From NCBI RefSeq assembly GCF_902170305.1, contig NZ_CABHWW010000023.1:62001-126000 (forward strand): 64,000 bases of DNA. The letters are read 5' to 3'. This document shows, in pieces, positions 1 to 64,000 of the stretch; position 1 is the stretch's first letter; every line of letters begins with the position of its first letter. The notes under the pieces were generated by a model, which was not told the DNA's origin, ran no database searches, and was given only the letters and a program-made list of their open reading frames with translations. The DNA is from Yersinia alsatica. Lineage in GTDB: Bacteria > Pseudomonadota > Gammaproteobacteria > Enterobacterales > Enterobacteriaceae. Made by a program: the position numbers and the translations under genes.

Positions 1-198
1 CTCTTCCCCTCTAAATTATGCTGAAGTTGAATAACTTGACGCTTTTTTCCGCAAATGAACCTCTGTTGTGAAATTGCCCTTGCGTGTACTAGACGCTTTG
101 GTTAGTATTCACACCCGCTTAAGTGGGTGAATAAGTCCCCGCTTGATGGGTGAGAAGCATTTGGCATGCGGTGAACCCGCAAGGATACAGGTACAAAT
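1..198 (+). promoter_or_regulatory. secG upstream region
   Basis: No gene is seen here. The stretch is the secG leader and presumably carries its promoter. A short near-perfect hairpin lies at about 112-129 (cacccgctt pairing with aagtgggtg, one G-U pair). A Shine-Dalgarno-like aagga precedes the secG ATG. I could not place the -35 and -10 boxes with confidence. Confidence 0.4.
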
Positions 199-534
199 AT
201 GTACGAAGCTCTTCTGGTTATTTTCTTGCTGATTTCGATTGGGCTAGTAGCTCTGATCATGTTACAGCAAGGCAAAGGCGCGGATATGGGAGCCTCATTC
301 GGAGCAGGTGCTTCTGCAACTCTGTTCGGTTCGAATGGTTCCGGTAACTTTATGACCCGTATGACGGCTGTATTGGCGACGCTGTTTTTCGTCATTAGCT
401 TGATTTTGGGAAATATGAGCACCAACCAGGGCAATAAAGGTAGCGAATGGGAAAACTTGGGTCAGCCAGCAAAAACTGAGCAGACTACAGCGCCTGTAGC
501 TCCGACTAAGCCGAGTAGTGATATCCCGCAGTAA
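199..534 (+). CDS. secG: SecG, preprotein translocase subunit
   Basis: SecG is the small accessory subunit of the SecYEG inner-membrane channel and helps SecA-driven protein export. The 111-residue protein has the expected two membrane segments: an N-terminal helix (residues about 3-22) and a second one after the Gly/Ala/Phe-rich cytoplasmic loop (about 52-73). A Pro/Thr/Lys-rich tail follows. The loop with GADMGASFGAG is typical of enterobacterial SecG. The ATG start follows an aagga Shine-Dalgarno. The position directly before a leucine tRNA and the metY-nusA operon is the same as in E. coli, which supports the assignment. Confidence 0.97.
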   Translation: MYEALLVIFLLISIGLVALIMLQQGKGADMGASFGAGASATLFGSNGSGNFMTRMTAVLATLFFVISLILGNMSTNQGNKGSEWENLGQPAKTEQTTAPVAPTKPSSDIPQ

Positions 535-624
535 TGTTTCAAAAGCAGTAAAATAGAAAAAAAGATAGAAAGTTTTAAAATGGTTGTGATGACTTAAACA
601 GTAAAAACAACCATTTGAATCAGT

Positions 625-711
625 GCCGGGGTGGTGGAATTGGTAGACACGCTACCTTGAGGTGGTAGTGCCCGATTGGGCTTACGGGTTCAAGTCCCGT
701 CCTCGGTACCA
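625..711 (+). tRNA. leuU: tRNA-Leu (anticodon GAG)
   Basis: The 87-nt sequence folds as a class II tRNA with a long variable arm. The anticodon loop TTGAGGT gives anticodon GAG, which reads CUU/CUC leucine codons. The T-arm ggttcaagtcc and an encoded 3' ACCA are present. The first acceptor pair is G-U, as in the E. coli leuU gene, which also lies just after secG. Confidence 0.96.
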
Positions 712-771
712 AATCAGACAGATAACTTGCTTTTTTGTCGTTATCAACGTAATATTTGCCACGTTTTCGGA

Positions 772-848
<77 letters not shown>

Positions 849-980
849 CTTTCCTAAAGTGTTTTTTTTCAAATGTTGTATTCGGTAGACCTCAGATACT
901 TTCGATTTCAATTTGAAAAAAATACTTGTCAGAAAGTTGTACCGAAGCCGCTTTGCGGCAAACAGGGTCCAGTTGCATAA

Positions 981-1004
981 AGCCCCGAATTTCGGGGTTT
1001 TTTG
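981..1004 (+). terminator. Rho-independent terminator after metY
   Basis: The stem agccccga/ttcggggt is followed by a run of T. It lies between metY and rimP. In E. coli the same gap has terminators that are read through under NusA control, so this one probably attenuates the rimP-nusA operon rather than ending it fully. Confidence 0.8.
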
Positions 1005-1063
1005 TTATTTGACAGCAGAATCACTGGGCTATTAGGCCCTTTTTTTATGTCTTGGGGGTGGGC

Positions 1064-1516
1064 TTGTCCACATTAGAACAAAAGTTAACAGAGATAATTT
1101 CAGCACCGGTTGAGGCCTTAGGCTATGAATTAGTCGGCATCGAGTTCATCCGGGGGCGCCAATCGACGCTACGAATCTATATTGATAGTGACGACGGAAT
1201 CACTGTTGATGCTTGTGCTGATGTCAGCCACCAGGTCAGCGCTGTATTGGACGTAGAAGATCCAATTACGGTCGCTTACAACTTAGAAGTTTCCTCTCCG
1301 GGCCTTGATCGCCCAATGTTCACTGCTGAACACTATACTCGTTACCTTGGTGAAGAAGTCACTTTGGTGCTGCGTATGGCAATGCAGAACCGCCGTAAAT
1401 GGCAGGGCATTATCAAAGCCGTTGATGGTGAAATGATCACGGTTACTGTGGATGGAAAAGATGAAGTGTTCGCGCTGAGCAACATCCAGAAAGCGAACCT
1501 GGTACCCCACTTTTAA
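1064..1516 (+). CDS. rimP: RimP, 30S ribosome maturation factor
   Basis: RimP binds the 30S precursor and is needed for efficient maturation of the small ribosomal subunit in the cytoplasm. The 150-residue protein matches the enterobacterial family along its full length ([10 protein letters not shown] at the start, [11 protein letters not shown] at the end), with an N-terminal alpha/beta domain and a C-terminal Sm-like barrel. I place the start at TTG 1064 and not at TTG 1052, because it gives the family N-terminus MSTLEQ and has the G-rich Shine-Dalgarno (gggggtggg) just upstream. The rare TTG start is a point to check. The gene ends 21 bp before nusA. Confidence 0.95.
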
Positions 1517-1537
1517 AGTTTGGATGAGGCAACTAGG

Positions 1538-3025
1538 ATGAACAAAGAGATTCTGGCTGTTGTAGAAGCAGTTTCCAATGAGAAATCCCTTCCGCGCGAG
1601 AAGATTTTTGAGGCGTTGGAAACCGCTCTAGCGACAGCGACCAAGAAAAAATACGAACAAGAAATTGAAGTTCGCGTCAGCATCGACCGTAAAACCGGTG
1701 ATTTCGACACCTTCCGTCGTTGGGTTGCTGTTGACGAAGTCACGATGCCAACACGTGAAATCACAATAGAGGCAGCTCAGTTTGAAGATCCTTCGCTCCA
1801 GTTGGGCGATTATGTTGAAGATCAAATTGAATCTGTCACTTTTGACCGCATTACCACTCAAACCGCCAAGCAAGTTATCGTACAAAAAGTACGTGAAGCT
1901 GAACGCGCTATGGTGGTTGAACAGTTCCGCCAATACTTGGGCGAAATTGTTACCGGTACAGTGAAAAAAGTTAACCGCGACAGTATTGCCCTGGATTTGG
2001 GTAATAATGCCGAAGCAGTTATTGGCCGCGAAGACATGCTACCGCGTGAAAACTTCCGTCCAGGCGACCGTATCCGTGGTGTTCTGTATGATGTGCGTCC
2101 AGAAGCTCGCGGCGCTCAGCTGTTTGTGAGCCGCTCACGCCCTGAAATGCTGGTTGAACTGTTCCGTATTGAAGTGCCAGAAATTGGCGAAGAATTGATC
2201 GAAATTAAAGCAGCTGCTCGTGATCCGGGTTCGCGTGCTAAAATTGCGGTTAAAACCAACGACAAACGTATCGATCCTGTCGGTGCTTGTGTTGGTATGC
2301 GTGGTGCCCGTGTTCAAGCTGTTTCCAGCGAACTTGGCGGCGAGCGCATTGATATTGTATTGTGGGATGATAATCCAGCCCAGTTTGTTATTAATGCCAT
2401 GGCGCCAGCTGATGTTGCGTCAATTGTGGTTGATGAAGACAAACACACGATGGATGTTGCCGTTGAAGCCAGTAACCTGGCACAGGCAATCGGCCGTAAT
2501 GGCCAGAACGTGCGTTTAGCTGCACAGCTGAGTGGCTGGGAACTGAACGTAATGACGGCGGACGATCTTCAGGCGAAGCATCAGGCCGAGGCTCATGCCG
2601 CTATTGATACCTTCACCAAATATCTTGATATCGATGAGGACTTTGCCACCGTTCTGGTAGAGGAAGGTTTCTCTTCTCTGGAAGAATTGGCTTACGTGCC
2701 AATGAAAGAACTTCTGGAAATCGATGGTCTTGACGAAGATACGGTTGAAGCGCTGCGTGACCGCGCCAAAGCTGCATTGACCACGCTGGCCCTGGCACAA
2801 GAAGAAAGTCTTGGCGACCAAAAACCCGCTGATGATCTGCTGAATTTAGCGGGTCTGGAACGTAGCATGGCATTCAAATTGGCTGCGCGCGGTGTGTGTA
2901 CGCTGGAAGATCTTGCCGAGCAGGGTATCGACGATCTGGCAGATATTGAAGGGCTTAGCGATGAGCAAGCCGGCGAGCTGATTATGGCTGCACGTAATAT
3001 CTGTTGGTTTGGCGATAACGCGTAA
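1538..3025 (+). CDS. nusA: NusA, transcription termination/antitermination factor
   Basis: NusA binds RNA polymerase and nascent RNA and modulates pausing, intrinsic and Rho termination, and antitermination. The 495-residue protein has the full enterobacterial layout: N-terminal polymerase-binding domain (about 1-125), S1 domain (about 135-200), two KH domains (about 200-345, with the [10 protein letters not shown] and [10 protein letters not shown] loops), and two C-terminal acidic repeats (about 360-425 and 435-495). The ATG at 1538 gives the standard MNKEILAV start behind aactagga. In-frame upstream starts would overlap the rimP end and are not needed. The protein can autoregulate through the upstream terminators, by analogy with E. 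coli. Confidence 0.98.
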
Positions 3026-3049
3026 TAAACTGTAGCAGGAAGGAACAGC

Positions 3050-5728
3050 ATGACAGATGTAACCGTAAAATCGCTGGCAGCTGAGATTCAGACCCCAGTT
3101 GATCGCCTGGTACAGCAATTTGCTGATGCAGGGATCAAGAAGTCTGAAGTAGACTCAGTTACCCAGCAAGAAAAAGAGACACTGCTGGCACACTTAAACC
3201 GTGAACACGGTAGTGCGCCTAACAAACTCACGCTGCAACGCAAAACGCGTAGCACCTTGAATATTCCGAGCACCGGCGGAAAAAGTAAATCGGTGCAAAT
3301 CGAGGTCCGCAAGAAACGCACTTATGTAAATACGCCGGAAGCTGAACAAGCGAAAGCGGAAGAGCAGGCACAGCGTGAAGCGGAAGAGCAGGCACAACGT
3401 GAAGCGGAAGCAGCAGCGCAGAAAATCGCTGAAGAAAAAGCTAAACGAGCGGCCGAAGAACAAGCCAAACGTGAGGCCGCTGAAAAAGCTAAACGCCAAG
3501 CAGCGGAAAAAGAAAAAGTGACGAATCAACAAACCGACGAAAAAACCAAGCCAGCTCAGACTGATAAAGCACGCCGTGAAGCTGAAGCTGCCGAGCTGAA
3601 ACGCTCTGTAGAAGAAGAAACACGCCGTAAGGTCGAAGAAGACGCTAAACGCGTTGCTGAGGAAGCCCGTAAAATGGCAGCCGAAAACGAAGGTAAATGG
3701 CCAGAACCTGTGGCAGAGCAGACTGAATCTGCTGATTACCATGTGACCACTTCACAACATGCGCGCGCCGCGGAAGATGAAAACGACGCCAAAGTTGAAG
3801 GTGATCGCCGTAGCCGCACTCGTGGTGGTAAAGCAACTAAGCAGAAGAAAGGCAATAAACTCTCTGAGTCTAAAGCTGATCGCGAAGAAGCACGTGCTGT
3901 TGGCCGTAAAGGCAAACGTAAACCAAGCACCTTGCAGCAGAGCTTCAACAAGCCTGTTGTGGCAGTTAACCGCGACGTCGTCATTGGCGAGACAGTAACT
4001 GTTGCTGAATTGGCAAACAAAATGGCTGTTAAAGGCTCTCAGGTCATCAAAGCAATGATGAAACTGGGCGCAATGGCAACCATTAACCAGGTTATCGATC
4101 AGGAAACAGCCCAGCTGGTTGCTGAAGAGATGGGCCACAAAGTGATTCTGCGTCGTGAAAACGAACTGGAAGAAGCACTGATGAGCGACCGTGATACTGG
4201 CGCTGAAGCCGCTGCCGAGCATCGCGCTCCGGTGGTGACCATCATGGGCCACGTTGACCACGGTAAAACCTCTCTGCTGGATTACATCCGCTCCACGAAA
4301 GTGGCATCAGGTGAAGCCGGTGGTATTACTCAGCACATCGGTGCTTATCACGTTGAAACTGAAAACGGCATGATCACCTTCCTGGATACTCCAGGACACG
4401 CCGCATTTACTTCAATGCGTGCTCGTGGTGCTCAAGCGACTGATATCGTGGTGCTGGTTGTTGCAGCTGACGATGGCGTGATGCCACAGACTATCGAAGC
4501 TATTCAGCATGCCAAAGCAGCGAACGTGCCGGTTGTGGTAGCAGTGAACAAAATCGATAAGCCAGCTGCTGATCCAAACCGTGTTAAAACTGAATTGATT
4601 CAACACGGTATCATATCCGAAGATTTTGGCGGCGATGTTCCATTCATCGAGGTATCTGCGAAAGTCGGTACGGGTATTGATAACTTGCTACAAGCAATTC
4701 TGCTGCAAGCAGAAGTCATGGAACTGAAAGCAGTTCGTACTGGCATGGCAAGCGGTGTGGTTATCGAATCCTTCTTGGATAAAGGCCGTGGCCCAGTTGC
4801 TACCGTGCTGGTTCAACAAGGTACTCTGAACAAAGGCGATATCGTACTGTGTGGCTTTGAGTATGGCCGCGTGCGTGCGATGCGTGACGAGCTGGGCCGT
4901 GATATCACGTCTGCGGGTCCGTCTATTCCAGTTGAAATCCTGGGTCTGTCCAGTGTTCCGGCTGCTGGTGACGAAGTTACCGTAGTGCGTGACGAGAAAA
5001 AAGCGCGTGAAGTTGCACTGTATCGTCAGGGCAAATTCCGTGAAGTTAAGCTGGCTCGTCAGCAGAAATCCAAGCTGGAAAACATGTTTGCTAACATGAC
5101 CGAAGGCGAAGTTTCTGAACTGAATATCGTCATCAAGTCTGACGTACAGGGTTCTTGTGAAGCTATCTGTGATTCACTGGAAAAACTGTCTACCGATGAA
5201 GTGAAAGTTCGCATTGTTGGTTCAGGCGTTGGTGGTATCACCGAAACTGATGCAACATTGGCAGCAGCTTCTGGCGCAATCATCCTTGGCTTTAACGTCC
5301 GTGCTGATGCTTCAGCGCGTCGTGTCGTTGAAACTGAAGGCTTGGATCTGCGTTACTACTCAGTTATTTATAGCCTGATCGACGAAGTTAAGCAGGCGAT
5401 GAGTGGTATGCTGGCACCTGAATACAAACAGCAAATCATTGGTTTGGCTGAAGTTCGTGATGTATTTAAATCACCGAAATTTGGCGCCATTGCTGGTTGT
5501 ATGGTGACTGAAGGTGTGATTAAGCGTAACAATCCAATCCGTGTTCTGCGCGACAACGTGGTTATCTATGAAGGCGAGCTGGAATCCCTGCGCCGCTTCA
5601 AAGATGACGTTAACGAAGTTCGTAATGGTATGGAATGTGGTATCGGCGTTAAGAACTACAATGACGTCCGTGCTGGTGATGTGATCGAAGTATTCGAAAT
5701 TATCGAAATCAAACGTACCATCGCTTAA
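3050..5728 (+). CDS. infB: Translation initiation factor IF-2
   Basis: IF-2 is the GTPase that delivers initiator tRNA to the 30S subunit and promotes subunit joining. At 892 residues it matches full-length enterobacterial IF2-alpha. An N-terminal IF2_N domain is followed by a long charged Ala/Glu/Lys/Arg coiled region (about residues 95-215) with a near-perfect duplicated block (EEQAQREA twice). A second N domain comes next (about 315-370). The G domain starts near residue 399 with [13 protein letters not shown] and NKID, and domains II-IV end at the conserved [12 protein letters not shown]. coli makes shorter forms from internal starts around codon 158; internal starts are possible here but I did not assign one. 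A Cys pair in the C-terminal part ([11 protein letters not shown]) differs from the E. coli sequence. Confidence 0.98.
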
Positions 5729-5751
5729 CCACCTCTGATTTGCTTATATCC

Positions 5752-5777
5752 ATTTGGGGGGCCTTGGCCCCCCAAAT
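5752..5777 (+). other. Perfect 12-bp hairpin between infB and rbfA
   Basis: The arms atttggggggcc and ggccccccaaat are exact complements around TT. It is GC-rich and sits in the 65-bp gap, 16 bases before the rbfA start. No U-run follows, so it is not a standard terminator. It could attenuate, stabilise or process the polycistronic mRNA. Confidence 0.75.
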
Positions 5778-5793
5778 TGTCTGGAGAATCCAA

Positions 5794-6204
5794 ATGGCAA
5801 AAGAATTCAGCCGTTCTCAGCGCGTTTCACAGGAAATGCAAAAAGAGATCGCTCTCATCCTACAGCGTGAAATCAAAGACCCTCGTGTTGGCATGGCTAC
5901 CGTGTCTGGCATCGAACTGTCCCGCGATTTGGCGTACGCTAAAGTCTTTGTGACCTTCCTGAATGTGTTAACCGATAACGCTGATCCGGATACGGTTAAA
6001 AATGGCATTAAAGCACTGCAAGATGCTTCCGGCTATATCCGTACTCTGCTGGGTAAAGCGATGCGTTTGCGTATCGTGCCAGAATTGACCTTCGCTTATG
6101 ATAACTCTCTGATTGAAGGGATGCGGATGTCTAACCTGGTGACTAACGTCATCAAAAATGATGTAGAACGTCAGGTTAATCCAGGTAGCGACGAGGAGAA
6201 GTAA
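5794..6204 (+). CDS. rbfA: RbfA, 30S ribosome-binding factor
   Basis: RbfA is a KH-fold cold-shock protein that binds the 5' region of 16S rRNA during late 30S maturation. The 136-residue protein begins [10 protein letters not shown] and carries the family core ([38 protein letters not shown]). The ATG at 5794 follows tggag. An earlier in-frame start would run through the upstream hairpin and is less likely. The stop codon overlaps the truB ATG by one base, so the two are probably translationally coupled. Confidence 0.97.
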
Positions 6205-7148
6205 TGGGTCGTCCACGTCGTCGCGGCCGTGACATTAACGGCGTTCTGTTATTGGATAAGCCGCTGGGCCTCTCCTCTAATGACGTTTTGCAAAAAGTAA
6301 AACGTCTCTTTAGTGCTAACCGTGCAGGTCATACCGGTGCGCTTGACCCACTGGCAACCGGTATGCTGCCTATTTGCCTGGGTGAAGCGACCAAGTTTTC
6401 CCAATTTTTGCTCGATTCAGATAAACGTTATCGGGTTGTTGCTCGTTTAGGGCAGCGCACTGATACTTCGGATGCCGAAGGCGCGTTAATCAGTGAGCGG
6501 GAAGTCAATGTGACTCAGGCGCAGATGGATGCCGCTCTGGATAGTTTCCGTGGCGATAGCCAGCAAGTGCCGTCCATGTATTCTGCACTGAAGCATCAGG
6601 GTAAGCCGTTGTATGAATATGCCCGTCAGGGGATTGAAGTAGAACGTGAAGCTCGCAGTATTACGGTTTACGAATTGCAGTTTATCCGCTGGGAAGGCAA
6701 CGATCTTGAGCTGGAAATTCATTGCTCTAAAGGAACTTACATTCGCACAATCATTGATGATCTGGGCGAATTGTTAGGTTGCGGTGCTCATGTGAGTTAT
6801 CTGCGTCGATTGCAAGTGGCCACTTACCCCAGTGATCGCATGGTAACTTTAGAGCAATTGACGGCCATGGTTGAAACCGCACAGGCAGAAGGGCGTTCAC
6901 CTAATCCTGAGCTAGATTTGCTGTTATTGCCGATGGACAGCGCAGTCTCAAACTTCCCTGAAGTCAATCTGTTACCCGCGGTTGCTGCGTATGTTAAGCA
7001 AGGGCAACCGGTGCATGTATCAGGTGCTCCTGGTGAAGGTATGGTGCGTATCACTGAAGGCGAAGAGCATAATTTCATTGGTATTGGCACCATTGCAGAG
7101 GATGGCCGTGTCGCTCCGAAGCGTTTGGTTGTGGAATACGCGGAGTAA
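6204..7148 (+). CDS. truB: TruB, tRNA pseudouridine-55 synthase
   Basis: TruB converts U55 to pseudouridine in the T-loop of nearly all tRNAs and also acts as a tRNA chaperone. The 314-residue protein has the family signature [13 protein letters not shown] with the catalytic Asp at residue 48, the KGTYIRT motif of the catalytic core, and a C-terminal PUA-type domain (about 250-314). The ATG overlaps the rbfA TAA (taatg) and is preceded by gaggag. The length matches the E. coli protein (314). Confidence 0.98.
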
Positions 7149-7270
7149 GCCCAAGCGGCCTTTCTTGCGATCCCGCAGTTCAAAGAGTAGAATAGTGCGG
7201 CTTACATATTGGGTTGCTGAATTAGAGATCGGCGCCTGTCTTAATTTATCTATATATTTGGAGTTGTATC

Positions 7271-7540
7271 ATGTCTCTAAGTGTTGAAGCGAAAGCTAAA
7301 ATCGTTGCTGACTTCGGTCGCGGTGCCAATGACACCGGTTCAAGCGAAGTTCAGGTTGCTCTGTTGACTGCTCAAATTAACCATTTGCAAGGTCACTTCT
7401 CCGAGCACAAAAAAGATCACCACAGTCGTCGTGGTCTGCTGCGTATGGTATCCACGCGTCGTAAGCTGCTGGACTACCTGAAGCGTGAAGATGTAGCGCG
7501 TTATGCTTCCCTGATCGAGCGTCTGGGTCTGCGTCGCTAA
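7271..7540 (+). CDS. rpsO: Ribosomal protein S15
   Basis: S15 is a primary 16S rRNA-binding protein of the 30S platform. The 89-residue protein is full length, with the conserved [14 protein letters not shown] start and the [13 protein letters not shown] helix. The ATG follows tggag. In E. coli S15 represses its own translation through a pseudoknot that overlaps the start; the 120-bp leader here (7149-7270) is the right place for this, but I did not model the fold. Confidence 0.98.
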
Positions 7541-7559
7541 GTCTGCGAGTTTCGGGAGA

Positions 7560-7586
7560 AAGGGGCCAAATTGGCCCCTTTTTTCT
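7560..7586 (+). terminator. Rho-independent terminator after rpsO
   Basis: The stem aaggggcca/tggcccctt has a 3-base loop and is followed by six T. It ends most rpsO transcripts; in E. coli a part of transcription reads through into pnp. Confidence 0.9.
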
Positions 7587-7665
7587 AAGAGCAATGATAA
7601 AATACGCTAGTATATTATTGTTGTTGTTTTATATTTTTATAAAATAGGATCTTCCGGTGCAGAGG

Positions 7666-7725
7666 TTCGCGCGGCTAATGAGAGACTTTAACTCAATCAG
7701 AGTTAAGGATTGTCATTAGTCGCGA
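7666..7725 (+). promoter_or_regulatory. pnp leader stem-loop (probable RNase III site)
   Basis: A long interrupted hairpin lies between rpsO and pnp. The arms are tcgcg, ctaatga and ctttaactc on the left, and gagttaag, tcattag and cgcga on the right. In E. coli the equivalent double strand is cut by RNase III and then trimmed by PNPase, which gives pnp autocontrol. The position and shape here suggest the same control. Confidence 0.75.
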
Positions 7726-7807
7726 GGATGCAGTGTGAAGGTATTAGTAACAGGTGGATGAGATCGTCAATACGATCCGGCACCGCATATAGTATAAGGA
7801 TACTACT

Positions 7808-9928
7808 TTGCTGACTCCGATTATTCGTAAATTCCAGTACGGCCAACATACCGTCACTATTGAAACTGGCATGATGGCTCGCCAGGCAACTGCTGCTGTA
7901 ATGGTAAGCATGGATGACACCGCAGTATTCGTTACTGTTGTTGGCCAAAAGAAAGCTAAACCAGGCCAGAGCTTCTTCCCTCTGACTGTTAACTATCAGG
8001 AGCGTACTTACGCTGCTGGCCGTATCCCAGGCAGCTTCTTCCGTCGTGAAGGCCGCCCAAGTGAAGGCGAAACACTGACTTCACGTCTGATTGACCGCCC
8101 GATTCGTCCACTGTTCCCAGACAGCTTCCTGAACGAAGTTCAGGTTATTGCGACCGTTGTTTCTGTTAACCCACAAGTTAACCCAGACATCGTGGCACTG
8201 ATTGGTGCATCAGCTGCGCTGAGCCTGTCAGGCATTCCATTCAACGGCCCTATCGGTGCTGCTCGCGTTGGTTTCATCAACGACCAGTACGTACTGAACC
8301 CAACCACTGACGAGCTGAAAGAAAGCCGTCTGGACTTGGTTGTTGCCGGTACTGCTGCTGCGGTATTGATGGTTGAATCTGAAGCAGACATCTTGTCCGA
8401 AGATCAAATGTTGGGCGCGGTTGTCTTCGGCCACGAACAACAGCAAGTTGTGATTGAAAACATCAATGCACTGGTTGCCGAAGCAGGTAAACCTAAGTGG
8501 GATTGGCAGCCAGAAGTTGTTAACGAAGAGCTGCATGCGCGTGTTGCTGTATTGGCTGCAACTCGTCTGGGTGATGCCTATCGCATTACTGAGAAACAAG
8601 AGCGTTACGAACAAGTCAATGCTATCAAAGCTGACGTCACTGACACACTTTTGGCGCAAGACGATACTTTAGATGCTGCGGAAATTCAGGATATCCTGGG
8701 CAGCGTTGAGAAAGATGTTGTTCGTAGCCGTGTATTACGTGGCGAACCACGTATCGATGGTCGCGAAAAAGACATGATCCGTGGCCTGGATGTGCGTACT
8801 GGTGTCTTGCCTCGTACCCATGGTTCTGCGTTGTTCACCCGTGGTGAAACTCAGGCATTGGTTACCGCAACACTGGGTACGGCTCGTGATGCGCAAAATA
8901 TTGATGAGCTGATGGGTGAGCGTACTGACTCATTCCTGCTACACTATAATTTCCCTCCATATTCTGTTGGTGAAACAGGTATGGTTGGTTCACCGAAGCG
9001 TCGTGAGATTGGCCATGGCCGTCTGGCGAAACGCGGTGTGATGGCAGTGATGCCAAGCCCGAGCGAATTCCCTTACACTGTACGTGTGGTTTCTGAAATC
9101 ACCGAGTCTAACGGTTCTTCCTCAATGGCTTCTGTCTGTGGCGCTTCTCTGGCCCTGATGGATGCAGGTGTGCCAATTAAAGCCGCTGTTGCAGGTATCG
9201 CAATGGGTCTGGTTAAAGATGAAGAAAACTTTGTGGTTCTGTCTGACATTCTGGGTGACGAAGATCACTTGGGCGACATGGACTTTAAAGTGGCCGGTAG
9301 CCGTGACGGTATCACCGCACTGCAAATGGACATTAAAATTGAAGGTATCACCCGCGAAATCATGCAGGTGGCTCTGAACCAGGCTAAGGGTGCGCGTCTG
9401 CACATTCTGGGTGTTATGGAACAGGCTATCAGCACACCTCGTGGCGATATCTCTGAGTTTGCTCCACGTATCTACACCATGAAAATCAATCCTGAGAAAA
9501 TCAAGGATGTGATCGGTAAAGGTGGTTCTGTGATTCGTGCACTGACTGATGAAACTGGCACCACGATTGAAATCGAAGATGATGGTACCATTAAGATTGC
9601 AGCAACAGACGGCGATAAAGCGAAACACGCTATCCGTCGTATTGAAGAAATTACTGCTGAAATCGAAGTGGGCCGTATCTATGCGGGTAAAGTTACTCGT
9701 ATCGTTGATTTCGGTGCATTTGTTGCTATCGGCGGCGGTAAAGAAGGTCTGGTTCACATTTCCCAAATCGCTGATAAGCGCGTAGAGAAAGTGACTGACT
9801 ATCTGCAAATGGGCCAAGAAGTGCCAGTGAAAGTAATGGAAGTTGATCGTCAGGGCCGTATCCGCCTGAGCATCAAAGAAGCCACTACTCCTGACGCAGA
9901 AGCACCGGCACCAGAAGCAGCAGAGTAA
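7808..9928 (+). CDS. pnp: Polynucleotide phosphorylase (PNPase)
   Basis: PNPase is a phosphate-dependent 3'-5' exoribonuclease and a component of the RNA degradosome. The 706-residue protein contains two RNase PH domains (about 1-215 and 310-545), a KH domain with [12 protein letters not shown] near residue 567, and a C-terminal S1 domain (about 620-690). It ends in an Ala/Glu/Pro tail that varies within the family. The start is TTG at 7808 ([12 protein letters not shown]), as in E. coli pnp, with aagga 8 bases upstream. Expression is likely limited by the leader hairpin at 7666-7725. Confidence 0.98.
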
Positions 9929-9938
9929 TTTAGTATTC

Positions 9939-9970
9939 CACAGCTCCTTACTCATTAGTGGGGAGCTGTG
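9939..9970 (+). terminator. Hairpin after pnp
   Basis: The arms cacagctcc and ggagctgtg are exact complements around a 14-base loop. They lie 10 bp after the pnp stop. The following bases (ttatctcg) are only weakly U-rich, so this may be a weak terminator or an mRNA 3'-end stabiliser. Confidence 0.55.
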
Positions 9971-10051
9971 TTATCTCGAGGGCAGGATGCTCTTGTGTTA
10001 AACAAATGGATGAAAGGATATTTATCCAATGTTTGTCTTCGGGAGTAGGAA

Positions 10052-10936
10052 ATGAAGCCTTTCTTGCGCTGGTGTTACGTTGTGACAGCACTCATGCTGG
10101 CAGGATGCAGCAACCATGATTGGCGTAAAGACGAGGTATTGGCAATCCCGTTGCAACCTACGTTGCAGCAGGAAGTGATTCTGGCTCGCATGGAACAAAT
10201 CCTTGCAAGTCGGGCACTTACGGATGATGAGCGCGCACAGCTTTTATATGAGCGCGGAGTGCTGTATGATAGCCTCGGGCTACGGGCACTAGCGCGAAAT
10301 GATTTTTCGCAAGCGTTAGCTATTCGTCCTGATATGCCAGAAGTTTTCAACTATCTGGGCATTTATTTAACGCAGGCAGGCAATTTTGATGCTGCCTATG
10401 AAGCGTTTGATTCTGTACTAGAGCTTGATCCAACTTACAATTACGCGCGTTTAAACCGGGGTATCGCTCTGTATTATGGCGGTCGACTCCCGTTGGCGCA
10501 GGATGATCTGCAGGCGTTTTATCAAGACGATCCAAATGATCCCTTCCGTTCGTTATGGCTGTATCTGGTGGAAAGAGAAATCGATCCCAAGGCAGCTGCA
10601 GTAGCGTTACAACAGCGCTATGAAAAATCGGACAGAGGGCAATGGGGATGGAATATTGTCGAATTCTACTTGGGCACGATCAGCGAAAAAACGCTGATGG
10701 AAAGGCTCAAGGCAGATGCAACGGATAACACTTCGCTCGCTGAGCATCTCAGTGAAACTGACTTCTATTTAGGTAAACATTACCTAAGTCTGGGGGACAA
10801 GGACACCGCTTCGGCGCTGTTCAAACTGACGGTAGCTAACAACGTTCATAACTTTGTTGAGCACCGCTATGCATTGTTGGAATTGGCGCTTTTGGGCCAA
10901 GAACAAGACGACCTATCGGAATCGGACCAGCAATAG
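10052..10936 (+). CDS. nlpI: NlpI, TPR outer-membrane lipoprotein
   Basis: NlpI is an outer-membrane lipoprotein that acts as adaptor for peptidoglycan hydrolases and with the Prc protease in turnover of MepS. The 294-residue protein has a lipoprotein signal peptide ending in LAGC with Cys19 as the lipidated residue and Ser at +2, which favours the outer membrane. Tetratricopeptide repeats follow (for example [12 protein letters not shown]-type and [11 protein letters not shown] segments at about 62-165), and the C-terminus is the usual [10 protein letters not shown]. Length and sequence match E. coli NlpI closely. The ATG is preceded by gggagtagg. It lies between pnp and deaD as in E. coli. 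Confidence 0.97.
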
Positions 10937-10985
10937 CTGACGAACAACTATTAGCCTGATATACCTTGGTTTTTTACCAATGTTT

Positions 10986-11012
10986 ATCACCTTAACGGGT
11001 GATGGCCTTTTT
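10986..11012 (+). terminator. Possible terminator after nlpI
   Basis: A 6-bp stem atcacc/ggtgat with loop ttaacg is followed by ggccttttt. The stem is short, so the call is tentative. Confidence 0.45.
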
Positions 11013-11020
11013 GTTCGTTT

Positions 11021-11026
11021 TATAAT
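11021..11026 (+). promoter_or_regulatory. Candidate -10 box for yrbN-deaD
   Basis: A perfect TATAAT lies 28 bp before the yrbN ATG. No good -35 hexamer is seen 16-18 bp upstream (the sequence there is ggtgat), so this is a candidate only. Confidence 0.35.
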
Positions 11027-11053
11027 CTAATTTGAGCCGGTTCACACTTTTCA

Positions 11054-11134
11054 ATGAAAATGACTGAAAATTTTCTCGACGAGTTATGTAGACTGGCTGC
11101 CATTATTAATGAGGCACGTGTACATGACTACTGA
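11054..11134 (+). CDS. yrbN: YrbN, 26-residue leader protein of deaD
   Basis: A 26-codon reading frame (starting [11 protein letters not shown], ending NEARVHDY) ends with TGA inside the deaD coding region, overlapping the deaD start by 11 bases. Both the sequence and the overlap match the small protein YrbN described upstream of deaD (csdA) in E. coli. Its translation probably couples to deaD translation and may bring ribosomes to the deaD start. No separate function is known to me. Confidence 0.85.
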
Positions 11135-13100
11135 GCTTGAAACCTCTTTTGCTGATTTGGGGCTGTCTGCTCCTATTCTTTCCGCCCTTACTGCTTTGGG
11201 TTACGAAAAACCATCTCCAATTCAATTGGAATGTATTCCACACCTGTTGAACGGTCGCGATGTTCTTGGTATGGCGCAAACCGGTAGTGGTAAAACTGCT
11301 GCTTTCGGGCTTCCGCTGTTGCACAACATTGACCCAGAACTGAAAGCGCCACAGGTGCTGGTACTGGCTCCAACCCGTGAGTTGGCGATTCAGGTTGCTG
11401 AAGCATTAACTAGCTTCTCTAAAGATATTAAAGGCGTTAACGTTGTGGCCCTGTACGGCGGCCAACGTTATGACGTTCAATTACGCGCTTTGCGCCAGGG
11501 GCCACAAGTTGTTGTTGGCACCCCAGGTCGTCTGTTAGACCACCTGAAACGCGGTACCCTTAATCTGTCCAACCTGAAAGGTTTAGTGCTGGACGAAGCA
11601 GATGAAATGCTGCGCATGGGCTTTATCGAAGACGTCGAAAATATTTTGGCTCAGATCCCAGCTGAACATCAGACTGCGCTGTTCTCTGCGACTATGCCTG
11701 AAGCGATTCGCCGTATTACCCGTCGCTTTATGAAAGAGCCACAGGAAGTACGTATTCAGTCTAGCGTGACGACTCGCCCTGACATTAGCCAAGTTTACTG
11801 GAAAGTGGGCGGTGGCTATCGTAAAAACGAAGCACTGGTTCGTTTCCTTGAAGCTGAAGATTTTGATGCGGCGATCATTTTCGTCCGTACTAAAAACGCC
11901 ACTCTGGAAGTTGCAGAAGCCCTTGAGCGTAGCGGTTATAGCAGCGCTGCACTGAACGGCGACATGAACCAGGCCCTGCGTGAGCAGACTCTGGAACGTC
12001 TGAAAGATGGCCGTTTGGATATCCTGATTGCAACTGACGTTGCTGCACGTGGCTTGGACGTTGAGCGTATCAGCCTGGTTGTAAACTATGATATCCCTAT
12101 GGATTCAGAGTCTTACGTTCACCGTATCGGCCGTACCGGTCGTGCAGGTCGTGCTGGCCGTGCGTTACTGTTCGTTGAGAACCGTGAACGTCGTCTGTTG
12201 CAGAACATTGAACGTACCATGAAGCTGACTATCCCTGAAGTTGAGCTGCCAAATGCACAACTGCTGAGCGAGCGTCGTTTAGCTAAGTTTGCTGCTAAAG
12301 TTAGCCAACAGCTGGAAAGCAGTGATTTGGATATGTACCGTGCATTGCTGGCTAAATTGCAACCAGAAGAAGAGTTTGATATCGAAACTCTGGCTGCTGC
12401 ACTGCTGAAAATGGCACAGGGCGAACGTCCGCTGATCTTGCCACCAGAAGCTCCACGTCGTCCACAGCGCGAATTCAATTCTCGCGATGACCGTGGTAGC
12501 GATCGTGGCCGTGACCGTGATCGTGGTGACAGCCGTCGTGACAGCCGCCCTGACAGCCGTGATGGTGGCGAGCGCCCAGCACGTCGTGAACGTCGTGATG
12601 TTGGCGAAATGGAACTGTACCGCATTGAAGTGGGCCGTGATGATGGTGTTGAAGTTCGTCATATCGTTGGCGCTATCGCTAACGAAGGTGATATCAGCAG
12701 CCGTTATATCGGTAACATCAAGCTGTTTGCTTCCCACTCAACTATCGAGCTGCCAAAAGGCATGCCGGGTGAAATGTTATCTCACTTCACCCGTACCCGT
12801 ATCCTGAACAAGCCGCTGAACATGCAGCTGTTGGGTGATGCACAGCCACATGAGCGCCGTGAGCGTCCAGCTGGCGGTAACGGTGGTGAGCGTCGTGGCG
12901 GTGGCCGTTCATTCGGTGGCGAACGTCGTGATGGTGCCGGTGCTCCTCCTCGTCGTTCATTCGGCAGCGATCGTGCTCCAGCCGCTGGTGGCGAGCGTCG
13001 TCCACCACGTGATGCTCAACGTTCATCTGCACCACGTCGTGATGATGCCGCTGCACCTGCTGCTCCAGCACCAGCGCGTCGTCGTTTCGGTGATGCATAA
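11124..13100 (+). CDS. deaD: DeaD (CsdA), cold-shock DEAD-box RNA helicase
   Basis: DeaD unwinds RNA structure in 50S ribosome biogenesis and mRNA decay at low temperature. The 658-residue protein has the ordered helicase motifs: Q motif (SPIQ), motif I AQTGSGKT (near 50), PTRELA, DEAD (near 158), SAT, and [10 protein letters not shown] in the second RecA domain. The middle holds a dimerisation/RNA-binding part ([20 protein letters not shown], about 500-560). The tail is Arg/Gly/Asp-rich and low in complexity, richer in GGERR-type repeats than in E. coli. I choose ATG 11124 (MTTELETSF), the family start, over the upstream in-frame ATG 11109 that lies inside yrbN. Confidence 0.97.
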
Positions 13101-13105
13101 GTCTT

Positions 13106-13163
13106 AGTCATCTCTGATGATTAAACATAAAAACCAGCCTTCAGGCTGGTTTTTTTATGTCTG
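13106..13163 (+). repeat. Direct repeat copy 1 with the deaD terminator
   Basis: This 58-bp copy starts just after the deaD stop and contains a strong Rho-independent terminator at 13131-13156 (stem aaaccagcct/aggctggttt, then T run). An almost identical 57-bp copy lies at 13957-14013. They differ by one base deletion near the left end and by one A-to-G change in the terminator loop. The two copies bracket the toxin-antitoxin cassette. Confidence 0.95.
13131..13156 (+). terminator. deaD terminator
   Basis: A 10-bp stem aaaccagcct/aggctggttt with a 2-base loop is followed by a T tract. It should end the deaD transcript. Confidence 0.93.
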
Positions 13164-13256
13164 ATTTTACCGTTATATAGAGGTTGTTCTTTGTTTTGCT
13201 CATGCGCATTTGTTAATTTGAGCCACCGATAGATACCATCAAAGTAAACCAATAGG

Positions 13257-13290
13257 TTGACATTATGGCAAGGATGGCCAAAATTATAAA
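13257..13290 (+). promoter_or_regulatory. Candidate promoter of the toxin-antitoxin cassette
   Basis: A perfect -35 hexamer TTGACA (13257-13262) is followed 17-20 bp later by AT-rich candidate -10 sequence (aaaattataaa). Transcription would then begin near 13295, upstream of the TTG start at 13324. The -10 match is poor. Confidence 0.4.
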
Positions 13291-13323
13291 CGGCGAAAAA
13301 ACTTTCCTATCAGGCTGTTAGGC

Positions 13324-13632
13324 TTGGCAAGAAGAGAGTTAAGCAACTTAGATGCAATAAATCGAGCCGAGTTCTTAGCCGCTATTGATGACTTTGAACG
13401 TTATGGACCCGCTTCTGGTATTCCAAAAGTGGAGAAGGTTGAGGGCAATATGTATGAGCTTAAAGCCCAGAGTAGAAGCCATTGGCTTCGAGGGTTTTAT
13501 TTTCATTACTTTGATGGCCTCTACGTTATTACTCATATATTTGCAAAGAAAACCAATAAAGCACCAGACTCTAGCAAAGCACTTGGATTACGTAGATACC
13601 AAGACTTCCTTCGAGCACAGCTTGAGAAGTAA
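13324..13632 (+). CDS. RelE/HigB-type toxin (Gp49-like), possibly N-terminally damaged
   Basis: The 102-residue protein resembles phage-derived Gp49-like/HigB toxins, which are ribosome-dependent mRNA endonucleases of type II systems. The core YELKAQSRSHWLRGFYFHYFDGLYVITHIFAKKTNKAP pattern (in part: Y-E-L, F-Y-F, FAKKT-K-P) is the family signature. The gene is directly followed by an Xre-type antitoxin, the toxin-first order of higBA. The start is uncertain: the only usable in-frame start is TTG 13324 with a weak Shine-Dalgarno. A different frame has ATG 13265 giving 18 codons (MARMAKIINGEKTFLSGC) that end at 13321, just where this frame starts. Joining the two by one base would give a longer, more usual N-terminus. 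The toxin may therefore be frameshifted. Confidence 0.7.
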   Translation: MARRELSNLDAINRAEFLAAIDDFERYGPASGIPKVEKVEGNMYELKAQSRSHWLRGFYFHYFDGLYVITHIFAKKTNKAPDSSKALGLRRYQDFLRAQLEK

Positions 13633-13655
13633 ATTAGCTATAAAAAGAGGTGGTT

Positions 13656-13967
13656 ATGAAAAGTGATCTGGAACTGCACTCTTGGGATGATGTTCGAGCT
13701 GAGCTTTTGCAAGACGAAGAGACCGCAAAAGCCTATGCCATTGTGATGCAACGTAAGACACTGCTTAATAACTTAATCGAAGTGAGAAAATCCAAGCAGT
13801 TGACGCAAGTTGATATTGCGAAGCGTATTGGTGTAAGCCGGCAGGCGATAAGCAAATTCGAAAAAGGTGAGTCTTCCCCAACGATTGATACCCTTATTGG
13901 CTACGCTACTGCCATGGATATAGACTTCGTTGCAAATATGAAGAAAATATTTGTTCAGTCATCTTGA
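13656..13967 (+). CDS. Xre/HigA-type antitoxin
   Basis: The 103-residue protein has a helix-turn-helix domain of the Xre/Cro type at about residues 38-92 (LTQVDIAKRIGVSRQAISKFEKG). It should neutralise the preceding toxin and repress the cassette promoter. ATG 13656 follows agagg with good spacing, 23 bp after the toxin stop. The last codons and the TGA stop lie inside the second copy of the 58-bp direct repeat, so the cassette ends on the repeat boundary. The base composition is more AT-rich than in the neighbouring genes, which fits acquired DNA. Confidence 0.85.
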   Translation: MKSDLELHSWDDVRAELLQDEETAKAYAIVMQRKTLLNNLIEVRKSKQLTQVDIAKRIGVSRQAISKFEKGESSPTIDTLIGYATAMDIDFVANMKKIFVQSS

Positions 13968-14013
13968 TGATTAAACATAAAAACCAGCCTTCGGGCTGGT
14001 TTTTTTATGTCTG
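13957..14013 (+). repeat. Direct repeat copy 2 with terminator
   Basis: This is the 57-bp second copy of the repeat at 13106-13163. It supplies the 3' end of the antitoxin gene and a terminator at 13981-14006 (stem aaaccagcct/gggctggttt). The copies are far more alike than expected by chance, so the cassette probably arrived with, or caused, a duplication of the deaD terminator region. Confidence 0.95.
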
Positions 14014-14035
14014 CGACATTCAATTCAACAACAGA

Positions 14036-15079
14036 TTACAGGCGTTCAGCTGATTGCAAATCTGGTTGCAAACTGGCGACAATCTCAAATGAATGCAAGC
14101 GAGCTTGATGGTCAAAAATCTGGCCATTTACCATCAGTTCATCAGCCTGGGTTTCTCGCAATAATGACTGAAGGCCGTGCCGGACTTTGCTTTTGTCACC
14201 AATGATGGATAGGCGCAGCGCCTGATCAACACCAAACTGTTCGGCTGGCGAACAGATGGTCTCCATATCTTCAACTGGTGGTGGTAGCTGGCCCGGTGTC
14301 CCACGGCGCAGGTTAACAAACTGCTGCTGCATCGAGGTGAATAGGAAGCGGGCGTCACGTTCGCTGTCTGCGGCCACAACATTCACGCAGACAATGGCAT
14401 AAGGCTTGGACAACTGGGCTGATGGCTTGAAGTTTTCCCGGTACAATTTCAGCGCCTGGAACAACATGTCTGGAGCAAAATGCGAAGCAAAAGCAAAGGG
14501 CAGGCCCATGGCTGCAGCCAGTTGCGCGCTATACAGGCTAGATCCCAGTAACCATAGTGGAACATGCAAACCTTGGCCGGGGACAGCTTGCACCGCTTGT
14601 CCGGGTTGCACTTCTGCAAAGTAAGCTTGCAGTTCACGAACATCTGATGGGAAGTTATCTACCTCGCCAGATAGATGGCGACGCAAAGCCATCATCGTGC
14701 GCTGATCACTGCCGGGAGCCCGGCCAAGGCCGAGGTCGATGCGATCAGGATAGAGCGAGGCGAGGGTACCAAACTGTTCGGCAATGACCAATGGCGAATG
14801 GTTAGGCAGCATAACTCCACCGGAACCCACTCGAATGGTGCTGGTGCCACCGGCAATATAGCCAATCAGTACTGACGTCGCGGCACTGGCAATGCCGGTC
14901 ATATTATGATGTTCAGCCAGCCAGTAGCGGTGATATCCCCACTTTTCAGCATGTTGAGCCAGATCCAGCGAGGCATGAAATGCATCTCGCGGAGTTTTAC
15001 CCTCGGCTATGGGGGATAAATCGAGTACAGAAAGCGGTACAGGCTTGTTATTAGCCACAGATACATTGTTATCAGTCAT
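14036..15079 (-). CDS. yhbW: YhbW, luciferase-like flavin-dependent monooxygenase
   Basis: The 347-residue protein belongs to the bacterial luciferase-like (LLM) flavin-dependent monooxygenases, TIM-barrel enzymes that use reduced FMN. Conserved blocks [35 protein letters not shown] and [13 protein letters not shown] (in part) match E. coli YhbW. Its substrate is unknown. I choose ATG 15079 ([10 protein letters not shown]), which has a GGA 7 bases upstream; two in-frame ATGs further upstream would add 4 or 16 residues. In E. coli the gene follows deaD and mtr. Here mtr is missing and the toxin-antitoxin cassette takes its place. Confidence 0.88.
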
Positions 15080-15289
15080 AGAATCGTCCATCTTAATCTC
15101 ATGTCGAGTCGCTTGAAGGGCGAACACATTAATTTACAAACATATTTTTGAAGCTATATTGGGTTATAACCGCATTTATTCGCGTACAAAAAATGACATA
15201 AAATGCAAAGCTATTACCTATAGCAGCATAATATAAATAGTGAGTGCCGAAGGGGTAATAAATGCGGCGATTAAAGGACTATTAAACCT

Positions 15290-16261
15290 ATGAAGAAAAA
15301 AACGTTATTTACCCTGCTGTTAGTGGTCGTGGTGATCTCCATGGCGGTGCTATTCCGGGCCCATAACCAAAACCTGTTATTGCAGGGCGAAGTGGATGCA
15401 CCGGAAGTTATTGTGTCGTCAAAAGCCAAAGGCCGGGTGATTGAACGCCATGTGGAACGTGGCGATGACGTTAAAGCCGGGCAATTGTTGATCACGTTAG
15501 AAAGCCCGGAACTGATGGCCCAATTAGCTGGGTTGGAAGCGGCTCGTGATCAAGCTCAGGCGCAGTTGGATGAATCGCTGCATGGCACGCGAGAAGAGAG
15601 CATCCGCAATTTAAGGGCCAGTTTGGCACAGGCGCAGGCAGAATATGAGAATGCGCTCCATACCTATAACCGCAATAATAGTGTGGCGGCTAAAGGGTTT
15701 ATTTCTGCCTCTGAATTGGAAGATTCACGCCGCGCCAAAGATACTGCCTATCAGCAGGTTCAGGCCGCTAAGGCTAATTTGGATGAAGGTTTGCATGGCG
15801 ATCGCGTTGAGTTACGTGATAAATACGCTGCTGCTGTTCGTCAGGCCGAAGAAGATTTAGCGCAATTGAAAGCACAAACCGACGATTTACAGGTGCGCGC
15901 CCCGGTCGCCGGTGAAGTTGGCCCGATCCCGGCGGAAGTTGGTGAATTGCTCAATGCCTCCAGCCCGTTACTCACATTAATTCGCCTGCCGCAGGCTTAT
16001 TTTGTCTTTAACTTGCGTGAAGATATTCTGGCTGATGTGCGCAAGGGGGATAAAATTTCACTGCGCGTACCGGCTTTGAAAGATAAAGAAATTATGGCCG
16101 AAGTGCGCTATATCGCCCCGTTGGGGGACTATGCCACCAAGCGCGCAACCCGCGCCACCGGTGATTTTGATCTGAAAACCTTTGAAGTTCGCCTCTATCC
16201 TGCGGAACCTGTTGAGGGTCTGCGACCAGGAATGAGCGCGCTCTGGCAGTGGAAAGAGTAA
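15290..16261 (+). CDS. HlyD-family membrane-fusion protein
   Basis: The 323-residue protein is a periplasmic adaptor of the HlyD/EmrA type. It has one N-terminal membrane anchor (about 5-22), a biotinyl-lipoyl-like half (VSSKAKGRVIERHVERGDDVKAG in part), a coiled-coil hairpin (about 80-190, rich in Ala/Gln/Glu) and a beta-barrel region (about 200-320). It links an inner-membrane exporter to an outer-membrane channel. It is the first gene of a three-gene operon; the stop codon abuts the GTG of the next gene. A very short frame (MRRLKDY) lies just upstream at 15261-15284 and may be chance. No outer-membrane channel gene is nearby. Confidence 0.88.
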   Translation: MKKKTLFTLLLVVVVISMAVLFRAHNQNLLLQGEVDAPEVIVSSKAKGRVIERHVERGDDVKAGQLLITLESPELMAQLAGLEAARDQAQAQLDESLHGTREESIRNLRASLAQAQAEYENALHTYNRNNSVAAKGFISASELEDSRRAKDTAYQQVQAAKANLDEGLHGDRVELRDKYAAAVRQAEEDLAQLKAQTDDLQVRAPVAGEVGPIPAEVGELLNASSPLLTLIRLPQAYFVFNLREDILADVRKGDKISLRVPALKDKEIMAEVRYIAPLGDYATKRATRATGDFDLKTFEVRLYPAEPVEGLRPGMSALWQWKE

Positions 16262-17431
16262 GTGGCAAAGGTCAGAGGCAGAGTCATCGACAGAATACAG
16301 GCTGGCTGGCGCTGTTTTAGTCGCTATTTTGGTCAGGAAACCCGTTCGGCATTTCGCAGCCCGGTGTTTCACTGGCTCAGTTGGTGCTTCCCACTGTTGC
16401 TGTTTATCTTAATCAGTAGCAATTTTTCTGAAGGGACTTTGCTGGATTTACCGGTTTCAGTGGTCGATAACGACCATTCGCCGCTATCCAGATCATTGAT
16501 TCGCAAGCTGGATGCTGGCTCTCACGCGCATGTCGTGACCTATGAGGGCGGATTAGATGAAGCCCTGCGCCGTCTGCGTAGCGCACAAGATTATGCCTTA
16601 CTTTATATTCCAACTGATTTTGAAGCTGATGCTCTGGCAGGCCGTCAGCCCAGCATCGTGCTGTATTACAATGCACTGTTTTATGGGGCTGGTTTATATT
16701 CCACGCAAGACTTCAGTGGTTTGATAACCGAAGCCAATACCACTTTCCGCACTATTATTGCTGGCGAAATGGGGGAAACCTTACCACCGCTGGCCAATGT
16801 GACGCTCTCTTATGGCAGTTTGTTCAATGCCAGTGGCAGCTATATCTATTATCAGCAGTTTGCCGCCACTATCCATTTATTGCAGCTATTCGTGATCACC
16901 TGGATGATTTATGTTTTGGCTCGCAGTAAAGCATTATTGACCGCCAAACCTTTCAGCTTGGCGCTGCTGGGCAAATTGGCACCTTATACCCTGTTTTTTA
17001 CCACGTTATTGATGGTAGAGATTGCGATGCTGGTGGGGTTCTTTGGGGCTAGAGTCAGTGGCAATCCGCTATTTATGCCCCTGATTGGCTTCTTTTATGT
17101 CATGGCTGCCCAGAGCATTGGGGTGTTGCTCTTCACATTTACCAGTAGCGCAATTACTGCCTACAGCTTGATTGGGATTATCGTCAGTATCGCGTTAACC
17201 TTTTCTGGTATGGCGGTGCCTGAGCTGTCGATGCCATTACCCGCTCGTATTATTTCCAATATTGAACCACTGACCCATGCGCTCTATGCCATGTTTGATG
17301 TGTTCCTGCGCCAGGTACCGGCCAGTGCTATTTTCAGCGTCTGTGCCATTTTGCTGGTTTACCCGCTGGTCATTTCTCTGCTGGTACGTAATCGCCTGCT
17401 GATCCGGCTGCAAAAGCAGGAGACTATCTGA
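16262..17431 (+). CDS. ABC-2 type permease, first of pair
   Basis: The 389-residue protein has the ABC-2 permease layout: one N-terminal membrane helix (about 35-53), a large periplasmic loop (about 55-200, with VVDNDHSPLSRSLIRKL), then five or six membrane segments to the C-terminus. The family exports drugs, polysaccharides or lipids together with an ATPase. The GTG start directly follows the adaptor stop codon, and its stop overlaps the next ATG by one base (tgatg). No nucleotide-binding gene is present in this operon, which is odd for an ABC system. Confidence 0.85.
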   Translation: MAKVRGRVIDRIQAGWRCFSRYFGQETRSAFRSPVFHWLSWCFPLLLFILISSNFSEGTLLDLPVSVVDNDHSPLSRSLIRKLDAGSHAHVVTYEGGLDEALRRLRSAQDYALLYIPTDFEADALAGRQPSIVLYYNALFYGAGLYSTQDFSGLITEANTTFRTIIAGEMGETLPPLANVTLSYGSLFNASGSYIYYQQFAATIHLLQLFVITWMIYVLARSKALLTAKPFSLALLGKLAPYTLFFTTLLMVEIAMLVGFFGARVSGNPLFMPLIGFFYVMAAQSIGVLLFTFTSSAITAYSLIGIIVSIALTFSGMAVPELSMPLPARIISNIEPLTHALYAMFDVFLRQVPASAIFSVCAILLVYPLVISLLVRNRLLIRLQKQETI

Positions 17432-18588
17432 TGAACAGTGGCTTAAAGAGCTATTGGCAGACATTCAGCCGGGTGTTGATGGGGATGCTGGAAAAGCCTA
17501 TGTGGCTGATGCTGTTGGTATCACTGTGCGTGATGAGTATGGTATATGCCAATCGTACTGTGTGGGATCTGCCGGTGGCGGTAGTGGATCAAGACCATAG
17601 CACCGCCAGCCGCCAGTTGATTCGCCAGTTAGATGCCACCTCGAAAATTTCCATCAAAACTTATGACAATTTGCCGGATGCTCAGCGGGATCTGGCGTGG
17701 CGGAAATTATTTGCAGTGATCATAATGCCGACGGATCTGGAGAAAAAGATCCTCAATGGCGAAAGTATTGTGATCCCGGTTTATGGCGATGCCACTAACC
17801 GTCTGGCTAACGGGCAGATCCAGCAGGATGTGGTCGCCGCTTATCAACAATTATTGAATGAATATAACAGCGGTTTGTTATTACGCAGTGGCTTTACTCC
17901 CGGTCAGGCGGAAGTGCTGTTAACCCCGATTCGCGGGCAGATTCTGGAGGTATTTAACCCCGGAATCAGCTTTGCCGCCATCATTTTCCCCGGCCTGTTG
18001 GTCATGTTGTTGCAACACTCATTATTGATTGCCTGTGTGCGCGTCAGTATCGCCATGAAGAGTGCACCGTCGGGGAAACCGTCGATTCCCGTTTATCTGG
18101 GCGGGCTTTCTGCACTGCTCCCTATCTGGTTATTTTTATCGATTGTGTTGTTTGTGCTGTGGCCGTGGCTATTGGGCTATCGCCAGACAGCATCAATTCC
18201 CGAGGTGCTGCTGTTGACCTTCCCATTCTTGCTGGCGGTGCTGGGGTTGGGCAAGCTGGTGACTGAGTGTCTGCGCAGTGTTGAAATGATCTATCTGACA
18301 CTTTCATTTGTCACCATGCCGATTTTTTACATCTCTGGCACGATTTGGCCGCTACAGGCGATGCCGGGGTGGGTGCGGGCTATCTCTTCCATGCTTCCCT
18401 CAACTTGGGCGACTAAAGCTATTGCTGGGGTCAATCAGATGGGGCTGTCCCTGCGAGATGTGGTGGGCGATATGCTGATTTTATTATTGTTAGGCGCAAT
18501 TTATACCTTGATCGGGATTAGCGTGGGAGTATTACGTAACCGTGTGGAGTTGCGGGCATTGCTGCGAGGGAAATCGGCGGTCAAATAA
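17431..18588 (+). CDS. ABC-2 type permease, second of pair
   Basis: The 385-residue protein is a diverged paralogue of the preceding permease, with the same periplasmic-loop motif (VVDQDHSTASRQLIRQL) and the same number of predicted membrane segments. The pair could form a heterodimer. The related YhiI-YhhJ genes of E. coli are next to the double ATPase RbbA; here no ATPase follows. The next gene is ubiV on the other strand, so the ATPase must come from elsewhere or be absent. Confidence 0.85.
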   Translation: MNSGLKSYWQTFSRVLMGMLEKPMWLMLLVSLCVMSMVYANRTVWDLPVAVVDQDHSTASRQLIRQLDATSKISIKTYDNLPDAQRDLAWRKLFAVIIMPTDLEKKILNGESIVIPVYGDATNRLANGQIQQDVVAAYQQLLNEYNSGLLLRSGFTPGQAEVLLTPIRGQILEVFNPGISFAAIIFPGLLVMLLQHSLLIACVRVSIAMKSAPSGKPSIPVYLGGLSALLPIWLFLSIVLFVLWPWLLGYRQTASIPEVLLLTFPFLLAVLGLGKLVTECLRSVEMIYLTLSFVTMPIFYISGTIWPLQAMPGWVRAISSMLPSTWATKAIAGVNQMGLSLRDVVGDMLILLLLGAIYTLIGISVGVLRNRVELRALLRGKSAVK

Positions 18589-18594
18589 TTAAAA

Positions 18595-18618
18595 ACCGGG
18601 CGAGATACTGCGCCCGGT
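18595..18618 (-). terminator. Terminator between the permease operon and ubiV
   Basis: The stem accgggcg/cgcccggt has an 8-base loop. On the minus strand it is followed by TTTTTAATTATTT, so it is a good terminator for ubiUV. On the plus strand no T run follows, but the stem may still stabilise the permease mRNA end. Confidence 0.8.
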
Positions 18619-18624
18619 AACGTG

Positions 18625-19503
18625 CTAGGGAACTAACTCTAATCCGGCAAGCCGTCGCCAGTAGCCGTTGCAATCTGCTTTATCCGCCAGAGTCAGCGGG
18701 TTCAACCCCAACTCATTCGCCCGGAATTGGTCAATCACTGCCAGCGTCTCGATGCTTTGCGGTGAAAGACGAACAATATCCACTAAGCCTTGCATGGAAA
18801 TCAGAGAGTTACCGAGGTTATAGCAGTAGCCACTTTGGGTCTGAATGCCATTAAGAATGAAGACTTGCTGGTCTTCTTGCGAGAGCACCGGCCGCCCTTG
18901 CGGATACTTAATGCAGCAGGTTTCACATTCATCTTTGGCCCGATCTTCTGAACGCGCAGTAAAACAGCGGGCAGAATAAGCTAGCGGGAGATGGCCATAG
19001 CCCATCACTTCCACCTCAAACTGATTGCGGAAACCCAACTCTTCACACTGTTGCAGCACATTCGCCAGCCAGTCGCGGGAGAGTTCAACCGGCATACACC
19101 AACGCATCATGCCCTGACGGTGTAAAATGCGCAGGGTATAGGCGTTGTAGCAATTCAGGGCATGACCCGCGACAAACGGCAAACCGCGCTCCGCAGCCAT
19201 ATTCACTGCACCCAAATCGTTAGCTTCCAGCAAGAATTCGCCATTTTCCACATAGCGCTTGAGCTCATTTAACTCTGATGGTGCTTGCAGCAGCGCCAAG
19301 GTGGAAATCACCACTTGCTTGCCGCTGGCGGCAACTTCTTTGGCGAGAGCCAGCCAATCACCAACCTTCATTTCGCGGCGTTTGGTACAAACATTCTCAC
19401 CAAGATAAATAATATCGGCGCTGCTGTCGGCTGCGGCCTGATAAAAAGCTTCAATATCGGTTTTTGGCCAGTAATAGAGTACTGCGCCTAAGGCGTACTT
19501 CAT
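18625..19503 (-). CDS. ubiV: UbiV, O2-independent ubiquinone hydroxylation protein
   Basis: UbiV is a U32-peptidase-like iron-sulfur protein that works with UbiU and UbiT in O2-independent ubiquinone synthesis. The 292-residue protein keeps the four cysteines that hold the 4Fe-4S cluster in E. coli UbiV: Cys39, Cys180, Cys193 and Cys197 (the last two in ECETCC). The start is ATG 19503 (MKYALGAVLYYW), 12 bp after the ubiU stop region, with ggagg-like sequence upstream. An in-frame upstream start would overlap ubiU. It forms an operon with ubiU. Confidence 0.95.
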   Translation of the reverse strand: MKYALGAVLYYWPKTDIEAFYQAAADSSADIIYLGENVCTKRREMKVGDWLALAKEVAASGKQVVISTLALLQAPSELNELKRYVENGEFLLEANDLGAVNMAAERGLPFVAGHALNCYNAYTLRILHRQGMMRWCMPVELSRDWLANVLQQCEELGFRNQFEVEVMGYGHLPLAYSARCFTARSEDRAKDECETCCIKYPQGRPVLSQEDQQVFILNGIQTQSGYCYNLGNSLISMQGLVDIVRLSPQSIETLAVIDQFRANELGLNPLTLADKADCNGYWRRLAGLELVP

Positions 19504-19514
19504 GTTTCCTCCGG

Positions 19515-20510
19515 CTACTGCCACTTACGATGATAAGCGCCCAGGGTGGTTTGGGTGCCTTCGGACATTGCGCCCAGTTGTTCCATCCATTCCGCTTTGG
19601 CGGAAAATTGCGCTGGATTAGCCAGATAGCGGTCAATTGCCTGCCGCCAGACTTTGGCAACTTGACTGACATAAGCAGGGCTGCGCTGGCGTCCTTCAAT
19701 TTTTACCGAGGCAATATTGGCGGCAAATAATTCAGGCAACAGCTCTAAGGTGTTTAAGCTGGTTGGCTCCTCCAGTGCGTGATAGCGCTGACCATCCACC
19801 AGATAGCGCCCTTTGCACAGTGTCGGATATCCGGCGTTTTCGTTATCTTCATAACGGTCGATTAATACTTCATTGAGGCGGGATTCCATCCCTTGCGGGG
19901 TTTGCTGCCAGCGTACAAAGCGCGCCGGTGAACAAGCACCCACGGTATTGGGTGATTCACCGGTCAAATAGGATGAAAGATAACAGCGGCCTTCGGCCAT
20001 AATGCATAAGCTACCAAAAGCAAAAACTTCCAATGGAACCGGGCTGGTACGCGAAAGTTGCTTTACCTGATGCATCGAGAGCACGCGCGGTAAAACTACC
20101 CGAGCTACATCAAAGTGGCGCTGATAGAAGCGGATGGCTTCATCGTTGGTGGCCGAGGCTTGTACCGAAACATGGCGCTCAACTTCAGGGTAACGCTCGG
20201 CGGCATATTCCAGCATGGCCAAATCAGCCAAAATCAGAGCATCAGCACCCAGTTGCGCCGCCATATCTACCGCCCGTTGCCAACGGGAATAGCCGTCAGG
20301 GTGAGCAAAAGTATTAATGGCAATATGTAATTTACGCTTGCGGCTGTGAACGTAATTTACCGCTTCCTGTAGCTTTTTATCAGTGAAATTAAGCCCGGCA
20401 AAATGGCGAGCATTGGTATCATCTTTCAAGCCGATATAAACCGCGTCGGCACCATTATCGATTGCGGCCTTTAATGCGGGTAAATTGCCGGCAGGACAAA
20501 GCAGCTCCAT
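19515..20510 (-). CDS. ubiU: UbiU, O2-independent ubiquinone hydroxylation protein
   Basis: UbiU is the partner of UbiV and also carries a 4Fe-4S cluster. The 331-residue protein has the U32 family start MELLCPAGNLPALKAA and keeps Cys169, Cys176, Cys193 and Cys232 in the same positions as the E. coli cluster ligands. UbiUV is thought to catalyse hydroxylation of the quinone ring without oxygen, with prephenate as oxygen donor. It is divergent from ubiT across a 282-bp gap, as in E. coli, where Fnr controls these promoters. Confidence 0.96.
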   Translation of the reverse strand: MELLCPAGNLPALKAAIDNGADAVYIGLKDDTNARHFAGLNFTDKKLQEAVNYVHSRKRKLHIAINTFAHPDGYSRWQRAVDMAAQLGADALILADLAMLEYAAERYPEVERHVSVQASATNDEAIRFYQRHFDVARVVLPRVLSMHQVKQLSRTSPVPLEVFAFGSLCIMAEGRCYLSSYLTGESPNTVGACSPARFVRWQQTPQGMESRLNEVLIDRYEDNENAGYPTLCKGRYLVDGQRYHALEEPTSLNTLELLPELFAANIASVKIEGRQRSPAYVSQVAKVWRQAIDRYLANPAQFSAKAEWMEQLGAMSEGTQTTLGAYHRKWQ

Positions 20511-20637
20511 AGAATTTTCCTGAATGAGTCAGTAGCCACCTTACTGGCAGTACTACTGGCAATAGAATGTTCCCCATCCGAAGATGATACTCATATTTAT
20601 CGAGTGGCGATTTTAGTTAACCTGCCGAGCACTGACC

Positions 20638-20720
20638 TTGATTTAAGGCAGTTTCTTTCGCATTGGTGGCTTTCTTCTAAGATTTAGCAAAGATCTGATG
20701 CAAAATTTATTGATATAACC
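20638..20720. promoter_or_regulatory. ubiU/ubiT divergent control region with FNR-like half-sites
   Basis: Two FNR half-sites TTGAT are seen at 20638-20642 (TTGAT-TTAA-GGCAG) and 20710-20714 (TTGAT-ATAA-CCCGC). Neither has a good second half (ATCAA). They are weak matches, but the ubiUV and ubiT genes are known Fnr targets in E. coli. The rest of the 282-bp gap shows no gene. Confidence 0.3.
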
Positions 20721-20792
20721 CGCTTTCCTATTTCACCAATGTGGCAAAATGCTGTTATTCAATATCACTTTTAATTAAAGGGGGCATCGCCT

Positions 20793-21314
20793 GTGTTGGA
20801 ACAACTACGAGCACACCTCGTGCGTCAAGGGCCAGCGCTACTGCGGGGGCCACTAAAACTGACCCCGTTCGCCATACAACGCCAGATATTGGAGCAGGTG
20901 CTGAGCTGGCAATTCCGGCAAGCACTGCTGGATGGTGATCTCGAGTTTCTGGAGTCCCGCTGGTTAAAAATTGAAGTGCGTGATCTCGCATTGCAATGGT
21001 TTATGACGGTAGAAAACGGTAGGCTGGTGGTAAGCCAACAGGCTGAAGCCGATGTTAGCTTTAGTGGTGATGCCAACGATCTGATTTTGATCGCTGCCCG
21101 TAAAGAAGATCCGGACACGCTGTTTTTCCAGCGCCGGTTACGAATTGAAGGGGATACCGAATTGGGCCTGTATGTGAAAAATCTGATGGATGCCATTGAG
21201 TTGGAATCTATGCCGACGCTACTGAGAGTCGGTCTGCAACAATTGGCTGAGTTTATTGAAGCCGGTCAGCAAGAGGGTGCGGCCAGTACTTCCCGTACAT
21301 TAGCATCGTGCTGA
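20793..21314 (+). CDS. ubiT: UbiT, SCP2-domain ubiquinone synthesis accessory factor
   Basis: UbiT has an SCP2 sterol-carrier-like lipid-binding fold and is needed for anaerobic ubiquinone synthesis, probably by holding polyprenylated intermediates. The 173-residue protein has the family core (LEFLESRWLKIEVRD in part, RLRIEGDTELGLYVKNLMD in part). It starts with GTG 20793 after aaaggggg. The end overlaps yhbS by 7 bases, so the two are likely one transcript. Confidence 0.93.
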   Translation: MLEQLRAHLVRQGPALLRGPLKLTPFAIQRQILEQVLSWQFRQALLDGDLEFLESRWLKIEVRDLALQWFMTVENGRLVVSQQAEADVSFSGDANDLILIAARKEDPDTLFFQRRLRIEGDTELGLYVKNLMDAIELESMPTLLRVGLQQLAEFIEAGQQEGAASTSRTLASC

Positions 21315-21811
21315 TCCGGGTTGAAATTCCGGTGGATGCGCCGGGGATCGACGCGCTTTTGCGCCAGGCTTTCAAGCGAGATGACGAAGCTGAGCTGGTG
21401 CAGCAATTACGTGAAGACGGCTTACTGACGCTAGGTATTGTGGCGACGGATGATGAAGGCGGTGTCGTCGGTTATGTGGCATTTAGCCCGGTAGATGTTG
21501 GCGGTGAAGACCGTCAATGGGTCGCCCTGGCTCCGCTAGCGGTGGAAGAGAGCTTGCGTCGGCAAGGTTTGGCGGAGAAGCTGGTATATGAAGGCCTCGA
21601 TTCCCTGAATGAGTTCGGTTATGCCGCAGTCGTGGTGCTAGGTGACCCTGCTTATTATCAGCGTTTTGGCTTTGTTCCAGCTGCTGGTCATCAATTGACG
21701 TGCCGTTGGCCGGGTACCGAACAGGCTTTTCAGGTTTACGCGCTGGCGGAAGATGCACTGGAGAATGCCGATGGCGAAGTGGTGTTTTCTGACCCATTCA
21801 ATCGGTTTTAA
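21308..21811 (+). CDS. yhbS: YhbS, GNAT-family N-acetyltransferase
   Basis: The 167-residue protein is a GNAT-fold acetyltransferase. The acetyl-CoA loop is at [10 protein letters not shown] (about residue 80), and the fold's C-terminal strand carries [15 protein letters not shown]. It matches E. coli YhbS, whose role in vivo is only partly known. The GTG start overlaps ubiT by 7 bases. The 3' end overlaps the convergent yhbQ by 14 bases. Confidence 0.9.
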
Positions 21812-22088
21812 TCAGTAATGTTGCCAATGAAGAAGGCTGGTTCATCACCAGCTTTTCTTTTTGCTGCTTACTGAGTTGCTTCACTCGATATTCCAGTTTC
21901 AACGCAGTCGAACGATCCCCTGCTTCACAGTGAAATACCAGCGATAGCTCCCCTTTGCCTCGTAGCGCTTTTGCGCCTTTTCCTGCCTGATGTTGCGTCA
22001 ATCGACGTGTGACATCCGTCGTAATACCGGTATACAGCATGCCAGTGGCGGTGCGCAGCAGATAGAGATGCCAAAGGCTATCCGACAT
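21798..22088 (-). CDS. yhbQ: YhbQ, GIY-YIG nuclease-superfamily protein
   Basis: The 96-residue protein is a stand-alone GIY-YIG domain ([18 protein letters not shown] in part, then [10 protein letters not shown] and LEYRVKQLS). Members include DNA damage-related nucleases. E. coli YhbQ is the orthologue by position and sequence. It is on the opposite strand to yhbS and their 3' ends overlap. Confidence 0.92.
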
Positions 22089-22203
22089 AATCTTATCCCA
22101 GTCCGGGGGTAGCGGTTCGGAACATTATTACCGGAATTCCATCTTGCATCCTGTCTTTTTTTATCTGCTGGCACCTGAACTGATTAAATCGACCCTATTT
22201 TAC

Positions 22204-23520
22204 TTACTTAGTCTTGGCTGCAAATTCAAAACGTGGTGAAACCAGGCCGTACAGTGTCCAACCGAGGAAGGTCACAATAGCACCCCAAGTCATGGCTTCC
22301 TGACCTGAACTGTAAAGTGCATAGAAGCTATACATTGCACCGATAAAGGCAATGATATTGGCTTTACGCGCTTTTGCTGGCGCCACATTGGCGGTTTTCT
22401 GAATAATCACCAGTGCTGCCATCGACAGAATATAAGGGATGATATTGGTTACTACCGCCAAATTGACCAGCACATTGAACTGTTTATTCAGTGACGGACT
22501 AATCGTCATCAGGGACAGCACGCTCTGGATGACAACAATGGTCAACATCCCTTTAATTGGCGCGTCGGCTTTGCTGACTTTAGAGAAAATTTTCGGGAAG
22601 AAGCCTTCATCCGCAGAAGATTTAAAGACTTGGGCGATGGTGAACTGCCAGCCGAGCAATGAACCCACACAGGACATAATCATCAATGCCATGATGATTT
22701 TACCTACCGCTGGAGTGAACATATAAGCGAATGCCAGACCAAATGGCGCAGTTGAGTTAGCCAAATCCATATTTGGCACGATACCGGCAATCACGTTGGT
22801 GGAAATGATATAGATAACCGCTGCACCTAAAGTCCCACCCAAGACGGCGATCGGAACATTACGTTCAGGGTTTTCTACCGCATCGGTATTCGCACAGGCA
22901 GATTCCAGACCGAGGAAAGCCCACAACGTCATTGAGATAGAGGAACCAATAGCTTCAAAGGTTGGCACGCCATGTGGGTTCCATGCTGCGACATAGGCTG
23001 AACCACTAAACCAGAACCAGCCAACAATAGAGATGCCTACCACCGGGATAATAACCCCCCAAATGGTAACGCTACTGATTTGCCCAGTGATACGTGCGCC
23101 GCCGAAGTTAGCCACGGTTGCTAGCCACAGTACGCCGATGGTGGCAATACAGATCCCTAATGGGGTTAAGGTGGCCCCCAGTAATTCGGTACCGTACCCG
23201 ACCGCCGATATGGCAATGGCGATGTTGGCGATTAACAGTGATGCGCCATAGGTATAGTTGGCCATAAAGTTGCCAGATTTGCCGAAAGCATATTCTGCAT
23301 AACCGCCCATCCCGCCTGATTTACGGCTGAACATACCGCATTGGGCGAATGCATAAGCCAATGCCATGGAACCGACTGCGGTGACTAACCATGAAACGAT
23401 AGAAATCGTCCCAACTTCGGCGAGTTTGGTTGGCAGCATAATTATGCCTGATCCCATCATATTGACGGCGGTCAGAATAGTCAGCTGTACGACTCCCATC
23501 TTATTATTTGTTTTACTCAT
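22204..23520 (-). CDS. potE: PotE, putrescine:ornithine antiporter
   Basis: PotE is an inner-membrane APC-family transporter that exchanges putrescine for ornithine, and can also take up putrescine. The 438-residue protein has about 12 membrane segments and the APC signature near the N-terminus (MMGSGIIMLPTKLAEVGTIS in part), matching E. coli PotE almost throughout. It lies 167 bp after speF on the same strand, so the two form the speF-potE operon: the decarboxylase makes putrescine in the cytoplasm and PotE exports it while importing ornithine. This consumes protons and supports acid survival. Confidence 0.96.
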   Translation of the reverse strand: MSKTNNKMGVVQLTILTAVNMMGSGIIMLPTKLAEVGTISIVSWLVTAVGSMALAYAFAQCGMFSRKSGGMGGYAEYAFGKSGNFMANYTYGASLLIANIAIAISAVGYGTELLGATLTPLGICIATIGVLWLATVANFGGARITGQISSVTIWGVIIPVVGISIVGWFWFSGSAYVAAWNPHGVPTFEAIGSSISMTLWAFLGLESACANTDAVENPERNVPIAVLGGTLGAAVIYIISTNVIAGIVPNMDLANSTAPFGLAFAYMFTPAVGKIIMALMIMSCVGSLLGWQFTIAQVFKSSADEGFFPKIFSKVSKADAPIKGMLTIVVIQSVLSLMTISPSLNKQFNVLVNLAVVTNIIPYILSMAALVIIQKTANVAPAKARKANIIAFIGAMYSFYALYSSGQEAMTWGAIVTFLGWTLYGLVSPRFEFAAKTK

Positions 23521-23687
23521 TTTTATTATCTCTTTTTAAATTTCAGAGACTGCGAGAATAATTTACTCCCGCAGGTTTGAGTTAAGGTTGGTGTTGTCAA
23601 ATCCCCTGATTATTTAAAATTACAGCATGGTTTTCTGCCGGGCTGTGTTTCTAAATATCTTGGAGATGAAATTATCTATTCTATTAA

Positions 23688-25847
23688 TTATTTCATCATA
23701 TAGCCGTATGCGCGGTTCCATCCATCTTCATCGACTTGTAAATAAACACCTTGTAATTCAGGTGCAAAGCCTGGCAATAAGTTAATACTTTCTTCAAGTG
23801 CCAGGAAATAACGTTGAGCAGCTCCGCCCCATACTTCACCAGGGACAACACACAATACTCCAGGTGGATAAGGCAGTGCGCCTTCAGCGGCAATTCGACC
23901 TTCTGCTTTACACAGTGGAACTAATTCAGCATGCCCACGGACGAATTCAATATTAGCATCTTGAGGATTCATCATAACTTTAGGGAAATACTGTTTGCGG
24001 AACATCTCTTTTTGCAGCTGTTTAACATCGTAGCTGACATAAAGGTCATGCATTTCCTGACATAATTTACCGATGGTATAACCTTTGTAGCGAGTTTCGT
24101 TATTACGGTAAACCGTCGGTAATACATCGCTTAGCAGTGCATCTTCTTCAATGAAACGTTCAAATCGGGCAATTTGCGCTACCAAATGTTGCATTTTCGC
24201 CAAGTCTTCTGCCGGCGTTAATAAGAACAGGATGGAGTTAAGGTCACATTTCTCTGGCACAATCCCATTCTCGCGCAGGAAATTAGCCAGAATAGTTGCT
24301 GGAATACCGGATGCAGTATATTCGCCAGTATTGGTATCAATGCCTGGGGTGGTTAATAACAGTTTGCATGGGTCAACAAAATATTGTGACTCTTCATAAC
24401 CTTCAAAAGCATGCCATTTTTCGCCGGGAATGAAATTAAAGAAGCGCAAGTCTTGCGCCATAGCATCTGTGTCATATTGTTGCCATGGTTTGCCATCAAC
24501 TTCTACCGGAACAAAAGGCTTAATCATGCTACAGGTATTTAAAATCATTTTACGGGCTTCAATACCGGTTTTAACACAATCTAACCACATGCGTTGACCA
24601 CTTTTGCCTTCATGCATTTTCGCATTAACATCTAATGCAGCAAATAATGGATAGAATGGGCTGGTGGATGCGTGCAACATAAAGGCATTATTAAAGCGTT
24701 TATGATTGCAGTAACGATCCTGACCTTTAATATGTTTATCTTTCTTATGAATCTGCGAAGTTTGTGAAAAACCAGCTTGTTGTTTATGCACTGATTGAGT
24801 AACGATAATGCCCGGATCGTTTTCATTCAGTTCAAGTAATAATGGTGAACAATCTTTCATCATTGGAATAAATTGCTCGTAACCCACCCACGCTGAGTCA
24901 AACAGAATATAGTCACAGAGGTGGCCAATCTTATCCACTACCTGACGGGCATTATAAATTGTGCCGTCATAAGTCCCCAGTTGGATGATCGCCAGACGGA
25001 ATGGACGCGCTTCATTAGCACGGTCAGGAGCTACGCTACGTATTTGTTCACGCAGGTATTTTTCTTCAAAACAGTGAGCGTCGATACCCCCGATGAAGCC
25101 AAATGGGTTGCGGGCAGTCTCCAGATATACTGGGGTTGCGCCAGCTTGAATTAGTGCGCCATGGTGGTTGGATTTATGGTTATTACGGTCAAACAACACC
25201 AAGTCGCCACGGGCTAATAGTGCATTGGTTGCCACTTTATTTGAGGCAGATGTGCCGTTCAGTACGAAATAGGTTTTATCGGCATTAAATACTTTTGCCG
25301 CATGTTTTTGAGCATCGCAAGGCGCACCTTCGTGAATGAGCAAGTCACCTAATTTTACGTCAGCATTACACATATCCGAGCGGAAAATAGTTTCGCCGTA
25401 GAAGTCAAAAAATTGACGACCAGCCGGATGTTTACGGAAGAATTGACCACCCTGATGTCCTGGGCAAGCAAAGGTTGAATTCCCCATTTCTACATATTTT
25501 TTTAATGTACTAAAGAAGGGGGGCAGCAACTCTTTTTCATATTTTTCAGCTGCTGATTCCAGTTGTTTACCGTAAAAGTCAGTATTGTCACCGCACAGTT
25601 CAAATACCCCGTTTAAAGACGGTAATACATCGGTATTTAATTCTTCTTCACAACAAACAGCCGCGAAAATTGGAATCTCAAGACCTAATGAATGGATGCT
25701 ATCAATCACACCATTATTAATGTCCTGAACAGAAAGTACGACGGCAGCAACATCAGTAAAATCCGTGTGTAAAACATCCACTACTTCTCGCTGTGATTCA
25801 AAGCAAGTTATAGCTGATGTACTTGCCGCGATATTTAATTTTTTCAT
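23688..25847 (-). CDS. speF: SpeF, inducible ornithine decarboxylase
   Basis: SpeF is a PLP-dependent fold-type I decarboxylase that turns ornithine into putrescine. The 719-residue protein has the N-terminal wing domain (about 1-105), the PLP domain with SVHKQQAGFSQ carrying the Schiff-base lysine (about residue 350), and the C-terminal domain with the GVLCVVPGE motif. The neighbour potE and the ornithine-sensing leader peptide upstream show this is the inducible form and not the biosynthetic SpeC. The ATG is preceded by a weak purine stretch. Expression is probably controlled by the speFL arrest peptide in the 450-nt leader. Confidence 0.96.
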   Translation of the reverse strand: MKKLNIAASTSAITCFESQREVVDVLHTDFTDVAAVVLSVQDINNGVIDSIHSLGLEIPIFAAVCCEEELNTDVLPSLNGVFELCGDNTDFYGKQLESAAEKYEKELLPPFFSTLKKYVEMGNSTFACPGHQGGQFFRKHPAGRQFFDFYGETIFRSDMCNADVKLGDLLIHEGAPCDAQKHAAKVFNADKTYFVLNGTSASNKVATNALLARGDLVLFDRNNHKSNHHGALIQAGATPVYLETARNPFGFIGGIDAHCFEEKYLREQIRSVAPDRANEARPFRLAIIQLGTYDGTIYNARQVVDKIGHLCDYILFDSAWVGYEQFIPMMKDCSPLLLELNENDPGIIVTQSVHKQQAGFSQTSQIHKKDKHIKGQDRYCNHKRFNNAFMLHASTSPFYPLFAALDVNAKMHEGKSGQRMWLDCVKTGIEARKMILNTCSMIKPFVPVEVDGKPWQQYDTDAMAQDLRFFNFIPGEKWHAFEGYEESQYFVDPCKLLLTTPGIDTNTGEYTASGIPATILANFLRENGIVPEKCDLNSILFLLTPAEDLAKMQHLVAQIARFERFIEEDALLSDVLPTVYRNNETRYKGYTIGKLCQEMHDLYVSYDVKQLQKEMFRKQYFPKVMMNPQDANIEFVRGHAELVPLCKAEGRIAAEGALPYPPGVLCVVPGEVWGGAAQRYFLALEESINLLPGFAPELQGVYLQVDEDGWNRAYGYMMK

Positions 25848-26296
25848 TATAAATTCTCGTTTATTTTAAGAGGCTATTACGCCTACATTATTTGTTGGTT
25901 TATTTAAGTTCATTTCTATTAAATTTTATGTATAGCAGTCCGTATCAATGAAATAGAATTCATTAATAAATAGTCTGCTTTTTCTGCGCAACACTATGGC
26001 TGAATTTTAGGCATAGTATTCCCTATGTCATTTAACAAGAATGACAAAGGCGACATTGTTTTTTTACTGGATAGCTATGTTTCTGCTGGAAGACAAAAAA
26101 CACTTGGCCGATGTTGATTGATTAATAAATCGCAACCATCAAATAGGCGTTAAAATATAACTGAGTGTTAATTTCTTCGGAGAAAGCAGACAATAGTTAA
26201 CATCACGCAAAGGCAGTAGGCACTTTTCGTCTCTGTTAAAAATTGCGCATAGACAATGACTATCCAATAAAAACGGATGTCATCGCAGGAAGGATT
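25848..26296 (-). promoter_or_regulatory. speF untranslated leader
   Basis: The 449-nt gap between speFL and speF holds no convincing gene. By analogy to E. coli it should contain the Rho-loading site and hairpins that respond to ribosome stalling on speFL. I did not model the folds. Confidence 0.5.
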
Positions 26297-26401
26297 TTAT
26301 CTAAAATGGAAATAGGAAAAGTTAAAATAACTACGATGTGCCGGCATCATTAAATGCGTTGTCCGCCTTATATGCGCCATTTTCTTGTTGTTATTTTCCA
26401 T
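26297..26401 (-). CDS. speFL: SpeFL, ornithine-sensing arrest leader peptide
   Basis: A 34-codon frame on the minus strand, 449 bp before speF, encodes MENNNKKMAHIRRTTHLMMP then AHRSYFNFSYFHFR. It aligns without gaps to the 34-residue E. coli leader SpeFL: MENN, the HIRRTTH block (residues 10-16), M18, A21-H22-R23, F26, F28, F31 and the final Arg34 are identical. In E. coli, ornithine stalls the ribosome on SpeFL, which prevents Rho-dependent termination and lets speF be transcribed. R12 and R13 are coded by AGG and CGG here; rare arginine codons at this site were linked to arginine sensing in relatives. F30 is Tyr and N32 is His here. The start lacks a strong Shine-Dalgarno. Confidence 0.88.
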   Translation of the reverse strand: MENNNKKMAHIRRTTHLMMPAHRSYFNFSYFHFR

Positions 26402-26954
26402 TTGCGTAAGGTCTCTATTTTTTTAAACAAATTTTGGTTTTAAACAAGGTTTTCGTTTTAAACAGTAATTTATAAAAACGAACTGATGGCGGCTATTTTA
26501 GTCATAACACTTATTCATTCTGTGACTGACATCATGTTTTTCGCCGATTTTAAAATGTGTTTTGACTAAAGTATGAATAAATTGCTTTATTTATTCATTT
26601 TAAACGGTATTTATTCAAAACTGTACTGTATGTTATGCAAAACACTAAGGTTATATTTAACACGGCGGATACATCGACTGGTCTATTATTATGCAATATA
26701 AGCAATGAGAGCGGGTTCTTAATAAAATTTGTGTTTTATTTGTTAATCCCAAATTATTTGTTACATCCTCATTTATACGAAAATTATGCATATAAATTCA
26801 TATTTATCTTCTGCGGTAAATGCTAGCTAAATCACGTTATATGGCACTTTTTCACCAAAAACCACATTATTAGGGAGGATGTGCTGAGATTGCTCGCTGG
26901 ATCAGCGATAAGTGCGGGGAAAGAGGGGCAACGACTGCCCCAACATGAATAAAC
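26402..26954. promoter_or_regulatory. AT-rich region upstream of speFL
   Basis: This 550-bp stretch is very AT-rich and probably carries the speF promoter and curved DNA. I see no gene that I would support; a 63-codon plus-strand frame at 26635-26826 has no family features and atypical composition. No insertion sequence was recognised. Confidence 0.4.
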
Positions 26955-28958
26955 TTAACTGAATAGCGGAAGGCTACTGCGGGTTAAGGGGATTTTTACC
27001 TGCACAATCTGCTGTTGACGCGTCAATTCGATAGATAATATCTCGCCATCATTCTCCACTTGTACCAATGAAAGTGGGTCGTTGTTGTTCATATCAAATA
27101 CCGCTGTGATATGCGCCTCTGGTTGGCGATGACGCAAAATCAGATAACTAATATCTCGCACTGATGGATTGGCGGGCGCTAATCCTTGAAAGAGCGTGGC
27201 ATCGGCAGCTAACCATAGAGATAGTGGGCGCGCTGCGGTCTGATAACAACATTGGGTAACCCCTTGCAGTTGCCGGGCGGTAACCTGATGTAGATATTGC
27301 ATCGGCCCGTGGTCACAGAAGGTGGCGTCTTCACCCACGACCTCGGTGGCGACCCCGTCGATATGCAGTGTCCAATCCCACTGTTGTTGATGTGGATTGA
27401 TAATGCTGCTGATATCGATGATGGCATCTTCCAGCCATAAAATACGGCGGCGGAATTTAACGTCACGGTAAGCTTCGCTATCCCATTGCACTCGGGTATG
27501 GCTATCCAGTTTCGGCGCTTCTTGGCTCCAATCCACCTCTGTATCCAGCCAACTGAAGTTGGCAGATTGATGCCAGTTATGAATCACTGGCACCGCTGGC
27601 GGCTGATTAGTTTGGTTAATACTGAGTGTGTTGTGAGTGGCACTGTTTTTGTAATAGCCGTAATGGAGTTGCGCACCATAGCCGGTAGTGCCTAAATCCG
27701 GCAGGATCTCTTGCTTTTGCTCGAACAGAATTAAATTCAGCCGATCATAATGATCATGTTCACCCCCATAGGGGCTATGTTTTATCAGCAAGGCTCGGCC
27801 AGATTGTGGCTGACGCAAAATAGTCAAACCGCAGTCTGGGGCATGCAACGTATCTGTTGGAATGACATCCACCACTGGTGGTGGCAATTCTTCAACGCCG
27901 TACAGTAGCGCATCCAGATTGAGGCGTGGCTGCTGGCGATAAATATGGTGCAGGGCGGCGGCATATTCATCATTGCCATAGGTTTTAAACGCAAACTCAT
28001 ACAAATGTGCATGATTGAGCTGCTCTTGCCCGGCGGTGCAATCATTGATGCGCGGGAATGTGCCATCTGGCATCAGCAGTTTGAGGGGGAAGCTGAGCAT
28101 ATCGCGATAATAGGGCAAAGCCAGCAAACTATAGCGGCTGTCTGCCGCCAACTTTTCAAATGACCAAAAGCCTTGCAGAGCATAAAAGTGATAATGCACC
28201 GAGCCTTCAAACCACAATCCTTCATTGAACAGCCCATGCTCTAATTGATAGCGCAGGCCATAATCGGCATTAACTGCAAACTCAATATAGTGATCTTCAG
28301 CCAGGATCAGGCCGATCACGGCAATCGCGCTACTGATTTTGACTTCATGGTTATGCAACTGACGGGTGCGGTGCTGCATCAGAAAATCAGCCCCTTCACG
28401 CAATAAGCGCCCGGCAATACAGTCGCGTTGTTCTTGGCTGAGTGCATCGGCGATAAAATCATAACCCAGCGCAAAATCGAGCAGGCAATTGGCTTCACAC
28501 AGAGTCTGAGCATTTGCCTTGCCCGGCCCGTTGTACGGGATGCCACCATGAACTTGGTAATCAGGATAATAGCGGGCATAGTTGATCAGAATATCCCGCA
28601 CTTTATTGAAGTAAATTATCTCGCCGGTCAATTGCCACAGTAGCCCCAATTGATTACAGGCTTTGGCATTCAGACCATTGAGTGCCCGCCACCAGGCACC
28701 GTCATAGGGCTCACCACTAAACAGCTGAGAGTCCACCGGACAACGGTGCTGGGTAGGGGAATGACGATCCCACTCCAGTTGCACACCGTGGTCGGGACAA
28801 TAATAGTAATGGTTCCAGGTCGCGATACCAGTGGCAGGGACCCGTGTTTCTGAATCCAAAACCACCCGATTATCCGCAATCAGCGTGGCAATAATCTCCG
28901 GATGCTGTACAACTCGCTGGCGGATTTTAACCATCTGCCTGTCTGTAAACTGCTTCAT
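26955..28958 (-). CDS. Heparinase II/III-family polysaccharide lyase (oligouronide lyase)
   Basis: The 667-residue protein has an N-terminal (alpha/alpha) toroid (about 60-340, with TLCEANCLLDFALGYD and LWFEGSVHYHFYAL in part) and a C-terminal heparinase II/III-like beta-sheet domain (about 390-640, GGEHDHYDRLNLILF and KNSATHNTLSINQ in part). This is the layout of the PL12/PL15/PL17 oligo-alginate lyases and heparinases. His and Tyr residues in HNHEVKIS and YHFYAL are likely catalytic. No signal peptide is seen, so it should act in the cytoplasm on imported oligosaccharides, as described for Agrobacterium exo-alginate lyase. The exact polysaccharide cannot be fixed from sequence. Confidence 0.82.
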   Translation of the reverse strand: MKQFTDRQMVKIRQRVVQHPEIIATLIADNRVVLDSETRVPATGIATWNHYYYCPDHGVQLEWDRHSPTQHRCPVDSQLFSGEPYDGAWWRALNGLNAKACNQLGLLWQLTGEIIYFNKVRDILINYARYYPDYQVHGGIPYNGPGKANAQTLCEANCLLDFALGYDFIADALSQEQRDCIAGRLLREGADFLMQHRTRQLHNHEVKISSAIAVIGLILAEDHYIEFAVNADYGLRYQLEHGLFNEGLWFEGSVHYHFYALQGFWSFEKLAADSRYSLLALPYYRDMLSFPLKLLMPDGTFPRINDCTAGQEQLNHAHLYEFAFKTYGNDEYAAALHHIYRQQPRLNLDALLYGVEELPPPVVDVIPTDTLHAPDCGLTILRQPQSGRALLIKHSPYGGEHDHYDRLNLILFEQKQEILPDLGTTGYGAQLHYGYYKNSATHNTLSINQTNQPPAVPVIHNWHQSANFSWLDTEVDWSQEAPKLDSHTRVQWDSEAYRDVKFRRRILWLEDAIIDISSIINPHQQQWDWTLHIDGVATEVVGEDATFCDHGPMQYLHQVTARQLQGVTQCCYQTAARPLSLWLAADATLFQGLAPANPSVRDISYLILRHRQPEAHITAVFDMNNNDPLSLVQVENDGEILSIELTRQQQIVQVKIPLTRSSLPLFS

Positions 28959-28976
28959 ATCTGGTGCTTCCTCGGC

Positions 28977-29160
28977 TATACCCTGGGTATTTGAAGCTGC
29001 AGGATTGTGAGCTGCGCGCTATTACTCGCCTCTTCGAGGCCGCTGCAAGCCGTGTTCAAATCTGCTCCCGACAGATTTGTCTCCCGAATCACTGAGTTGA
29101 GTAAGTGATTCGGGATGAGTTTGCTTGCCGCCGACCTGTAGCTCCTATGTCTTTGGGTAT
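28977..29160. repeat. ERIC element with extra internal segment
   Basis: The ends are imperfect inverted repeats (tataccctgggtatttgaag at the left, complementary to the ctttgggtat right end). The core gaatcactgagttgagtaagtgattcggg is the ERIC central palindrome. At about 184 bp it is some 55 bp longer than the standard 127-bp ERIC; the extra part lies at about 29010-29075. It is between the two minus-strand lyase genes and would be transcribed with them. Confidence 0.8.
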
Positions 29161-29164
29161 TGGC

Positions 29165-30385
29165 TTATTTTTGTGTTATCGGGTAGAGCAGGATTTCAAC
29201 GGCATCCGGGTATTTTGCTATCAGGTATTGCGCTTTCTGTTGGAAATCAGGGTCTGCCGGATAGGCACGCGCGGCAGTAATCATATTGACCAGCGCTTTT
29301 TTATCTTGCACACCATCCAAGTCTTTATACGGCCATGCTTGGTCGGTATTGATAAAACCAGCCACATATTGATAGCCTTTTTTCAGACTGTGTTCGTCCA
29401 GGCTAAAGTTCCAGATATCTTTGTCGGCAACTTCACCAAGGCGACCCAGCTTGTTGTAGGCTTCCAGATGGAAATTGCTGTAATGCCACGGGCGAGTACG
29501 TTCCAGTTCAGCATTTTGACGGCCTTGCATATCAAAATGCGACGGAATTCGGCGTAATTGAGTGATTTCCAAGCGCTTTTGCGCTGCCGCTTTTTGGTCA
29601 CTGAACAGAGCAAAAGAGGCCGCCTGCACATCAAAGTAGGTGCCGTGGTTATTGTGCCAGTTATCTTCTTCGAAGCCATTTTGGCTGGTTGTCATCCATT
29701 GATAGAAATCTTTGTACCAAACTTTGATCGCCTGATAGTCAGCTTCAGTAAGTACATTGGCCGGCCTTATCAATTCAACTGCATCAATAACATCCACCAG
29801 CGCCCGGCTATCAATCAAACCAATCCCACGGCCTTCATTGATACCGGGTATTGCTTGAGCATATTGTAAATTCGGATTCATTCGGGTGTTTGGATTGACG
29901 AACCAGTTGACCAATTGATCTCGTGCTTTTTCGGCATACTCCGGCTTGCCGGTAAAGCGGTAAGCCAATGCCAGATAATAGACATCTTCACTGAAGCTAT
30001 TCATGCGTTTCTTATCAGTTGCGTCGCTATTGGCATCTGGATTTGTTTCGCCATCTTTACGCAAATAAGGCATACCATCTTTCTTACTTGGGTCTGGCCA
30101 CCAATAAGGTGGGAAGCTGTAATAGTCGTGCTTATCGCCACTGGCAGCCAACAGACTTTTATCCATGACGGAATAGAGTGGTTTTTTCAGCGCTTTATCT
30201 GCCTTAGTTATCAGATTTTTATAGGATTTCTCGTATAGCGGGTTGTTTTGCTTAACCTGGTCAATGCTATAGTTTATATCATCCACTTTTAATAATATTG
30301 GATGACTTTCCGCCGCATAAATAAAGGGTGATGACCCTAGAAGAATAGCCAGCAATAGGTTTCTTTTACCCAGAAATTTCATCAT
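29165..30385 (-). CDS. Secreted alginate-lyase-family protein
   Basis: The 406-residue protein belongs to the alginate lyase domain family (PF05426-type, (alpha/alpha) toroid). It has an N-terminal signal peptide (about 1-24, ending IYAAES) and should be periplasmic. Signature segments are DYYSFPPYWWPDP (about 91), NPNLQYAQAIPG (about 170), NWHNNHGTYFDV (about 240, with likely catalytic Asn/His) and RTRPWHYSNFHLEAY (about 305). It is 35-40 percent alike, by eye, to the cytoplasmic paralogue at 35134-36300. PL38 glucuronan lyases share this architecture, so alginate and glucuronan are both possible substrates. It probably cuts polymer or oligomers in the periplasm before import. Confidence 0.85.
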   Translation of the reverse strand: MMKFLGKRNLLLAILLGSSPFIYAAESHPILLKVDDINYSIDQVKQNNPLYEKSYKNLITKADKALKKPLYSVMDKSLLAASGDKHDYYSFPPYWWPDPSKKDGMPYLRKDGETNPDANSDATDKKRMNSFSEDVYYLALAYRFTGKPEYAEKARDQLVNWFVNPNTRMNPNLQYAQAIPGINEGRGIGLIDSRALVDVIDAVELIRPANVLTEADYQAIKVWYKDFYQWMTTSQNGFEEDNWHNNHGTYFDVQAASFALFSDQKAAAQKRLEITQLRRIPSHFDMQGRQNAELERTRPWHYSNFHLEAYNKLGRLGEVADKDIWNFSLDEHSLKKGYQYVAGFINTDQAWPYKDLDGVQDKKALVNMITAARAYPADPDFQQKAQYLIAKYPDAVEILLYPITQK

Positions 30386-30524
30386 TACTTTCCTTATTCT
30401 TTATGGTTTACATGATTAAAAATAAAGTAATTTGGTTAATTTAATTAATAACTCATTTTTTATGGAATATATTTCTTACCCTTGTAAAAACAAGGTTATT
30501 AAATGTTCTGCTGCTATTTTTATA

Positions 30525-30545
30525 AAAAAGAACACTGTTCCATTT
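30525..30545. promoter_or_regulatory. KdgR-like operator
   Basis: The 21-mer has a central palindrome GAACA-C-TGTTC with A-rich left and T-rich right flanks. It agrees with the published KdgR box (aaatgaaacattgtttcattt) at 16 of 21 positions by my count. KdgR responds to 2-keto-3-deoxygluconate, which is the end product of uronate lyase pathways, so this regulator would make sense here. Confidence 0.5.
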
Positions 30546-30630
30546 CAGATGGATTTGAATTCTAGGGCAAAGTTTTTGGACTTTTGTGATACAGATCCAT
30601 CTTATAAATTATCTGTAAATAAATGATTTA

Positions 30631-30652
30631 AACTGTGACTGATATCAAATTA
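30631..30652. promoter_or_regulatory. CRP-like site
   Basis: TGTGA-CTGATA-TCAAA matches the CRP consensus TGTGA-N6-TCACA at 9 of 10 key positions, with A/T flanks as in strong sites. Catabolite control is expected for a sugar-acid uptake locus. A second, weaker site at 30782-30803 has a perfect left half (AAATGTGATCT). Confidence 0.55.
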
Positions 30653-30950
30653 AATCTTCGGATTAGACGTTTTTTAGCCAATTTAAATAATTATGTGATT
30701 TTTTTAGTTCTTAAAATGAAGATTTTAATTTATTGTTTTATATGATTAATTCTGTTTTTATTGATTTTTATGTCATTTTACAAATGTGATCTTAAGCAGA
30801 AATTTATAAATGGAATTAAGTTTTATTTTTTATGGTGTAGTTTTTTGTTTTTCTCTGAGTTCTAATGTTATCGAGTGTTTCGTGATTTTATTCTGTTATT
30901 TAAACTTCTGGGTAAATTCAAAAAAATTAGATATCAACGAGGACGCTAAG

Positions 30951-32264
30951 ATGAAGACAAAAATGATAATGTCAAAAGTAAAAATAAAATCTTTGCTGTT
31001 ATTAACTTATTTAGCCATGGGAATTCCTTCTCTTCACGCAGCAGAAACCTTGCAAGTGTGGATCCGTGCTAGTAATGATTCCAAGAATATTTATAAAACT
31101 GAAGCCGAGACGTTTGAGAAGAAAACCGGCATTAAGATTGAATATTTCAATGCCACAACCGATTTTGAACAGCGTCTGGCGCGAGCTGCCGCGGGTAACG
31201 CGCTGCCAGATTTGATTTTCAATGATGCCGTGGCAATTGGGCAGTTTGTGCAACTGGGCATTGTTGAGCCGATAGAGCCGAAAAATATCATTGGCGGAGA
31301 GAATATCTTCGATACCGCTTGGAAGAGTGCCCAATATATTGATGGCAAATATTATGGTGTGCCCACTTCAGCACAAACTTTCGCTTTGTTTATACGCAAA
31401 GACTGGCGGGAAAAACTGGGGTTAGAACAACCGAAAAACTGGCAAGACATCAGTGCGTTAGCAAAAGCATTTACTTTTAATGACCCCGATGGCAATGGCA
31501 AAAACGACACCTACGGCTTTATTCTGCCAGCGTCAACCACTCGCGGTTATGCCAGCTGGTTTATCAGCTCTTATCTCTGGCAAGCAGGCGGTGACTTTAT
31601 TCGCCCAGCCGGTGAGGGCAAGTTTAAAGGTTCTCTGGAAGAGCCAGCAGCGGCTGAAACCTTGAGTTTCATGCGTGGCATGGTGTGTGACAAAACCGTC
31701 CAGCCGGGGGCGATTAACGCCACGACGGCAGATGCCATCCCTTCATTCCGATCTGGCCAAAGCGGCATGTTCTTCTCCGGCCCGTATCACATTGCTTTAT
31801 TTGATAAAGATCCCGGTAAAGAGGCTTTCGAAGTGATCCCGCCACCAGCAGGGCCAAAAGGGCAGGCAACACTGGCTGAAGGCACCACGGTGTTTATGAT
31901 GAAGAGCAGCAAGCAAAAAGAAGCCGCTCAGAAATTCATCGAATTCATGATTTCACCTGAAGGTCAGCAAATCGGCATGGGAATGGGGAGCAACAATATG
32001 CCGGTAGTGCGGTTGTCGATTAATAAACTGGTTGATACCAAAGCAGTTTACAACGACCCGCGCTGGGCAATGTTTGCTGATTTGTACGCCGAACATGGCC
32101 GCTATATCCCGCAAGTGCCTAACTGGACGCCGATTCGCCAAGTGACGTCTGAAGGTTTCAACCGCATCTTAGCCAACTGTGCCAGTGATATCCCTGCTGA
32201 ATTAAAAGCAGTGAATCAGAAAGTTAATGATGAGTTGGCTAAACAGAATGTCTTAGGGCAGTGA
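30951..32264 (+). CDS. ABC importer substrate-binding protein (oligouronide)
   Basis: The 437-residue protein is a periplasmic sugar-binding protein of the extracellular solute-binding family 1 (MalE/AlgQ-like). A signal peptide covers about residues 1-28 (ending SLHAAE). The body shows the family pattern LPDLIFNDAVAIGQF and YGVPTSAQTFALFIRKDW in part, plus a Ca-site-like DPDGNGKND loop (about 170-180) also present in alginate-binding AlgQ proteins. ATG 30951 follows gagga with 7-base spacing; this start is better than the far upstream one. The gene leads an operon with two permeases, an ATPase and a lyase, so it likely binds oligouronides. Confidence 0.88.
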   Translation: MKTKMIMSKVKIKSLLLLTYLAMGIPSLHAAETLQVWIRASNDSKNIYKTEAETFEKKTGIKIEYFNATTDFEQRLARAAAGNALPDLIFNDAVAIGQFVQLGIVEPIEPKNIIGGENIFDTAWKSAQYIDGKYYGVPTSAQTFALFIRKDWREKLGLEQPKNWQDISALAKAFTFNDPDGNGKNDTYGFILPASTTRGYASWFISSYLWQAGGDFIRPAGEGKFKGSLEEPAAAETLSFMRGMVCDKTVQPGAINATTADAIPSFRSGQSGMFFSGPYHIALFDKDPGKEAFEVIPPPAGPKGQATLAEGTTVFMMKSSKQKEAAQKFIEFMISPEGQQIGMGMGSNNMPVVRLSINKLVDTKAVYNDPRWAMFADLYAEHGRYIPQVPNWTPIRQVTSEGFNRILANCASDIPAELKAVNQKVNDELAKQNVLGQ

Positions 32265-32271
32265 GTAAATC

Positions 32272-33156
32272 ATGATAACGCTAACCCCCCGACTAAAACG
32301 TAATCTGGTCCCGTGGCTGTTCCTGGCCCCGGCACTGGTCATCTTCACCTGGTTTAAATTCATCCCGATGCTGCAAGGGCTGGTGATGAGTTTTTACAAG
32401 GTTAACTTTAACCAGCCAAATGAGTGGGTCGGGTTTGATAACTTTTCCCGCGCTATGGGTGATGAAGCACTGCATTCTGCCGTCTTCAACACGCTGTTAT
32501 ATGTGGTGGTCACCATGGTGGTGGCCGCCTTTATCTCCTTCTTCTTAGCCATGCTATTGGAAGGACCGGCTCGGCATCTGCGTTTTATCCGTACTGCTAT
32601 CTTCTTGCCAGCGGTAACCAGTGCGGCGATCGTCGCCGAAATGTGGCGGATTCTATTTAACCCAACCAGTAACGGCGTAGTGAACCACATCTTGTCGTGG
32701 TTCAGCATAGAAGCGCAGGGTTTTCTGGCAGATACCGATCAGGCGCTGTGGACAGTGATGATGCTGCATATCTGGAAAGCCGTGCCTTACAACATGGTTA
32801 TCTTTATTGCTGGGTTAGCGGGTATTAACCGCGATTTATATGACGCCTCGAATGTTGATGGTGCCAACTGGTGGAACCGCCTGCGCTACGTCACGTTGCC
32901 GGGCATGATTCCCGCGCTTTCTGTGGTGCTGATGCTGTCGTTTATTCGTGGTTTCCGTGTGTTCGCTGAAGTTTATGCCACCACTGGCGGCGGCCCATCT
33001 AATGCGACGGAAATGATCATGACCCATATCTACAAACTGGGCTTTGAGCAGTTTGATTATGGCTATGCATCCGCGGTGTCCTTCCTGTTATTCGCCTTCA
33101 CTGTGGTATTGACGATTTGTCATCTCACATTGAAAAAGCGCATCGCCCGTTACTAA
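32272..33156 (+). CDS. ABC importer permease 1 (MalF/UgpA-type)
   Basis: The 294-residue protein has six predicted membrane segments and the cytoplasmic EAA loop (YDASNVDGANWWNRLRYVTLPG in part, about 200-222). It is the first of two permeases in a carbohydrate uptake ABC system and is closely related to the UgpA/LacF group. It starts 7 bp after the binding-protein stop. The partner permease follows 19 bp downstream. Confidence 0.9.
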   Translation: MITLTPRLKRNLVPWLFLAPALVIFTWFKFIPMLQGLVMSFYKVNFNQPNEWVGFDNFSRAMGDEALHSAVFNTLLYVVVTMVVAAFISFFLAMLLEGPARHLRFIRTAIFLPAVTSAAIVAEMWRILFNPTSNGVVNHILSWFSIEAQGFLADTDQALWTVMMLHIWKAVPYNMVIFIAGLAGINRDLYDASNVDGANWWNRLRYVTLPGMIPALSVVLMLSFIRGFRVFAEVYATTGGGPSNATEMIMTHIYKLGFEQFDYGYASAVSFLLFAFTVVLTICHLTLKKRIARY

Positions 33157-33175
33157 CCTGAGCCGGAGACTGGTA

Positions 33176-34015
33176 ATGAAAAGTAAAACTTGGAACAGTA
33201 TCGGCCGCTGGATTATTTATGGTCTGCTGCTGGTGGTCTTTGTTGGCCCGTATTGGGGCATTATCGCCACCGCATTCAGTGGTGCGCCAGTAAAACCCGG
33301 TGAGCTGCTGGCCTGGCCAAATCAGTTCTCGTGGGAGAACTTTATCTTTGCCTGGATGGATATTGGCGTCTGGCAATACCTGCTGAACTCCATCGTCGTG
33401 GTGTTCTTCGGCACGGTTTTGCAGGTGTCAGTCAGTGCGCTGGCGGCTTATGCCCTGGCACGTAAAAAGTTTGTCGGGGTTTCTCTGACCAGTTTGATCA
33501 TTCTCTCGACCATGATGCTGCCGGAAGAAGTGATCGCCATTCCTCTCTATATGATCATCAACTGGCGGCTGCCGGTGATCGATGCTTCGCTGTACAACAG
33601 CTATCTGGGCATGATCTTGCCGGTTGTCGGCTGGGCTTTCTCTATCTTTGTTCTGACCGAGTTTATGGCGGCCATCCCGAAAGAGCTGGAAGAGGCGGCA
33701 CGTATTGATGGCGCCAGTGAATGGCAAATCTTCTTCCATGTCATCCTGCCACTGGTTAAACCGGCATTGGGCACGGTGGTAACCTTCGGCTTTATCATGA
33801 TTTGGGACCAATACCTGTTACCACTGATTGTGGTTAATCAGGACAGTCTGAATACCATTCCGGTGATCCTCGGCACCTTACGTACTGACGAGAGCATCAC
33901 ACCAAATATCTTTATTGCCATCACTCTGTTGGCGATGTTGCCAAGCATCATCGTGTATCTGGGTCTGCAAAAACATTTCAATCGCGGGATCATGTCTGGC
34001 GCGGTTAAAGGCTAG
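33176..34015 (+). CDS. ABC importer permease 2 (MalG/UgpE-type)
   Basis: The 279-residue protein has six predicted membrane segments and the EAA loop (EEAARIDGASEWQIFFHVILPL in part, about 180-200). It pairs with the preceding permease to form the import channel. The length and domain order are normal for the MalG group. The ATG lies 19 bp after the stop of permease 1, behind ggagactgg. Confidence 0.9.
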   Translation: MKSKTWNSIGRWIIYGLLLVVFVGPYWGIIATAFSGAPVKPGELLAWPNQFSWENFIFAWMDIGVWQYLLNSIVVVFFGTVLQVSVSALAAYALARKKFVGVSLTSLIILSTMMLPEEVIAIPLYMIINWRLPVIDASLYNSYLGMILPVVGWAFSIFVLTEFMAAIPKELEEAARIDGASEWQIFFHVILPLVKPALGTVVTFGFIMIWDQYLLPLIVVNQDSLNTIPVILGTLRTDESITPNIFIAITLLAMLPSIIVYLGLQKHFNRGIMSGAVKG

Positions 34016-34026
34016 GGAGAAACAAA

Positions 34027-35121
34027 ATGGGATCGGTTGTACTTAAAAATGTCTGTAAATCTTACGGTGACACCCATGTGATCCGCGATGTATCGCTGGA
34101 AATTCCTGATGGTGAGTTCTGCGTGTTGGTTGGTCCAAGTGGCTGCGGAAAATCCACCTTATTGCGCATGATTGCCGGGCTGGAGGAGATCTCCGGCGGC
34201 ACGGTGGGTATCAATGATAAAGATGTCACTGACGTCGAACCTAAGATGCGTGACATCGCCATGGTGTTCCAAAGCTATGCCCTTTATCCGCAGATGACAG
34301 TGCGTGAGAACATGGGTTTTGCGCTGAAAATGGCCAAAATGTCTAAAGCCGACATCAGTAAAAAAGTCGAAACTACGGCAGAGTTATTGGGCTTGCAGGC
34401 ATTGTTGGAGCGGCTACCAAAAGATTTATCTGGCGGACAGCGCCAACGTGTCGCAATGGGGCGGGCAATTGTGCGTAATCCACAGGTATTTTTGTTCGAT
34501 GAGCCTTTGTCGAATCTGGATGCCAAATTGCGTACTCAGGTGCGTGGTGAGATCCGCGAATTGCACCAGCGGCTGAAAACAACCTCGGTCTATGTGACCC
34601 ATGATCAGATAGAAGCGATGACCATGGGGCAGATGATCGTGGTGCTGCGTGAAGGGCGGATTGAGCAAGTCGGCACGCCATTAGATCTTTATGATCGTCC
34701 GGCCAATCTGTTTGTGGCGGGTTTTATCGGATCACCCGAGATCAATCAGTTGAAAGGGACAGTGGTGCAACAGGGGGCAGAGTTCCTGCTGCGGCTAGAA
34801 GATGGCTCCTTACTGACACTGCCTGTGGGTTTGCAAGTGACCGAAGGGCAAAACGTGGTGTACGCCATTCGTCCAGAGCAGGTCAATGTGGTGGATGAGA
34901 CTCACAGCGCCAGCGCGCTCAAAGCCACCATTACGGCGATTGAAAATACGGGCTCGGATATGCAGCTGTTTTGCAGCACCGGCGGCGGGCGTTTTACCTC
35001 GGTGTTTAAACAGCGCCTGGCGGTGAATGCAGGGGAAACGGTCTATTTGCAACCTAAGCTTGCCGGTATCCACATTTTTGATGCTGACACCGGCGTGCGG
35101 GTTGCCTGCCAGGCTGCATAA
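34027..35121 (+). CDS. ABC importer ATPase (UgpC/MsmX-type)
   Basis: The 364-residue protein is a sugar-importer ATPase with Walker A GPSGCGKST (about 37-45), Q-loop VFQSYALYP, signature LSGGQRQRVAMGRAI (about 134), Walker B VFLFDEPLSNLDA and the switch His in VYVTHDQ. The C-terminal part (about 240-364) is the regulatory OB-fold domain of this class. It starts 11 bp after permease 2. It completes a full importer together with the two permeases and the binding protein. Confidence 0.93.
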   Translation: MGSVVLKNVCKSYGDTHVIRDVSLEIPDGEFCVLVGPSGCGKSTLLRMIAGLEEISGGTVGINDKDVTDVEPKMRDIAMVFQSYALYPQMTVRENMGFALKMAKMSKADISKKVETTAELLGLQALLERLPKDLSGGQRQRVAMGRAIVRNPQVFLFDEPLSNLDAKLRTQVRGEIRELHQRLKTTSVYVTHDQIEAMTMGQMIVVLREGRIEQVGTPLDLYDRPANLFVAGFIGSPEINQLKGTVVQQGAEFLLRLEDGSLLTLPVGLQVTEGQNVVYAIRPEQVNVVDETHSASALKATITAIENTGSDMQLFCSTGGGRFTSVFKQRLAVNAGETVYLQPKLAGIHIFDADTGVRVACQAA

Positions 35122-35133
35122 GGAAGCAATCCC

Positions 35134-36300
35134 ATGACGCCAATAAAAACCGCTGCGACACCGATGAAATTGTACACCTTGGATACAGACTGTTTAATCA
35201 AGGCCAAGGCGGTATTGCAGCAGCCATTTTCACCTTTACAGCCGGCGTTACGCCGGTTATTAAGTGAAGCCGATGCTCTACGGGACCAGCCGCCGGAGAG
35301 TGTGACGCACAAAACACTGCTGCCGGTGAGTGGTGATGTTCACGATTACTACAGTTTTGGGACTTACTGGTGGCCGAATCCGCGCAAGCCCGATGGACTA
35401 CCTTATGTGCGGCGTGATGGTCATACTAATCCGCAAAGCCAAAATGACGATACTGATACCCAGCGCATTGAGCGCATGTGTGACCGCTGCCTGACACTGG
35501 GGCTGGCCTACTATTTTACCGGCAACAGCCGCTATGCGCAGGTGGCAGCAGAACAGATTCGTTGCTGGTTTTTAGATGCCAAAACCCGCATGAATCCGCA
35601 TCTGAATTATGGTCAGGCCATTCCCGGTATTGTCTCTGGGCGAGGCACCGGGCTGATTGATACCCGGTTGATGTGGATGGTGATTGATACTATCGGTTTG
35701 ATATTGCCCGCCAAGTTGCTGGATACCGAGGATACGGCGGTCTTGCAGCAATGGTTCCGCGACTTTAACCACTGGATGTTCCACAGTGAAGTGGGCCACT
35801 CGGAATATGTCTGGCACAACAATCACGGCACTTGGTATGACGTACAGCGCGCAGCTAATGCCATGTTTTATGGTGATCGCGGGCTGGTCTCTACCATTAT
35901 TAGGCAAGGAATAACGCAGCGGCTGGCTGCGCAAATTGCACAAGATGGCAAGCAATGGATGGAGCTGGAGCGAACCGTGCCGTTCCACTACTCCCTGTTC
36001 AATCTGGAGGCGCATTTACTGCTGTGTCGCTACGGCGAACATGTCGAAATTGATCGCTGGGAGTGGGTGCAGGATGGCCGTAATGTGCAGCAGGGAATCG
36101 ACTATCTACTGCCATTTATTGCTGAACCTGAATTGTGGCCCTACCGTGATTTACGCGGCATCGATTATGACAGCGCATTGCGGCTGTTATTACAGGCGGC
36201 CAGAGGTTACCCCAAAGATGCCCCACGTTATCAGGCAGCTCTCGCTACTTTACCGCCAGAGACCCTGACATCCCGTGATCGTCTGTTGTGGCAGAGTTAG
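35134..36300 (+). CDS. Cytoplasmic alginate-lyase-family protein
   Basis: The 388-residue protein is a paralogue of the secreted protein at 29165-30385 but has no signal peptide, so it should be cytoplasmic. It keeps the same key blocks: HDYYSFGTYWWPNP (about 70), NPHLNYGQAIPGI (about 155), VWHNNHGTWYDV (about 228) and ERTVPFHYSLFNLEAH (about 275). It follows the ATPase gene by 12 bp and closes the operon. The pair of secreted and cytoplasmic forms suggests stepwise cutting before and after import. A later in-frame ATG 10 codons downstream is an alternative start. Confidence 0.85.
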   Translation: MTPIKTAATPMKLYTLDTDCLIKAKAVLQQPFSPLQPALRRLLSEADALRDQPPESVTHKTLLPVSGDVHDYYSFGTYWWPNPRKPDGLPYVRRDGHTNPQSQNDDTDTQRIERMCDRCLTLGLAYYFTGNSRYAQVAAEQIRCWFLDAKTRMNPHLNYGQAIPGIVSGRGTGLIDTRLMWMVIDTIGLILPAKLLDTEDTAVLQQWFRDFNHWMFHSEVGHSEYVWHNNHGTWYDVQRAANAMFYGDRGLVSTIIRQGITQRLAAQIAQDGKQWMELERTVPFHYSLFNLEAHLLLCRYGEHVEIDRWEWVQDGRNVQQGIDYLLPFIAEPELWPYRDLRGIDYDSALRLLLQAARGYPKDAPRYQAALATLPPETLTSRDRLLWQS

Positions 36301-36360
36301 TAGAAAGGCAAAGGTGATGTACACTCAGGGCTGTTTTTCAGCCAGTGAGTGATGTCAATA

Positions 36361-36810
36361 ATGAGTGACGTGAATAATCCTGATGACCTGTCGATCATTA
36401 CCCGCTTCCTGCGCCGGCAACATGTGCTGACGCTGTGCGCTGGCAGCGGTATGGATATGTGGTGTGCCAACTGTTTTTATGTGTTTGATGAAGCACCAAT
36501 GGCGCTTTATCTGATGACAGAAAAGCATACCCGTCACGGCGAACTGATGCAGATTAACCCGCAGGTTGTCGGCACTATCGCCACCGCGCCGCGCACCGTG
36601 GCCTTGATAAAAGGCATTCAATATCGCGGTGAAATAACGCCATTACAGGGTGAGGCTGAGCAGGCTGCCCGCCAACGCTATTGCCGCCGCTTCCCCGTCG
36701 CAAAAATAGCTTCCGCCCCTCTCTGGCAGCTGACGCTGCTGGAAATCAAGATGACCAATAATACCCTCGGTTTTGGCAAGAAATTGCACTGGAATGCCCC
36801 TCGTCCTTGA
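36361..36810 (+). CDS. yhbP: YhbP, pyridoxamine-phosphate-oxidase-fold protein
   Basis: The 149-residue protein is the YhbP/UPF0306 family, an FMN-binding split-barrel fold of unknown function. The blocks [23 protein letters not shown] and [15 protein letters not shown] match E. coli YhbP. Starts at 36349 (GTG), 36352 (ATG), 36361 (ATG) and 36370 (GTG) are all possible; none has a strong Shine-Dalgarno. The last codons (APRP, then stop) appear to fall in the left end of a split ERIC element, so the C-terminus may be repeat-derived. Confidence 0.88.
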
Positions 36811-36830
36811 GATTGCAGCAGTGTTAATTG
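36799..36830. repeat. Left part of a split ERIC element
   Basis: The sequence ctcgtccttgagattgcag then cagtgtt lines up with the left end of the intact ERIC at 51374 (ctcgtacttgaagtcgcagg, then agtgtt). The matching right part lies at 38791-38851, beyond the hipBA module. It overlaps the yhbP stop. Confidence 0.6.
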
Positions 36831-36842
36831 TTCTCATTATTT

Positions 36843-36866
36843 GGCCCATTTATGGGCCTGGCTTTT
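36843..36866 (+). terminator. Possible terminator after yhbP
   Basis: The stem ggccca/tgggcc has loop ttta and is followed by tggctttt. It may end the yhbP transcript before hipBA. Confidence 0.5.
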
Positions 36867-36995
36867 GTGAGCTTGCCGCAGATATCGCTCAAATAACAGA
36901 CAATAAAGCTATCCCTTGAGGCATTATTAGACCATTGCAGTCTATATTGAGTATTTATTGCTTTTTTTGAGTTATATATAGCTCGTAAGAGACTA

Positions 36996-37105
36996 TAATG
37001 ATTCGTATGTGAGTCATTATTAAGTTTTAAGTGAAAATATAATCATATTAATTTGACTTATATATGAATCGTAATGGTAGTTAACGTTTTACATATGAAT
37101 CATTA
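36996..37105. promoter_or_regulatory. Repeated operator half-sites upstream of the hipB-like gene
   Basis: Four copies of a 9-mer related to GAATCATTA lie before the hipB-like gene: taatgattc at 36996-37004 (inverted), gagtcatta at 37011-37019, gaatcgtaa at 37066-37074 and gaatcatta at 37097-37105. The first two form an inverted pair. This layout fits an autorepressed toxin-antitoxin promoter with cooperative binding. Confidence 0.55.
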
Positions 37106-37116
37106 AGGCTGGGCTT

Positions 37117-37461
37117 ATGCCGAAATCTATTGTAAGAACCTATTCAAGATATACCGAGGAAGCACTGCAGCTGCTTGCAACCTCTGTTCGGGCCGCCAGA
37201 CTGGAGAAAAAACTGACAGCTGAGGAAGTCGCCGAGCGAGCAGGTATTTCCAGAAGCTTACTACAGCGGATTGAGAAAGCAGATCCTCGCTGCGGAATTG
37301 GTGTTGTATTTGAAGTGGCTAAGATAGTAGGTGTTAGTTTGTTTGAGGAAGAAGCAGATATGAGTACGATGATTATTCACCGCAAACGAATTGAAGAAAA
37401 GCTTAGCCTTCTTCCGCGTCGTTCAAGGAAAATAACAAGGAAAGTGAATGATGACTTCTGA
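37117..37461 (+). CDS. HipB-like Xre antitoxin
   Basis: The 114-residue protein has a helix-turn-helix domain at about residues 20-75 (LTAEEVAERAGISRSLLQRIEK). It should repress its own operon and neutralise the HipA-like kinase that follows. The C-terminal part is basic (RRSRKITRKVNDDF). The ATG follows aagg-type sequence. The 3' end overlaps hipA by 14 bases, typical for coupled antitoxin-toxin genes. Confidence 0.88.
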   Translation: MPKSIVRTYSRYTEEALQLLATSVRAARLEKKLTAEEVAERAGISRSLLQRIEKADPRCGIGVVFEVAKIVGVSLFEEEADMSTMIIHRKRIEEKLSLLPRRSRKITRKVNDDF

Positions 37462-38707
37462 CAGTGAATATAAAGAAGCTTACGCATGGATTTGGTTGCC
37501 TGGTGAAACTAAACCTATCGTTGCAGGGTTACTCAGTTTAGAGGGGAAAAGCATCGTTTTTAACTATGGTAAAAGCTACCTGGAACGCATAAACGATGAA
37601 CCTCGTGCAATTCCTATCTATGAACCTGAATTACCCTTAAAGGCAGGAATACTTCCTCTTTTGCCAAGTCTGAGTATGCCGGGATGCCTCCGGGATAGTG
37701 CTCCCGATGCGTGGGGGCGCAGAGTTATTATCAACCGCAAGCTCGGAAAGAAAGCCGCGGATATGGATACGGCAATTTTTGACGAGCTGACTTATCTTCT
37801 TGAGTCGGGTTCTGACCGGATCGGTGCTCTGGATTATCAGCGTTCTCCCACAGTTTATGAACCCCGCTCGGCGAATAATGTCTCTATCGAAGAGTTAATG
37901 AATTCTGTAGAACGTGTTGAAAATGGCATACCACTCACTCCTGAACTTGACCAAGCTCTTTATCATGGGAGTTCAATTGGTGGGGCTCGCCCGAAGGCTC
38001 TAATTGAAGAATATGGTGAGAAGTATATAGCAAAATTTTCAGCTAGTTCAGACCTCTACAGTGTCGTGAAGGCTGAGTATATCGCCATGCGATTGGCTGC
38101 ATTGGCCGGGTTGAATGTTGCCCCGGTTCGATTACTCAAAGCGGCAGGAAAGGATGTACTCCTCATTAAACGATTTGACAGAGACTATACCCAGCAGGGA
38201 TGGACGCGCAGGTTGATGGTATCAGCGCTTACCTTGTTTGGGCTAGATGACATGTTTGCGAGATATGCCAGTTACGAAGTACTGGCAGAGATCATCCGTA
38301 CACGCTTTCAGCATCCTAAGGAGACACTTAAAGAATTATTTTCTCGCTTGTGTTTCAATGTGTTATGCGGAAATACAGATGATCATGCTAGAAACCATGC
38401 AGCATTTTGGGATGGGAATAGCCTGGTACTTACACCCGCTTATGATATTTGTCCGCAAGGCCGGAGCGGAAATGAGGCATCCCAGGCAATGTTAATTGTT
38501 GGCAATGAACGACTCAGTACACGGAGCAATTGCCTTGCCGCGGCACCCGCTTTTCTTCTGACAGCACAGGAGGCGAAAGATATTTTTGAGCAACAGAAAA
38601 CAGTCATTGAGGACAATTGGCAAAGTATCTGTGATGAGGCTGAGCTTTCAGAGATTGATCGGAAATTATTCTGGCATCGGCAATTTTTAAACCCTTTTTC
38701 AATATGA
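37448..38707 (+). CDS. HipA-like serine/threonine kinase toxin
   Basis: The 419-residue protein is a HipA-family kinase. In E. coli HipA phosphorylates glutamyl-tRNA synthetase and halts growth. Visible parts are an N-terminal HipA domain (about 10-110), the Gly-rich SSIGGARPKA loop (about 176, with the likely autophosphorylation Ser), KRFDRD, the catalytic loop GNTDDHARNH (about 308) and the metal-binding PAYDI motif. All key residues are intact, so it looks active. Its target here is not known. The module appears to have been inserted inside an ERIC. Confidence 0.9.
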   Translation: MMTSDSEYKEAYAWIWLPGETKPIVAGLLSLEGKSIVFNYGKSYLERINDEPRAIPIYEPELPLKAGILPLLPSLSMPGCLRDSAPDAWGRRVIINRKLGKKAADMDTAIFDELTYLLESGSDRIGALDYQRSPTVYEPRSANNVSIEELMNSVERVENGIPLTPELDQALYHGSSIGGARPKALIEEYGEKYIAKFSASSDLYSVVKAEYIAMRLAALAGLNVAPVRLLKAAGKDVLLIKRFDRDYTQQGWTRRLMVSALTLFGLDDMFARYASYEVLAEIIRTRFQHPKETLKELFSRLCFNVLCGNTDDHARNHAAFWDGNSLVLTPAYDICPQGRSGNEASQAMLIVGNERLSTRSNCLAAAPAFLLTAQEAKDIFEQQKTVIEDNWQSICDEAELSEIDRKLFWHRQFLNPFSI

Positions 38708-38790
38708 TGAGATCTGCAGTAGAACGTCGAATTTACCACATTTTTTGATGGGGTAAGTTTGCAAACCAGTGTAAATACTGTTCACATCAG

Positions 38791-38851
38791 TTCCCGATTG
38801 ATTAGTAGCTCGCTTGCCGCCTACCTGCAACGCCAATGACTTTGGGCATAG
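38791..38851. repeat. Right part of a split ERIC element
   Basis: The sequence from cgcttgccgcctacctgcaa to tgactttgggca matches the right half of the ERIC elements at 29120-29160 and 51445-51492. The central palindrome and left half are missing at this site; the left end lies at 36799-36830, before hipBA. The remaining gap 38708-38790 holds nothing that I recognise. Confidence 0.7.
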
Positions 38852-38985
38852 TCTCTTGGTTCTGATTATAACTGGCTGTTTTCCGGTGTTATGTCATAGT
38901 GTTTCTGGTATGTATTATCAGTAACAATTGATTTAATGATTGTCTCCATACTGTGGTGGCGCGGGCATTTTTATCGGGAGGTCAA

Positions 38986-39618
38986 ATGGCAAAGGTATTA
39001 TTGCTGGGAGCGAGTGGCTTGGTCGGGGGCGAACTGCTGCGCTTGCTACGTTTGGATGCCAGAGTAACATCCATTATTGCGCCGACTCGTAAGCCATTAC
39101 CTGCCTCGAATAAACTGATTAATCCGCAGGGCGAGAATATCGCCGAGTTGCTGAAAACCTTGGTTGAACCGGTGGATTTGGTCTTCTGTTGCCTGGGTAC
39201 CACGCGCAAGCAAGCGGGCAGTCAGGCGGCATTTCGTCAGGTAGATTATCGTCTGGTGTTGGCAGCCGGTGAAACGGGGTTACGGCTGGGGGCACGGCAT
39301 TTCTTGTTGGTAAGCGCGATGGGCGCTAACCCCAACTCTTGGCTATTCTATAACCGCACCAAAGGTGAAGCTGAGCGGGATTTACAAACCCAAGGTTGGC
39401 CGCAACTGACATTTGCCCGCCCATCAATGCTGGCAGGCAAGCGCGCAGCCCCACGTCTGATGGAAAGTCTCAGTGCGCCACTGTTTGCCTTACTACCTGA
39501 TAAATGGCGCTTAATTAAAGCCAAGAATGTCGCGCAGGCGCTGTTGGATGAGGCTTTTGCCCCGCCACAAGAGGGCGTTAAAATTTTGACCTCTGCCCAG
39601 ATGCAGCGCACATCATAA
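38986..39618 (+). CDS. yraR: YraR, NAD(P)-binding oxidoreductase-like protein
   Basis: The 210-residue protein has an N-terminal Rossmann motif (LLLGASGLVGGELL) and a SDR-like core (GARHFLLVSAMGA, SWLFYNRTKGEAE). It matches E. coli YraR, for which no firm function is known. ATG 38986 (MAKVLLLGA) follows gggaggtcaa with good spacing, better than the upstream in-frame GTG. The end overlaps the convergent phnP by 6 bases. Confidence 0.88.
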   Translation: MAKVLLLGASGLVGGELLRLLRLDARVTSIIAPTRKPLPASNKLINPQGENIAELLKTLVEPVDLVFCCLGTTRKQAGSQAAFRQVDYRLVLAAGETGLRLGARHFLLVSAMGANPNSWLFYNRTKGEAERDLQTQGWPQLTFARPSMLAGKRAAPRLMESLSAPLFALLPDKWRLIKAKNVAQALLDEAFAPPQEGVKILTSAQMQRTS

Positions 39619-40365
39619 TAAGGATATTGTCTGATTATCTCGGGCAATGATCACCTCGGCCGGGAGTGTATTGTCGCGCGCCCATGCATCCAACTGGTGG
39701 CTGATGTGTGTCAGCCAGGTTGCTTTTGGCTGCAATAAATCACTGATGGCGAGTGCCAATGTGACGTCATTATGATTGCGCGGTGGCGGCGATTGTGGCG
39801 GATGGCTGCAATCGACCACCAGTAAATCAATCTCTTTACTGGCCAAAAATAGCGCGCTGTCAGCAGGTAGCCCAATCGTGTCCGTCAGATAGGCAATGGC
39901 CCGATTAGGGCTTTGCAGCAAATAGCCGAAGGTGATTTTGGAGTGATTTAAGGGCACTGGAGTCACCCGTAAATCGCCAAACAGGATAGGTTTAAATGGG
40001 CTCAAGGGCGGCTGAAATGCCAGTATTCCCGGGTGCTTATACAGATCGTCGCAACCGTCTGGGTCCGCTGGGCCATAAACCGGAATGGAATTTCCACACC
40101 CCCAGCGCAACGGAAATAACCCCTGAACATGATCCATGTGGTAATGTGTAAGCAAAAAACGCTGAATTTGCCCCGCCGTAAACTGACTTTCCAGTGTTGG
40201 TAGCCCCGCATCAATCAATGTGGTTTCCCCCTGATAACGCAGCATGGCACTACAAGGTTGGCGACGTAGTGCGGGTTGTCGTCTGGCGGTTGCACAAACC
40301 ACACAGTCACAACCAAACACCGGCACCTGTTGGGCGCCTCCAGTCCCGAGCAATGTCAGTTCCAT
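39613..40365 (-). CDS. phnP: PhnP, cyclic phosphate phosphodiesterase
   Basis: PhnP is a metallo-beta-lactamase-fold enzyme that opens ribose 1,2-cyclic phosphate 5-phosphate to ribose 1,5-bisphosphate in the C-P lyase pathway. The 250-residue protein has the metal-binding HYHMDH motif (about 75-80), the Cys-rich zinc part near the N-terminus (CDCVVCATARRQP), and TDTIGLP plus THISHQLD downstream. It is the last gene of the phn operon. The stop overlaps the convergent yraR end. Confidence 0.94.
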   Translation of the reverse strand: MELTLLGTGGAQQVPVFGCDCVVCATARRQPALRRQPCSAMLRYQGETTLIDAGLPTLESQFTAGQIQRFLLTHYHMDHVQGLFPLRWGCGNSIPVYGPADPDGCDDLYKHPGILAFQPPLSPFKPILFGDLRVTPVPLNHSKITFGYLLQSPNRAIAYLTDTIGLPADSALFLASKEIDLLVVDCSHPPQSPPPRNHNDVTLALAISDLLQPKATWLTHISHQLDAWARDNTLPAEVIIARDNQTISLL

Positions 40366-40383
40366 GTTTGACTCCCCATTTCG

Positions 40384-41010
40384 TTATTTATACCCATCAT
40401 TAACTCGAGTCATTGAGTTCATTTTGTTGCCGTCTACCTGCAACTCGAAATCTATCGGGGGTAAAGGGATGTTCTCTGCCAGTAATTGCTGAAACTGCTC
40501 TAGTGTGTGCTGTAACTCACCATCATTATACAGCCGCAGGCAATTGATGGGCAGCTGCTGCTGATAATGTTGCGCCCGCAGTAAGCGCTCACTGATTTGC
40601 TCGCTGTTTTCCCGCCCGCGCTGTTGTAGGCGCTGCGCCAGAATCGCCGGGGAAACCGTCAAACACAGTGGCAATAATTGGTGGTGATAGCGCTGCTCAA
40701 CTTGGGGTAAATAGGCTCTGGAGCCATTCACCACCACATCCAACCCATGTTGCAGCCAGATATCTATCTCAATGCCGACCCCATAATGGTGCTGATGCGC
40801 CTGCCAATAGAGGGCAAATAACCCCTGTTTGGCCCGCAATAAAAATTCCTGCTCACTTAACGCAATATGATTTTCAGCACCGGCATGGGCCGCGCGGGTA
40901 ATATAGCGGTGCGCCACCATCATATTGGCGGGTATGGCCGCCCGCAGAGCAGACAGCAGGCAATCCTTGCCTGCGCCGGAAGCCCCCATCAGGTAGATTA
41001 AGCGCGCCAT
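40384..41010 (-). CDS. phnN: PhnN, ribose 1,5-bisphosphokinase
   Basis: PhnN phosphorylates ribose 1,5-bisphosphate to PRPP, so the ribose of the C-P lyase cycle is reused. The 208-residue protein has a P-loop GASGAGKD (about 9-16), HRYITRAAHAGAENH and the GVGIEIDIWL block. E. coli PhnN has 185 residues; the extra 20 or so are at the C-terminus (from about FELQVDGNK on) and appear to be encoded by an ERIC-like fragment. The ATG overlaps the phnM stop by 1 base. Activity is likely kept because the kinase core is complete. Confidence 0.93.
   Translation of the reverse strand: MARLIYLMGASGAGKDCLLSALRAAIPANMMVAHRYITRAAHAGAENHIALSEQEFLLRAKQGLFALYWQAHQHHYGVGIEIDIWLQHGLDVVVNGSRAYLPQVEQRYHHQLLPLCLTVSPAILAQRLQQRGRENSEQISERLLRAQHYQQQLPINCLRLYNDGELQHTLEQFQQLLAENIPLPPIDFELQVDGNKMNSMTRVNDGYK
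40394..40458. repeat. Shortened ERIC-like fragment in the 3' end of phnN
   Basis: On the minus strand the sequence reads cgagttgcaggtagacggca, then a short spacer, then tgactcgagttaatgatggg and tata. The first part matches the ERIC arm (gttgcaggtaggcggcaa) and the last part resembles an ERIC end (gacgggtata). It looks like an internally deleted copy. It encodes about the last 20 residues of PhnN. Confidence 0.5.
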
Positions 41011-42158
41011 CAGAACACCTGTATTCCCTGACGCCAGACGTTTTGCACGTAAATATGTTTACTCTGCGAACCGTCATGAGCGCGGGCCAGTATCAAATCT
41101 GCCCGTTTACCTTCTGCAATCACGCCGCGATCCTCTAGCCCCAAGGCTTTGGCCGGGTTGCGGGTGACCAAATTGACCGCCTGCGGTAAGGTGAAACTGT
41201 TGGCTTCATCCTGCGCGATACGAAATGCGGCATCCAACAGACTGGCCGGGTAATAGTCAGAAGATAAAATATCCAATACCCCCAACGATGCCAGCTGGTG
41301 GGCTGCGACATTGCCGGAGTGGGAGCCACCACGGACGATATTTGGCGCGCCCATCAACACCTGTAACCCGTGTTGATGTGAGGCTCTGGCTGCCACTTCA
41401 GTGGTGGGGAACTCTGCAATTACACTGCCCAGCGCTTGGGACTCCGCCACATGTTCGGCGGTAGCATCATCGTGGCTGGCGAGTGCAATTCCCCGCTGGC
41501 GGCAGTGACTGGCAATCGCCGCTCTATTTGGCCCTGACCAGCGAGCGGAAAGAGTGATTTGTTCCTCTTCAAATTCCACCATTTGCTGATCATTAAGGTG
41601 ATATTTACCCTGATAATACTCACGATATTTCTCCCGCGAGGCGAACTGGCGCTGTCCTGGTGAGTGATCCATCAGCGACACCAATGAAAGTTCAGGCTGC
41701 ATCATCAGCTTTTCAAACAGGGGCAGGGTACTGTCATGGGGTAATTCACAGCGTAAATGGATCCGATGCTCGGCTCGATTCAATCCCGCCCGCTGGCTAT
41801 CCACCACTGCATTGATCATTTTTTGCAGGTTATCCAGCCGATGGCCGCCATCGCGCACATCACCGACGGCTACGGCATCCAAAACCGTGGTTATTCCGCA
41901 GGCAACCATCAGGGCATCATGGCTGCTCATTGCTGAATGGGCTGGCCAATCAACCTTGGGACGCGGCGTAAAAAACTTGTCCAGATTATCGGTATGCAGC
42001 TCGATCAATCCCGGTAATAGCCAGCTATTTTGTCCATCAATAGCGGCTGAAAGTTGAGTCGGGCGATCGCTGTAGCTGTGGATCACACCATGTTGGATTT
42101 CCAGTGATCCGCTGACCACCTGATCTTCAAGAATAAGGTTCACGTTATTGAGGATCAT
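41010..42158 (-). CDS. phnM: PhnM, phosphonate ribosyl triphosphate diphosphatase
   Basis: PhnM removes pyrophosphate from 5-triphosphoribosyl phosphonate, before C-P bond cleavage by PhnJ. The 382-residue amidohydrolase-fold protein has [16 protein letters not shown] with metal ligands near residue 52, [11 protein letters not shown], and [11 protein letters not shown]. The ATG at 42158 overlaps the phnL stop by 4 bases (atga), which fixes the start. E. coli PhnM has 378 residues. Confidence 0.96.
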
Positions 42159-42874
42159 GCGGGGATCTCCGTGCTGACACAAGAGGGCGGTGGCGTCATC
42201 GCCAGTAAGCGGTCACTAACGCGGTTACGTATATTTTCATCATGGAAAATACCGACAATAGCAGCCCCGCGCTGCTTGGCTTCATCAATCAAGCCGACCA
42301 CTGCCGCGCTATTGGTGCTATCCAGTGATGCAGTCGGTTCATCCAACAGCAAAATGGGATAATCCACGATAAAACCACGGGCGATATTGACCCGCTGCTG
42401 CTCGCCGCCGGAGAAGGTCGATGGCGCCAAATCCCACAGCCGTGGCGGAACATTGAGACGAGTTAACAGATCCTGAGCGCGCTGCTGGCACTGGTTGCGG
42501 TCAACCCCCAGTTCCAGCAAAGGTTGCATGACCACATTTAGGGCACTGATCCGTGGGATCACCCGTAAGAACTGACTGACCCAGCCCACAGTGTGGCGGC
42601 GCACCGCCATAATTTGTCGGGCTTCGGCGGTGACGATATCCAGCCACTCCCCCTGATGTTTGACCCAGATATGGCCGCTGTCAGGTAAATAGTTGGCATA
42701 TAAAGAGCGTAGCAGAGTGGATTTACCGCTGCCGGAATGACCGTGCAGTACCACACATTCACCCCCGCCGACCTCCAAAGAGGTTTGATGCAGTACCGGC
42801 AGGCGAATGCCGTGCTGATGGTGCAGCACGAAGGTTTTACTGAGATTTTCAACTCTGAGTTGCAGGTGGTTCAT
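42155..42874 (-). CDS. phnL: PhnL, ABC-type ATPase subunit of the C-P lyase
   Basis: PhnL is an ABC-type ATPase that joins the C-P lyase core complex with PhnK, not a membrane transporter part. The 239-residue protein has Walker [10 protein letters not shown] (about 44-52), signature [14 protein letters not shown], and Walker [14 protein letters not shown]. It is a little longer than E. coli PhnL (226) at its C-terminus. The start lies 48 bp after phnK. Confidence 0.95.
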
Positions 42875-42922
42875 AGTGAGTTCTCGTTAGCCGACTTGCG
42901 GATTAAGGTCGAAAGCTAAAAA

Positions 42923-43720
42923 TCAGTTTTGCAGCACCGATGAAACCAAGAGCTGGGTGTAAGGATGATGTGGGTCGTCCAGTACCCGGTCAGTTAGGCC
43001 ACTTTCAATCACTCGGCCCTCCTTCATCACCAGCAGGCGGTTAGCCAGTAAACGGGCGACGCCGAGGTCATGGGTGACAATCACCACCGCCAACTGCATT
43101 TCCACCACCAGATTGCGCAGTAAATCCAGTAATCGCGCTTGCACAGAGACATCCAGCCCGCCAGTGGGTTCGTCCATAAATACCAGCTTCGGATGGGTCA
43201 CCAGATTGCGGGCAATTTGGAGCCGCTGTTGCATACCGCCAGAGAAGGTGGTGGGCAGGTCGTCCAGGCGGGATAATGGGATCTCGACATCTTCTAGCCA
43301 GCGGCCTGCTTGTTGGCGTATTTCGCCATAATGGCGCTGGCCGATAGCCATTAAGCGCTCGCCGATATTGCCCCCGGCCGAGACCTGTGGCCGCAGACCA
43401 TCCAGCGGATGCTGATGAACCACACCCCATTCAGTGCGCAGCAAACGGCGGCGCTGGCTTTCAGCCATTTGATACAAATCAACGGGTTGCTGTGCTTCAG
43501 GGCGGTAAATAATATGCCCATGTTGCGGGGTCAGACGGGCTGAAATAGCCTTCAGCAGTGTGGTTTTACCTGAGCCGGATTCGCCGACAATGCCCAAGAC
43601 TTCACCGGGATACAGCTGAAAAGAGACATCGCTAAATCCTTTGCCCGGCGCATACAGGTGGGTGAGGTTTTCCACCGATAGCAGCGGATGGCCGATGGGT
43701 TGTGCTGGTGCTGTAATCAT
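42923..43720 (-). CDS. phnK: PhnK, ABC-type ATPase of the C-P lyase core
   Basis: PhnK binds the PhnGHIJ core as a dimer and drives the reaction cycle by ATP hydrolysis. The 265-residue protein has Walker A GESGSGKTT (about 48), signature FSGGMQQRLQIAR, Walker B LVFMDEPTGGLD and the family-specific TEWGVVHQHPLDGLRPQV segment in part. It overlaps the phnJ stop by 4 bases. E. coli PhnK has 252 residues; the extra residues lie at the N-terminus and in a small loop. Confidence 0.96.
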   Translation of the reverse strand: MITAPAQPIGHPLLSVENLTHLYAPGKGFSDVSFQLYPGEVLGIVGESGSGKTTLLKAISARLTPQHGHIIYRPEAQQPVDLYQMAESQRRRLLRTEWGVVHQHPLDGLRPQVSAGGNIGERLMAIGQRHYGEIRQQAGRWLEDVEIPLSRLDDLPTTFSGGMQQRLQIARNLVTHPKLVFMDEPTGGLDVSVQARLLDLLRNLVVEMQLAVVIVTHDLGVARLLANRLLVMKEGRVIESGLTDRVLDDPHHPYTQLLVSSVLQN

Positions 43721-44598
43721 TGGATATTTCCCTCGCGTGCCGCACTATTTTGTGCGGCGGCCTGCGCCAGTTGTTGCTGACAAAAATCGGTATCCGAGCA
43801 GACAAACATCCGGCTGCCCTTATCATCCATCACCACTTCATCAAGATAACTGTGGCGCGAGCCGCACAGGGCGCAGGGTTCATCCCATTGCTGCACCGTA
43901 AATGGGTGGTCGTCGAAATCCAGACTTTCCACTTTGGTAAAAGGCGGCAGGGCATAAAGACGTTTTTCGCGCCCAGCGCCAAACAGTTGCAGGGCGGGCA
44001 TCATATGCATCTTGGGGTTATCAAATTTGGGGATCGGTGACGGGTCCATTACATAGCGATCGTTAACTTTCACCGGGTAGGCATAGGTGGTGGCGATATG
44101 GCCGTAGCGGGCGATATCTTCATACAGTTTCACCTGCATCACGCCATACTCCTCCAGTGCATGCATTTTCCGGGTCTCGGTTTCGCGCGGTTCAATAAAC
44201 CGCAGCGGCTCGGGGATCGGCACTTGATAGATAAGGATCTGATCCTCGCTCAGGGGCGTCTCGGGGATGCGATGTCGGGTCTGGATCAAGGTGGCATCCG
44301 TGGTTTTTTCCGTGGTGGCGACCCCGCTGACTCGCTGGAAAAAGCGGCGGATCGATACCGCGTTGGTGGTGTCATCAGCCCCTTGGTCAATCACTTTCAA
44401 GACATCATGGCGGCCAATCAGACAGGCGGTTAGCTGGATGCCGCCCGTCCCCCAACCATATGGCATGGGCATCTCTCGCCCACCAAACGGCACCTGATAA
44501 CCGGGGATTGCCACGGCTTTCAGCAGGGCGCGGCGCAGCGTTCTTTTGGTCTGTTCATCCAGATAACCCAGGTTGTAACCGGCGAGAACCTCAGTCAT
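43717..44598 (-). CDS. phnJ: PhnJ, carbon-phosphorus lyase catalytic subunit
   Basis: PhnJ is the radical SAM enzyme that cleaves the C-P bond of ribosyl phosphonates, giving alkane and cyclic ribose phosphate. The 293-residue protein has the four conserved cysteines at positions 241, 244, 266 and 272 (CALC and CSDTDFC), the same numbering as in E. coli. They hold the 4Fe-4S cluster and the catalytic thiyl. ATG 44598 (MTEVLAGYNLGYLDEQTKRT in part) is the family start. It overlaps the phnI stop by 8 bases. The start gives 12 more residues than E. coli PhnJ, at the C-terminus. Confidence 0.97.
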   Translation of the reverse strand: MTEVLAGYNLGYLDEQTKRTLRRALLKAVAIPGYQVPFGGREMPMPYGWGTGGIQLTACLIGRHDVLKVIDQGADDTTNAVSIRRFFQRVSGVATTEKTTDATLIQTRHRIPETPLSEDQILIYQVPIPEPLRFIEPRETETRKMHALEEYGVMQVKLYEDIARYGHIATTYAYPVKVNDRYVMDPSPIPKFDNPKMHMMPALQLFGAGREKRLYALPPFTKVESLDFDDHPFTVQQWDEPCALCGSRHSYLDEVVMDDKGSRMFVCSDTDFCQQQLAQAAAQNSAAREGNIQ

Positions 44599-45712
44599 GG
44601 TGTGGCTCCTGTTGTTCATGGGATGGCGGCATCGAGGGTGACAAATACTCACGGCGCAGGCGTTTCAGCAGCTCTAATTCGGCTTGAAAATCGACGTAAT
44701 GGGGCAATTTGAGATGAGAGACAAAACCGGCGGCCTCGACGTTATCGGCATGGGCTAAGACAAACTCCTCATCCTGTGCCGGGCTGGTGACATTTTCGTC
44801 ATATTCACGGCTCTGTAGCGCGCGATCCATTAACGCCATCGACATGGCTTTGCGCTCACCACGACCAAAGACCAGCCCATAGCCGCGAGTAAAATGCGGC
44901 GCTGTGGATTCCGGGCTGACAAAACCATTCACCATTTCACACTCGGTCAGTAAGATTTCACCAATATCGATAGCAAATCCCAGCTCTTCTGGCTGAATAG
45001 AAATAGTGAGATAGCCGGTACGGATTTCGGCGGCGAATGGGTGGGTGCGGCCATAACCGCGCTGAGTGGAGTAACTCAGCGCGAGTAGAAAACCTTCATC
45101 GCCGCGCACCAGTTGTTGTAGCCGTGCCGAGCGGTTGCAAGGGTAAACTGGTGGGTTACGGGTGATATCTTCCGGTTGGGTGCCGTCATCAAGCTCTGCT
45201 TGAGCCAGTTGCTCTTGAGTCAGTAAATCAAAGACATGAGCACAGTTATGCGGTGATAATTCAGCCTCCCTGCCTTTGGGCGCAAGTGGAGCATCACCAG
45301 AGGCCAGTAAGGTGAAATCCAGTAACCGGTGGGTGTAATCGTAGGTCGGGCCGAGCACTTGCCCGCCGGGTAAGTCTTTATAAATCGCTGAAATGCGCCG
45401 CTCCAGCCGTATATTCTCAGTTGCCAGCGGCTGACTGATAGCCAGGCGAGGTAGAGTGGTACGATAGGCGCGCAGCAGGAAAATGGCTTCCACCAGATCA
45501 CCACTGGCTTGTTTGATCGCCAATGCCGCCAGTTCGCGATCATAGATGCCGCCTTCGGTCATCACCCGATCAACCGCCAGACCTAACTGTTGCTCGATCT
45601 GTTCGCAATCGATCGCCGGGATCTGTGGATTACCGCGCCGCTGGTGTTCCAGCAATTGATGGGCTGCCGCAATGGCTTTTTCGCCCCCTTTGACTGCAAC
45701 GTACATCAGCAC
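44591..45712 (-). CDS. phnI: PhnI, C-P lyase core subunit
   Basis: PhnI is a nucleosidase-type subunit that, with PhnG, PhnH and PhnL, makes 5-triphosphoribosyl phosphonate from ATP and phosphonate. The 373-residue protein has the family start MYVAVKGGEKAI and the conserved LGPTYDYTHRLLDF and ALSYSTQRGYGRTHPFAAEIR blocks in part. It is about 19 residues longer than E. coli PhnI, in a His-rich C-terminal tail (PPSHEQQEPHHD). It overlaps phnH by 7 bases. Confidence 0.95.
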   Translation of the reverse strand: MLMYVAVKGGEKAIAAAHQLLEHQRRGNPQIPAIDCEQIEQQLGLAVDRVMTEGGIYDRELAALAIKQASGDLVEAIFLLRAYRTTLPRLAISQPLATENIRLERRISAIYKDLPGGQVLGPTYDYTHRLLDFTLLASGDAPLAPKGREAELSPHNCAHVFDLLTQEQLAQAELDDGTQPEDITRNPPVYPCNRSARLQQLVRGDEGFLLALSYSTQRGYGRTHPFAAEIRTGYLTISIQPEELGFAIDIGEILLTECEMVNGFVSPESTAPHFTRGYGLVFGRGERKAMSMALMDRALQSREYDENVTSPAQDEEFVLAHADNVEAAGFVSHLKLPHYVDFQAELELLKRLRREYLSPSMPPSHEQQEPHHD

Positions 45713-46287
45713 ACCTCCACATGGGTGGTTCGTGGGATAGCCATTAAATTCCCACCACAGGTGAGTAGGAAATCGATACCGGCCGGGAATGCCACAGGCC
45801 GATTGAGCAGATAGTTCAGCACCACGGTGGGTAGCAGTGGGGCGATGGTGCGATAGTGTTCAATTCCCGGCCCGCGTAGGCGCAGCGGCGTGCCTTGGTG
45901 CAGGCTATCGGCCTGAATAATCACGGTTGCTGAGTGCTCCGGTGACAATTCATTGCCTGCCGGGCAGTCTGCCAGCTGTTTTTCTGTTATCTGAGGACTG
46001 AATAGAGCAAAGCAGGCCTTGCTAGTGCTGGCTGTCAGCGGCGCTCCGGTGTGGAAACGCACATTCTGTTGTGCAGTGTCACTGTTGATCAATGGGTCCA
46101 GATAGAGTGGCGTTTCCTGGTCCGCCAATGTCAGCAGGAGACTGGTGCTGGCGGGGTTCAGCGGCTGCCAGCCAGTGCTATGCGGCAGGGCAACTAACAC
46201 TCCGGGTTCACTTAATGCCTTGATAATATGCCGAAAGGCCTGTTGGGCATCCTCTACCGGATGGTCGAAATGGCTTAATAAACTCAT
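45706..46287 (-). CDS. phnH: PhnH, C-P lyase core subunit
   Basis: PhnH is part of the PhnGHIJ core complex. Its fold resembles PLP-dependent transferases but without PLP. The 193-residue protein shows the family segments HPVEDAQQAFRHIIKALSEPG in part, LRGPGIEHYR and FPAGIDFLLTC. The start overlaps phnG by one base. The length is like E. coli PhnH (194). Confidence 0.95.
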   Translation of the reverse strand: MSLLSHFDHPVEDAQQAFRHIIKALSEPGVLVALPHSTGWQPLNPASTSLLLTLADQETPLYLDPLINSDTAQQNVRFHTGAPLTASTSKACFALFSPQITEKQLADCPAGNELSPEHSATVIIQADSLHQGTPLRLRGPGIEHYRTIAPLLPTVVLNYLLNRPVAFPAGIDFLLTCGGNLMAIPRTTHVEVC

Positions 46288-46763
46288 TAATCTTCTCCCC
46301 GCACCAGTGTGAAGAAATCAACCTTGCTGGTGGCAATAGCGCGGGCGCGTAACTCCCGCCGTTCCTGTTGTGCGGCGGCCAGCGGGTGAATAACAGTATT
46401 AAGCAGTAACTCGTTTAACCCCGCCGATTTGCTACCCAGGGTAGAGAGTTGCAGCAACGCATCGAGCAGAGCGCAAAGTTCAGCATGGGGCTTATTGCGC
46501 CCAGCAATGTAGCTGTAACCGTAAACATCTGCGTGGTCGTCCAACTTGATCACTGCGCGGGTGATGGTCATATCGCCGAGAATAAACCGGCGGCCTGTGC
46601 CCCCCATGCGGGCCTGCAATTGGTTTAAGCCGATCTCCGGCGCGCGGATAACCTGATAACACGGTGCAAGATTTAAGGGTTGCCAGTAGGTGAGCAGTTC
46701 ATCCGGTTGGCTATGGGCCAACACGGACATCCAGCTCTGTCGGGCAGTCAAGGCGCTTTCCAT
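46287..46763 (-). CDS. phnG: PhnG, C-P lyase core subunit
   Basis: PhnG is the small core subunit of the C-P lyase. The 158-residue protein has the family blocks RQSWMSVLAHS, PEIGLNQLQARMGGTGRRF in part, and YSYIAGRNKPHAELCALLDALL in part. It begins directly at the phnF end, so phnF and phnG are co-transcribed. E. coli PhnG has 150 residues. Confidence 0.94.
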   Translation of the reverse strand: MESALTARQSWMSVLAHSQPDELLTYWQPLNLAPCYQVIRAPEIGLNQLQARMGGTGRRFILGDMTITRAVIKLDDHADVYGYSYIAGRNKPHAELCALLDALLQLSTLGSKSAGLNELLLNTVIHPLAAAQQERRELRARAIATSKVDFFTLVRGED

Positions 46764-47489
46764 CTAGTGCTCCATCGTCAGTTCAATCATGTCGGCACGG
46801 GTCAGGCTGACGGAGTACTCCGCCACCTGTTGGCTATCAACACAGATATTCAGCGTCCGCACACACAGCAGTGGGGCATGAGTGGCAATTTCCAGTAAAC
46901 GGCTCTCTTTGGCCTGAGCACGGCGCGCACTGATTCGGGTCTGACTACGGCTCAGCGGTTGTTGCAAATTCTGGCTGATAAATTGATGCAGTGAACCGGA
47001 GTTAAAATGTTGCAGAGCGGGCCACCAATTTAGGTCGGGCAGGTAGTGATCGATAACACAGACTGGCACGCCATTGACGCGCCGTAATGTGCGCAAATGG
47101 ATAACGGTCGTTCCTTCAGTCAGTGATAGCGCTTTTGCTACATGCTCAATACACGGGCGTAAAACTGCTAGTAAGCGCTCACTGGTGGGGTCGCTTCCTT
47201 GGTCGAGCAAGTTCTGGCTGAAGCGAGCATTGGCATGCAGCGGGTAGTCATAAGGGCGCATCAGTACCAAAATGCCAATGCCTTGACGGCGCTGCAACCA
47301 ACCGCGCTCAACCAATTCATCTACAGCCCGGCGCAGGGTATGGCGGTTAACTTGATAGCGATCAGCCAGTTGCTGCTCAGAAGGCAAGTAATCGCCACAG
47401 CGATATGCGCCGCGTAGCTCCTGCTCTAGTTGGGCCGCAATTTGTTGATAGCGGGTGGGATAACTGGTCGGTGGTCTAGATAAGTGCAT
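46764..47489 (-). CDS. phnF: PhnF, GntR-family regulator of the phn operon
   Basis: PhnF is a GntR-type regulator of the HutC/UTRA group. The 241-residue protein has an N-terminal winged helix (about 10-75, LADRYQVNRHTLRRAVDELV) and a C-terminal UTRA ligand domain (about 90-235). It starts at ATG 47489 (MHLSRPPTSYPTRYQ), as in E. coli; in-frame upstream starts lack a good Shine-Dalgarno. It is the first gene of phnFGHIJKLMNP. A Pho-box-like half (CTGTCAT on the minus strand at 47632-47638) lies upstream, but the second half is poor. Confidence 0.93.
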   Translation of the reverse strand: MHLSRPPTSYPTRYQQIAAQLEQELRGAYRCGDYLPSEQQLADRYQVNRHTLRRAVDELVERGWLQRRQGIGILVLMRPYDYPLHANARFSQNLLDQGSDPTSERLLAVLRPCIEHVAKALSLTEGTTVIHLRTLRRVNGVPVCVIDHYLPDLNWWPALQHFNSGSLHQFISQNLQQPLSRSQTRISARRAQAKESRLLEIATHAPLLCVRTLNICVDSQQVAEYSVSLTRADMIELTMEH

Positions 47490-47879
47490 GGCGGATATAC
47501 CCTCTCTCAGTATTATCACCACTGACTGTTATCCACGATGAAATGGCAAAAGGACGAATATGGACTGGCAAGTGGTGGCGTGTCATGGCGATAACCAGTA
47601 AGTGATCTCATCGCTATGCTGGCGGTTTTTAATGACAGTTGGGTTAAGCTCAGATGGCGATACGATGAAGTTTATTTGCGGTTATCGGCGAGCGTTTTTA
47701 TCTAGTAAATCGACCTGCTTATAGTAAAAAGATTTATCGCATTATCAATCTGATACATATCCTCACCTAAAAATCTCACATTAAACAAAAAATAAACATT
47801 ATCTTAACTTGAGAGAAACATAAGTGTCTCTTATAGTTATTTTTACGTCGTTGTGACGTTCTCTGTGGGGGGTCATACC
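47490..47879. promoter_or_regulatory. Divergent gap between phnF and the lipoprotein gene
   Basis: This 390-bp gap carries two divergent promoters by inference. I see a weak Pho-box half-site at 47632-47638, AT-rich sequence at 47700-47800, and a small interrupted palindrome (gagag...ctctt) at 47810-47832. No gene is supported. Confidence 0.35.
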
Positions 47880-48983
47880 ATGTGCCCTGATAAAATCAGC
47901 CGTCTGAGCAAAATAAGTCTGGCAATATTACTGGCCTGCTCGCTTGCGGCATGTAGTGGAAGTGGCGGCGGTTCTCACAATACTGCGAAGAATAGTGCCG
48001 GCCAGACAACCGGTGGAACGGGTTCCGGCAGTGATGGCAGTGGCAGCGGAAGCGATGGTAGTGGCGGGGATGGCAGCGGTGGTAGTGGCTCTGGGGGCGG
48101 GACCGGCGGTGGCACGGATAATGGTGGTGGCTCCACAGCGAATAATTCTGCGGTCGGTAATGTGGTCAGTGGTGTCGGGACTGCCGTGGATGGCGTCGGC
48201 AATACTGTCAGTGGTGTTGTTAGCCAAACCCCGGTTGGCAGCTTACCCGTTGTAGGGAGCGGTTTGGTCACCGTGGTTGATAGCGCGGGCAATGCCGTAA
48301 GTGACGTAGGAACCGGTTTACAGAACGGCGTGGGTCAATTGGGAAATAATCCTAATGCATTGGGCACTACAGCTGCTGGCGTACCGAAAGCCGTAGCGGA
48401 TGTTGGAACCGGTGTTTCAGGATTAGGTGGCACAGTTTCAGGTATCGCCGCTAATACCCCATTGGGCGGTGTGACTGGCACGGCGGGCGGATTAGTTTCT
48501 CAGACTGGTGGGGCGGTAACTTCCATCGGTAATGGGTTGGCGCAAGACCTGCAAACCGGGTCGACCAGCAAGTTAACCACTGCGGCGACCGGTATAGTGA
48601 CGCCAGTAGTCGGCCAGGTACAAGATATTACTCAGACCGTGGGGACGACCACCGGCATTGGTGCTCCGGTTAACAATTTACTGACTGCCGTAGGCGGCAC
48701 TGTTGCCACAACCGGTACTCAAGTTGCTACCAATGCACCGGCTTTGGCGGGGGTGGGGCAGGTGCTGCAAGGTACCGGACAGGCGGTTGAGAAAACCGGT
48801 GGCTTAGTTACTCCACCAACCTCTGCAGGTGGCTCGAATGGCTTGCTGGCAGGAGTGAGTAATTCTGTCGGCGGTGTCACCGGTGGATTAAGTGCCGATG
48901 TCTCTGCTAACGCCAATGCTAGCGCCGGTGGTGGGTTATTGGGTGGCGTTGGCGGATTATTGAAGCCAAAAACAACTCATTAA
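47880..48983 (+). CDS. Gly/Ser-rich lipoprotein next to a TpsB transporter
   Basis: The 367-residue protein has a lipoprotein signal peptide ending in LAAC, with Cys25 as the lipidated residue and Ser at +2 (outer-membrane sorting). Residues about 26-95 are almost only Gly, Ser, Asp and Thr. The rest is a low-complexity region with repeated Val/Gly/Thr units (VGNVVSGVG, VDGVGNTVSGV, VSDVGTGLQNGVG, LSADVSANANAS). Databases often label such proteins as collagen-like, but there is no regular G-X-Y repeat. ATG 47880 follows ggggggt with good spacing. The next gene is a TpsB transporter and no TPS exoprotein is nearby, so this lipoprotein may be its cargo. Function unknown. Confidence 0.85.
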   Translation: MCPDKISRLSKISLAILLACSLAACSGSGGGSHNTAKNSAGQTTGGTGSGSDGSGSGSDGSGGDGSGGSGSGGGTGGGTDNGGGSTANNSAVGNVVSGVGTAVDGVGNTVSGVVSQTPVGSLPVVGSGLVTVVDSAGNAVSDVGTGLQNGVGQLGNNPNALGTTAAGVPKAVADVGTGVSGLGGTVSGIAANTPLGGVTGTAGGLVSQTGGAVTSIGNGLAQDLQTGSTSKLTTAATGIVTPVVGQVQDITQTVGTTTGIGAPVNNLLTAVGGTVATTGTQVATNAPALAGVGQVLQGTGQAVEKTGGLVTPPTSAGGSNGLLAGVSNSVGGVTGGLSADVSANANASAGGGLLGGVGGLLKPKTTH

Positions 48984-48986
48984 CTC

Positions 48987-49062
48987 GATACCCTTTGTCG
49001 TTGAAGTTGTTGGGATACTCGCTGCGCTTATTTGCAGCCTGGTTGCAACTCCAATGACCTAG
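48987..49062. repeat. Shortened ERIC-like element
   Basis: The two ends match ERIC termini in opposite orientation: taccctttgtcgttgaagtt at the left, and ggttgcaactccaatgacct at the right. The central palindrome is missing. At about 76 bp it is an internally deleted copy. Confidence 0.5.
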
Positions 49063-49093
49063 CCTGACTCCTTCTTTATTGAGGGAGTCAGGC
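49062..49093 (+). terminator. Strong hairpin between the lipoprotein and tpsB genes
   Basis: Ten-base arms gcctgactcc and ggagtcaggc are exact complements around a 12-base loop. No T run follows on the plus strand. It may reduce but not stop transcription into the transporter gene, or protect the upstream mRNA end. Confidence 0.6.
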
Positions 49094-49151
49094 CATATAA
49101 ATAATAAAAAATATCACAACTATAATTTAATGTGCGCAAAGGAAGTCTCCT

Positions 49152-50882
49152 ATGAATAATAGAGTGTGGCTATTGTTTTTATTTGGTGCAGGCAGCGCAT
49201 GGCAATACAGTGCTTCAGCTAATACCGTCCCCATGCTGATTGATCAGAATAACCCGTCCAGAATATCGCGTGAGATTACTAAACCACAAGCCACACGGAC
49301 AGTGCCGCCAACAATTTCCACTCCGACGCCACATTCTAAATTAACCTTGGATACCTTAATTGAAGTGAAACATATTCAATTTATTGGTGGTACTCGATAT
49401 AACATTAATGTCCTCAGTGAACCCTTTGCCGCTTATATTGGTAAAAAGGTGCCATTAAAGAATTTATTAGTTGCCACCCAGTCTATTACTAAATTGTATC
49501 AGCAAGATGGCTATATTCTTTCTTATGCTTATTTGCCAACGGATAACTTTACCCATGGGACGTTGAAAATAGGTTTGGTGGAAGGCTATATCGCCAATAC
49601 TCGCATTCAAAGTGAAAATGCGGCAATAGGACGCTGGCTGACCAAGCTGTCCCAGCGCATTATGGCAGAGAAGCCACTGACGCAAGATACCTTTGAGCGT
49701 TACAGTATTTTAATGAGCCGGACGCCAGATGCCAAGGTAATCGCCACAGCTAAAAACCCGGATAATATTTATGGCGCGACATTGCTGGATGTTAAAGTTG
49801 ACTATCCACGTCACTGGAATGTCACTACCGCATTGGATAGCCGCAAAGGGGTTTATAGCGGAGTACTGAATGCAACCTTAAGTGGTTTTACGCCTTATGC
49901 TGAACAGTTTGGTGTGGCGACATTATTACCATTAGACAGCAAGAATCGAGACCAATATCTGGGTTTAAATTATCAGCAATATTTAGGCAGTAACGGTTTA
50001 TCATTACAAACTCGTGGCAGTTATTATAAACAAGAACCCAAAGATTATACCGATGTACTGACACTGTATCCGCAGGATATTACCTTATCCAGCCGCACTG
50101 AACAGACGCAATATTCAGGCGGGGTGGTATTAAGTTATCCGTTGCAATTAACACGTAAGCGGCAATGGACAGTGAGTGGCGGTGTAGATTATCTGGAAAA
50201 AAGTTATAATTTAAAAAGCCGCGCTCGTTTTAATACACTTAATAATGCCTTGCTCGATTTAGAGGATCAAAATCAGCGAATGCGTTATCCCGCGGCGGAA
50301 TTGGCACTGACGGGTTATCAAGAATATACCCAATCTTATTGGAGCACGCGTGCCAGTGTGCGCAAGGGAATAAACGGGGCTTTGGCATCCAGTTCAGTTC
50401 CATGGGGGGATTTGGGCTTTACTCGCTGGAAACTTACTGGGGATGCGGCGTATTTAATGGCAGAAAAGTGGCGGTTAAGTGCTTCGGCTGAAGGGGATTG
50501 GTCTGACAATGATCTACCGGAAGCGGAACATGTCACTTTTGGTGGGCTGCGGTTTGGACGCGGTTATCCTGACAGCGAAGCTACCGGTGACTATGGCTAT
50601 GGTGGGCAAGTAGAAATGCGCTATATGCATAATCGGGAAAAGGGCGACTGGCTTAAAACCATCCAACCTTATGCTGTGCTGGATACTGCTCATACTTGGT
50701 ATAACTCGCCGATATTCCGTGCACAAAAATTGGCTTCTTATGCCGTGGGCGTCACCTTGAGTGATAACAAACACTATTCGCTATCACTGGAAGGGGCGAG
50801 GCCAATTGGTGACCTGCCCAGTGATAGTTCGCGCCGCGATTGGCGGTTTAATGCCACGTTGACTTATAACTTTGCAAATTAA
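49152..50882 (+). CDS. TpsB-type outer-membrane transporter (ShlB/FhaC/HecB family)
   Basis: The 576-residue protein has a signal peptide (about 1-23), a Pro/Thr linker, a POTRA region (about 70-190, with GYILSYAYLPTDNFTHGTLK in part) and a 16-strand Omp85-type barrel (about 200-576). The barrel lid loop keeps the family motif FGRGY (about 467) in GGLRFGRGYPDSEA. TpsB proteins secrete a partner exoprotein across the outer membrane. The partner normally has an N-terminal TPS domain; none is encoded here. The upstream lipoprotein is the only candidate. The C-terminus (YNFAN) lacks a final aromatic residue, which is unusual for barrel proteins. Confidence 0.9.
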   Translation: MNNRVWLLFLFGAGSAWQYSASANTVPMLIDQNNPSRISREITKPQATRTVPPTISTPTPHSKLTLDTLIEVKHIQFIGGTRYNINVLSEPFAAYIGKKVPLKNLLVATQSITKLYQQDGYILSYAYLPTDNFTHGTLKIGLVEGYIANTRIQSENAAIGRWLTKLSQRIMAEKPLTQDTFERYSILMSRTPDAKVIATAKNPDNIYGATLLDVKVDYPRHWNVTTALDSRKGVYSGVLNATLSGFTPYAEQFGVATLLPLDSKNRDQYLGLNYQQYLGSNGLSLQTRGSYYKQEPKDYTDVLTLYPQDITLSSRTEQTQYSGGVVLSYPLQLTRKRQWTVSGGVDYLEKSYNLKSRARFNTLNNALLDLEDQNQRMRYPAAELALTGYQEYTQSYWSTRASVRKGINGALASSSVPWGDLGFTRWKLTGDAAYLMAEKWRLSASAEGDWSDNDLPEAEHVTFGGLRFGRGYPDSEATGDYGYGGQVEMRYMHNREKGDWLKTIQPYAVLDTAHTWYNSPIFRAQKLASYAVGVTLSDNKHYSLSLEGARPIGDLPSDSSRRDWRFNATLTYNFAN

Positions 50883-50894
50883 ATCAGGGTGTTA

Positions 50895-51410
50895 TTAGCG
50901 CAGATAATGGATGACTTGATTACCGCTGCCGCGCCAGATAAGTGACGGATCTTTCAGATCTTGCACGAATTTGCCATCGACCAGCACATTAATTAAATCA
51001 ACGACTTGCTGTTGTTCTTCACTCAGTTCAGAGAGCGTGTAACCCGTCCAAAGCCAGATATCTTTGCCGTCGCACTCTTGGCGTACACGTGTTACCAGTT
51101 GCAGGATCGCTGACAAATTTTGCGGATGCAGCGGATCACCGCCGGAGAGGGATAACCCTTGCCGACGGATACGGGAATCATTCAGATCCGCAATGATCTG
51201 ATCTTCCATTTCATCGGTAAATGGCTTACCCGAATTCAGCCGCCAGGTACTTTTGTTATAACAACCCACGCACTCGTGTACACAACCAGAAACGAATAGC
51301 GTACAGCGAGTGCCGGGGCCATTAATAACATCGACTGGGTAGTATTGATGGTAATTTATGATAAATGCCTCCCTCGTACTTGAAGTCGCAGGAGTGTTGG
51401 CTACATTCAC
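50895..51410 (-). CDS. nrdG: NrdG, anaerobic ribonucleotide reductase activase (unusual start)
   Basis: NrdG is the radical SAM activase that makes the glycyl radical on NrdD. The core has the CxxxCxxC cluster motif (CVHECVGC), SLSGGDPLHPQN and LWTGYTL. The family N-terminus is MNYHQYYPVD. Here NYHQYYPVD is present but the preceding codon is ATA (51357-51359), not ATG, while a near-perfect GGAGG lies 8 bases before it. The only standard in-frame start is GTG 51410, which adds 18 residues (ending EAFII) and falls inside an ERIC. Either translation begins at ATA, or the ERIC supplies the start. I give the longest frame. Confidence 0.85.
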   Translation of the reverse strand: MNVANTPATSSTREAFIINYHQYYPVDVINGPGTRCTLFVSGCVHECVGCYNKSTWRLNSGKPFTDEMEDQIIADLNDSRIRRQGLSLSGGDPLHPQNLSAILQLVTRVRQECDGKDIWLWTGYTLSELSEEQQQVVDLINVLVDGKFVQDLKDPSLIWRGSGNQVIHYLR

Positions 51411-51492
51411 TCACCCGAATCACTTACTCATGTAAGCTCATCGGGATGAGTTTCTTTGCCGCCTACCTGTAACTCCAATTACTTTGGGTAAT
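51370..51492. repeat. ERIC element between nrdD and nrdG
   Basis: This about 123-bp element is close to full length. The left end is tcgtacttgaagtcgcagg, the central palindrome cccgaatcacttactcatgt continues into aagctcatcggg, and the right end is gccgcctacctgtaactcc then ttactttgggta. It lies between nrdD and nrdG and is part of their transcript. Its left end carries the GTG that may start nrdG. Confidence 0.85.
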
Positions 51493-51504
51493 CGTTTTTA
51501 GTCA

Positions 51505-53643
51505 TCAGCCCAATTGCCCATTAGCCAAGTGTTTTACCCGCCGTTTGACTTCTTCTTGCTTGCCAGCATTGAACGGCCGCGCATCCGGGCTACCCAGATA
51601 GCCACATACCCGACGGGTTACCGACACTTTTGACGGCTCATGATTACCGCATTTCGGGCAGGTGAAGCCTTTGCTGGTACAAGAAAACTCCCCGGTGAAA
51701 CCACATTCGTAGCACTCATCAATCGGCGTGTTGGTGCCGTAATAAGGGACTCGGCTGTAGCTATAATCCCAGACATCTTCCAATGCTCTAAGGTTATGTT
51801 GCAAGTTGGGATATTCGCCGTAACAGATGAAACCGCCGTTAGCCAATGGTGGATAAGGGGCTTCGAAATCCAGCTTATCGTAGGGGTTAACTTTCTTTTC
51901 AACGTCTAAATGGAAGCTGTTGGTGTAATAGCCTTTATCAGTCACGCCCTCTACCACGCCAAACTCGGCGGTATCCAGACGGCAGAAACGGTCACACAGG
52001 TTTTCGCTCGGCGTGCTGTACAAGCTAAAGGCATAGCCGGTTTCATTTTTCCAGGCATCTGTTGCTTGTCGCATGCGTTCGACGATTGCCACGCCTTTTT
52101 CGCGTAACTTTTCGTTGTCAAAGACATGGGTCTGATTGCCGAACAGGGCATTAACAGTTTCATGGATGCCGATAAAGCCCAGAGAGATAGATGCGCGGCC
52201 ATTTTTAAAGATTTCAGAGATATTATCATCCGCTTGTAAGCGCACACCGCAAGCACCTTCCATATACAGGATCGGCGCGACACGTGCTTTGATTCCTTCC
52301 AGACGGGCAATGCGGGTCATTAACGCTTTTTTAGCTAACAGCAGGCGCTCATCCAGCAATTGCCAGAATTTCTCTTCATCACCTTTGGCTTCCAGTGCGA
52401 TACGCGGCAAGTTAAGGCTGATAACCCCCAGATTATTGCGACCATCGTGGATCTGCTTGCCATCTTCTTCATACACCCCCAAGAAACTGCGGCAACCCAT
52501 TGGGGTTTTGAAGGAGCCGGTGACTTTAACCACTTGATCGTAATTCAGAATATCGGGGTACATGCGTTTGGTGGCGCACTCTAGCGCTAGCTGTTTGATA
52601 TCGTAATTAGCATCGCCAAATTTATGGTTCAGGCCATCACGGATAGCAAAGACCAGTTTCGGGAATACCGCGGTTTTACGATTTTTGCCTAAACCGGCAA
52701 TGCGATTACGCAAAATGGCTTGCTGAATCATGCGTGATTGCCAACTGGTGCCTAGCCCAAAGCCGAAGGTGACAAAGGGGGTTTGACCATTGGCGGTGTG
52801 CAGCGTATTGACTTCATATTCCAGTGATTGGAAGGCGTCGTAGCACTCTTTTTCGGTGCGCGACATAGCATAAGCAGAGGCATCAGGGATTTGCCACTCT
52901 TCAGCGACAGCTTTATGTTTGTTAAAACTTTCAGTGACAAATGGCGCCAGAATTTCATCAATGCGGTTAATGGTTGTTCCGCCATAAATATGGCTGGCAA
53001 CCTGCGCGATAATCTGTGCCGTCACCGCGGTGGCGGTCGAAATGGATTTTGGCGGCTCGATTTCCGCGTTACCCATTTTAAAGCCTTGAGTCAGCATGCC
53101 ATCAAGGTCAATCAGCATGCAGTTGAACATAGGGAAGAATGGCGCGTAATCCAGATCATGATAGTGAATCTCGCCGCGCTCATGAGCCAATACCACGTCC
53201 CGTGGCAATATATGTTGCTTGGCGTAGTGCTTGGCAACAATGCCGGCCAGCAGATCACGCTGAGTCGGGATAACTTTGCTGTCTTTGTTTGCATTTTCGT
53301 TCAGCAGCGCTTTGTTACTTTGCTCTACCAAACCCCGGATTTCCTGATTCAGGCGACCACGCAGTTCCCGCGAGATATCCCGGTCATGGCGATACTCGAT
53401 ATAAGCTCGGGCAAGCTGCTTGTATTGACCGGCCATCAGTTGGTTTTCTACCGCGGTTTGGATATCGCGGATATCAACCTTCGGCTGGTTTTCCATCGTC
53501 TGAGCGACCACACGGGCAACAGTTGCACAATAATCTGCATCCACAACGCCAACAGCCAAGGCTGCGCGCTCGACAGCTTCCTTGATTCGCACCTCATCAA
53601 AAGGTACCTGACAACCGTCCCGTTTAATCACTACTGTTTTCAC
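51505..53643 (-). CDS. nrdD: NrdD, anaerobic ribonucleoside-triphosphate reductase
   Basis: NrdD reduces NTPs to dNTPs without oxygen, with formate as reductant and a glycyl radical as cofactor. The 712-residue protein has an N-terminal ATP cone (about 1-95), the catalytic barrel, a zinc site of four cysteines (CYECGFTG and CPKCGNHE), and the glycyl-radical motif RVCGYLGSPDARPF with Gly681, the same position as in E. coli. It starts with GTG 53643 behind aggag. It is co-transcribed with nrdG. Upstream sites suggest control by NrdR, FNR and DnaA. Confidence 0.97.
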   Translation of the reverse strand: MKTVVIKRDGCQVPFDEVRIKEAVERAALAVGVVDADYCATVARVVAQTMENQPKVDIRDIQTAVENQLMAGQYKQLARAYIEYRHDRDISRELRGRLNQEIRGLVEQSNKALLNENANKDSKVIPTQRDLLAGIVAKHYAKQHILPRDVVLAHERGEIHYHDLDYAPFFPMFNCMLIDLDGMLTQGFKMGNAEIEPPKSISTATAVTAQIIAQVASHIYGGTTINRIDEILAPFVTESFNKHKAVAEEWQIPDASAYAMSRTEKECYDAFQSLEYEVNTLHTANGQTPFVTFGFGLGTSWQSRMIQQAILRNRIAGLGKNRKTAVFPKLVFAIRDGLNHKFGDANYDIKQLALECATKRMYPDILNYDQVVKVTGSFKTPMGCRSFLGVYEEDGKQIHDGRNNLGVISLNLPRIALEAKGDEEKFWQLLDERLLLAKKALMTRIARLEGIKARVAPILYMEGACGVRLQADDNISEIFKNGRASISLGFIGIHETVNALFGNQTHVFDNEKLREKGVAIVERMRQATDAWKNETGYAFSLYSTPSENLCDRFCRLDTAEFGVVEGVTDKGYYTNSFHLDVEKKVNPYDKLDFEAPYPPLANGGFICYGEYPNLQHNLRALEDVWDYSYSRVPYYGTNTPIDECYECGFTGEFSCTSKGFTCPKCGNHEPSKVSVTRRVCGYLGSPDARPFNAGKQEEVKRRVKHLANGQLG

Positions 53644-53673
53644 AATGTCGCTCCTGTATCCTGCCGCGTAGGG

Positions 53674-53682
53674 TTATCCACA
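53674..53682 (+). promoter_or_regulatory. DnaA box upstream of nrdD
   Basis: A perfect consensus DnaA box TTATCCACA lies about 30 bp upstream of the nrdD start. A second perfect box lies in the opposite orientation at 53731-53739. A third, weaker one (TGTGGATGG) is at 53719-53727. Confidence 0.6.
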
Positions 53683-53730
53683 AGACAACCCGCAGCACAT
53701 AAGGGCTGCGAGAGAGTGTGTGGATGGTTT

Positions 53731-53739
53731 TGTGGATAA
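53731..53739 (-). promoter_or_regulatory. Second DnaA box upstream of nrdD
   Basis: TGTGGATAA is the exact reverse complement of the consensus TTATCCACA. It abuts the first NrdR box at 53742. The E. coli nrdAB promoter has two such boxes; the same is seen here for the anaerobic enzyme. Confidence 0.6.
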
Positions 53740-53741
53740 CT

Positions 53742-53757
53742 ACTACATATAGATGTC
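53742..53757. promoter_or_regulatory. NrdR box 1
   Basis: The 16-mer actacatatagatgtc fits the NrdR box consensus (acaCwATATATwgtgt type). Its partner box lies 29 bp further upstream, which is close to three helical turns, the spacing that NrdR pairs need. Confidence 0.65.
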
Positions 53758-53770
53758 TGAATTCCTGCAA

Positions 53771-53786
53771 ACACTATATATAGGTG
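53771..53786. promoter_or_regulatory. NrdR box 2
   Basis: The 16-mer acactatatataggtg is a good match to the NrdR box consensus. NrdR is the general repressor of ribonucleotide reductase genes in bacteria and responds to dATP/ATP. Confidence 0.7.
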
Positions 53787-53799
53787 ATGGCAAACAAGT

Positions 53800-53813
53800 T
53801 TGACTTAGGACAA
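53800..53813. promoter_or_regulatory. FNR-like site upstream of nrdD
   Basis: TTGAC-TTAG-GACAA fits the FNR consensus TTGAT-N4-ATCAA with changes in both half-sites (T to C in the left, ATC to GAC in the right). nrdDG is anaerobically induced by FNR in E. coli, so this position is plausible. Confidence 0.45.
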
Positions 53814-53876
53814 GGAAATCGGCGTTAGGTTTATTCCTGTTCAACGTCCGCCCAAATGGGCATTTTATGCTGTGGA

Positions 53877-54785
53877 TTAGAGCGCCTGTGGACGGAAATG
53901 TTCTAGTAAAAAATCAACCCATACGCGCACCCGTGGCGGCAAATCGGCTGAAGCATAATAGAGCCACAGTGGCACCGGTGCAGGCCAGTGATTGGCTAAC
54001 ACCGGCAGCAGAGTGCCGTCAGCAAAATGGGGTTCTGCATGCCACTGTGCCACATAGGTTATTCCCATATCAGCCAGTGCCGCGCTCAATAATACTTCGG
54101 GCTGTGAGATTACCAGGCGGCCAGATAATTCGAGAGATTGCACCTCATTATTGTATTGCAGTAACCATTTGACTATCCGCCCAGTGGATGGGTTTCGGTG
54201 CAATAAACACTGATGCTGATAGAGATCGGCCGGAGTGTTCGGCGAACCATAACGCGCCAGATAAACGGGAGTGGCGGCCAGAACCATCTGCATCGGGTAA
54301 AACTGACGAGCAATCAATCGGCTATCGGGGTCAATACGAGTGCCGATGCCAACATCAAATCCTTCTCCGACCAGATTAACCACTCTGGGCTCCAGTGAGA
54401 GGTCGAGGTCAATCAATGGGTAGCGCGCCATAAACTCTGGGATCAGTGGCATTAATAGTTGGCGACCAAAACCGGGGATCAAACTGACTCGCACCGTGCC
54501 ACTGGGATGTTGCTCATCATGACGCGCGGTATCCAGAGTCTGTGACAGCGCCTGCCATAGTGGTGCGACCCGCGCCAATAATGCTTTACCTTCATCAGTC
54601 AGCATCACGCTATGGGTATTGCGTTGAAACAGGCGCACTGCCAGCCTCTGTTCCAACACGCGAATATTTTTACTAATAGCGGCGGGTGTCACCCCCAACT
54701 GACGTGCGGCGGCAGAGAAGTTCTCATTTTGCGCGGCACTGAGAAAAGCCGGTAACAAACGGTGAATATCAAAAGGCAGCGACAT
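53877..54785 (-). CDS. LysR-family transcriptional regulator
   Basis: The 302-residue protein has the LysR winged helix at residues about 18-62 (FSAAARQLGVTPAAISKNIRVLEQRL in part) and a substrate-binding domain (about 90-295). The divergent neighbour is a flavodoxin-fold NAD(P)H oxidoreductase, which it probably controls through the 104-bp gap. I do not recognise a specific orthologue. Confidence 0.9.
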   Translation of the reverse strand: MSLPFDIHRLLPAFLSAAQNENFSAAARQLGVTPAAISKNIRVLEQRLAVRLFQRNTHSVMLTDEGKALLARVAPLWQALSQTLDTARHDEQHPSGTVRVSLIPGFGRQLLMPLIPEFMARYPLIDLDLSLEPRVVNLVGEGFDVGIGTRIDPDSRLIARQFYPMQMVLAATPVYLARYGSPNTPADLYQHQCLLHRNPSTGRIVKWLLQYNNEVQSLELSGRLVISQPEVLLSAALADMGITYVAQWHAEPHFADGTLLPVLANHWPAPVPLWLYYASADLPPRVRVWVDFLLEHFRPQAL

Positions 54786-54889
54786 ATTGGTTGATACCTT
54801 GAGTTGAAATTGATGTGACTGATAGCAGTCTACTCGGCCAGGACAGAAAATGAAAAAATAGCGTTATCAAACCTGTTGGAGAGTGAATT

Positions 54890-55414
54890 ATGTCGCGTAT
54901 TTTAGTGTTAACTGCCCACCGTAACCCAGATGAGTCCCGTATCAACCGCCAGTTAATAGAGGCAGTTAGTCTCATACCGAATGTCACCGTGCACGAATTG
55001 ATGCGTGAGTATCCAGATTTTCAGATTGATGTTGCTCGCGAGCAACAGTTGCTGGAGTCGCATGATGTGATTGTGATGATGTTTCCTTTTTACTGGTACA
55101 GCTCGCCAGCGATTTTAAGTGAATGGCAGGATGCGGTTTTAACTTATGGTTTCGCCTATGGCAGCAGCGGGGATCGGCTGCGGGGCAAACCTTTGCAGTT
55201 GGTGGTGTCTACCGGGGGGAAAGCCCAGGATTATAGCCCACAAGGTTATAACCGTTACCCGGCGTTAGATTTGTTATTACCTTTCCACGCCATGGCAAAT
55301 ATGACCGGGATGGATTTTTTACCGCCGTTTTTGGTGCAGGGGGCCAATGTCATGGAGGAGGATACTTTGCAGGAGTATATTCAGGGAGTGATGAGGATGA
55401 TGGAGGGTTTTTAG
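54890..55414 (+). CDS. Flavodoxin-fold NAD(P)H oxidoreductase (KefF/MdaB-like)
   Basis: The 174-residue protein is in the flavodoxin_2/NAD(P)H quinone reductase family. It has the FMN-binding N-terminal block (ILVLTAHRNPDESRINRQL), the FPFYWYSSPAILSEWQDAVL block with the second FMN loop, and TGGKAQDYSPQGYNR. Members are quinone reductases or KefC potassium-efflux activators; no kef gene is nearby. The ATG follows tggagagtg. The stop codon lies in a 7-bp tandem repeat. Confidence 0.85.
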   Translation: MSRILVLTAHRNPDESRINRQLIEAVSLIPNVTVHELMREYPDFQIDVAREQQLLESHDVIVMMFPFYWYSSPAILSEWQDAVLTYGFAYGSSGDRLRGKPLQLVVSTGGKAQDYSPQGYNRYPALDLLLPFHAMANMTGMDFLPPFLVQGANVMEEDTLQEYIQGVMRMMEGF

Positions 55415-55440
55415 TTTTTAGTTTTTAGTTTTTAGTTTTT
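55407..55440 (+). repeat. Seven-bp tandem repeat at the oxidoreductase stop codon
   Basis: The unit tttttag is repeated about four and a half times. The first tag is the stop codon of the oxidoreductase gene. Copy number could change by slipped replication without affecting the protein unless the first unit is lost. Confidence 0.85.
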
Positions 55441-55508
55441 AATTGTTAGTGATCGGTTCGGTTGTTAGGGCTTCACCGCTCACCTAATTCTAGATGAACC
55501 AACCGCCA

Positions 55509-55530
55509 AAGGGTGCGGGCGCGCACCCTT
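55509..55530. other. Stem-loop 1 of the palindromic element
   Basis: Arms aagggtgcg and cgcaccctt are exact complements around ggcg. Confidence 0.85.
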
Positions 55531-55773
55531 GTGGAATCCCGCGCTTGCGCGAAATATTGCCCTGCGGGTAAACCTCCAGTGTCTTCCGGGCTTCACGAGC
55601 CAGCGCGATTCGCATCCATGCTCAAGCGCGCTTTTCGCGGGCGTCCATGCCCGCTCACTCTACCCTCCATCCTTGTCGGCAATATTCCTGATTGCGCTCA
55701 ACGTCAAAACCATAGTCTTGGGTTTTGATGTTAACAGCACATTTGAGCAGCCGAGTGAAGAGTGTAGGCAAGG

Positions 55774-55797
55774 CAATCCGCCATGGACGGCGGATTG
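55774..55797. other. Stem-loop 3 of the palindromic element
   Basis: Arms caatccgcc and ggcggattg are exact complements around atggac. Its loop is complementary to the loop gtccat of stem-loop 2 (55637-55654, arms gcgggc/gcccgc). Confidence 0.85.
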
Positions 55798-55899
55798 AGG
55801 CGTCATGAGCAGGGACGCGAATAAAGCCGTCCGTCAGCCGGAACGATGAGTGAGGGAATCCACGAAGTGGGCTAGCGATACGTGCGAAAGCGCGGATTG

Positions 55900-55925
55900 T
55901 TAAGGCCCACGCTTATGGGCCTTAA
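55900..55925. other. Stem-loop 4 of the palindromic element
   Basis: Arms ttaaggccca and tgggccttaa are exact complements around cgctta. Confidence 0.85.
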
Positions 55926-56050
55926 CTCGGTTGGGGCTACAGAGGTAAGGTGATTACCTAATGCTTATCAACCGAAACCCTGATCCGGTCTACTTTTAAT
56001 CAAAGCTCACCATATTCCCGAAACCTGCCCCGATTGTGAACGACAAAACT

Positions 56051-56767
56051 TTATCCCATAAAATGCTCATCCAACTCCAAATCCCGTCGGCTAAACTCCC
56101 TCACTATCTTGCCACTCTCCATCATTGCGGCGCGCTCGGACATATGCGCGACTACATCACTATCATGACTGACCAACAAATAAGTCATGCCGTGCTCGCG
56201 TTTCAGGTGATTGAGTAGATTGAGAATTTCGGCCTGAACAGACATATCTAATGCCGACGTCGGCTCATCCAGCAGCAACAATTTGGGGCGCAATAACAGG
56301 GCGCGGGCGATGGCAATCCGCTGGCGTTGGCCTCCGGAGAATTGATGGGGGTAGCGCTGCGCCGCGGAGGCGGGCAGGCCCACTTGCTCAAGTGCCTGAT
56401 CAATTCTTTGCTGAATATTCTGCTCGCCGTGGATCTTTAATGGCTCCCCCAGTGTGCGCTGAATATTATGTTGCGGATGCAGCGAGGCATAAGGGTCTTG
56501 AAACACCATCTGCACCTCTTTACGCAACTGACCGGTAAAACGTTGCCCCGGCTGTAGCGGCTGGCCCAGCAAGGTTATCTCGCCTTGCCACTCCCGCTGC
56601 AAACCGGCCAATGTACGCAACACCGTCGATTTACCACAGCCAGAAGCCCCGATCAGGCTAAAAGTTTCGCCCTCTTCAACGGCAAAACTGACCGACTCAA
56701 CCGCCATTTTTACCTGATTTTTCTGGGCAAAACTGACCTGTAGATTGTTAACTTCAATCAGTGCCAC
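56051..56767 (-). CDS. Dipeptide/nickel-type ABC importer ATPase (DppF-like)
   Basis: The 238-residue protein is one of two ATPases of a peptide-class importer. It has Walker A GASGCGKST (about 40), signature FSGGQRQRIAIARAL, Walker B LLLLDEPTSALD and the switch His in LLVSHDSD. It lacks the C-terminal oligopeptide ATPase extension of about 70 residues seen in OppF, like shorter DppF/NikE forms. I choose GTG 56767 (MALIEVNNL), which overlaps the previous gene by 14 bases and has ggaggtcagc before it. Confidence 0.85.
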   Translation of the reverse strand: MALIEVNNLQVSFAQKNQVKMAVESVSFAVEEGETFSLIGASGCGKSTVLRTLAGLQREWQGEITLLGQPLQPGQRFTGQLRKEVQMVFQDPYASLHPQHNIQRTLGEPLKIHGEQNIQQRIDQALEQVGLPASAAQRYPHQFSGGQRQRIAIARALLLRPKLLLLDEPTSALDMSVQAEILNLLNHLKREHGMTYLLVSHDSDVVAHMSERAAMMESGKIVREFSRRDLELDEHFMG

Positions 56768-57632
56768 GCTGACCTCCAGAGAAATCGGCATTGCGATCCA
56801 GCACCGGCAGGTCAGTGCCATAGGTGCTGGCGTTCGGACGACAAGCCCAAAGTGTATGGGTATAAGGATGAGTAGAGTGCGGCAACTCAGCCGCCAACCC
56901 TTGATCCACTAATTTTCCCTGATACATCACCAATACCCGGTGACAATGTTCGGCGACTAACGGCAGGTCGTGGCTGATCAGTAACAGGCTCATATTGCGC
57001 TGCTCAGTTTGCTCGACGATCAGCTCAAGGATCTGATTGCGCAGCTTGGCATCTAATGCTGAAGTGGGTTCGTCGGCGATTAATACTCTAGGGTTATTCA
57101 CCAAAGCAATGGCTAACATCGCCCGCTGCCCCATACCGCCAGATAGCTGGCCGGGGTAGCTGTGATAAGCACTTTCATTCAATCCAACCGAGGCCAGCGC
57201 ATTTAACACGCGCTCGCGCGTATCTGCGCCGGAAAGGGAGTTATGCAACAGCAGGGATTCTTCAACTTGCTTTCCAACAGTGCGTACTGGATTCAGTGCA
57301 TAGCGCGGGTCTTGCAGCACCATGGCAATTTCACTGCCGCGCAATGCGCCCCATTGTTTAGGTTTCAGGCGAGTTAAATCATGTTCGATAACCTGACCGG
57401 CATTGCCCTGCTCGTCGGTATTATCCGCATAATAACTCAGCTTTTTGGCACTGACTTTCCCCGGCGCACGAACTAGCCCCATTAAGGCTCTGGCGGTAAT
57501 CGACTTGCCAGAACCCGATTCACCTACCAGTGCCACTCGCTCATGCCCGAGGTGGAACGAGATATTATCCACCACCCGTTGTTGCTGAAAATCGACGCAC
57601 AAGTTGTCGACGGCGAAAATTTTATCAGTCAT
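56754..57632 (-). CDS. Dipeptide/nickel-type ABC importer ATPase (DppD-like)
   Basis: The 292-residue protein is the second ATPase of the importer: Walker A GESGSGKSI (about 36), signature LSGGMGQRAMLAIAL, Walker B VLIADEPTSALDA and SHDLPLV. The signature has Gly in place of the common Gln after GGM. The C-terminal oligopeptide ATPase domain (ELPHSTHPYTHTLWACRP in part) is kept. It overlaps the permease gene by 8 bases. Confidence 0.9.
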   Translation of the reverse strand: MTDKIFAVDNLCVDFQQQRVVDNISFHLGHERVALVGESGSGKSITARALMGLVRAPGKVSAKKLSYYADNTDEQGNAGQVIEHDLTRLKPKQWGALRGSEIAMVLQDPRYALNPVRTVGKQVEESLLLHNSLSGADTRERVLNALASVGLNESAYHSYPGQLSGGMGQRAMLAIALVNNPRVLIADEPTSALDAKLRNQILELIVEQTEQRNMSLLLISHDLPLVAEHCHRVLVMYQGKLVDQGLAAELPHSTHPYTHTLWACRPNASTYGTDLPVLDRNADFSGGQRGTD

Positions 57633-58458
57633 GGTGAGGGTCCAAAATATCGCGCAGGCCGTCGCCTAACAGGTTAAATGCCATGCTGCTGAGTAAGATA
57701 GCGCAGCCCGGGATCGCGGCAATCCACCATTGGTCAAAAATAACCTGCATGCCGTCGGCAACCATCGAACCCCATTCAGACATGGGCGGACGAGCTCCCA
57801 GCCCGAGGAAACCTAATCCGGCCGCCGCCAAAATAATCCCGGCCAAATCGAGCGCCAGACGCACCACCGCAGAAGGGAGGCACATAGGTAAAATGTGGCC
57901 CCACAGCAAGCGCAGCCCTTTGATACCCATCATTTCAGCGGCTGCCAGATAATCACTTTTGCGTAATAGCTGAATTTCGGCTCGGGCCTGACGGGCATAA
58001 GCTGGCCAAGTGGTCAGGGCCAAAGCCAGTGCGCCATTAATTAAGCCGGGGCCAAGCATAGCCACGAAAGCAAAAGCCAAAATCAGCCGTGGCATCGACA
58101 TCACCACATCAGTGACGCGCATCAAAATACGTTCGAGCCAGCCGCCGTAATAGCCGGAAAGCACCCCGACCAGCAACCCCAAAGGCAGCGTTATCACGGT
58201 AACCAGCAGCACCAGCCCCAAGGTGGGGCGAGTGCCATAAATCAGGCGCGACAGCATATCGCGCCCATAGCTATCAGTACCCAACCAATGGCGTCCACCT
58301 GGGGGGAGCAGCCGGTCAGCCGCGTTTTGCCAGTTAGGATCTTGTGGGGCCAGCCAAGGGGCGAAAATCGCGATGATGACCAGCAAAGAGAGAATAAACA
58401 GCCCGATGCTGGTGGAAGGGGAGCGTTTCAGCGCATGGCAGATTTTTATCATTGACAT
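57625..58458 (-). CDS. Dipeptide-type ABC importer permease (DppC-like)
   Basis: The 277-residue protein has an N-terminal membrane helix, the OppC-like loop (PPGGRHWLGTDSYGRDMLSRL in part, about 51-71), and five further membrane segments with the EAA-like loop (EMMGIKGLRLLWGHILPM in part). It pairs with the DppB-like permease. The stop and start signals are tight: 1 bp to the upstream gene. Confidence 0.9.
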   Translation of the reverse strand: MSMIKICHALKRSPSTSIGLFILSLLVIIAIFAPWLAPQDPNWQNAADRLLPPGGRHWLGTDSYGRDMLSRLIYGTRPTLGLVLLVTVITLPLGLLVGVLSGYYGGWLERILMRVTDVVMSMPRLILAFAFVAMLGPGLINGALALALTTWPAYARQARAEIQLLRKSDYLAAAEMMGIKGLRLLWGHILPMCLPSAVVRLALDLAGIILAAAGLGFLGLGARPPMSEWGSMVADGMQVIFDQWWIAAIPGCAILLSSMAFNLLGDGLRDILDPHHD

Positions 58459-58459
58459 A

Positions 58460-59509
58460 TCAGCGCGTTCTCGGGTCCAGCAGACGAACCAGCAGATCCG
58501 TCACATTGTTAATCAAAATAAAGCACATGCCGAGCAGCAAAGTGCCGCCCATAATGGCGGTGGTATCGCCGGCAAACAGTGCGCTGGTCAGATAGCGGCC
58601 AATGCCCGGCCAGGCAAAGACAGTTTCTGTTAATACTGCGCCTTCCAACATGCTGGTATAGGCCAATGCAATCACTGTCAGTAATGTGCCACGGATATTC
58701 GGCAGCACATGCATCAACAGAATTCGCATCTCACCCGCGCCTTTGGCCCGTGCTAGCGTGATGTACTCTTTATTCAGTTCACTCAGGCAAGCGGAGCGGG
58801 TCAGGCGGGTAATACTGGCCAAGGCATAGTAGGAGAGTAAGGCCACCGGCAGTATTAAATGGGCGACAGCATTACCAAAGGCACCGGCATCACCGGAACG
58901 CCAAGTGTCGATCAGGGCGAAGCCGGTTTTCGCTTCCACAGTATATTGATAGATATCATCAAGGCGACCGGGGCCGGGGCTCCATTGCAGGCGAGCATAA
59001 AACAGCAGCAGCATCAGCAGGCCAAGCCAGAAGATGGGCACCGAGTTACCCAGCAAGGTAATGAAGCGAATCGTGGCATCCAGCTTGCTTCCCGCCCAAC
59101 GAGCACATAACAAACCGAGGATAACCCCCAGTGATGCGCCGATGATGAGAGATAACGTCGCCAACTCTAATGTTGCAGGGAATACGGTGAGCAGATCGTG
59201 TAAAACCGGCTGACCACTGGCGCTGGCAAGCCCCAAATCACCATGAGCAAGGCGCTCGAGATAATGCCAGAACTGTACGGGTAATGGCTGGTCTAGCCCA
59301 AGTTGGTGTTTAACTTGCTGATAAGTAGCTTCACTGGCGTGATCGCCCACAATTTGCAGCACCCGATCCACTGGCGACAACGCCGAGAGGAAAAAGGTGA
59401 TAACCAGTAAGCCGAATAAGGTTAGGGCCAGGGTAAATAGTCCCTGTAAAAACCCCCAAAAACGACGCCGGGATTGGATTCCCGGCGTATTATTTAATGC
59501 TACAGACAT
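58460..59509 (-). CDS. Dipeptide-type ABC importer permease (DppB-like)
   Basis: The 349-residue protein has the DppB/OppB layout: first membrane helix about 20-45, an extracytoplasmic segment, then five membrane segments with the EAA-like loop (YITLARAKGAGEMRILLMHVLPN in part, about 250). It also keeps LTETVFAWPGIGRYL near the C-terminus. It is the first permease gene; the binding-protein gene lies upstream across an ERIC. Confidence 0.9.
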   Translation of the reverse strand: MSVALNNTPGIQSRRRFWGFLQGLFTLALTLFGLLVITFFLSALSPVDRVLQIVGDHASEATYQQVKHQLGLDQPLPVQFWHYLERLAHGDLGLASASGQPVLHDLLTVFPATLELATLSLIIGASLGVILGLLCARWAGSKLDATIRFITLLGNSVPIFWLGLLMLLLFYARLQWSPGPGRLDDIYQYTVEAKTGFALIDTWRSGDAGAFGNAVAHLILPVALLSYYALASITRLTRSACLSELNKEYITLARAKGAGEMRILLMHVLPNIRGTLLTVIALAYTSMLEGAVLTETVFAWPGIGRYLTSALFAGDTTAIMGGTLLLGMCFILINNVTDLLVRLLDPRTR

Positions 59510-59557
59510 CGACGTGCTCGCGTTAAATATACTTTATTGATAAGTCAGCGCGGCCAT

Positions 59558-59688
59558 TCTCAAAGTCATTGGTGTTGCAGGTAGGCAGCGAGCGATTCAA
59601 TCCCGAATTCCAATGAGCTTACATTGGTAAGTGATTCGGGCGAGTTCACGTAGCTAACCACCCTGCAACCTCAAGTACGCAGGGAATA
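59558..59688. repeat. ERIC element inside the dipeptide importer operon
   Basis: At about 131 bp it is close to full length. The left end is aaagtcattggtgttgcagg, the central palindrome is cccgaattccaatgagctta then cattggtaagtgattcggg, and the right end is caccctgcaacctcaagta. It lies in the 181-bp gap between the binding-protein gene and the first permease gene, so it could act as an RNA processing or attenuation site. Confidence 0.85.
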
Positions 59689-59690
59689 GA

Positions 59691-61259
59691 TTATTTGCTG
59701 ACACGGTCATAGTAGACCATATCTGCATTCAGACCTTGTTGGTAGCCTTTTACATTATCCCGCAATACAACTTGTGCCTTGGCTTGATCGATAAAGATAT
59801 AAGGCGAGTTTTGTTGTAGTTCTTGCTGCATTTTGGTGTAGAGAGCGATGCGCTTGGCTGGATCGGCCTCTGCCACCGCGGCCAGTGTCTGTTTATTCAA
59901 CTCAGGGATAACCCAGCCGTTTAAACCGGCAACCGTACTGCTCTTGCCGTCGTTATAGGCAAAGGCGCTGGCGTTGGAGTGCGCATCGAAGTAATCAGGG
60001 ATCCACAGGCGGATAGCTGACTGATGCTGTTTAGCACGTACGCGGCCATAAACCTGGCTACCGGCGGCAGGCAGTAAGACCAATTTCACCCCACCTTGGG
60101 CAAAGCTGGCTTGCAGTGACTGCGCAATGGTAATAAATGGCGGTTTGTTCTCAACATCCAGTGTCAGTGTGGCGTCTTTGATACCTGCTTTAGTCAGAAT
60201 CTCTTTGGCTTTAGCGGGATCAAAGGTAAATGGATTGCTCTCCAATGCGCCCGGTAAACCGACTGGCAGGAAGCTTTGATGCACGAAATACTGACCTTTC
60301 AGTAAGTCTTTGGTAATACCTTGATAATCAACCAAATAGCGAGCAGCTTGCCAGAATTCTGGTTTGCTCAGAATGGGGTTGGCTGGATTGGCGGTGTTAA
60401 AGACTAAATAGTTTTGTTCCGCCGAAGGAATCTCAACCACTTTAACGCCAGCTTGTGTTTTCAATGCTGCGGTCTGGTCCGGCCCTAATTCACGCGCGAT
60501 ATCGGCATCACCTTGCTGAATCAGCAGGCGGCGAGCACTTGGATCGGGCACGTTCTTGATAATGATATTTTTAATCAGTGGCTTATCACCCGGCGATGTT
60601 GGGTTTGCATCCAGTACGATGGCTTGGTGCGGTTGATAAACACGCATTTTGAATGGGCCACTGCCCGCTGAATGCATTTTCAACCAGGCATTGCCATAGT
60701 CGTCTTCTTTCACATTGGCAGTAACGGCTTTTTTATCCACAATCGAAGCAATTGGCGTTGATAAAATATTCAGGGCAACGGCCGGGCTGACATCAGCGCT
60801 CCAGCTCAGTTGCACCGTATTGTTATCAATCTTCTTCAGATGCTGTTCGATGTTACTCGGATCCCAGCCCAATACATTAAGGATAAAGGCCGGTGAGCGA
60901 TTCATTTTGACTGCTCGGGTGAAAGAGAAAATCACGTCGTCGGCTTGCACCGGATTACCGGTGGAGAACACGGCTTGCGGGCGCAATTTTACTGTGAGGG
61001 TTTTGGCGGCGGCATCGCCTTGCCAGCTTTCAGCAAGCACCGGTATCACTTGTGCCGGATTATCACGATCGGCCTGTACCAGACGTTGGTAGAGACTTGG
61101 AACTGTTTGAATACTGGACAGTTCATTACTTTCAGCCGGGTCAAGGCTAACAATATCATCCAGGGATTGCACCACGACCAGAGTATCTGGAGGCGTTGCT
61201 GCCAGTGTACTACCAGATAATGCTGTCAAAACCAATAATGACAGAATTTTAGCTTTCAT
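59691..61259 (-). CDS. Dipeptide-type ABC importer substrate-binding protein
   Basis: The 522-residue protein is a periplasmic binding protein of solute-binding family 5 (DppA/OppA type). A signal peptide covers about residues 1-22 (MKAKILSLLVLTALSGSTLAA). The body has the family pattern (SLYQRLVQADRDNPAQVIPVLAESW, ADDVIFSFTRAV in part). ATG 61259 follows agggagtttca. The longest frame adds 48 residues upstream and has no support. The ligand (peptide or other small molecule) is not clear. It should supply the four downstream genes' importer. Confidence 0.9.
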   Translation of the reverse strand: MKAKILSLLVLTALSGSTLAATPPDTLVVVQSLDDIVSLDPAESNELSSIQTVPSLYQRLVQADRDNPAQVIPVLAESWQGDAAAKTLTVKLRPQAVFSTGNPVQADDVIFSFTRAVKMNRSPAFILNVLGWDPSNIEQHLKKIDNNTVQLSWSADVSPAVALNILSTPIASIVDKKAVTANVKEDDYGNAWLKMHSAGSGPFKMRVYQPHQAIVLDANPTSPGDKPLIKNIIIKNVPDPSARRLLIQQGDADIARELGPDQTAALKTQAGVKVVEIPSAEQNYLVFNTANPANPILSKPEFWQAARYLVDYQGITKDLLKGQYFVHQSFLPVGLPGALESNPFTFDPAKAKEILTKAGIKDATLTLDVENKPPFITIAQSLQASFAQGGVKLVLLPAAGSQVYGRVRAKQHQSAIRLWIPDYFDAHSNASAFAYNDGKSSTVAGLNGWVIPELNKQTLAAVAEADPAKRIALYTKMQQELQQNSPYIFIDQAKAQVVLRDNVKGYQQGLNADMVYYDRVSK

Positions 61260-62022
<763 letters not shown>

Positions 62023-62036
62023 CCTATTTGGTCGGA

Positions 62037-62068
62037 AAAAGGCCAAACAGTGACTGTATTGGCCTTTT
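62037..62068. terminator. Bidirectional terminator between tabA and argI
   Basis: The stem aaaaggccaa/ttggcctttt carries an inner acagt-g-actgt stem and is flanked by A on one side and T on the other. It can serve both convergent genes. Confidence 0.85.
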
Positions 62069-62084
62069 GCTATGCTAACTATTT

Positions 62085-63092
62085 TTATGCATTACACAGG
62101 GTGGCGACCATCACGGCTTTGATGGTGTGCAGGCGGTTTTCTGCCTGATCAAACACAATGCTGTGGGCGGATTCAAAGACTTCCTCAGTCACTTCGATAC
62201 CATTCGGTAAGTCATAAAGCTCTGCCATCTGTTTGCCGACCGTGGTCTGGTCATCGTGGAATGCCGGTAGGCAGTGCAGGAATTTAACCTGTGGATTGCC
62301 GGTCAGTTTCACCACATTCATATTAACCTGATAAGGTTTCAACAGAGCTACACGCTCCTGCCATACCTCTTTCGGTTCACCCATTGAGACCCAAACATCG
62401 GTGTACAGGAAGTCTGCGCCTTTTACCCCCTCAGCAATATCTTCTGTCAGAGTGATCTTGCCGCCTGTTTTTTGCGCCTGTGCCTGACAAGCTGCCACTA
62501 GTTTGGCCTCGGGCCAGCAGGCTTTTGGTGCAACTAAACGTAAATCCATACCAACCAGAGCCGCGGCTTCCAGCATGGTGTTGCCCATGTTATTGCGAGC
62601 ATCACCAAGATAGGCAAATTTCATCTCACTCAGTGGTTTACCCGGTAAATGCTCTTGCATGGTCAGCAAGTCGGCCAGCAATTGAGTCGGGTGGAATTCA
62701 TTCGTCAGGCCATTCCATACCGGCACACCAGCAAATTCGGCCAGTGTTTCGACTACCTGCTGGCCGTGACCGCGATACTGAATACCGTCATACATGCGGC
62801 CCAAGACTCTGGCAGTATCTTTAATGGACTCTTTATGCCCTATTTGGCTCCCGCCCGGGCCGAGGTAAGTCACCCGCGCACCTTGATCATATGCGGCAAC
62901 TTCGAAAGAGCATCGAGTACGAGTCGAGTCTTTTTCGAAGATGAGCGCGATATTCTTACCTACCAGTTTTTGCTGTTCATGGCCGGATTTCTTGGCTTGC
63001 TTCAATTCAGCAGCTAACTCCAACAGGGCTGTTATCTCGGCGGGGGTAAAATCCAGTAACCTCAGAAAGTGACGTTTATAGAACTGACTCAT
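62085..63092 (-). CDS. argI: Ornithine carbamoyltransferase
   Basis: The enzyme makes citrulline from ornithine and carbamoyl phosphate in arginine synthesis. The 335-residue protein has the carbamoyl-phosphate loop STRTRC (about 56), [13 protein letters not shown], and the ornithine-side [11 protein letters not shown] (about 272). ATG 63092 ([15 protein letters not shown]) has aaggagatg at the right distance; a longer frame adds 17 residues without support. A tandem ARG box upstream predicts ArgR repression. The E. coli genome has argF and argI; the place next to tabA and rraB is that of argI. Confidence 0.97.
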
Positions 63093-63169
63093 CTGTTCAT
63101 CTCCTTGTGGCCCAACATATTTGATGCTTAGCGCCAACATCAATTATTTCGGGTTTAATTGAACTTCAA

Positions 63170-63208
63170 TATGAATTTAAATTCAATTTATACGTATAAA
63201 TATTCAAT
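63170..63208. promoter_or_regulatory. Tandem ARG box (ArgR operator) of argI
   Basis: Box 1 (63170-63187) contains the perfect palindrome TGAATTTAAATTCA. Box 2 (63191-63208) has cgtat-aaat-attca. The two 18-bp boxes are 3 bp apart, the spacing needed for hexameric ArgR. They lie between argI and rraB, so ArgR probably represses argI. Confidence 0.85.
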
Positions 63209-63308
63209 TACAACCCCAATCAACAAATCTTTCTCGTTTGTAGTGGAGGCAACCGCGTGGGTGTGGGAAAATAGCGCAATACAAAGCCCATTGACTGAGG
63301 ATAAAGGC

Positions 63309-63743
63309 ATGGCAAACCGCGAAATGCTAGACGAACAACGTGACGAGACCCGCCTGATCATCGAAGAACTGCTGGAAGATGGCAGCGATCCGGATGCGCT
63401 GTACACCATTGAACACCACCTTTCAGCCGAGAAGTTCGAAGTGCTGGAAAAAGCTGCCGTTGAAGCATTCAAGCTGGGTTATGAAGTAACCGATGCTGAA
63501 GAGCTGGAAGTAGAAGATGGCTCGGTGGTGATGTGCTGTGATGTGATCAGCGAAGTTGCTCTGAATGCCGAAATCATTGATGCCCAGGTTGAACAGCTGA
63601 TTGCACTCGCTGAAGCCTGTGGCGTGAATTACGACGGTTGGGGCACTTACTACGAAGATCCTAACGGCGAAGATGATGATGAAGACGGCGAGTTGGACGA
63701 CGAAGAGTTAGTGGATGAAGATGACGACGGTAAACGCCACTAA
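63309..63743 (+). CDS. rraB: RraB, regulator of RNase E activity
   Basis: RraB binds RNase E and inhibits its activity, changing mRNA decay. The 144-residue acidic protein has the conserved [20 protein letters not shown] in part, the [15 protein letters not shown] motif, and a very acidic tail ([22 protein letters not shown] in part). ATG 63309 is the family start; in-frame sequence upstream back to 63159 overlaps the ARG box region and is not coding-like. E. coli RraB has 138 residues. Confidence 0.95.
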
Positions 63744-63775
63744 TCCGAATATCTGATTACATGATTCTATCAGTG

Positions 63776-63806
63776 AAACCCGTACTTTATTCAGTGCGGG
63801 TTTTTT
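63776..63806 (+). terminator. Rho-independent terminator after rraB
   Basis: The stem aaacccgtac/gtgcgggttt is followed by a T run. Confidence 0.9.
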
Positions 63807-63833
63807 ATTTGTGTCTATGTTGGTAAACCATAA

Positions 63834-64000
63834 TCAAAAGTTGATACTACGGGCGATATCTTTGAGGGCAATAAATTTTCGACAGGTTAAGTTTTTCTCA
63901 GTTTCTGCGAGTTGTTCGAGAAAAAGCCGGTTCAAGTGATCAAGCGTTGGGTGGTCAAAGCTGTACCAAGTATCATATAAATGTTCGGTACTCTGTGGTG
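63834..64000 (-). CDS. C-terminal end of an unrecognised protein (cut by the window)
   Basis: An open minus-strand frame enters from the window edge and ends with TGA at 63834-63836. The visible 54 residues run from PQSTEHLYDTWYSF to CRKFIALKDIARSINF. They look like the helical C-terminus of a soluble protein. I do not recognise a family. The frame is convergent with rraB. Confidence 0.55.
   Translation of the reverse strand, partial: PQSTEHLYDTWYSFDHPTLDHLNRLFLEQLAETEKNLTCRKFIALKDIARSINF

Follow-up and report, generated by a model that had tools for sequence, protein, structure and literature searches.

What does a TpsB-type outer-membrane transporter serve when the gene directly before it encodes a lipoprotein, and every protein with a TPS domain lies elsewhere in the genome? 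The question is raised by a locus of Yersinia alsatica in the window analysed here, that is, the whole stretch of 64,000 nucleotides corresponding to positions 62,001 to 126,000 of contig NZ_CABHWW010000023.1. Two plus-strand genes, first that of the lipoprotein and then that of TpsB, are flanked by phnF (46764-47522, minus strand) and nrdG (50895-51410, minus strand).

The two genes and their products

Both genes are confirmed where a preliminary description of the locus had placed a lipoprotein directly before a complete TpsB. They lie on the same strand, with 168 bases between the lipoprotein stop and the TpsB start, and have the following features:

47809-47837, plus strand: sigma-70-like promoter match (TTGAGA-17-TATAGT), from a consensus scan alone, for which shuffled sequences give about as many matches
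47880-48983, plus strand: lipoprotein gene, 367 aa; open reading frame with orthologues in 28 further loci
47880-47954, plus strand: signal peptide II with LAAC lipobox, read from the sequence; MCPDKISRLSKISLAILLACSLAAC
47955-48149, plus strand: low-complexity Gly/Ser/Asp/Thr linker of ~65 residues, predicted to be disordered (AF2 pLDDT mostly <50)
48150-48806, plus strand: seven predicted amphipathic helices in which Gly recurs in heptads (AF2, with block means of mostly 55-89)
48258-48812, plus strand: Collagen_mid domain, PF15984 (Pfam profile, 125 bits against a cut-off of 31.1)
49062-49093, plus strand: 13-bp hairpin between the lipoprotein and TpsB genes (RNA fold z = -5.65)
49152-50882, plus strand: TpsB-type outer-membrane transporter, 576 aa (POTRA_2 and ShlB Pfam matches; AF2 model)
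49362-49586, plus strand: POTRA 1, a POTRA_2 domain at residues 71-145 (Pfam match)
49587-49802, plus strand: POTRA 2, residues about 146-217 (secondary structure of the AF2 model)
49815-50870, plus strand: beta-barrel, residues about 222-573 (AF2 model; ShlB domain)
50553-50567, plus strand: FGRGY, the loop 6 motif of TpsB/Omp85 (sequence; clade consensus FGGxRFGRGYPD)

A G-rich, ribosome-binding-like stretch precedes the lipoprotein ATG at 47880, and an alternative in-frame GTG start is possible at 47853. The intergenic hairpin has a clear counterpart of other sequence at the equivalent place in two related loci (L018 and L019) and a weak one in two more (L016 and L017). It is possibly an attenuator or an mRNA processing site and, as a guess, could set a high ratio of lipoprotein to transporter.

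The downstream protein, whose closest relative is a TpsB of Y. frederiksenii ATCC 33641 (96% identity), scores 56 bits for POTRA_2 and 38 bits for ShlB, both above cut-off, and each of the 25 clade members that were scanned also matches these two families. Its AF2 model (pLDDT 82.7, pTM 0.77) finds CdiB 6wim (E 2.5e-24, TM 0.69) and FhaC 4ql0 as the top solved structures in Foldseek. With these domains and structural matches it is therefore a bona fide TpsB, and the POTRA region and FGRGY-bearing barrel reported from the first reading are borne out by Pfam, model and motif alike. The C-terminus of the barrel, then regarded as odd, turns out to be a minor matter: the chain runs on for a few residues past its final aromatic one (YNFAN), and relatives end in a similar manner (YNFSAGS, SYQLD).

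The upstream protein is the single PF15984 protein in the whole source genome, and a Pfam scan finds no TPS domain (PF05860) in it. Its lipidated Cys, encoded at 47952-47954, is invariant across 32 aligned relatives, as expected of the signal peptide II lipobox of a surface lipoprotein, and is followed by Ser at +2. In enterics, Ser at this position directs sorting to the outer membrane. The body had been described as Gly-rich and of low complexity, which holds for the linker; the remainder is instead the conserved PF15984 domain. Linker and repeat lengths vary between species in the alignment. In the AF2 model, whose confidence is moderate (mean pLDDT 63.4, pTM 0.44), seven helices span residues 67-285 with disorder on both flanks. 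Hydrophobicity averaged over the alignment has a period of 3.5-3.7 in each of the seven helix segments, with boundaries taken from the AF2 model, and none of 500 permutations was as strong; over the whole 67-285 stretch the period is 3.7, and one of 500 permutations was equally strong. Gly autocorrelation within the helical region reaches 0.35 at a lag of 7, and the periodicity test detects no helical hydrophobic period in the linker. The Collagen_mid domain is thus predicted to consist of Gly-heptad alpha-helices, neither collagen nor the beta-helix of a type Vb exoprotein, a prediction of moderate confidence drawn from the AF2 model and a hydrophobic period of 3.6.

A true collagen triple helix was considered for this protein and ruled out, given its predicted helices and its lack of long GXY repeats; for the Collagen_mid region, the 'collagen' of the family name is misleading. 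No fold neighbour of the lipoprotein was found in the PDB at E <= 0.001. An NPNALGTT stretch (48348-48371) recalls the NPN motifs of TPS domains and is probably due to chance, because relatives retain just an N..xGTT-like pattern.

Distribution and descent of the pair

Searched from the TpsB side, GTDB genomes contain nine relatives (four Yersinia, three Rahnella, Rouxiella and Limnobaculum), all nine with the lipoprotein immediately upstream and spread over three different gene neighbourhoods. Settings in which the pair occurs include phnF/nrdG, cysG/trpS and pnp. Four megaplasmid loci of Cupriavidus and Caballeronia are also paired, and their lipoproteins match PF15984; in two of them (L039 and L040) TpsB reads in two frames. 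A search from the PF15984 side, covering class, order, phylum and family samples, gave 22 genomes over the cut-off. In 21 of them a TpsB of this type follows immediately, on the same strand, split in two frames in one case (G866, L104), and the 22nd match (G855, L101) is at a contig edge. The pairing is therefore exclusive in all 21 assessable genomes, a count of interrelated genomes and hence not of independent events, which answers the call of the preliminary description for a survey of co-occurrence.

Within the 399-genome Pseudomonadota sample, PF15984 exceeds its cut-off in 13 genomes, and a search with the TpsB alignment returns the same 13, at 685-775 bits. The next score, 415 bits, belongs to a genome (G782) in which the gene before TpsB encodes a repetitive lipoprotein that PF15984 does not match. 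Scores then drop to near 239; among these genomes, G529, G609, G605 and G531 have neighbours that resemble ordinary exoproteins, judged by appearance rather than by a TPS-domain scan. Below-cut-off PF15984 matches in G042, G139, G224 and G423 are taken as composition, and no pair was present in the two such loci read (L046 and L047). E. coli genomes gave no DNA match. A tblastn search of plasmids with the Collagen_mid region was likewise negative, a result that is uninformative because plasmid loci reached through TpsB do carry PF15984.

Genomes with two, three or five Collagen_mid proteins keep one TpsB of the clade type, so that the ratio ranges from one to five lipoproteins per TpsB. No third conserved gene accompanies the pair in the loci read. 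In one genome (G160, L043:1442-2419), the gene behind the pair encodes a secreted, Val/Gly/Ala-rich protein of 325 aa with no Pfam match.

In Yersinia, the lipoprotein is present in 11 of 25 genomes, exactly those with an intact TpsB adjoining nrdG, and the other 14 have neither gene intact. In ten of these, phnF directly faces nrdG, leaving an empty site; in three, neither gene adjoins nrdG in the stretch that was read; and in the last (G880, L172), TpsB fragments without a lipoprotein lie between phnF and nrdG, a decayed copy that we interpret as loss in progress. The two genes thus come and go as a unit.

A maximum-likelihood tree of 42 TpsBs, with a small outgroup of 13 of which some branches are long, places the 28 PF15984-paired TpsBs in one clade (support 100/100, stem 0.64). 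The lipoprotein and TpsB form a dedicated, evolutionarily stable partnership. Chance neighbourhood was also considered, and is ruled out because both reading frames, and their pairing, are conserved across several families.

The neighbours of the paired clade are three sphingomonad TpsBs, one of which (L041) immediately follows a Gly-rich lipoprotein that PF15984 does not match. Other plasmid-borne TpsB genes have further neighbours. On plasmid pSRL2 of Sphingobium indicum (L113:3737-7827), a TpsB near the clade has behind it a 2OG-Fe(II) oxygenase and a lipoprotein whose (G-P-S/T)n repeats are genuinely collagen-like, and the oxygenase is also present in L118; since the 2OG-Fe(II) oxygenase superfamily includes prolyl hydroxylases, it is conceivable that L113 gives rise to a collagen-like surface protein that is hydroxylated. 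Two Azospirillum plasmids (L042 and L116) have TpsB genes directly behind genes with adenylate/guanylate cyclase domains, in stretches with no annotated TPS-domain protein, possibly another unusual TpsB partnership. On a Mesorhizobium ciceri plasmid (L115:1666-5653), a gene annotated as 'serine hydrolase' immediately precedes TpsB, again with no TPS-domain protein annotated nearby.

Probable surface display and its alternatives

The locus probably encodes a variant of the two-partner (type Vb) pathway, one for the surface display of an outer-membrane lipoprotein. The lipoprotein would pass Sec, be lipidated at its Cys and, as its Ser at +2 suggests, be sent to the outer membrane. Kept unfolded, it would be recognised through its helical Collagen_mid domain by both POTRA domains of TpsB and threaded through the barrel, the body being displayed outside and the N-terminal lipid serving as its anchor in the outer membrane. 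With Gly-heptad helices, in place of a beta-helix, folding outside, passage would be possible in one direction only. The displayed protein is probably an adhesin or a surface-coat protein. On a broader scale, where we are somewhat less confident, we favour the reading that a dedicated TpsB branch displays alpha-helical proteins that have a lipid anchor and no TPS domain. This would be a lipoprotein two-partner secretion analogous to Slam, present across gamma- and betaproteobacteria, with sphingomonad relatives.

Two, three or five Collagen_mid proteins per TpsB are what one would expect if these proteins are cargo and not a subunit, and the copy ratio, the variable linker and repeat lengths and the lack of a third conserved gene fit one transporter with several substrates. 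The same observations bear on a possible, if unlikely, alternative in which the lipoprotein is a periplasmic accessory anchored in the outer membrane (a chaperone, plug or tether) and the true cargo is some other protein that lacks a TPS domain. Lipoprotein accessories do exist, both for two-partner systems, as with BcpO in bcp operons, and for BamA, and a subunit would be expected to show an equally strict co-occurrence. However, up to five paralogues per transporter and such variation in length would be unusual for a subunit, so that the accessory reading fits less well, and, since no other conserved gene adjoins the pair in the loci read, an alternative cargo gene is not in sight.

A ratio of one to five lipoproteins per TpsB is also ill suited to a fixed complex. 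This makes it quite improbable that both proteins make up a single outer-membrane complex with a task other than protein export, in which, for example, a barrel-held lipoprotein exposes only its linker, although RcsF, which according to a 2020 review (PMC7857515) is translocated by BamA and passes through barrel proteins, offers a precedent.

The transporter could, finally, serve a classical exoprotein encoded elsewhere. The source genome holds seven TPS-domain proteins, all away from the pair, in agreement with the first reading; the nearest is ~43 kb off with its own TpsB. Six of the seven adjoin a TpsB. The exception, a protein of 1687 aa on contig C33 (L015:3964-9027), has no TpsB nearby and could borrow any TpsB because none adjoins it. 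A TPS-domain exoprotein specific for this TpsB had been named as the finding that would speak against a lipoprotein substrate; this check comes out in favour of the first reading, although in the source genome the C33 protein is a TpsA that no TpsB adjoins. As a general partner, a classical TpsA elsewhere is ruled out by genomes without any TPS domain: of the 29 genomes that carry the pair, 8 lack PF05860 altogether, including the nearly complete G412, G160, G861 and G822, so a TPS-domain cargo is not what keeps the paired TpsB. The reading in which the lipoprotein is a mere neighbour of a TpsB serving, for example, the C33 protein can draw on the excess of seven TPS-domain proteins over six TpsBs, but is very improbable in view of these genomes, of a TpsB clade that tracks PF15984 across families, and of the joint gain and loss of both genes in Yersinia.

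If display through TpsB is correct, TpsB proteins can export substrates that have neither a TPS domain nor a beta-helix nor a free N-terminus, which would bear on how POTRA domains recognise their substrates and on whether export is driven by the folding of a beta-helix. It would also add a route for surface lipoproteins, for which the 2020 review expects that further systems probably exist (PMC7857515), and would supply a transporter for a large and poorly understood family of proposed adhesins, PF15984, with 1690 betaproteobacterial and 563 gammaproteobacterial sequences (PMC10224339).

Comparison with known systems

The pair shares with the type Vb systems FhaC/FhaB, ShlB/ShlA and CdiB/CdiA a transporter of two POTRA domains and a barrel, and the arrangement of cargo and transporter as a gene pair. 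It differs in that the partner is a signal peptide II lipoprotein, predicted to be helical and devoid of a TPS domain, and in that several partners, linked or unlinked, can go with a single TpsB. All TpsA proteins are described as predicted beta-helical (PMC5422565), and no TpsB substrate described as lipidated or helical was found in the literature. A lipoprotein gene inside a two-partner operon also occurs in some Burkholderia bcpAIOB operons, whose BcpO is an accessory and predicted periplasmic lipoprotein (PMC5422565); BcpO, however, accompanies the TPS-domain protein BcpA, whereas the window pair is without a TpsA.

Closest to the lipoprotein itself are the Bcc-CLPs of the Burkholderia cepacia complex, which belong to the same Pfam family (PF15984) and are likewise lipoproteins with low-complexity flanks; they have been put forward as adhesins, and contact with host membranes induces three of them (PMC10224339). 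BCAL1524-BCAL1523-BCAL1522 encode two lipoproteins followed by an outer-membrane protein (1686 bp), as in L086 and L089, and because the layouts match, BCAL1522 is very probably of the same TpsB type. The study on the Bcc-CLPs lists it as a heme-utilisation-related outer-membrane protein and does not put forward a transporter (PMC10224339); nor did the open-licence literature yield a link between PF15984 lipoproteins and a TpsB.

Among the routes taken by surface lipoproteins, the available part of the 2020 review names T2SS, autotransporter, BAM and Slam, and no two-partner route (PMC7857515). The lipidated autotransporter NalP (type Va; PMC7857515) resembles the window system in that a lipoprotein is displayed, or in the window system would be displayed, through a type V barrel, and differs in that its barrel and passenger form one chain in place of two separate genes. 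The likeness to Slam (PMC7857515) lies in a dedicated outer-membrane barrel whose gene adjoins that of a lipoprotein displayed, or at the window pair presumably displayed, on the surface. The barrel proteins themselves differ: Slam contains TPRs and a barrel predicted to have 14 strands, whereas the window protein, with its POTRA_2 and ShlB domains and a fold that matches TpsB in place of a TPR domain and Slam barrel, combines POTRA domains with a TpsB barrel.
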